This document shows, piece after piece, positions 1 through 22,504 of a DNA stretch of 22,504 nucleotides. The first letter of the stretch is position 1. Each line of letters starts with the position of its first letter. Location: IMG/VR virus record IMGVR_UViG_3300027741_000291, positions 1-22,504 of that record, one strand, 5' to 3'. Position numbers and translations under genes: made by a program. The notes beneath the pieces are model-generated. The model worked only from the letters and a program-made list of their open reading frames with translations, was not told the DNA's origin and searched no databases. This DNA comes from a virus.

Positions 1-690
1 GAACAAATGCGCAAAGGCGTTGAGCCTTTAATCTCCAAAGCGCAGTTTGCAGATCAGATCAATGAGGTGGTTAACCCTTATTTGCAGACGATCCAAGGCA
101 TGGGTTTAGATGCACCCAAAGCGATAAAAGCCTTGCTAGAGGCTGACAACATGTTGCGAACTAGTAATGGGCAAGATAAATTGCAATTATTTAGTAGATT
201 AGCGCAACAATATGGGGTAAACTTAAATGAAGTAAACTTCCCGCAAGGAGTTGACCCGACAATTTACGCACTACAAAACGAACTAAACAATGTTCGTGGT
301 GAAGTGATTGGCTGGAAACAGCAACAAGAGCAAGTTCAAAATCAGCAGCTTTTAGGCGAAATTGAAAAATTTAGCTCTAAAGCCGAATATTTTGAAGAAG
401 CGCGTCCGACCATGATTCAACTCCTACAGAGTGGCGTGGCGCAGACGTTAGAGGACGCATATGAAAAAGCTGTGCGCCTCGACCCTGAGTTATTTGACAG
501 CGTACAAGTCAGCAAACAGGCCGAATTGGATAACGCAAAACGAGTAGCGGCAGACCGAGCAGCGAAATCTGCAAGGGCTAATGCGGTTTCGGTTAAAAGT
601 TCCACACCAGGAATGGCTACCAAAAACAATGCTCAAGATAGGCGCAGTTTATTGGCAGAGCAATTTGACCAATTATCTGCACGACTTTAA
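1..690 (+). CDS. Phage scaffolding protein, 5' truncated
   Basis: The reading frame is open from base 1. The first ATG is at base 7, but codons 1-6 are in frame, so the true start probably lies before the window. The visible 227 residues are hydrophilic, mostly helical and rich in Gln, Glu and Ala, with a likely coiled coil near residues 90-130 and a charged, Ala-rich tail. Position immediately before the major capsid gene and this composition are typical of scaffolding proteins, which template procapsid assembly in the cytoplasm and are then released or cleaved. There is no recognisable protease motif. The function is inferred from context, since scaffolds are poorly conserved in sequence. 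Confidence 0.7.
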   Translation, partial: EQMRKGVEPLISKAQFADQINEVVNPYLQTIQGMGLDAPKAIKALLEADNMLRTSNGQDKLQLFSRLAQQYGVNLNEVNFPQGVDPTIYALQNELNNVRGEVIGWKQQQEQVQNQQLLGEIEKFSSKAEYFEEARPTMIQLLQSGVAQTLEDAYEKAVRLDPELFDSVQVSKQAELDNAKRVAADRAAKSARANAVSVKSSTPGMATKNNAQDRRSLLAEQFDQLSARL

Positions 691-709
691 TTGATATAGG
701 AGAATTATT

Positions 710-1711
710 ATGGCATTTGCCAATTCCAGTATCAGCGACATCATTGCGACCAACATTCAAAGCCGTACTGGTGAGTTAGCTGATAACGTCACAAACAACA
801 ACGCCCTCTTGCGCCGACTCAAAGACCGTGGAAATGTGAAAACATTCTCCGGCGGTAACGTGATTTTGCAAGAGATTATGTACAACGACAGCACCACAAA
901 TAACACGAATTCTTATTCTGGTTACGAAGTGTTGAACGTTTCACAAAACAGCCCTATCAGTTCTGCCCAATTTAGCATTACTCAATACGCTGCTGCTGTG
1001 TCCATCTCTGGCTTGGAAATGATCCAGAACTCGGGCAAAGAAGCCATTATTGATTTGCTTGATGGTCGTATGATGGTTGCCGAAGCTCAATTGGCTAACC
1101 GTATCGGCGGGGACATCTACACAGATGGCACAGGCAACAGCGGCAAAAACATCACTGGTTTGGGCGCAGCAGTTCCTGATGCACCTTCCACTGGTACTTA
1201 CGGCGGCATTAACCGCGCTAATTATACTTTCTGGCGCTCGCAGAAATATTCTGGCGTGACTGATGGCGGTTCTGCTGTTTCGGCCTCAAACATCCAGTCT
1301 TACATGGATTCTTTGGCTGTTCAGTTGATTCGTGGTACAGACAAGCCTGATTTGATCGTTGCTGACAGTAATTACTACCGTTTGTATTTGCAATCTATGC
1401 AATCCATTCAGCGTGTTACTGATGGCGGCAACTCCACTCAAGGCGCTGGTTTTGCTTCATTGAAATACTATGGCGCTGGCATGGCATCTGATGTTGTGCT
1501 TGATGGTGGTATCGGGTCTAACGCTACTGCAAACCATATGTGGTTCTTGAACACCAAGTATCTGATGTTCCGTCCCCACGTTGACCGTAACTTTGTGCCA
1601 ATTGGTGGTGAGCGTCAAGCCGTTAACCAAGATGCCATCGTTAAGTTGATTGGTTGGGCTGGTAACTTGACTAGCTCAGGCCCACAATTCTGTGGCGTTC
1701 TGATCGCTTAA
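710..1711 (+). CDS. Major capsid protein
   Basis: This 333-residue protein would form the icosahedral head shell. It begins MAFANSSISDIIATNIQ and has the Asn/Ser/Gly-rich, beta-rich composition of HK97-fold coat proteins, including a segment around residues 70-130 (SGLEMIQNSGKEAIIDLL, then MMVAEAQLANRIGGD) that resembles the spine-helix region of such proteins. Length suits an HK97-type coat without an N-terminal delta domain. It follows the scaffold gene by 19 bases with a strong Shine-Dalgarno (AGGAG) at 698-702, and is followed 12 bases later by a small gene that may encode a decoration protein. The identification rests on gene order and general resemblance. No catalytic motif is expected. 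Confidence 0.8.
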   Translation: MAFANSSISDIIATNIQSRTGELADNVTNNNALLRRLKDRGNVKTFSGGNVILQEIMYNDSTTNNTNSYSGYEVLNVSQNSPISSAQFSITQYAAAVSISGLEMIQNSGKEAIIDLLDGRMMVAEAQLANRIGGDIYTDGTGNSGKNITGLGAAVPDAPSTGTYGGINRANYTFWRSQKYSGVTDGGSAVSASNIQSYMDSLAVQLIRGTDKPDLIVADSNYYRLYLQSMQSIQRVTDGGNSTQGAGFASLKYYGAGMASDVVLDGGIGSNATANHMWFLNTKYLMFRPHVDRNFVPIGGERQAVNQDAIVKLIGWAGNLTSSGPQFCGVLIA

Positions 1712-1723
1712 AGGAGTAAAATC

Positions 1724-2020
1724 ATGGCATATACAGTAACCCCCGTCATTGGTATTGACTTTAATAACATCGTTAACACCAACACAAACAGCGCTGGTAC
1801 GGCTGTTCCTACGTTTGGCCCTTTGGGTGCTGAAGTGTTTGGCTCTGACGGCAAAATTTATGTGTTGGGTCAAGCCAACGCATCTATTTCCGCCTCAACA
1901 ACCGCTTGCACCGTTAACGCAACCACATTCTTGGTGACAGCTTCGGGAGGTTCTTATACATCTCCCGCAGTTGCCCTAGTATCTGGTGACGTTGCATGGT
2001 TCTCTAAAGCATCTGTGTAA
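1724..2020 (+). CDS. Small beta-rich virion protein, candidate capsid decoration protein
   Basis: A 98-residue protein (MAYTVTPVIGIDFNN start), rich in Thr, Ala, Ser and Val with almost no charged residues, predicted to be all-beta. Its Shine-Dalgarno AAAGGAG lies at 1711-1717, eight nucleotides from the ATG. It sits between the capsid gene and a rho-independent terminator, so it would be co-transcribed with capsid at the same high level. Stoichiometry and composition suggest a head decoration or cement protein, but I recognise no family. It could equally be a small head-tail or fibre component. Confidence 0.6.
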   Translation: MAYTVTPVIGIDFNNIVNTNTNSAGTAVPTFGPLGAEVFGSDGKIYVLGQANASISASTTACTVNATTFLVTASGGSYTSPAVALVSGDVAWFSKASV

Positions 2021-2024
2021 AATT

Positions 2025-2054
2025 AAAGGGGCGGCATAAAAACCGCCTCTTTTT
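2025..2054 (+). terminator. Rho-independent terminator after capsid genes
   Basis: AAAGGGGCGG pairs with CCGCCTCTTT (one G-T pair) across an 8-nt A-rich loop, followed by a T run. It lies five bases after the stop of the 98-aa gene and before the next ribosome-binding site. This would cut down transcription after the capsid genes and set the ratio of coat to tail proteins. Confidence 0.85.
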
Positions 2055-2069
2055 AATTAAGGAACTAAA

Positions 2070-2432
2070 ATGGCTATCCCTTCACGAATTCTTGGCGCAG
2101 GTAACTCGCCTTTGTCTACAGTCTCCATCGCGGGTGATGGCGCTGTTGGCATTGTTGCATTGGGTTCAACTGCCGCTACCGCAACACAATTGTCGGCTGT
2201 GTTCAACACAATCACAACTTCATCCGCTTCTACAGGCGTTAAATTGCCTCCTACAGAAGCTGGCGCACTGGTTGGTATTCGTAATGATTCAGGTCAAACA
2301 ATTACTGTTTACCCTTACAATACAAGTTCAACCATCAATGCAGCGGCGACATCTGTTACATTGGCAACTGCAAAGAGCATGATTCTTTTTGCCCCGAGCG
2401 CAACAACTTGGGCATCCGTCACTTCAGCTTAA
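2070..2432 (+). CDS. Small beta-rich virion protein
   Basis: A 120-residue protein with no Cys, few charged residues and alternating Thr/Ser/Val/Ala typical of beta-sandwich virion proteins. The second half (GVKLPPTEAGALVGIRNDSG, then TITVYPYNTSSTIN and a final ATTWASV) follows a pattern I associate with small domains found in phage head and tail surface proteins: a 'LP..AG..v.v.N.s...ltVyP..g..IN' strand series ending in a Trp. Shine-Dalgarno AAGGA is at 2059-2063. Being the first gene after the terminator, it would be made at a lower level than capsid. Likely a surface protein of head or neck, with its exact role unknown. Confidence 0.55.
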   Translation: MAIPSRILGAGNSPLSTVSIAGDGAVGIVALGSTAATATQLSAVFNTITTSSASTGVKLPPTEAGALVGIRNDSGQTITVYPYNTSSTINAAATSVTLATAKSMILFAPSATTWASVTSA

Positions 2433-2449
2433 TCCCCACAGGATAAAAA

Positions 2450-2980
2450 ATGGCACTAGATTCCGATATTGCAAACGCAGACACTCATCTGCACGTTGAG
2501 TTTTATACATTTGACAAAGCACCGTACAAAGACATCCCGTTTGTGCGAATTATGGTTCCTGGCGATAAGTACAACATCATTGAACAGCCTGTTCGTGATG
2601 ACCATAAAGAGCGCTTTCCCCGTCAATGGTTGCACTATCAAATGCAAAACTCAGAAGGTGGGCCTGTCATTGGCACAACTTTGCAAAATTGGCATCTAGA
2701 TCGCCCTGAAGAATTTACAGACAGCCAAATGGCTGAATTGCAAATTCTAAAGTTTCAAACGGTTGAGCAAGTTGCTACGGCAAGCGATGCTCAATTGCAG
2801 CGCGTAGGCATGGGCGCTGTTGGATTGCGTGAAAAAGCAAGAGCATATCTGCTGAGACGCAATCAAAGTGAGAGTTCATTTGAATTAGAGCAGACCCGTT
2901 CTGAATTAAAAGAATTGCAAGAGCAAATGAAAGCCTTGTTGTCTGAAAAAGCACGAGGCCGCCCTAAAAAAGAGGTGTAA
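2450..2980 (+). CDS. Virion-module protein with helical domain and C-terminal AT-hook
   Basis: A 176-residue protein. Residues ~10-85 form a compact domain with PGDKYNIIEQPVRDDHKERF and FPRQW motifs, which I recall from uncharacterised proteins that recur beside capsid/adaptor genes. Residues ~95-135 (QILKFQTVEQVATASD, then LQRVGMGAVGLREKARAYL) look like a small helix-hairpin-helix-type fold. Residues ~143-166 are a probable coiled coil, and the last residues ARGRPKKEV contain RGRPKK, the core of an AT-hook that binds the minor groove of AT-rich DNA. It is followed three bases later by the adaptor gene. It could be a DNA-contacting head-completion or packaging protein. Function unknown, but gene reality is secure. 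Confidence 0.7.
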   Translation: MALDSDIANADTHLHVEFYTFDKAPYKDIPFVRIMVPGDKYNIIEQPVRDDHKERFPRQWLHYQMQNSEGGPVIGTTLQNWHLDRPEEFTDSQMAELQILKFQTVEQVATASDAQLQRVGMGAVGLREKARAYLLRRNQSESSFELEQTRSELKELQEQMKALLSEKARGRPKKEV

Positions 2981-2983
2981 ATT

Positions 2984-3895
2984 ATGTCTAGCACTATGCT
3001 TCAGTTAGTGCAGCAAGTTACAAACGAATTAGGCGTGTCAACACCGACAAGTGTTGCTGGAAATACTAATCAAGACGTTACCCAAATTCTTGCGTTAATG
3101 AACGCAAGTGGTTACGAGTTTCTGCGCAAACATCCTTGGCGAACCCTTACAAAGCAAAAGCAGTTTTATACGGAATATTTGACCACTACTGGCACATGGT
3201 CTAGTAGTGGCTCATCTATCACGGGAATTCCGTCTACAAATGGTTTGGATAGCACCTACATGGTGGTTGGTACAGGCATTGACCAAAACACCTTTATCCA
3301 AAGCGTAGATTCTTCGACATCTGTTACTTTAACTAGAAAAACAACAGCAGACGCAACTAATGCAACCGTGTACTTCCAAAAGATGAAGTACGCATTTCCT
3401 AGCGATTACGAAGCCATTATCCCAAGGACAATGTGGGATAAGGACAAGCATTGGGAGATGTTAGGCCCAGAAGATGCGCAGCAGTGGGAATGGTTGCTGT
3501 CTGGATATATCGCTACAGGCCCCCGAATTAGGTGGCGTTTGTTTAGCAAGTATTTCCAGATATGGCCTGGTTTTTCTACCGCTGAGTTTTTGGGTTACGA
3601 ATACCGTTCAAATGCTTGGGCAAACAGCGCGGCTGATGAACCTAAGACATCTTTTACGGCTGATTCTGATACTTGCATTTATCCTGACCGTTTGATGGTT
3701 CTTTCAACCAAGCTCAAATATTTTGAGGCTAAAGGGTTTGACACAACGGCAATGTATCGCAACTATTTGGAAGAAATGGAAGCAGCTATTGCTTTGGATA
3801 TGTCGGCGGCTAACTTGTCGTTTGCGCCAAGGCCAGGCACTATCTTGGTTGGATACGACAACATTCCTGACAGTGGTTATGGGGCATCGCCATAA
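2984..3895 (+). CDS. Head-tail adaptor / tail tubular protein A-like
   Basis: A 303-residue protein. The N-terminal helical part (MLQLVQQVTNELGVSTP, then QILALMNASGYEFLRKHPWR) and the later PDRLMVLSTKLKYFEAKGFD, YRNYLEEMEAA helices resemble short-tail phage adaptors that dock under the portal (T7 gp11 and P22 gp4 functional class). Residues ~60-125 are an inserted Ser/Thr-rich beta domain. The stop overlaps the next start (TAATG at 3893-3897), indicating translational coupling with the hub/nozzle gene. That pairing, adaptor then nozzle, is the normal order in podoviruses. Assignment is from architecture and context and has not been confirmed by alignment. Confidence 0.65.
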   Translation: MSSTMLQLVQQVTNELGVSTPTSVAGNTNQDVTQILALMNASGYEFLRKHPWRTLTKQKQFYTEYLTTTGTWSSSGSSITGIPSTNGLDSTYMVVGTGIDQNTFIQSVDSSTSVTLTRKTTADATNATVYFQKMKYAFPSDYEAIIPRTMWDKDKHWEMLGPEDAQQWEWLLSGYIATGPRIRWRLFSKYFQIWPGFSTAEFLGYEYRSNAWANSAADEPKTSFTADSDTCIYPDRLMVLSTKLKYFEAKGFDTTAMYRNYLEEMEAAIALDMSAANLSFAPRPGTILVGYDNIPDSGYGASP

Positions 3896-5436
3896 TGAAA
3901 ATTGCCCAACGAACTGCCGCTAATGTAGCAAGTATTCCAGCGCCAGTTGGCGGGTGGAATGTGCGTGATTCACTAGCAAATATGTCGCCTACTGATGCGG
4001 TGACAATGACCAATTACTTTCCAACTGTTTCAAGTGTGAACTTGCGCGGCGGGTACAGTAAATGGTCAACGGGTATCACGGGGCAAGTTGACACGGTGAT
4101 GGCCTATGAAACAGGCAGCGTTAGTAAATTATTTGGGGTTGCTAGTGGCTCCATTTACAACTGCACAACCAAAGGGGCTGTGGGCGCTGCTGACAAAACA
4201 GGGTTGACCAACAGCCGTTTTGAGCATATTAACGTCACAACGCCTGGCGGCAGTTTTCTTTATGCCTGCAACGGTGTAGATGATCCCCTGCTGTACAACG
4301 GCACAACATGGCAAAGCGTAAACGCCTCAAGCTCACCAATTGCAATCACTGGCGTAACCACAAACAAGCTGAACAATGTCACGTTGTTTAAAAACCGTGT
4401 TTGGTTTATTGAAAGAGAAAGTTTAAAAGCATGGTACTTGCCCACTAACTCAGTGGGTGGCGCTGCCGAGGTTTTAGACTTGAGTTCAATTGCCCGAATG
4501 GGCGGTTACATCGTGTCTTTTAGCGCATGGACGATTGACGCTGGTTATGGCGTAGACGATAACCTTGTTTTTGTGACCTCACAGGGCGAGATTATTGTTT
4601 ATCGAGGCACAGACCCCGCCTCTGCAAGCACATGGGCTTTAGCGGGCGTTTGGAAGCTCGGCGCACCCGTTTCTAGGCGTTGTTTGTATAAATACGGTGG
4701 CGACCTATTGGTTTTAAGTTTAGACGGTCTTTTGCCACTGGCTTCAGCGTTGCAATCAAGCCGACTTGACCCAAGGGTAAATCTATCAGACAAAATTCAG
4801 GGCGCTATTACTGAGGCGACAACGGCTTACCAAAATTCGTTTGGTTGGGCTTTGCTTTATCACGCTAAAAACAATGCTTTGTGGATCAATGTGCCTGTTG
4901 GCCTTGGTTCGCAAGAGCAGTTTGTGATGAACACCATCACAAAATCATGGACAAGGTTTACAGGGTGGGACGCTAATTGTTGGGAAACATTTTACGACAA
5001 TCCTTATTTTGGCAGCGATGGTTATGTTGGTTTGGCTTGGGACGGTTTTACCGATGATGTGAGTGACATCAATGGGATTGTTTTGCAAGCGTTTAACTAT
5101 TACGAAAACCGTGGTGTAAAGAAATATTTTACAAGAGCCAGGCCCTCTATTTTCACAAATGGAACTCCCAACATTTTGGTTGGCATAAATGTTGATTTTG
5201 ATTTATCAGACACAACAGGAGCCTTGAACTTTAGCCCATCAAGTTATGGGGTGTGGGGAACATCGCTTTGGGGTAACGCATTGTGGTCAAGCGGAACAAT
5301 CATTACAAACAACTGGCAAGGGGTCACTGGCATTGGTTATTGTGCGGGGATTCAGTTAAAATCAGCCTCACAGGGCCTGCAAATTGAGTGGGCCTCAACT
5401 GATGTTGTTTTCCAACAAGGATGGGCTGGCATATGA
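3895..5436 (+). CDS. Tail hub / nozzle protein (stabilisation-type)
   Basis: A 513-residue beta-rich protein. An early GGWNVRDSLANMSPTDAVTM segment (residues ~18-37) is followed by YFPTVSSVNLRGGYSKW. This 'GGlN..d....mp..dA..l.N.fP....v..R.G' pattern is typical of short-tail hub/nozzle proteins that continue the DNA channel below the adaptor (functionally P22 gp10 or T7 gp12). Repeated Trp/Gly-rich blades suggest a beta-propeller-like fold. It overlaps the adaptor gene by one base and the following acetyltransferase by ATGA at 5433-5436. The internal C-terminal half (YENRGVKKYFTRARPSI) is also typical of these proteins. Role inferred from pattern and gene order. Confidence 0.65.
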   Translation: MKIAQRTAANVASIPAPVGGWNVRDSLANMSPTDAVTMTNYFPTVSSVNLRGGYSKWSTGITGQVDTVMAYETGSVSKLFGVASGSIYNCTTKGAVGAADKTGLTNSRFEHINVTTPGGSFLYACNGVDDPLLYNGTTWQSVNASSSPIAITGVTTNKLNNVTLFKNRVWFIERESLKAWYLPTNSVGGAAEVLDLSSIARMGGYIVSFSAWTIDAGYGVDDNLVFVTSQGEIIVYRGTDPASASTWALAGVWKLGAPVSRRCLYKYGGDLLVLSLDGLLPLASALQSSRLDPRVNLSDKIQGAITEATTAYQNSFGWALLYHAKNNALWINVPVGLGSQEQFVMNTITKSWTRFTGWDANCWETFYDNPYFGSDGYVGLAWDGFTDDVSDINGIVLQAFNYYENRGVKKYFTRARPSIFTNGTPNILVGINVDFDLSDTTGALNFSPSSYGVWGTSLWGNALWSSGTIITNNWQGVTGIGYCAGIQLKSASQGLQIEWASTDVVFQQGWAGI

Positions 5437-5870
5437 ACCCAAAGATGGAAAGATTTGCGGATGTTTCAGCCGAAGCCGTGGTGCTTATTGGCAAACATTG
5501 GGCTGAACTCTACGGCAACGCTAACTTGAAAAGCGACTTTGGTGGCATGATTGAGTTGGAAAAAACAGGAAATTTTGCATACTTTACATTGCGCACCGAA
5601 ACGGGTGAATTAGCGGGTCATGCAGGTTTTATGGTGTTTAGATCGCCTTTTTATGGCGCAATGCAAGCAATAGATGTTTTTTATTATGTGCTGCCAGAAC
5701 ATCGAGGCGGGTTGGGAATTTGCAAAATGCTTAAATTAGCAGGGCAAATGCTTAAAGTTAATGGCGTAAATCAAATCATGATAAGCCACAAAAAAAATCA
5801 AGATTTGAGCGTTCTGCTGCAAAGAGCAAACTATGAGCCATCAGGCGAAACATACGAATTTAAGGAATAA
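5433..5870 (+). CDS. GNAT-family N-acetyltransferase (structural module)
   Basis: A 145-residue GNAT protein, which would transfer acetyl from acetyl-CoA to an amine of unknown identity. The pyrophosphate-binding motif A is visible as YYVLPEHRGGLGICKMLK (R/Q-x-x-G-x-G core: HRGGLG), preceded by the usual beta strands (GELAGHAGFMVF). I prefer the ATG at 5433, which makes the classical ATGA overlap with the hub stop. The in-frame ATG at 5421 has its AAGG directly abutting the codon. Lying between tail hub and ejection protein genes, it is probably expressed late and may modify a virion or host protein, but no substrate can be read from sequence. A second, unrelated-looking GNAT lies at 16708. 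Confidence 0.85.
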   Translation: MNPKMERFADVSAEAVVLIGKHWAELYGNANLKSDFGGMIELEKTGNFAYFTLRTETGELAGHAGFMVFRSPFYGAMQAIDVFYYVLPEHRGGLGICKMLKLAGQMLKVNGVNQIMISHKKNQDLSVLLQRANYEPSGETYEFKE

Positions 5871-5872
5871 AC

Positions 5873-8056
5873 ATGGCTTTCTTTTGCCCTCAACCAAATC
5901 CGCCCGCAACGCCTGATTATGCGGCTGCTGCCAAAGCCCAGGGCGCAGCAAACAAAGAAACTGCAATTACTCAGGGTTACTTAAACAATCCTAACGTACA
6001 AGGCCCATTAGGTGGCCAAAACGTAACATTTGATCCCCTTACAAATCAGCCTTATATACAACAATTTTTGACACCAACGGGACAAAGCACGCTGGAGGCA
6101 CAGCAGCGCGTCCAACAGCAAATGGCGAACCTAGGCGAAACTGGTTTGCAAAAAGTATCCGGTGTTATTGGGACGCCATTTCAATATACAGGGCCGCAAA
6201 CAACTACTTCACTTGCAAATTCTGGGCAAATACAAGAGTCGCCTGATTTGTTGGGCATGGGCAGGGCTTCTGGTGGATTTACAGGCGATAGAGCCTATGG
6301 TTCTGTTGCTAATCCACAAGCAAATGGCAATTTCCAAGGCCAACAAGCAACTGGCGGCGTAACTGGCCCATCTTTGCAGCAAAGTTATGGCAACTATGGC
6401 ATTGTTCAAAATGCGCCTAATTTGGGTTCTTATGGTTCAGCATCATCTATTGGCGCAAACCAATATGGTTTATCTGGTGGCATAAATCCCAATCAATATG
6501 GATCAGCCGAAGGCGGCGTTCAAGATGTTAACTTGCAGCAATCTGTTGGTAATATTGGTCAAATTAATCAAAACTTAAATGCCAATAATTATCTTGCCAA
6601 CAACCAATTAAATTTGGGTAATGTTGCGCAAATGCCTGTTAATGCGGGAACGACAGGCCAAGCAGCAATTATGGCTCGTCTTGCGCCTCAATTGGAGCGC
6701 CAACAAAAGGCCACTGCTCAAAACTTAGCAAACCAAGGGCTGGTGGCGGGCGGGGAAGCATATACTAACGCAATGCGAGATCAAAGTCAGCAGCAAAATG
6801 ATTTGTTGACGCAAGCAGCATTGCAAGGGATTAGTTTGGACACCGCGGCAAATCAACAAGGTTTTAATCAAGCCTTGGCTGCGGGTCAATTTGGAAATAC
6901 TGGAACACAGCAAAACTTTGGCAATGCTTTGGCGGCTCAACAAGCGCAAAACGCGGCACAAAACCAAGGTTTTAATCAGCAATTGCAATCAGGGCAATTT
7001 GGCAATCAAGCACAGTTAGCGAGTTTTGGCGTGGATTTGCAAAATCAGCAAGCACGGAATCAAGCTATTGCCCAAAATTATGGTCAAGGTTTAAACGCTC
7101 AACAATTGGCAAATCAATCAATTGCGCAAAACTTTGGTCAAGGTATGACCGCATCAAATGCGGCAAATGCGGCAATTCAACAAAATCAAAATGCGGCGTT
7201 GCAACAGCAAACAGCTGCAAATCAGGCGCAAGCACAACAATATGCGCAGGCTCAAGCTAATGCACAGTTTGCCAACCAAGCTCAATTAGCTGGATTCGGT
7301 GCAAATTTGCAAAACCAACAAGCGCAAAACCAAGCTATTGGTCAAAATTACCAACAAGGCATGGGAACACAAGCAGCTCAAAATCAAGCGGCTGCGCAAA
7401 ACTTTGGTCAAAACGTAACAAATCAGCAATTGGCAAACGCTGCCATTGGTCAGAATTACCAGCAAGGGATGAACACCCAAGCGGCTCAAAACCAAGCTCT
7501 GTTGCAAAATCAGAATATTGCATCGCAACAACAGCAATTAAATAATGCTGCTCAACTTCAGCGATACAACCAAAACCTTGGTCAAGGGCAGTTTGCTAAC
7601 CAAGCGGCATTGCAAGAGTTGCAAAAACAATTGACATTGCGCAATCAGCCTCTGAACGAAATCACTGGTTTGATGAGTGGTTCACAGTTGCAGATGCCTC
7701 AATTCCAAGGCTACAACCCAACGAATATTGCGCCAGCACCTATATTTGCGGGTGCGCAAGCTCAAGGTGCGGCTGATTTGCAAAACTACGGCATCCAGCA
7801 GTCCGGTGCTAATGCTGGATTAAGTGGATTGTTTAACCTTGCTGGCGCTGGAGTTGCAAAATATTCAGATCGCAGATTGAAGTCAAACATTGAGCGCATT
7901 GGCACTCACAAACTTGGCATTGGTCTTTATGAATACGACATCTTTGGTGAGCGTCAACAAGGTGTAATGGCTGATGAAGTTGAAAAAGTCATGCCAGAAG
8001 CCGTTTTGATGAACCCAAGCGGTTACAAAATGGTCAACTACGATTTATTGGGGTAA
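5873..8056 (+). CDS. Q/N-rich internal virion protein with C-terminal S74 chaperone domain
   Basis: A 727-residue protein in three parts. The N-terminus (MAFFCPQPNPPATPDYAAAAKAQ) resembles starts of podoviral internal proteins. Residues ~290-600 are extremely rich in Gln, Asn and Ala and built of repeats such as QAIAQNYGQG / QAIGQNYQQG. Residues 374-463 and 464-553 form a tandem duplication with a 90-residue period. The C-terminus (665-727) starts SDRRLKSNIERIG and is a short peptidase S74 / intramolecular chaperone domain. Ser665 and Lys670 have the spacing of the self-cleavage dyad known from endosialidase chaperones, and MADEVEKVMPEAV is the conserved following helix. Shine-Dalgarno AAGGA precedes the ATG. 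It probably acts in the head core or tail. The chaperone would assist oligomerisation and may be cleaved off. Confidence 0.75.
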   Translation: MAFFCPQPNPPATPDYAAAAKAQGAANKETAITQGYLNNPNVQGPLGGQNVTFDPLTNQPYIQQFLTPTGQSTLEAQQRVQQQMANLGETGLQKVSGVIGTPFQYTGPQTTTSLANSGQIQESPDLLGMGRASGGFTGDRAYGSVANPQANGNFQGQQATGGVTGPSLQQSYGNYGIVQNAPNLGSYGSASSIGANQYGLSGGINPNQYGSAEGGVQDVNLQQSVGNIGQINQNLNANNYLANNQLNLGNVAQMPVNAGTTGQAAIMARLAPQLERQQKATAQNLANQGLVAGGEAYTNAMRDQSQQQNDLLTQAALQGISLDTAANQQGFNQALAAGQFGNTGTQQNFGNALAAQQAQNAAQNQGFNQQLQSGQFGNQAQLASFGVDLQNQQARNQAIAQNYGQGLNAQQLANQSIAQNFGQGMTASNAANAAIQQNQNAALQQQTAANQAQAQQYAQAQANAQFANQAQLAGFGANLQNQQAQNQAIGQNYQQGMGTQAAQNQAAAQNFGQNVTNQQLANAAIGQNYQQGMNTQAAQNQALLQNQNIASQQQQLNNAAQLQRYNQNLGQGQFANQAALQELQKQLTLRNQPLNEITGLMSGSQLQMPQFQGYNPTNIAPAPIFAGAQAQGAADLQNYGIQQSGANAGLSGLFNLAGAGVAKYSDRRLKSNIERIGTHKLGIGLYEYDIFGERQQGVMADEVEKVMPEAVLMNPSGYKMVNYDLLG
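6992..7531 (+). repeat. Tandem duplication (90-codon period) within Q/N-rich gene
   Basis: The two copies begin at codons 374 (GQFGNQAQLASFG) and 464 (AQFANQAQLAGFG). By hand alignment 34 of the first 50 residues match without gaps, and similarity then fades. Smaller 18-19-residue units (x-I-x-Q-N-Y/F-x-Q-G-M/L) occur inside each copy. The region is AT-moderate and open on the opposite strand as well, which produces spurious antisense ORFs. Confidence 0.8.
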
Positions 8057-8059
8057 AAC

Positions 8060-9673
8060 ATGGCTAATCAATACGAACAGTTTAATGTTGCAAACCCTTA
8101 TCAATTGCAGCAACAAGAGTTGGATCGCCGCCAGAAGATGGCTGAGATTCTTCAGCAGCAAGCATTTGAGCCTGTTCAAGCGGGTTCATACCAAGGCATC
8201 CAAGCACGAATTAGCCCCGTTCAAGGCTTGGCTAAAGTGCTTCAAATGTATTTGTCAAATGAAAATCAAAAAGATTTAGTAAAAGAGCAAAAAGCCTTAG
8301 GTGAGCAATATAAAGCCGATACATCGTCTGACATTCAGCGATTGATTAAAGGCTTGCAAGGCCAAGCGGGTTCGCCAGAAATGAAGCAAGAGCCAACAGA
8401 GGCAGATTTCCAAGACAATCCAAACCTTGCGTCAACATTTGCAGAGATGCAGCCTGACCAACAAAAAGCGTTTACTACACCCGCTGTTCAGGCGAGGGCG
8501 GCGGGCCTGCTTGACCCATCATTGATTAGCGAGTTTAAAACGCCTGGTATGCAACAGCAGGCCATGAATATGTACATGGCTCAACTTGCCCCAGAAGCGC
8601 CCGTAATTCTTGGTGAAGGTCAAATTGCATACAGCAAAAAAACAGGCGCAAAACTTTTTGAAGGCGGTTCAAAATCACCTTTTAGCAATGTTAACCCCGC
8701 CCAATACACGCCCGAAAGTTTAAAAGTGTTTCAAAACAGTGGCGGTAAAGATATGTCTTTATTACTGCCCGCAGTTAGCGCAGATACTCAAGCAAGATTG
8801 ACGCAAGATGCAGCGCAAAATCAAGCAAAACTGACGCAAGAGCGTGAACTTTCTGATCGCGCATTTAATGGTTTGAGTGCAAATCAGAGGGCCTCGCTTG
8901 CCAATGAAGGTGCAAGAATCGGAATCAGTGCAAAAGAACTTTATTTCAATACTGGATTGAATGCGGGAGGTGCTCCTAATGTAGCGCCCGTTGCCGCACC
9001 ACAGCCTACTCCACAAATGGCTCAACCTTTGGCGCAATCTGTTGCGCAAGCGCCCACGCAAGCTAGACCTGTTGCGCCGCCTATGCAAACCAGACCCGTT
9101 GCCGCGCCTGTGCAACCCGTTGCGGTTCCTGTATCGCCTAATCAAGCCTTAATTGCCGCCTTGTCGCCAAAAGCAAAACAAGATCTGCAAATTGCTCAAT
9201 TGAAAGAGCAACAAGCAGCGGCGCAAGCATTACCAGAAATAATGCAGCAAGGCCAAACTTTGATTAGTTCAATTGACCAAATGATTGGCAAAAAAGACGC
9301 ATCAGGAAAAGTCATTATTCCTGAACACAAAGGTCTGAAAGACGTTGTTGGCACAACCATTCCGTTTGAATACAAGCCATTCCAAGGTGGCACGCCTGGC
9401 GCTGACTTTGCTTCTTACTTTAATCAAGTTCAAGGTGGTGCTTTCCTTAAAGGCGTTCAAAGCATGAAAAACACTGGCGCTATTTCTGAGGTTGAGGGAA
9501 CAAAAGCTACTGCCGCATTGTTGAGAGCTTCAAAAGCGCAATCACCTGATGAATTCAGAAGTTCAATGGCTGAGTTTAGAGATATTATTCAAACAGGCAT
9601 AAGAAACGCGCAAATTAAAGCTGGCACGGCTCGAATTCCGACCTATAACCCCGCAACTGGAAAGGTCGAGTAA
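8060..9673 (+). CDS. Internal virion / DNA-ejection-type protein
   Basis: A 537-residue protein. The N-terminus (NPYQLQQQELDRRQKMAEIL) is a Gln-rich helical region. Residues ~300-360 are a Pro/Ala/Val/Gln linker (repeated PVAAPVQP-like units). The C-terminal domain from ~365 (QALPEIMQQGQTLISSIDQM, then ASYFNQVQGGAFLKGVQSMK and NTGAISEVEGTKATAALL) is a helical domain I recall at the end of podoviral internal proteins. The start lies three bases after the previous stop, with GGGG as ribosome-binding site, and its own stop overlaps the next ATG (TAATG at 9671-9675). Size, composition and place in a trio of large late genes suggest one of the proteins ejected ahead of DNA to form the trans-envelope channel. 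No enzymatic motif seen. Confidence 0.6.
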   Translation: MANQYEQFNVANPYQLQQQELDRRQKMAEILQQQAFEPVQAGSYQGIQARISPVQGLAKVLQMYLSNENQKDLVKEQKALGEQYKADTSSDIQRLIKGLQGQAGSPEMKQEPTEADFQDNPNLASTFAEMQPDQQKAFTTPAVQARAAGLLDPSLISEFKTPGMQQQAMNMYMAQLAPEAPVILGEGQIAYSKKTGAKLFEGGSKSPFSNVNPAQYTPESLKVFQNSGGKDMSLLLPAVSADTQARLTQDAAQNQAKLTQERELSDRAFNGLSANQRASLANEGARIGISAKELYFNTGLNAGGAPNVAPVAAPQPTPQMAQPLAQSVAQAPTQARPVAPPMQTRPVAAPVQPVAVPVSPNQALIAALSPKAKQDLQIAQLKEQQAAAQALPEIMQQGQTLISSIDQMIGKKDASGKVIIPEHKGLKDVVGTTIPFEYKPFQGGTPGADFASYFNQVQGGAFLKGVQSMKNTGAISEVEGTKATAALLRASKAQSPDEFRSSMAEFRDIIQTGIRNAQIKAGTARIPTYNPATGKVE

Positions 9674-11736
9674 TGTCTGAAGCATTTAAAACTGTAGAAA
9701 TCCCAAATTTTGGGCCAGTTAACTTTCCGGTCAGTATGTCAAATGACCAAGTTAATGCTGCAATTTTTAAAATCACGCAGGCGCCTCCATCTTTAGATAT
9801 ATTTGGCACAGACTCTCAACCCGCAGTTGATAAAACAGTTGAATCGCCCGCAATGATGCAGGGCCGACAGGCTGATTTGTCTATGCCTGCCAAAATGGGT
9901 TTAGCGGCGGCTCAAGGTTTAACCTTTAACTTTGCGCCTAAAATAGCGGGCGCGGGCGCGGCGGGTTTGGACATTCTTCAACGTGGCCTCAACGCAAACC
10001 CATCAGAGGCTTACGCAAATACCCGTGATTACGTCAAAGGCGTAAACGAACAATTTAGGGAAACCAATCCCAAAACGGCATTTGCTAGTGAAATGGTTGG
10101 TGGCTTGCCTCTTTTGTTAACTCCTATGGGGATGACAAGCAAAGCGGCTCAAACAGCAGAAGCATTATCCGCAGCGCAAAAAATGGGAATGGCTGCAAAA
10201 ATGGCGGGCACGCAAGGCACTATTTCTGCTGCTGGCGCGTCTGACATCAACCCTGTAACCAATCCCACAGAATACGCCCAAGACATTGCCAAAAAAGCGG
10301 CAATTGCTTCAGCCTCTGGTGGTGTTTTATCAGGCATGGGACAAGGTGTTTACAACGTGGGCAGCAATGTTGCGCAGCGTTTTATACCTGAAAGCGCCAA
10401 AGATGCAGCGCGAATCAAACTTGCTCAAGCCTTGCAACGTGGGTCAAGTGAGGAGGGCGCAAACTCTGTCATGAATCGCGTCCAGCGTGAAATGGGCATG
10501 AACCCCAATGCAAGCATTGCGCAAGCGGGCGGGCCTAGTGCGTTAGGTCAGTTGGATGTGTTGGCTTCCATGCCAGGCCAAGCTAAAACGCTGGTAGAGC
10601 GCAGAATTCGTGAGCAGCAAATGTTCAGGCCTGAACGCCTTGTAAATGCCGCTGATGAGGCTTTGGGCACACAGGGTAAGGGCTTTACAGCCACATTGGA
10701 AGCATTGGATGCGTTCAAAAAAGCAGAATCTACGCCTTTATACAAACAACTTGAAAACGTATCGGTAAAGATTGACCCCGAGTTGCAAAAGTTGATTCAA
10801 GCCTCAAGGTCTGCACATGGTAAGGCTGAGTTGTTAACAGAGTTAAATAGACAGTTGCCGATTGACATTTCTAAGTTGAAGGCGGGCGATGATGTCCCTC
10901 TCAAAGTCTTAGATGTTGTCAAACAATCACTTTATGATATAGGTGAATCATCCCGTGGTGAGTTTGGCAAGGCTACAAACACAAGCCGAGCATATGACAA
11001 TTTGCGAGTGGCATTGACAGACAAACTTGCAGCTTTATCACCCGCAGACAAAAACGGCTCAATTTATCGTCAAGCCTTGGATGCGTATGCAGGGCCATCA
11101 CAGTTGAGTAATGCTGTTGTCAAAGGCCGAACAGCCATGAAACAAGACGATATTGCATTGTCTGACCTGATGGGCAATATGTCGCCAAGCGAAATAGAGG
11201 CTTTCCGCATAGGTGCATTGCAGTCTTTAAAAGACAAAGTTGGCACAGAGGCGGGTCAGACATCACTCCTAAAGATGTGGAAAGAACCATCCACCAGTAA
11301 CCGACTCAAAGAAATATTTGGTGATAGCTATCAAAAGTTTTCCCAAGAAGTTGCCAAAGAAGCCAGGTTAAAGCCTTTAGAGCAAGTCGGTCGAGGCTCG
11401 GGGACATTTTCTAGGATAGCTGGCGCTGAAGACTTGGGTGTTATGCCGACCACAATAACTGCGGGTAAAGCAGTGGCAAATGCGGCAACTGGCAACCCAT
11501 TGGCGGCTGCGGGTGAGGCGGCAAATGTCAAAAACAGGATTGGTCAAGTAATCAATCAAATGCCTGAAACAACACGTAATGAACTTGCTAAAATGTTGTT
11601 AATGCGTGGCGCAACGGGACAATCAGAAGTACAAAACACAGCGGCTTTGATTCGTGCTTTAAACCAAAGATCAACGCAATTGCAAACGGGTGGCGGCTCA
11701 ATCATTGGGCAAAACATTGACCAATACGGAAGATAA
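9673..11736 (+). CDS. Large internal virion / ejection-type protein
   Basis: A 687-residue helical protein, rich in Ala and Gly, with hydrophobic segments near residues 75-100 (KMGLAAAQGLTFNFAPKIAG), 125-150 and 190-225 (AKKAAIASASGGVLSGMGQG) that could insert into a membrane or pack in a channel. It is translationally coupled to the preceding gene by TAATG. No lysozyme or transglycosylase catalytic motif is apparent. In podoviruses the last large gene before the fibre is normally an ejection protein (T7 gp16 / P22 gp16-gp20 class), and this protein fits by position and composition only. The C-terminal ~100 residues (NPLAAAGEAANVKNRIGQVI) are again amphipathic helix. Confidence 0.6.
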   Translation: MSEAFKTVEIPNFGPVNFPVSMSNDQVNAAIFKITQAPPSLDIFGTDSQPAVDKTVESPAMMQGRQADLSMPAKMGLAAAQGLTFNFAPKIAGAGAAGLDILQRGLNANPSEAYANTRDYVKGVNEQFRETNPKTAFASEMVGGLPLLLTPMGMTSKAAQTAEALSAAQKMGMAAKMAGTQGTISAAGASDINPVTNPTEYAQDIAKKAAIASASGGVLSGMGQGVYNVGSNVAQRFIPESAKDAARIKLAQALQRGSSEEGANSVMNRVQREMGMNPNASIAQAGGPSALGQLDVLASMPGQAKTLVERRIREQQMFRPERLVNAADEALGTQGKGFTATLEALDAFKKAESTPLYKQLENVSVKIDPELQKLIQASRSAHGKAELLTELNRQLPIDISKLKAGDDVPLKVLDVVKQSLYDIGESSRGEFGKATNTSRAYDNLRVALTDKLAALSPADKNGSIYRQALDAYAGPSQLSNAVVKGRTAMKQDDIALSDLMGNMSPSEIEAFRIGALQSLKDKVGTEAGQTSLLKMWKEPSTSNRLKEIFGDSYQKFSQEVAKEARLKPLEQVGRGSGTFSRIAGAEDLGVMPTTITAGKAVANAATGNPLAAAGEAANVKNRIGQVINQMPETTRNELAKMLLMRGATGQSEVQNTAALIRALNQRSTQLQTGGGSIIGQNIDQYGR

Positions 11737-11745
11737 GGAAACAAA

Positions 11746-13686
11746 ATGAGTTACAACGGTTCAGGCACGTTCAACATCAACACAGCGGGCCAGCCCGTTG
11801 TTACAGGCACAGTAATCACTAGCACAGCATTTAACTTGCTGACTGCTGACTTGGCAAGCGGTTTAACGACCGCATTGACAAAAGATGGTCAAACCACACC
11901 CACCGCAAACATCCCAATGGGGACGTTTAAGATCACTGGTTTGGGTGCGGGTACTGCGGCAACTGATGCGGCTCAATTTGGTCAATTGCAAGCGGGCGCA
12001 ACCCAAATTGCAACGGTCACAGGTACAGACACATTTGTGGGTACTTTATCGCCCGCCCTTGGTGCTTATGCAGCGGGTAATTTGTTCTCATTTGTTGCGC
12101 CTAATACGAACACAGGCGCTTCCACAATTAACCTAAACAGTTTGGGCGCTAAAAGCATTACAAAACTAGGCTCAACTGCGTTAGCTGCGGGTGATATTGT
12201 CAGTGGTCGAATCTATCTGATTGAATACGATGGAACTCGCTTTCAATTGATTAACCCGTCAGCCTCAAGCGTTTCGTCATTTAGCGCGGGTTCTACTGGT
12301 TTAACCCCATCTTCTGCCACTACAGGTGCTGTCACCCTTGCAGGCACATTGGCAACCACAAACGGCGGCACAGGACTAACATCCTTCACCGCTAACGGTG
12401 TGGTCTACGCATCATCTTCAAGTGCATTGGCTACTGGTTCTGCGCTGGTGTTTGATGGGACAAACTTAGGTGTTGCAAATAGTTCCCCATCTGATGCTGT
12501 AACAGTTGGAACAACTACTACTGGCAAGAACATTCGCATCTATTCATCAAGCAATGGAAATAACGGCCTTTTTAGAATGTTTGATTCGGGCGGTACGGAG
12601 CGTTTGCAATTAGGCGTAAATACTACTGGTGAAGCGGTTTATTACAGCCCTACTGGTTCTGTACACACTTGGTACATTAACACAGAACAAATGCGCCTAA
12701 CCAGCACAGGTCTGGGTATTGGTACAAGTAGTCCTAGTGCAAAACTTCAAGTTAAAGGTACAGTTAATTTTGAAGCAACTAATTCAACCAATGTTTGGAA
12801 TTTATATACCTACACAGACAACACATTGCGTTGGAACTATAACGGAGCAGGTGCTGATGAAATAGTCCTCGACACCTCCGGTAACCTTGGACTGGGTGTT
12901 ACTCCGAGTGCTTGGGGAAGCATCTTTAGAGTTAACCAAATTGGTAATTACGGTTCATACATTGGTGGACGTACTGATTCGTCTAATCAATTGCACCTTG
13001 GAACAAACTCGTATTACAACGGTACAAACTGGATTTATACCAATACAGCCGCTGCTACAAGATATGTTCAATCGTCTGGCGCACATGAGTGGTACAACGC
13101 TCCATCTGGCACAGCAGGTAATGCCATCACGTTTACTCAGGCAATGACACTGGATGCCAGTGGGAATTTGTTAATAACAAAAACAGCTACTGGTAATAAC
13201 TCTTTGGGTGTTGAACTCCGTGCCACTGGGCAAGTAACATCTAATTTGGTTGGCAGTACAAGTGCTACAGACACTTTGACTGTTTATTCAACCGGCGCTG
13301 GTGCATATCGTTTTTATGTTGACATGGGTGGAACTATTCACGCCACTTCAGTTGTGATTACAGCAATTTCCGACCAACGCCTCAAAGAAAATGTCCGTGA
13401 TATTGATACGGGTCTTTCTTCAATCATGGCGCTTAAACCGCGCAGATTTGATTGGAAAGAAGGCAAAGGACAAGACAAGAAAAATGCCGCTGGCTTTATC
13501 GCTGATGAATTTGAAACAGTATTTCCTGAATGTGTTGGTTTTTCAAAAGCTGGTGGGGATGGTGTTGAGTACAAGAACATCAACCATGAAACACTGATTC
13601 CTACATTGGTCAAAGCCATTCAAGAACAACAAGCCCTTATTGAATCACTCACAACCCGCCTCACGGCTTTAGAAAGCAAGGCATGA
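11746..13686 (+). CDS. Tail fibre/spike with C-terminal S74 intramolecular chaperone
   Basis: A 646-residue receptor-binding-type protein. The N-terminal ~60 residues (MSYNGSGTFNINTAGQPVVT) are an attachment-type segment, with a PMGTFKITGLGAGTAATDAA motif typical of fibre shafts, followed by a beta-rich repetitive body with GLGIGTSSPSAKLQVKG, the standard unit of S74-tipped fibres. The chaperone starts at Ser542 (SDQRLKENVRDI). Ser542 and Lys547 form the expected self-cleavage dyad, AAGFIADEFETVFPECV is conserved, and the end is a coiled coil (IQEQQALIESLTTRLTALES). The domain trimerises the fibre and is then removed. Shine-Dalgarno AAGGA precedes the ATG. The stop overlaps the HNH gene (ATGA), so that gene is coupled to fibre translation. 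Confidence 0.88.
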   Translation: MSYNGSGTFNINTAGQPVVTGTVITSTAFNLLTADLASGLTTALTKDGQTTPTANIPMGTFKITGLGAGTAATDAAQFGQLQAGATQIATVTGTDTFVGTLSPALGAYAAGNLFSFVAPNTNTGASTINLNSLGAKSITKLGSTALAAGDIVSGRIYLIEYDGTRFQLINPSASSVSSFSAGSTGLTPSSATTGAVTLAGTLATTNGGTGLTSFTANGVVYASSSSALATGSALVFDGTNLGVANSSPSDAVTVGTTTTGKNIRIYSSSNGNNGLFRMFDSGGTERLQLGVNTTGEAVYYSPTGSVHTWYINTEQMRLTSTGLGIGTSSPSAKLQVKGTVNFEATNSTNVWNLYTYTDNTLRWNYNGAGADEIVLDTSGNLGLGVTPSAWGSIFRVNQIGNYGSYIGGRTDSSNQLHLGTNSYYNGTNWIYTNTAAATRYVQSSGAHEWYNAPSGTAGNAITFTQAMTLDASGNLLITKTATGNNSLGVELRATGQVTSNLVGSTSATDTLTVYSTGAGAYRFYVDMGGTIHATSVVITAISDQRLKENVRDIDTGLSSIMALKPRRFDWKEGKGQDKKNAAGFIADEFETVFPECVGFSKAGGDGVEYKNINHETLIPTLVKAIQEQQALIESLTTRLTALESKA

Positions 13687-14159
13687 TTACACAAGAACAA
13701 GTGAATCATTTATTTGAGTACAAAGATGGTGTGCTGTTTTGGAAAAATTCTGCTCATCCATCTTTTAATGGAAAACAAGCTGGATGCGATGATGGTCAAG
13801 GGTACATCAAAATTACTGTTGGCGAAAAACAATATACAGCCCACAGGTTGATTTACTTGATGCACCACGGTGAACTGCCTGCCACCATAGATCATGCAGA
13901 TCGAAATGTAAAAAACAACCGAATTGAAAACTTGCGTGCCGCTGATGCAAGCAAGAATGGCATGAATGGTCGGGCAAAATTGTCGGCTACTGGTTGCAGA
14001 AATGTTACTCGCAAAAAGAATCGGAACAAATTTACTGTGATGATTCGAATTAACGGAAAAAGCACATTCATTGGAAATTTTGACGACTTGGAGTTGGCTG
14101 ATTTGGTAGCAACAGAAGCAAGGTCAAAATATCATGGCGAATTTGCGTTTCAATCTTAA
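13683..14159 (+). CDS. HNH homing-type endonuclease with AP2-like C-terminus
   Basis: A 158-residue free-standing HNH nuclease. Visible motifs are AHRLIYLMHHGELP (first His, residue 54), TIDHADRNVKNNRIENLR (His71, Asn79, Asn83) and a C-terminal AP2-type DNA-binding domain (SATGCRNVTRKKNRNKFTVM, FIGNFDDLELADLVATEARS). Such enzymes nick or cut DNA at a site in uninfected or rival genomes and spread themselves. It begins in an ATGA overlap with the fibre stop and ends 22 bases before the next gene. Insertion at the end of the fibre gene is a common place for such elements. I see no intron boundaries, so it is probably an intergenic homing gene. Confidence 0.88.
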   Translation: MITQEQVNHLFEYKDGVLFWKNSAHPSFNGKQAGCDDGQGYIKITVGEKQYTAHRLIYLMHHGELPATIDHADRNVKNNRIENLRAADASKNGMNGRAKLSATGCRNVTRKKNRNKFTVMIRINGKSTFIGNFDDLELADLVATEARSKYHGEFAFQS

Positions 14160-14181
14160 AAATTTACCTTAAAGGAAAAGC

Positions 14182-14484
14182 ATGACTAATTACACATGGG
14201 GCATCCCCCAAATGGATCGCCTAACCTCTGACGGCTTTGTCGTTACGGTGCATTATCGTGTTGACGCCACTGATGGCACTTACACCGCCTCAACCTACGG
14301 CACTGTGGGCTACACACAGCAGCCAGGCGAGACATTCGTCCCCTACGCTGACCTGACCGAAGCCATTGTGGTTGGTTGGGTTCAAAATGCTTTGGGCAAA
14401 GACACGGTGGAAGCCAGTTTGCAAGGTCAAATCAACGCACAGATCAACCCTGTGCAAGAGTCTGGCATACCTTGGAGCACATAA
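14182..14484 (+). CDS. Small phage protein, DUF7936-like
   Basis: A 100-residue protein (MTNYTWGIPQMDRLTSDGFV start). The pattern YTW...VVTVHYRVDATDGTYTAS, then PYADLTEAIVVGWVQNALG and ending INPVQESGIPW, matches a small family common after tail fibre genes that I recall as DUF7936. The middle is beta-rich and the C-terminal part helical. Strong Shine-Dalgarno AAAGGA at 14172-14177. The stop is immediately followed by the next ATG with no spacer. The biochemical role is unknown. Location suggests a tail-tip, fibre-assembly or lysis-region accessory protein. Confidence 0.7.
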   Translation: MTNYTWGIPQMDRLTSDGFVVTVHYRVDATDGTYTASTYGTVGYTQQPGETFVPYADLTEAIVVGWVQNALGKDTVEASLQGQINAQINPVQESGIPWST

Positions 14485-14718
14485 ATGGATTATCAGTCAG
14501 TTATCAATTTTGCGGCTGGTTTAGCCTTTACGGTAGCTGGCTGGTTTGCCCGTGAAATGTGGTCTGCTGTCAAAGAGTTGAAATCCGACTTGTCTAAACT
14601 GCGGGAAGAACTGCCTAAAACGTATGTTGCCCGTGATGATTACCGAGAAGATATGCGTGAAATTAAAGAAATGCTTGGAAAGATCTTTGATAAGTTAGAG
14701 GCCAAGCAAGACAAATAA
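14485..14718 (+). CDS. Small membrane protein, holin-accessory-like
   Basis: A 77-residue protein starting one base after the preceding stop. Residues ~6-22 (VINFAAGLAFTVAGWFA) form one transmembrane helix. The remainder is a charged coiled coil (AVKELKSDLSKLREELPKTY, then REDMREIKEMLGKIFDKLEA). This single-TM plus coiled-coil layout is seen in small proteins next to phage holins (XhlA-type and similar). It is probably an inner-membrane lysis or lysis-timing accessory, but no family can be assigned. Confidence 0.65.
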   Translation: MDYQSVINFAAGLAFTVAGWFAREMWSAVKELKSDLSKLREELPKTYVARDDYREDMREIKEMLGKIFDKLEAKQDK

Positions 14719-14723
14719 TCCGA

Positions 14724-14779
14724 ACGCTCCAGCGTGAAAAGGGGGTGCTGGCAGACCATCCTACGGGTTAACGTCTGCC
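14724..14779 (+). promoter_or_regulatory. Repeated structured leader RNA element, copy A
   Basis: Hairpin 1 is ACGC-TCCA-GCGT (14724-14735). A GAAAAGGGGG linker follows (14736-14745). Hairpin 2 has stem GGCAGAC (14750-14756) / GTCTGCC (14773-14779) around a loop containing TCCTA and ending in GGTTAAC. It ends 16 nt before the ATG at 14796, with the TTGGA ribosome-binding site in between. It has no T run, so it is not a standard terminator. Copy B at 18848-18904 (minus strand) matches it at about 36 of 44 aligned positions from the linker onward, and one stem pair has changed on both sides (G-C here, T-A there). Family not recognised. Confidence 0.7.
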
Positions 14780-14795
14780 CCAAATTGGAATGAAT

Positions 14796-15284
14796 ATGAT
14801 TGACCCCATAACGATAGGTGCTGCGTTTGCGATAGCCAAAAGCACGATTGCAGGGGTCAAAGAAGCAATCCAGATGGGCAAAGACCTACAGGAATGTAGT
14901 GGTGACTTAATAAAATTTTTTGAGCATAGGGATACAGTGGCTAAGGCTGCTGTACACGATAAAAAGAAATCAAAGTCTGACATGGGGCGGGCTTTAGACA
15001 CTGTGATGCAGGCCAAAGCCTTGCGTGATGCAGAAAAAGAATTAAAAGAACAGTTGATTTGGTCGGGTCAAGGCGATGTCTGGGAAGCCATCCAAGCCGA
15101 ATACAACATGATCGTGGCTAACCGCAAGCGGGAAGAACGTGAAGCAGAGGCCAAAGCCAAGCGGCGCAGAGAGGAAATGGCTGAGACTGTAAACATTTTG
15201 TTGATCGGCTTTGTTTCTTTTCTTGCTGCGGGGTTTATTGGGTGGGGTACGTTTGAATTTATCATGTACAAACTAAGGAACTGA
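14796..15284 (+). CDS. Coiled-coil protein with C-terminal transmembrane helix (lysis region)
   Basis: I place the start at the second ATG (14796; 162 residues, MIDPITIGAAFAIAKSTIAG) because GGA at 14787-14789 has ideal spacing to it. The ATG at 14790 would have almost none. Residues ~1-45 are a helical domain with GKDLQECSGDLIKFFE. A highly charged helix follows (NRKREEREAEAKAKRRREEM). Near the C-terminus is one membrane helix (NILLIGFVSFLAAGFIGWGT, about 132-152) with a very short tail. I recall similar uncharacterised proteins beside fibre/lysis genes of aquatic podophages. The basic residues before the helix predict the bulk to be cytoplasmic, which argues against a classical Rz spanin. 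It is the gene downstream of RNA element copy A. Confidence 0.7.
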   Translation: MIDPITIGAAFAIAKSTIAGVKEAIQMGKDLQECSGDLIKFFEHRDTVAKAAVHDKKKSKSDMGRALDTVMQAKALRDAEKELKEQLIWSGQGDVWEAIQAEYNMIVANRKREEREAEAKAKRRREEMAETVNILLIGFVSFLAAGFIGWGTFEFIMYKLRN

Positions 15285-15285
15285 T

Positions 15286-15666
15286 ATGAAGTACGCATTG
15301 TTTTTGTGTCTTGCTTTGTCGGGCTGTGGCGTGGGTTCAGACCCTGCCCCACAAGATAAACCAATGGTTGTCTCACTAGACCCTGGTACTGTTTTGCCAA
15401 GCCCATTTGTGGTTGGCCCAAGCGGTACAGCACCTCCTCTTTTTGTAACTGGCCCTGGTGGCAATCAAACATCGACCCCGCCAGTGGTGACGTTTGTAAC
15501 TGGCCCTGTTGCTGGCCCTGTTGCTGTTGTTAATCCACCTATTGTTGTTGTCAATCCAACAACACCGCCAATTAACTGGTGTACAGATGGATTTGTGGTT
15601 GGCCCATGCGTACCAATGCCAAAGCGTTGCCAGCCTGGTGAGTTTACTGTTGGCCCTTGCCCATAA
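15286..15666 (+). CDS. Proline-rich lipoprotein with FVxGP repeats
   Basis: A 126-residue protein with a short signal peptide and lipobox LSGC (lipidated Cys14 predicted). Position +2 is Gly, which favours outer-membrane sorting. The mature part is low in charge and rich in Pro, Val and Gly. F[VT]xGP-type motifs occur at residues 41 (FVVGP), 53 (FVTGP), 70 (FVTGP), 103 (FVVGP) and 120 (FTVGP). Four Cys (99, 108, 115, 125) cluster at the end. The Pro-rich lipoprotein next to holin and endolysin recalls Rz1-type outer spanins, but it is longer than usual and lacks an obvious adjacent N-terminal-TM Rz partner. Shine-Dalgarno AAGGA lies inside the end of the preceding gene. Confidence 0.7.
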   Translation: MKYALFLCLALSGCGVGSDPAPQDKPMVVSLDPGTVLPSPFVVGPSGTAPPLFVTGPGGNQTSTPPVVTFVTGPVAGPVAVVNPPIVVVNPTTPPINWCTDGFVVGPCVPMPKRCQPGEFTVGPCP

Positions 15667-15675
15667 GGAAAAAAC

Positions 15676-16170
15676 ATGGATTGGTTAAAGACTATTGCCC
15701 CAACAATCGCTACGGCCCTTGGTGGCCCTTTGGCGGGGCTTGCTGTAGATGCTATCTCCAAGGCCATTGGGATAGACCCTAAAGACGTTCAGGCAACGAT
15801 TGATAGCGGTAAGCTAAATGCTGACCAAATCATGCTAATTAAGCAGGCTGAGATACAGATGGCTGCACGGGCGCAAGAAATGGGTCTGGACTTTGCCAAG
15901 CTGTCTAATGATGACCGCAAGTCTGCTCGTGATATGCAAGTGGCTACCAAAAGTTATTTGCCGCCCACCCTTGCAATTGGCGTAACTGTTGGATTCTTTG
16001 GCATTTTGTTTGGCTTGATGTACGGTCAAATTGAACACGCGCCTCAAATTGACATTATGCTTGGCAGTCTTGGCACTGCATGGACGGGCATCATTGCTTT
16101 TTACTTTGGTAGCAGCGCTGGCTCACAAGCTAAAGACGATCTCCTTCACCAATCTACGCCCACAAAATGA
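15676..16170 (+). CDS. Holin, GTA/3TM type
   Basis: A 164-residue protein with a hydrophobic N-terminal helix (residues ~5-28, IAPTIATALGGPLAGLAVDA), a cytoplasmic helical segment with DRKSARDMQVATKS, and two strong membrane helices (~97-118 and ~126-148, LGSLGTAWTGIIAFYFGSS). The ALGGPLAGLA motif, the DRxSAR signature and a final 'FYFGSSAGS' are hallmarks of the 3TM holin superfamily (Pfam GTA_holin_3TM). It would form the inner-membrane lesion that releases the endolysin. The ATGA overlap with the endolysin (16167-16170) gives coupled expression. AAGGA ribosome-binding site at 15665-15669. Confidence 0.85.
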   Translation: MDWLKTIAPTIATALGGPLAGLAVDAISKAIGIDPKDVQATIDSGKLNADQIMLIKQAEIQMAARAQEMGLDFAKLSNDDRKSARDMQVATKSYLPPTLAIGVTVGFFGILFGLMYGQIEHAPQIDIMLGSLGTAWTGIIAFYFGSSAGSQAKDDLLHQSTPTK

Positions 16171-16676
16171 ACTCCAACTTTCCCAAAGCCCTTGCAGCCG
16201 TTCTTGTTCACGAGGGAGGGTACGTTTTTAACAAACTTGACCCTGGCGGGGAAACAAACCTTGGTTGCACAAAAAAAGTTTGGGAAGAATATTGTGGTCA
16301 CATGGTAGATACCAAAACAATGCGGTCATTAACTCCTACAGATGTTGCCCCGCTGTATAAATTAAAGTACTGGGACAAAATCAAGGGCGATGACTTGCCA
16401 AACGGCGTGGATTATGCGGTGTTTGATGCGGCGATTAACTCAGGCCCAGGCAGGGCCGCAAAGTGGCTACAAGCCTGCGTAGGTGTTGACCCTGATGGTG
16501 GTATAGGCTCAAAGACTTTAGCCGCTGTACGGGCCGCTAATCCAAAGCAGTTGATTGAAGACTACAGCAAGCGCCGCCTGTCATTCTTGTACGACCTCCC
16601 AACTTGGGAGACATTTGGTAAGGGTTGGGCAAGGCGGGTTAATGAGGTAAACGCAACAGCCTTATCGATGTCATAA
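16167..16676 (+). CDS. Endolysin, GH108 N-acetylmuramidase with peptidoglycan-binding tail
   Basis: A 169-residue GH108 lysozyme that would cut the N-acetylmuramic acid to N-acetylglucosamine bond of peptidoglycan. HEGGY (residues 15-19) carries the catalytic Glu16, followed by LDPGGETNLG (24-33), both diagnostic. YWDKIKGDDLPNGVDYAVFD is the conserved middle. The C-terminal INSGPGRAAKWLQACVGVDP, DGGIGSKTLAAV part is the PG_binding_3 domain. There is no signal peptide, so it depends on the upstream 3TM holin for access to the wall. Starts in an ATGA overlap with the holin. Confidence 0.93.
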   Translation: MNSNFPKALAAVLVHEGGYVFNKLDPGGETNLGCTKKVWEEYCGHMVDTKTMRSLTPTDVAPLYKLKYWDKIKGDDLPNGVDYAVFDAAINSGPGRAAKWLQACVGVDPDGGIGSKTLAAVRAANPKQLIEDYSKRRLSFLYDLPTWETFGKGWARRVNEVNATALSMS

Positions 16677-16707
16677 CGGCGTCACAGTAAGCGATTTCAA
16701 TGCGTTC

Positions 16708-17124
16708 ATGATTAAACGTGTTGACATCCGCAAAGAATCTGTGCAGGACAAATTGTCGGTACTTCAAAATAAGTGCCTCCCTTTTGATACGCCATATGAC
16801 ACAAATTTTGGATCTTGGTGGATTGCTACTGAGAATGGCGTGGATATTGGCTTTGCGGGTCTTGTGCGTACTGTGTCTTGGGCCGATTGTGGTTATCTGT
16901 GTCGCGCAGGGGTTGTTCCTTCTGCTCGTGGACAAGGACTACAGAAACAGTTTATTCGTGTCCGAATCCGACAAGCAAAAGCTCTTGGGTGGCGATGGGT
17001 CGTAACTGACACAACAGACAATCCAGCATCGGCTAATAGTCTGATTGCCACAGGTTTTAAATTGTTTCAACCAACGAAGCCTTGGGGTTTCAAAAACACG
17101 CTGTACTGGCGTAGGAAATTGTAA
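16708..17124 (+). CDS. GNAT-family N-acetyltransferase (post-lysis)
   Basis: A 138-residue GNAT protein with an especially clear motif A: CRAGVVPSARGQGLQKQFIR (R-G-Q-G-L acetyl-CoA pyrophosphate loop), plus the C-terminal DNPASANSLIATGFKLFQP motif B region and YWRR end. The acceptor substrate is unknown. I see no convincing Shine-Dalgarno before the ATG at 16708, so expression may be weak or read through from the lysis genes 31 bases upstream. The stop overlaps the next gene (TAATG at 17122-17126). It resembles bacterial amino-group acetyltransferases more than the GNAT at 5433, so a separate origin is likely. Confidence 0.85.
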   Translation: MIKRVDIRKESVQDKLSVLQNKCLPFDTPYDTNFGSWWIATENGVDIGFAGLVRTVSWADCGYLCRAGVVPSARGQGLQKQFIRVRIRQAKALGWRWVVTDTTDNPASANSLIATGFKLFQPTKPWGFKNTLYWRRKL

Positions 17125-18101
17125 TGCCTGTTCAAAAATTTTCTGACCAGCAAATTATCAGCACCATTGAAAATAGCGCTTCAATGCGCGAAGCCAGCTT
17201 GACTCTGGGTCTGGATTTGTCTGGGCTGAACAGACGGCGTAGACGTATTGAAAATAGAGAAAAAATAGAGATCAAAGCGCCGCAAACCACAGATCAATTT
17301 AAACACTTGCAAACGGCCCATGTTCACCCTGCCAGAAAAGACCTTGGCATCCTAAACGGCACTGTCATTGTTTTTAGTGACGCACACTTCTGGCCTGGTG
17401 TATATACAACAGCATTCCACGGCCTTTTATGGGCCATCAAAGAACTCAAGCCTAATGCCGTAATTGCCAACGGGGATATTTTTGACGGATCTGCGATCAG
17501 CAGACATCCACGCATCGGGTGGACAAAGTCGCCTACAGTTATGGAAGAACTCAAAGCCTGTACTATCACAATGGGCTATATTGAAGAAGCAGCCAAAGAA
17601 GCTCGCCACAATGTCAAGCTAATCTGGCCCCTGGGTAACCATGATGCGCGGTTTGAGACGTTCCTAGCTGCCAATGCGCCTCAATATGAACACGTTAAGG
17701 GTTTTACTTTGCGCGACCACTTCCCAGATTGGGAGCCTTGCTGGGCGGTTTGGATGAATGAAAACACGGTGATAAAGCACCGTTTTAAAGGCGGTATCCA
17801 CGCCACCCACAATAACACTATGTGGTCAGGAAAAAACATCGTCACAGGTCATCTTCATAGCCTAAAAGTCACGCCTTTTTCGGACTACAACGGCGTGCGA
17901 TACGGTATTGATACGGGTACGCTGGCTGAACCCTACGGCCCACAATTTAAAGACTACACTGAAGAAGGCCCATTGAACTGGCGCTCTGGCTTTGCCGTTC
18001 TTACCTTTGTAAATGGCAAGCTGTTATTGCCTGAGTTGGTGACAACACACAGCCCCGATTCAATAGAGTTTCGAGGCCGTGTGATTAAAGTTACTCAGTG
18101 A
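17124..18101 (+). CDS. Helix-turn-helix / calcineurin-like metallophosphoesterase fusion
   Basis: A 325-residue protein. Residues ~6-45 (FSDQQIISTIENSASMREAS, then LTLGLDLSGLNRRRRRIE) form a helix-turn-helix-like unit ending in an Arg cluster. Residues ~80-250 are a metallophosphoesterase with all the two-metal motifs: SDAH (Asp86, His88), NGDIFD (Asp118, Asp121), GNHD (Asn172, His173, Asp174), GIHATH (His226) and GHLH (His243, His245). It would hydrolyse phosphodiesters. The HTH suggests a nucleic-acid substrate or DNA targeting. It starts in a TAATG overlap with the GNAT gene and its last 11 bases overlap, tail to tail, the minus-strand acidic gene. Such fusions recur in phages, but the function is untested to my knowledge. 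Confidence 0.88.
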   Translation: MPVQKFSDQQIISTIENSASMREASLTLGLDLSGLNRRRRRIENREKIEIKAPQTTDQFKHLQTAHVHPARKDLGILNGTVIVFSDAHFWPGVYTTAFHGLLWAIKELKPNAVIANGDIFDGSAISRHPRIGWTKSPTVMEELKACTITMGYIEEAAKEARHNVKLIWPLGNHDARFETFLAANAPQYEHVKGFTLRDHFPDWEPCWAVWMNENTVIKHRFKGGIHATHNNTMWSGKNIVTGHLHSLKVTPFSDYNGVRYGIDTGTLAEPYGPQFKDYTEEGPLNWRSGFAVLTFVNGKLLLPELVTTHSPDSIEFRGRVIKVTQ

Positions 18102-18294
18102 CTTCTTCTTCGGTTTCTTCTTCGCCTTCTTCTTCGCCTTCTTCAACTGCGACTTCGTCCCAGTTGCCGATCCAGCCAGCCTCTTCTTGGAATTCAACAA
18201 ATTCCTTCAAGGCTTCAATCATGTCAAAGTCATGGGTTTCGACAGTCATTTTGCCTTTGCCCATCCAACCGAGTTCCATTTCAAATTTAAACAT
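18091..18294 (-). CDS. Small acidic protein
   Basis: A 67-residue protein. The N-terminal ~50 residues (MFKFEMELGWMGKGKMTVET, then FVEFQEEAGWIGNWDEV) form a compact domain, and the last ~18 residues are nearly all Glu (VEEGEEEGEEETEEEVTE). The start has a very good AGGAG site (complement of 18299-18303). The Glu-rich tail could mimic DNA or bind a basic protein, but that is speculation. It is the last gene of the minus-strand operon and overlaps the 3' end of the plus-strand phosphoesterase by 11 bases. The plus-strand Ser-rich ORF opposite it is a shadow. Confidence 0.7.
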   Translation of the reverse strand: MFKFEMELGWMGKGKMTVETHDFDMIEALKEFVEFQEEAGWIGNWDEVAVEEGEEEGEEETEEEVTE

Positions 18295-18362
18295 GTTAGC
18301 TCCTAATACAGCGGGATTGCTGCATTTGCTATGCTAGAGGCTAAAAATGACGGTTACAAGAC

Positions 18363-18509
18363 TCACTGAGTTGTTTCGGGTACTTGTTGTTGCATTTTGA
18401 CTTGATGCTCAATTTTTTGCATCAATACATAAGCGCCCGATTTAGTGGGTAATTCACCCAACACTTGCAGAATAAAACTGATTTCGTTGGTTTCAAAATT
18501 AATATTCAT
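18363..18509 (-). CDS. Short phage protein (48 aa)
   Basis: Reading the minus strand from 18509 gives MNINFETNEISFILQVLGEL, then PTKSGAYVLMQKIEHQVKMQ, then QQVPETTQ and stop. The start codon overlaps the preceding stop (ATGA), with AAGGA eight bases upstream, as expected for a coupled gene. I recall a widespread family of very short phage proteins with the pattern 'VNyIL..L..lP...v..li.kI..Q...Q', which this fits well. Two helices with amphipathic character suggest a small oligomer. Function unknown. It is too short for standard ORF-length cut-offs. Confidence 0.75.
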   Translation of the reverse strand: MNINFETNEISFILQVLGELPTKSGAYVLMQKIEHQVKMQQQVPETTQ

Positions 18510-18829
18510 GTTTTTTCCTTTAAACACCATTCGCGCTCGTTGCGTCCGGTGTTTGATTTTACTTTGTTGCCTGTTTGCTTAATCAAATTTAGACGTTCCA
18601 TCTCGCTTAACCGTCTGGCAACTTGGTTGGGGTCTAGCGTTGTATTGCTAGATATTCCATCTTTACCAAGCGCACCATGCTTTGCCAAGCACTCAATGAT
18701 TTCCGTCCAATGATCTGGCGCTTTTTCTTTGATGCTGTCTGCTGCTTCATAACTCGTCACTGGGTCATCTTTGCGAACTCGCGGAAACAAGTTCAAAGGG
18801 TGACCACCAAAAAAATCTGAAAGTTTCAT
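18506..18829 (-). CDS. Winged-helix DNA-binding-type protein
   Basis: A 107-residue protein. Residues ~23-36 (PVTSYEAADSIKEK) and 40-101 (HWTEIIECLAKHGALGKDGI, DPNQVARRLSEMERLNLIKQ, TGRNEREWCL) fit a winged helix: helix, helix, recognition helix (PNQVARRLSEMERLNLI), then a two-strand wing. Proteins of this pattern are common in phage early regions and probably regulate transcription or assist replication. It begins with AAGGA six bases upstream of the ATG and is the gene directly after RNA element copy B. It overlaps the 48-aa gene by ATGA. Confidence 0.75.
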   Translation of the reverse strand: MKLSDFFGGHPLNLFPRVRKDDPVTSYEAADSIKEKAPDHWTEIIECLAKHGALGKDGISSNTTLDPNQVARRLSEMERLNLIKQTGNKVKSNTGRNEREWCLKEKT

Positions 18830-18847
18830 AATTTATCCTTAAAAGTA

Positions 18848-18904
18848 GCATACGTTGACCTAATAGGACGGTATGCCAGCGCCCCCTTTTCCCAGGAGTA
18901 TGGG
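18848..18904 (-). promoter_or_regulatory. Repeated structured leader RNA element, copy B
   Basis: Read on the minus strand: hairpin 1 is CCCA-TACTCC-TGGG (18904-18891). AAAAGGGGG follows (18890-18882), then GCTGGCA. Hairpin 2 has stem GCATAC (18876-18871) / GTATGC (18853-18848), with TCCTA and GGTCAAC inside the loop. It ends 18 nt before the ATG at 18829, with AAGGA between. The layout and the sequence blocks match copy A (14724-14779). The fourth pair of the stem is T-A here and G-C in copy A. It sits in the gap between two minus-strand early genes, so it could control the downstream winged-helix gene. Confidence 0.7.
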
Positions 18905-18915
18905 TTAGGCCATGT

Positions 18916-19146
18916 TTAAAAGTTTATATCGGAATCGTCTTTTAAATTATCTTTTTCGCGCGGTTCATTGATGTATGCCCAACCAGACCAAGCGCCCTCC
19001 ATTACAGGGATAACGTCAATCTTCAGCATTTCACCATTTTTTGTGTCAATGATTGATCCGATACGGGTATAGCGGTTCTTTTCTTGCCCTTGGGTGTTTT
19101 TGTATTTGCCTGTGATAACTGAGATTTCTTTAAGCACTTTTGCCAT
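18916..19146 (-). CDS. Small phage recombination-region protein
   Basis: I prefer Met5 (19146; 76 residues, MAKVLKEISVITGKYKNTQG) because GAAAG precedes it at suitable spacing, as in neighbouring genes. The alternative ATG at 19158 adds four residues. The pattern 'ISVITGKY.N.QGQEKNRYTRIGSII.....GEMLKIDVIPV...WSGWAYINEPRE' is a small beta-rich fold that I recall recurring beside phage exonuclease/annealing genes. It may be an OB-like single-strand DNA-binding or accessory protein, but this is unproven. The start overlaps the end of the exonuclease gene by 17 bases. The C-terminus is acidic (KDDSDINF), like the tails of single-strand binding proteins. Confidence 0.65.
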   Translation of the reverse strand: MAKVLKEISVITGKYKNTQGQEKNRYTRIGSIIDTKNGEMLKIDVIPVMEGAWSGWAYINEPREKDNLKDDSDINF

Positions 19147-19753
19147 ATTTTCTTTCATTAAGGTTCTTAATTTTTGTTTCTAGTTCACCTAAAAACTCTT
19201 GGATTTCGTACTCCAGCATTTTTACATAAATAGGCTCAAATTCAACCCGTTTAATAAATAACTGGAGTCCTTCAGGCATTCTAGGGTCAAAACTAACAAA
19301 GTCGCACCAATCTCTTTCGGTACACGCCATTTGCCATTGCATCTGGGTAATGTACTTGGTTGGCACTTTTTGTAATAAGACTGTTTCAATGTGCGTTGCA
19401 GTGTTAGGGCACTTAATCTCAATCAATCCGTTGTAGTCCACAAGGCCATCAGGAGACGCTCCAGCCTCTGTAATGCGCGGGTGAATGACAAAGCCTGTCT
19501 CAGCCACTAAAACGTCTTTAATCGCCTCGTATGCGGCCCTGGCTAACGGTTCTTGATCTGTACCCCACTGCATTGCAGCATTAGTGTAGCTTTCTCCTTG
19601 CGTTCCGGTCATGCGTTCGCAAACCAGTTGGGCCATGTAGTTGTCACGGCTGGCGCTATAACCTGTCTTCGTTTTGGCGATAACGTCAGCTACTTTGGAT
19701 GCGGTTACCTTACCCAATCGGGCGGCAAACCATTCAGGGCTTCTTTGTTCCAT
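19130..19753 (-). CDS. YqaJ-type viral recombinase / lambda-exonuclease-family nuclease
   Basis: A 207-residue 5'-3' exonuclease of the YqaJ / lambda Exo class (PD-(D/E)XK fold). It would resect double-strand ends to make single strands for the ERF annealing protein. Motifs: QRSPEWFAARLGKVTAS near the N-terminus, WGTDQEPLAR (Glu68), catalytic ASPDG (Asp102) and IEIKCPN (Glu112, Lys114), and YITQMQWQMAC (Gln139/141). ATG at 19753 overlaps the ERF stop (TGATG). An in-frame GTG one codon earlier is an alternative. The ERF-exonuclease order and coupling define a two-component recombination operon. Confidence 0.92.
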   Translation of the reverse strand: MEQRSPEWFAARLGKVTASKVADVIAKTKTGYSASRDNYMAQLVCERMTGTQGESYTNAAMQWGTDQEPLARAAYEAIKDVLVAETGFVIHPRITEAGASPDGLVDYNGLIEIKCPNTATHIETVLLQKVPTKYITQMQWQMACTERDWCDFVSFDPRMPEGLQLFIKRVEFEPIYVKMLEYEIQEFLGELETKIKNLNERKYGKSA

Positions 19754-20313
19754 CACAATTTTCCTTTCATTTTGTCTTTAATGGCGATAACTCGTTTCTG
19801 CCAGGTCGGTTCACCGTTAGCGTATGCGTAGGCTGCGATATAGGCTTTCTTCAAGTCTTCTTCTGTAGTGGTGGCCTCGATTGCCGCTAACAAGTCAGCC
19901 ATTTTAGATTCGTCAACTTCAGACTTTTTGATCTCAGTCTTGCGGCTGGCGGCGTTGCCATCATCGTCTTCTGGGGCAATACCGCAAGCAGCCATCAAAG
20001 AATAACGCCGAGCGTAGGTCAAAGCAGATCCATATCCCTGCGGGTCGTGCTTAACAGCGGGAACGTGGAGTTTTCCACAGGTCAGCATCTCGCCGGATTC
20101 GTGGATAAACACTGTTTCCACGACTACGCCAGTGTCAGACTCTGAACACTGCTGGATCATGGCTATGCCGTTGCGGTTTAAACCGTCCATAACGGCCTCA
20201 ACGCAAGCGGACAGGTCAGCGTAACGTGAACGAAAATGCGGGTTTGTAGCGGTCTTTAAAGCAGGCCCAAAGGCCATTTGTGCTTTGACAAGTGCGGAAG
20301 CTAAGTTTTTCAT
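19753..20313 (-). CDS. erf: ERF-family single-strand annealing protein
   Basis: A 186-residue ERF superfamily recombinase that would anneal complementary single strands for recombination or end repair. NPHFRSRYADLSACVEAV (24-41) and DPQGYGSALTYARRYSLM, then AACGIAPEDDDGNAAS (90-123) are the two signature blocks. The C-terminal ~60 residues are a charged helical tail. It starts in an ATGA overlap with the 53-aa gene and ends in a TGATG overlap with the YqaJ exonuclease. Its leader AGAAAGACGAATT closely matches those of two other genes in this operon. Confidence 0.92.
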   Translation of the reverse strand: MKNLASALVKAQMAFGPALKTATNPHFRSRYADLSACVEAVMDGLNRNGIAMIQQCSESDTGVVVETVFIHESGEMLTCGKLHVPAVKHDPQGYGSALTYARRYSLMAACGIAPEDDDGNAASRKTEIKKSEVDESKMADLLAAIEATTTEEDLKKAYIAAYAYANGEPTWQKRVIAIKDKMKGKL

Positions 20314-20471
20314 AATTCGTCTTTCTTTACGATCTTAATTGCAAGGATGTGTTTATTGCCAAGATTGCGAACTGATCGAACCCATGCGCGGATGTTGTGG
20401 CGTTGGGTTGTGATTGGCGTCAGGTCGTTGCACCAAAGTTCACGGGCGCGTTTAAGAATGATTGTGTTCAT
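20310..20471 (-). CDS. Short basic protein (53 aa)
   Basis: Reading the minus strand from 20471 gives MNTIILKRARELWCNDLTPI, then TTQRHNIRAWVRSVRNLGNK, then HILAIKIVKKDEL and stop. It is strongly basic (many Arg and Lys) with a helical middle (HNIRAWVRSVRNLG), consistent with DNA or RNA binding. The start overlaps the preceding stop (TAATG) behind the best ribosome-binding site of the region (GGAGGGG), and the stop overlaps the ERF start (ATGA). The tight two-sided coupling is good evidence that this short frame is a gene. No family recognised. Confidence 0.7.
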   Translation of the reverse strand: MNTIILKRARELWCNDLTPITTQRHNIRAWVRSVRNLGNKHILAIKIVKKDEL

Positions 20472-20551
20472 TAGCCCCTCCATGCCAAAAGAATGGCAAA
20501 CACTGCGCCAATTGCGATAGCGGCTAAACAGTCAAGGATTTGTTCTTTCAT
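20471..20551 (-). CDS. Micro-membrane protein (26 aa)
   Basis: Reading the minus strand from 20551 gives MKEQILDCLAAIAIGAVFAI, then LLAWRG and stop. Residues ~6-23 form a single transmembrane helix, with charged residues at both ends (N-terminal KE, C-terminal R). The start follows AGAAAG at 7-nt spacing, in a leader shared with the ERF and 71-aa genes. The stop overlaps the 53-aa gene start (TAATG). Small single-pass peptides in early phage operons can alter host membrane or block superinfection, but here the role is unknown. Confidence 0.6.
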   Translation of the reverse strand: MKEQILDCLAAIAIGAVFAILLAWRG

Positions 20552-20565
20552 AATTTGTCTTTCTG

Positions 20566-20579
20566 GGGGCCGTAGCCCC
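20566..20579 (-). other. Stable GC hairpin with UACG loop
   Basis: On the minus strand GGGGC-TACG-GCCCC forms a five-pair stem closed by a UNCG-type tetraloop, just upstream of the leader of the 26-aa gene. There is no following T run. It could act as a processing or stability element between the 71-aa and 26-aa genes, or help a weak terminator. Confidence 0.5.
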
Positions 20580-20589
20580 GTTTAATTGA

Positions 20590-20805
20590 TTAATTGGGTG
20601 TATAGCGATAAATCATGTTGGCGCTTTTAACGCCTTCTTTTAATTCTTTAAGAGTGTCAAAACCACGAACGCCACAATTTGGTTCGTCAGCCCAATACCA
20701 ACATGAATTAAGAGTAACAATAATGTTGTTGCCAATGCTGCGTTCATCGTCAATGTGAGCAACTCTTTTGCAATGAATGCTTTTGAGACTTTGGATTGTG
20801 TTCAT
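20590..20805 (-). CDS. Hypothetical early protein (71 aa)
   Basis: A 71-residue protein, first gene of the minus-strand operon, about 40 nt downstream of a promoter predicted here. The sequence (MNTIQSLKSIHCKRVAHIDD, then IIVTLNSCWYWADEPNCGVR, GFDTLKELKEGVKSANMIYR) looks like a small alpha/beta fold with three Cys. The central 'vtL.sgwyWad.pn..vrgF.tlkEl' resembles short phage and plasmid proteins of unknown function. AGAAAG lies six nt before the ATG. First position in an early operon often means a host-takeover role, but nothing specific can be seen. Confidence 0.65.
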   Translation of the reverse strand: MNTIQSLKSIHCKRVAHIDDERSIGNNIIVTLNSCWYWADEPNCGVRGFDTLKELKEGVKSANMIYRYTPN

Positions 20806-20850
20806 AATTTGCTTTCTTAAAAGACCCCGAGACGTTCAGGGCATGGGTGA

Positions 20851-20880
20851 ATTGTATAGCAATCTAGACCAATCCGTCAA
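20851..20880 (-). promoter_or_regulatory. Predicted leftward early promoter
   Basis: On the minus strand TTGACG (20880-20875) is followed after 18 nt by TACAAT (20856-20851), or after 16 nt by TATACA. Both agree well with sigma-70 consensus. Transcription would begin around 20844, about 40 nt before the 71-aa gene, and drive the recombination operon. Confidence 0.7.
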
Positions 20881-20886
20881 GACCCT

Positions 20887-20918
20887 ACAAAAAAATAGGT
20901 TATTTGTTGTTTTTTTGT
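20887..20918. promoter_or_regulatory. Candidate operator / bent DNA between divergent promoters
   Basis: A perfect 9-bp inverted repeat, ACAAAAAAA (20887-20895) and TTTTTTTGT (20910-20918), and an overlapping CCTA...TAGG repeat (20884-20899) lie between the two predicted promoters. The A7 and T7 tracts imply DNA curvature. The spot suits a regulator such as the neighbouring Cro-like protein, but binding is inferred. Confidence 0.45.
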
Positions 20919-20933
20919 CTATTGGGCTATACT
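20904..20933 (+). promoter_or_regulatory. Predicted rightward promoter, leaderless
   Basis: TTGTTG (20904-20909), an 18-nt spacer, then TATACT (20928-20933), which matches the -10 consensus at five of six positions. The usual start point, about seven nt further on, coincides with the A of the ATG at 20940, and there is no Shine-Dalgarno before that ATG. The transcript for the Cro-like gene is therefore probably leaderless. Confidence 0.6.
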
Positions 20934-20939
20934 TGGCGA

Positions 20940-21098
20940 ATGATAACAAAACAGCAAGCAATTGAATTAGCGGGTTCACAAGCAAATTTAGCTAGGCTTT
21001 TAGGCATCACAAGGGGCGCTGTCTGGCTGTGGGAGACGATACCCCAGGCAAGGATTTGGCAGCTAAAACTCTTGCGTCCAGAGTGGTTTATGAAGTAA
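20940..21098 (+). CDS. Cro-like HTH regulator
   Basis: A 52-residue protein (start MITKQQAIELAGSQANLARL). The helix-turn-helix is SQANLARLLGITRGAVWLWE (residues ~13-32), followed by the IPQARIWQLKLLRPEWF closing helix seen in Cro/YdaS-type phage repressors. I take the ATG at 20940 and not the upstream in-frame start at 20904, because the latter would lie inside the promoter and lacks the family pattern. It is divergent from the recombination operon, so it likely controls both early promoters by binding between them. No partner CI-type repressor is in the window. Confidence 0.8.
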   Translation: MITKQQAIELAGSQANLARLLGITRGAVWLWETIPQARIWQLKLLRPEWFMK

Positions 21099-21201
21099 GA
21101 TTGTTTGAAACCAGCTAGGTACGAAGTCATGAGCGTACTGAAAAGAGTTACCCCTTCTCCTGCTGTTGTTTCTTTCTAAGGGGCTATAAAAAGCGGGCTA
21201 T
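21099..21201 (+). other. Structured leader before replication gene
   Basis: This gap holds two inverted repeats: GTACG (21119-21123) / CGTAC (21134-21138), and CCCCTT (21151-21156) / AAGGGG (21178-21183) around a pyrimidine-rich loop. The ribosome-binding site before the ATG at 21202 is weak (AAGCGGG). The second stem is not followed by a T run. These may modulate read-through or translation of the replication gene. I see no ORF here. Confidence 0.4.
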
Positions 21202-21939
21202 ATGCACTACTACCAGTTCAACATTGGTGACTATCAAAGTCACACATCACACCTTTTAGAAATGGAAGATTTGGCTTATCGCCGAATGCTTGATTGGTGT
21301 TACTTACACGAAAAACCTTTGCCAATTGATCCTAACGAGATAGCCAGGCTTGTTAGGATGCGTTCGCATAGCGATAGCATTGCGATCGTTTTGCGAGAAT
21401 ATTTTGAACGTAACGAAGATGGTTGGGTTTCTTTACGAGTGATAGCAGAAATTGAAAAAGTTGGCATCAAATCAGAGAAGGCTAGTGCAAGCGCAAAAGC
21501 ACGATGGGTGAAAAAAGATAATGAAATCAAAGACTTATCTATTAATGCGAACGCATTGCCATCGCAATCCGAAAGCAATGCTACACATAACACATTACCT
21601 ATTACACATAACACATTACACATAGTAGAAAAGAAGCAGCGCGGTTCCCGCCTGCCAACAGACTTTGAGCTTCCAAATGATTGGGTTTCTTTTTGCAACC
21701 AAGAAAGGCCAGACCTTCAAGCGCGTAAAGTTTTTGACAACTTCAAAGACTACTGGCTTTCGGCTCCTAAAGGAACAAAGTTAGATTGGTCAGCCACATG
21801 GAGAAATTGGGTTCGTAGCCAGAAAGTTGAAAAACAAAATGAACTTTCTAAAACAGGGCAAATGAACCAAACGGTTATGTCAGGCTTAACCCGTGGACTC
21901 ATTGGAGGTGGCTCAAATGTCAAATTACTCGGAATCTGA
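21202..21939 (+). CDS. DUF1376 (YdaU-like) replication protein
   Basis: A 245-residue protein. The N-terminal MHYYQFNIGDYQSHTSHLLE, then MEDLAYRRMLDWCYLHEKPL is the DUF1376 signature (residues ~1-90), a winged-helix-like domain found in phage replication initiators. KASASAKARWVKK (93-105) is the usual basic linker. The C-terminal LPNDWVSFCNQERPDLQARK, FDNFKDYWLSAPKGTKLDWS, ATWRNWVRS region is typical of phage primosomal/initiator proteins. It probably recognises the phage origin and recruits the following P-like protein. Codons ~118-141 encode THNTLPITHNTLHI, produced by iteron-like DNA repeats. The gene overlaps the next by 23 bases. Confidence 0.85.
   Translation: MHYYQFNIGDYQSHTSHLLEMEDLAYRRMLDWCYLHEKPLPIDPNEIARLVRMRSHSDSIAIVLREYFERNEDGWVSLRVIAEIEKVGIKSEKASASAKARWVKKDNEIKDLSINANALPSQSESNATHNTLPITHNTLHIVEKKQRGSRLPTDFELPNDWVSFCNQERPDLQARKVFDNFKDYWLSAPKGTKLDWSATWRNWVRSQKVEKQNELSKTGQMNQTVMSGLTRGLIGGGSNVKLLGI
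21553..21624 (+). repeat. Iteron-like repeats, candidate replication origin
   Basis: GCATTGC (21553-21559) and GCAATGC (21575-21581) form an inverted repeat. Directly after it, TACACATAACACATTAC occurs twice (21582-21598 and 21603-21619, period 21), and a partial third TACACATA lies at 21617-21624. The arrangement inside the initiator gene parallels lambda, whose origin iterons lie in gene O. Confidence 0.55.
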
Positions 21940-22309
21940 TTTTTGCACTAAAGACGATGGCCTTGATTACATCTTTGCAATCATGGGCGCCACATACGGA
22001 GCTGCATTCAATCGCCATTTTGAAGGCATGGATTTAAATTTAGTTCGTTCTGTTTGGGCAAACACACTAGGTGGTTTCCTGACTTACAAACCATCTTTAC
22101 ATCATGCCATTCGACTTTTGCCTGCTGATTTCCCGCCAAGCGCAATAAAGTTTCGAGACTTTTGCAATTCAGGGCCACACATCCCTATCAAACCAGTTTT
22201 GCAAATTGAACGAGAGCCAACATTGCATGAGCAAATGGCAACTGAAAAAGCCAAGCATGAAGCCCTAAAAAAATTAGCTGAGATTAGAAGGCAATACGCA
22301 AGAAAATGA
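21917..22309 (+). CDS. Lambda-P-like helicase loader
   Basis: A 130-residue protein. I start at ATG 21917, which has GGAGG eight nt upstream. The GTG at 21893 has no such site. FAIMGATYGAAFNRHFEGMD, VRSVWANTLGGFLTYKPSLH, and FPPSAIKFRDFCNSGP (residues ~20-87) follow the pattern of the phage replication P family (aromatic-LYG-F..., W...L..., WPP.LPEF..lC). The C-terminus is a charged helix (KAKHEALKKLAEIRRQY). P proteins capture the host DnaB helicase and bring it to the initiator at the origin. Overlap with the DUF1376 gene and order O-like then P-like support this. It is shorter than lambda P, so other roles are possible. Confidence 0.6.
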   Translation: MSNYSESDFCTKDDGLDYIFAIMGATYGAAFNRHFEGMDLNLVRSVWANTLGGFLTYKPSLHHAIRLLPADFPPSAIKFRDFCNSGPHIPIKPVLQIEREPTLHEQMATEKAKHEALKKLAEIRRQYARK

Positions 22310-22504
22310 CTTATGAACAAGCCCAAAGAATCCTTGACCGCACCCAAGAAGGTTGGGAATTTAGCGAATTTGTCATCCTCAGAGCGCTTGAGCTTACGGG
22401 AGACTATGAACCAAATGGAAGCAGCGGAATGGATCAAGCGATTCAGCCAGAAACTGAAAAAAGATGGGAAGACCGCAGCGTGGAACTGGTGGCAGATCAC
22501 GTTA
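22306..22504 (+). CDS. Hypothetical early protein, 3' truncated
   Basis: It begins in an ATGA overlap with the P-like gene and stays open to the window edge (66 codons). The N-terminal MTYEQAQRILDRTQEGWEFS, then EFVILRALELTGDYEPNG looks like short phage early proteins of the form 'MtYe.A..iLdr...G...p..vI..AL.lTGDl'. The part after residue ~40 is less convincing and is overlapped by another good frame. Function unknown. Confidence 0.6.
   Translation, partial: MTYEQAQRILDRTQEGWEFSEFVILRALELTGDYEPNGSSGMDQAIQPETEKRWEDRSVELVADHV
22406..22504 (+). CDS. Overlapping downstream ORF, 3' truncated
   Basis: In a second frame, ATG at 22406 (or 22415) opens MNQMEAAEWIKRFSQKLKKD, then GKTAAWNWWQITL to the window edge. 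The Trp-rich amphipathic helix pattern is typical of small phage replication-region proteins, and GGGAG precedes it by three nt. The same frame is open back to an ATG at 22313. Either this or the C-terminal part of the 22306 frame may be real, or the two genes overlap. Confidence 0.4.
   Translation, partial: MNQMEAAEWIKRFSQKLKKDGKTAAWNWWQITL

Follow-up and report, generated by a model that had tools for sequence, protein, structure and literature searches.

We analysed a 22,504-nt stretch of viral DNA (positions 1 to 22,504 of IMG/VR record IMGVR_UViG_3300027741_000291), called the window below. It carries two copies of a structured RNA element on opposite strands: copy A in a late operon (14715–14779, plus strand) and copy B in an early operon (18847–18913, minus strand). 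A first-pass annotation, made from the letters alone, had located both copies and put their similarity at about 36 of 44 positions; from GAAAAG on, exactly 36 of 44 are identical. The window contains the shared core twice, and none of 100 dinucleotide-preserving shuffles contains it, even with three mismatches allowed. The extent first drawn fell short at the 5’ boundary, which lies about 10 nt further out, at 14715 and 18913. With these limits, covariance-model matches reach 68.9 bits for copy A (E 6e-15 to 8e-15) and 83.7 bits for copy B (E 9e-19 to 1e-18).

Copy A begins where an upstream gene of 77 aa ends (ORF 14485–14718), and the TAA stop of that gene supplies the first three bases of the 5’ strand of helix P1 (UAAUCCG, 14716–14722), which pairs with CGGGUUA at 14764–14770. 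Next come hairpin P2 (ACGC-UCCA-GCGU, 14724–14735) and P3 (14742–14762), in which 14742–14747 pair with 14757–14762 (GGGGUG/CAUCCU). The P3 loop holds the 5’ strand of a pseudoknot helix (GGCAGAC, 14750–14756), and the matching 3’ strand (GUCUGCC, 14773–14779) contains C14775, the partner of G14754. The ATG of the downstream cistron (14796–15284, plus strand; MIDPITIG..., a membrane-anchored protein of unknown function, phrog_32327) lies 16 nt past the element, and an in-frame ATG at 14790 is an alternative start. An HNH endonuclease gene (13683–14159, plus strand; PF13392, phrog_99) precedes copy A by about 560 nt and possibly encodes a free-standing homing endonuclease.

Copy B has the same parts on the minus strand. 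The P1 5’ strand UGGCCUA (18906–18912) pairs with 18856–18862, and P2 is CCCA-UACUCC-UGGG (18891–18904). In P3 (18865–18885), 18885–18880 pair with 18870–18865 (GGGGCG/CGUCCU), and C18881-G18869 stands where copy A has U-A. The pseudoknot strands are GGCAUAC (18871–18877) and GUAUGCU (18847–18853). The upstream cistron (18916–19158, minus strand; 80 aa, function unknown) has its stop codon at 18918–18916, 2 nt before the element. The downstream cistron (18506–18829, minus strand) starts with an ATG at 18829, 17 nt past the element, and encodes a 107-aa winged-helix-like protein (phrog_1123) whose homologue at locus L136 additionally matches a MarR PHROG. Both copies are in sense with the gene that follows, at distances within the 16–18 nt first given.

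Neither copy is a terminator, as the first-pass annotation had already concluded: the GC hairpin is not followed by the T run of an intrinsic terminator, here or in the other copies, and CCAAATTGG and ACTTTTAAGG run straight into the start codon. Elsewhere in the window, at 21108–21182 (plus strand), a sub-threshold Rfam match to int-alpA RNA (28.4 bits against a gathering cutoff of 35.8, E 0.03) adjoins the 3’ side of a short HTH-like ORF ending at 21098.

Fold and covariation

The element is an RNA of about 65 nt with a four-helix fold that is supported by covariation. Hairpins P2 and P3 form a three-way junction closed by P1, and a strand of 7 nt on the 3’ side of P1 is the pairing partner of the P3 loop. 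The geometry is that of a classic H-type pseudoknot, made of P3, a 2-nt loop (CU) and a 7-bp helix directly abutting P3; its third loop is taken up, together with the 5’ end, into P1, which gives the three-way junction with P2. The main stem described earlier corresponds to the pseudoknot helix. That helix is real and kept in homologues, but P1, P2 and P3 had been missed.

To count base pairs we used a covariance-model alignment of 49 rows (48 distinct) and one fixed structure, with P1 formed by columns 2–7 and 10 with 62–67 and 60, P3 by 34–39 with 49–52, 55 and 57, and the pseudoknot by 42–48 with 70–76. Standard pairs filled 99.4% of cells, and 26–47% once partners were slid by 1–3 columns. 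Two-sided compensatory changes were found at 10 of 20 pairs, comprising five of the seven in P1, three in P3 and two in the pseudoknot. They occupied 89 cells against 26.5 ± 4.3 in shuffled alignments, and none of 500 shuffles scored as high on any of five measures; the rows are related, so these are not counts of independent events. Despite that kinship, chance is untenable as a source of the fold, given the slid controls and how many pair types occur. The three P3 pairs interchange GU with CG, GC with CG and UA with CG. In the pseudoknot, column pair 46–72 passes from G-C to U-A in six rows and column pair 44–74 from C-G to U-A in L267 and L275 (GGUAGAC/GUCUACC), while three further pairs vary to G-U only. 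The single compensatory pair noticed at the outset (G14754-C14775 in copy A, T18873-A18851 in copy B) is correct. Homologues that break this stem had been named in advance as evidence against an RNA structure; there are none among the 48 distinct homologues. Every cell of the stem (100%) is paired, and changes are two-sided at two pairs and one-sided at three.

P2 slips in the alignment and was hence scored on its own. Its stem is kept across differing sequences (ACGC/GCGU, CCAC/GUGG, CCGC/GCGG, CUGGA/UCCAG, CCGA/UCGG and GCC/GGC), and the best stem averages 4.0 bp against 3.0 ± 0.15 in shuffles. Conservation beyond pairing covers a near-invariant core, GGYGCUGGYANRCCRUC, and AAA before P3; the most conserved part of the element is helical, and conserved unpaired positions are few. 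The fold is invisible to single-sequence MFE folding (z about 0 to −1), as expected because the element is a pseudoknot. In seven copies evaluated, the MFE was −19 to −24 kcal/mol; the nested helices plus the pseudoknot helix came to about −24 to −30 kcal/mol in six of them, before any pseudoknot penalty, the exception being L276 at −15.6 kcal/mol.

Homologues and gene context

Beyond the window, the family is present in 50 or more viral contigs. Scanning IMG/VR with a sequence pattern gave 31 stretches, and a search with the winged-helix protein encoded after copy B returned 33 loci, several of them with diverged leaders; two relaxed patterns added more copies, two with a changed pseudoknot strand. 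Copies also occur in contigs that do not have the copy-B gene pair. In 84,980 bacterial and archaeal genomes, scanned twice with exact patterns, there was no host or prophage copy, deposited phages and plasmids held no convincing relative, and covariance model R1 found nothing significant in five related phage records. The family is so far known only from uncultivated viral contigs, and its carriers are freshwater phages. One 45.9-kb contig, G003, has two late-type copies, L005 and L026 (2323–2387 and 40632–40697, both on the minus strand), before two different genes, a holin gene and one encoding MDDKGALIEK....

The first-pass annotation had proposed a comparison with Rfam. Rfam 15 contains no family related to the element: there was no relevant match in the window, in either copy, in the diverged copy at L136 or in ten related loci, and the best chance match scored 13.7 bits against a gathering cutoff of 45. 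A search of the open-access literature, with subscription papers outside it, found no description of the element. It constitutes an RNA family whose defined pseudoknot fold is backed by covariation and which the Rfam copy searched lacks.

All placed copies are flanked by an ORF on each side and run in sense with the second. Usually the upstream stop codon lies no more than about 4 nt from where the element begins (8 nt in the L119/L127 type), and in 38 of 46 rows the next ATG comes 16–21 nt past the last base of the element. The other eight comprise three with an in-frame upstream ATG counted at 10 nt (the MIDP start being at 16), two true spacings of 24–25 nt, and L025, L068 and L073, where a second structured RNA (motif 2, below) comes next and the counted ATG falls inside it. 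The proposal of a structured RNA in a gene leader is thus strongly supported as to structure, while the location is better called an intercistronic junction, usually starting at the upstream stop.

Two unrelated downstream genes had been pointed out in the window; we find at least seven downstream families, among them winged-helix (phrog_1123), the membrane-anchored phrog_32327, holin (phrog_3427), phrog_2693, two TM/coiled proteins, a 42-aa ORF and a lipoprotein-like ORF. Upstream families are equally varied and include a Mu Gam-like protein. The RNA is therefore conserved independently of its neighbours.

Possible roles at gene junctions

At some gene pairs the element is naturally present in certain phages and absent from others. 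The copy-A pair has it in the window and in G008. In G011, which is without it, the upstream stop TGA overlaps the downstream ATG (GATAATGATTGACC), and in G033, also without it, only a few bases separate the genes. At the copy-B pair in L083–L097, again without the element, the stop overlaps the Shine-Dalgarno sequence (TGAGGAAAAGTCATG). The element occupies sites at which junctions of this kind, which would be translationally coupled, otherwise stand.

Mainly because relatives without the element have overlapping or nearly overlapping gene pairs, which is a correlation, we infer that the element acts in cis, as an intercistronic stretch of mRNA that frees translation of the downstream gene from dependence on its neighbour, a reading to which we give a little under an even chance. 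At a junction without the element, ribosomes finishing the first gene would read the second. The fold usually opens at the upstream stop and closes with room for one ribosome-binding site ahead of the next start, and once formed it would keep terminating ribosomes from passing to that start; the downstream gene would gain an entry site of its own, hence its own level or timing. Besides the presence and absence at the same gene pairs, the covariation-supported structure and the junction position agree with uncoupling, as does the modular slot, in which an unrelated structured RNA can sit alone or in tandem. Against it, compact phage genomes have overlapping genes by default, and a lost overlap may be a by-product of insertion. 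Four tandem cases (L025, L068, L073 and L275) place the element about 100 nt from the ATG, where it need not touch the initiating ribosome. Primary-sequence conservation in P3 and the pseudoknot also exceeds the needs of a simple insulator. Such a core, near-invariant beyond what a spacer needs, would call for a specific partner, more probably a host one (the ribosome, S1, an RNase or a small molecule) than one supplied by the phage. The natural presence and absence at the same gene pairs makes it testable whether phages insert folded RNA to uncouple neighbours. At the T4 gene 26-25 junction, mRNA structure reportedly affects initiation by rearranging the intercistronic RBS itself, whereas the element is a separate pseudoknotted module upstream of the RBS.

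A phage- or host-encoded RNA-binding protein might instead act on the pseudoknot to repress (or activate) the next gene, as in a translational operator. Leader position, pseudoknot and near-invariant core are compatible with this, and T4 gp32 offers a precedent: the pseudoknot that it binds lies 67 nt ahead of its start codon (PMC3014915). Like the gene 32 leaders of T4, T2 and RB69, the element is an H-type pseudoknot with coaxial stems in phage mRNA, upstream of the RBS (PMC3014915), with two-sided changes in both P3 and the pseudoknot. Unlike them, it adds P1 and P2 in a three-way junction, is intercistronic instead of an autoregulatory leader, usually ends 16–21 nt short of the start codon and precedes many different genes; with winged-helix, holin, membrane and unknown families downstream, it does not show gene 32-type autoregulation. 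The T4 operator also includes an A+U-rich stretch overlapping the RBS (PMC3014915), whereas the spacers here are short and variable. Nor did a comparison of 14 carriers (22–52 kb) provide a shared phage binding protein: one protein family is common to all, and its longest member looks, from its sequence, like a tail protein. The winged-helix protein and the protein encoded upstream of copy B were considered as general regulators and rejected, as both are absent from the 40–52 kb carriers; G001, G003, G004 and G026 carry copies and lack the winged-helix gene, a homologue of the copy-B upstream gene, and ERF. An operator of a phage protein shared by early and late genes is disfavoured because these near-genome-size carriers lack the candidates and only the tail-like family occurs in all 14; most contigs are fragments, so this absence is not proof. 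We consider a phage-encoded operator protein unlikely, unless the fragmentary contigs mislead, and favour a host factor or none. A host protein could be the operator-binding factor, and the operator reading as a whole is in our judgement an unlikely one.

Also unlikely, and rather more so, is a mechanical nuclease barrier of xrRNA-like or REP-like type that would halt an exonuclease at the junction, so that the two cistrons decay at different rates. Mosquito-borne flavivirus xrRNAs have a three-way junction with an L3-S4 pseudoknot, and the element shares this topology, with helix order P1-P2-P3-P1’ and the P3 loop pairing 3’ of P1 (PMC5760640); the junction position and the tandem arrangement with a second structured RNA would fit as well. 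Unlike xrRNA, the element is in dsDNA phages, adjoins a stop codon, has a 7-bp pseudoknot without a gap to P3 and shows no covariance-model similarity or Rfam xrRNA match. Nor is there a sign of the ring formed when the 5’ end pairs with the junction and passes through it: P1 starts within a few nucleotides of the stop codon in most copies, and no 5’ tail is conserved. REP and other intergenic stabilisers of bacterial operons are simple hairpins between cistrons that give unequal expression; the element shares their location and differs in its conserved pseudoknot. We file it under neither the T4 gene 32-type operator nor the flavivirus xrRNA.

Several small riboswitches have the architecture of a compact H-type pseudoknot next to the RBS, and the near-invariant loop and core nucleotides beside the RBS could suit a ligand-sensing leader in which P3 and the pseudoknot bind a small molecule and alter RBS access. 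However, none of the at least seven downstream families is recognisably metabolic, there is no Rfam riboswitch match, and in the tandem cases the element is about 100 nt from the RBS. Kissing between the P2 loop (CUCC, anti-Shine-Dalgarno-like) and the downstream Shine-Dalgarno sequence was rejected, with a longest complementarity of 3.34 against 3.26 ± 0.09 with leaders swapped and 115 of 500 shuffles as high, which is not above chance. Of the functions guessed in the first-pass annotation, a riboswitch-like sensor keeps a low probability; the shared phage-protein operator is disfavoured, and so is a free small RNA, since all placed copies sit between genes and have the orientation of the cistron that follows. 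The guesses are only narrowed.

Self-cleavage between the two cistrons would match the small pseudoknotted fold at cistron junctions and the conserved unpaired A-rich and CU positions, yet there are few such positions, conservation is strongest in a helical part and Rfam ribozymes show no similarity, which makes a ribozyme very improbable. We give almost no credence to a DNA-level recombination or packaging site, or a mobile repeat, whose folding is incidental. Similar elements do occur in phages sharing few other genes, and at differing gene pairs, but compensatory changes in all helices, pseudoknot included, and the sense orientation to genes on both strands contradict it; horizontal spread of the RNA element itself is likely.

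A second structured RNA at the same junctions

The second RNA, motif 2, has the form GGGG-AAAGCGGAUGCUG-hairpin-CAGAC-GCAGCGAGUA-CCCC. It follows the element (motif 1) in L025, L068, L073, L134 and L275 (only its beginning in L275), and stands in its place in L076–L078. A pattern scan found motif 2 in at least 120 viral stretches, often directly before the RBS and sometimes in tandem with itself (L151, L197); no copy of motif 1 was found in motif-2 loci L140–L219. The closing stem covaries: among 119 distinct copies it is paired in 96% of cells, compared with 61% when shuffled. The core AAAGCGGAUGCUG...GCAGCGAGUA resembles a GAA/AGUA bulged-G motif, and no Rfam family matches motif 2. Motif 2 is much more widely spread among viral contigs than motif 1, whose niche it shares.

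Extending the uncoupling reading, there may be two or more families of structured, insertable RNA ‘junction modules’, the element being one, that phages swap into their gene junctions and that make coupled pairs independently expressed via a host factor, a broader scheme that we regard as possible but doubtful. At L080, L081 and L082, the winged-helix gene leaders carry a third, shorter conserved sequence (GAGGGGAAAACGGACAGCAAUGUCGGACGAACGCCAGUACC), whose GGGGAA...AGUACC ends are similar to motif 2.
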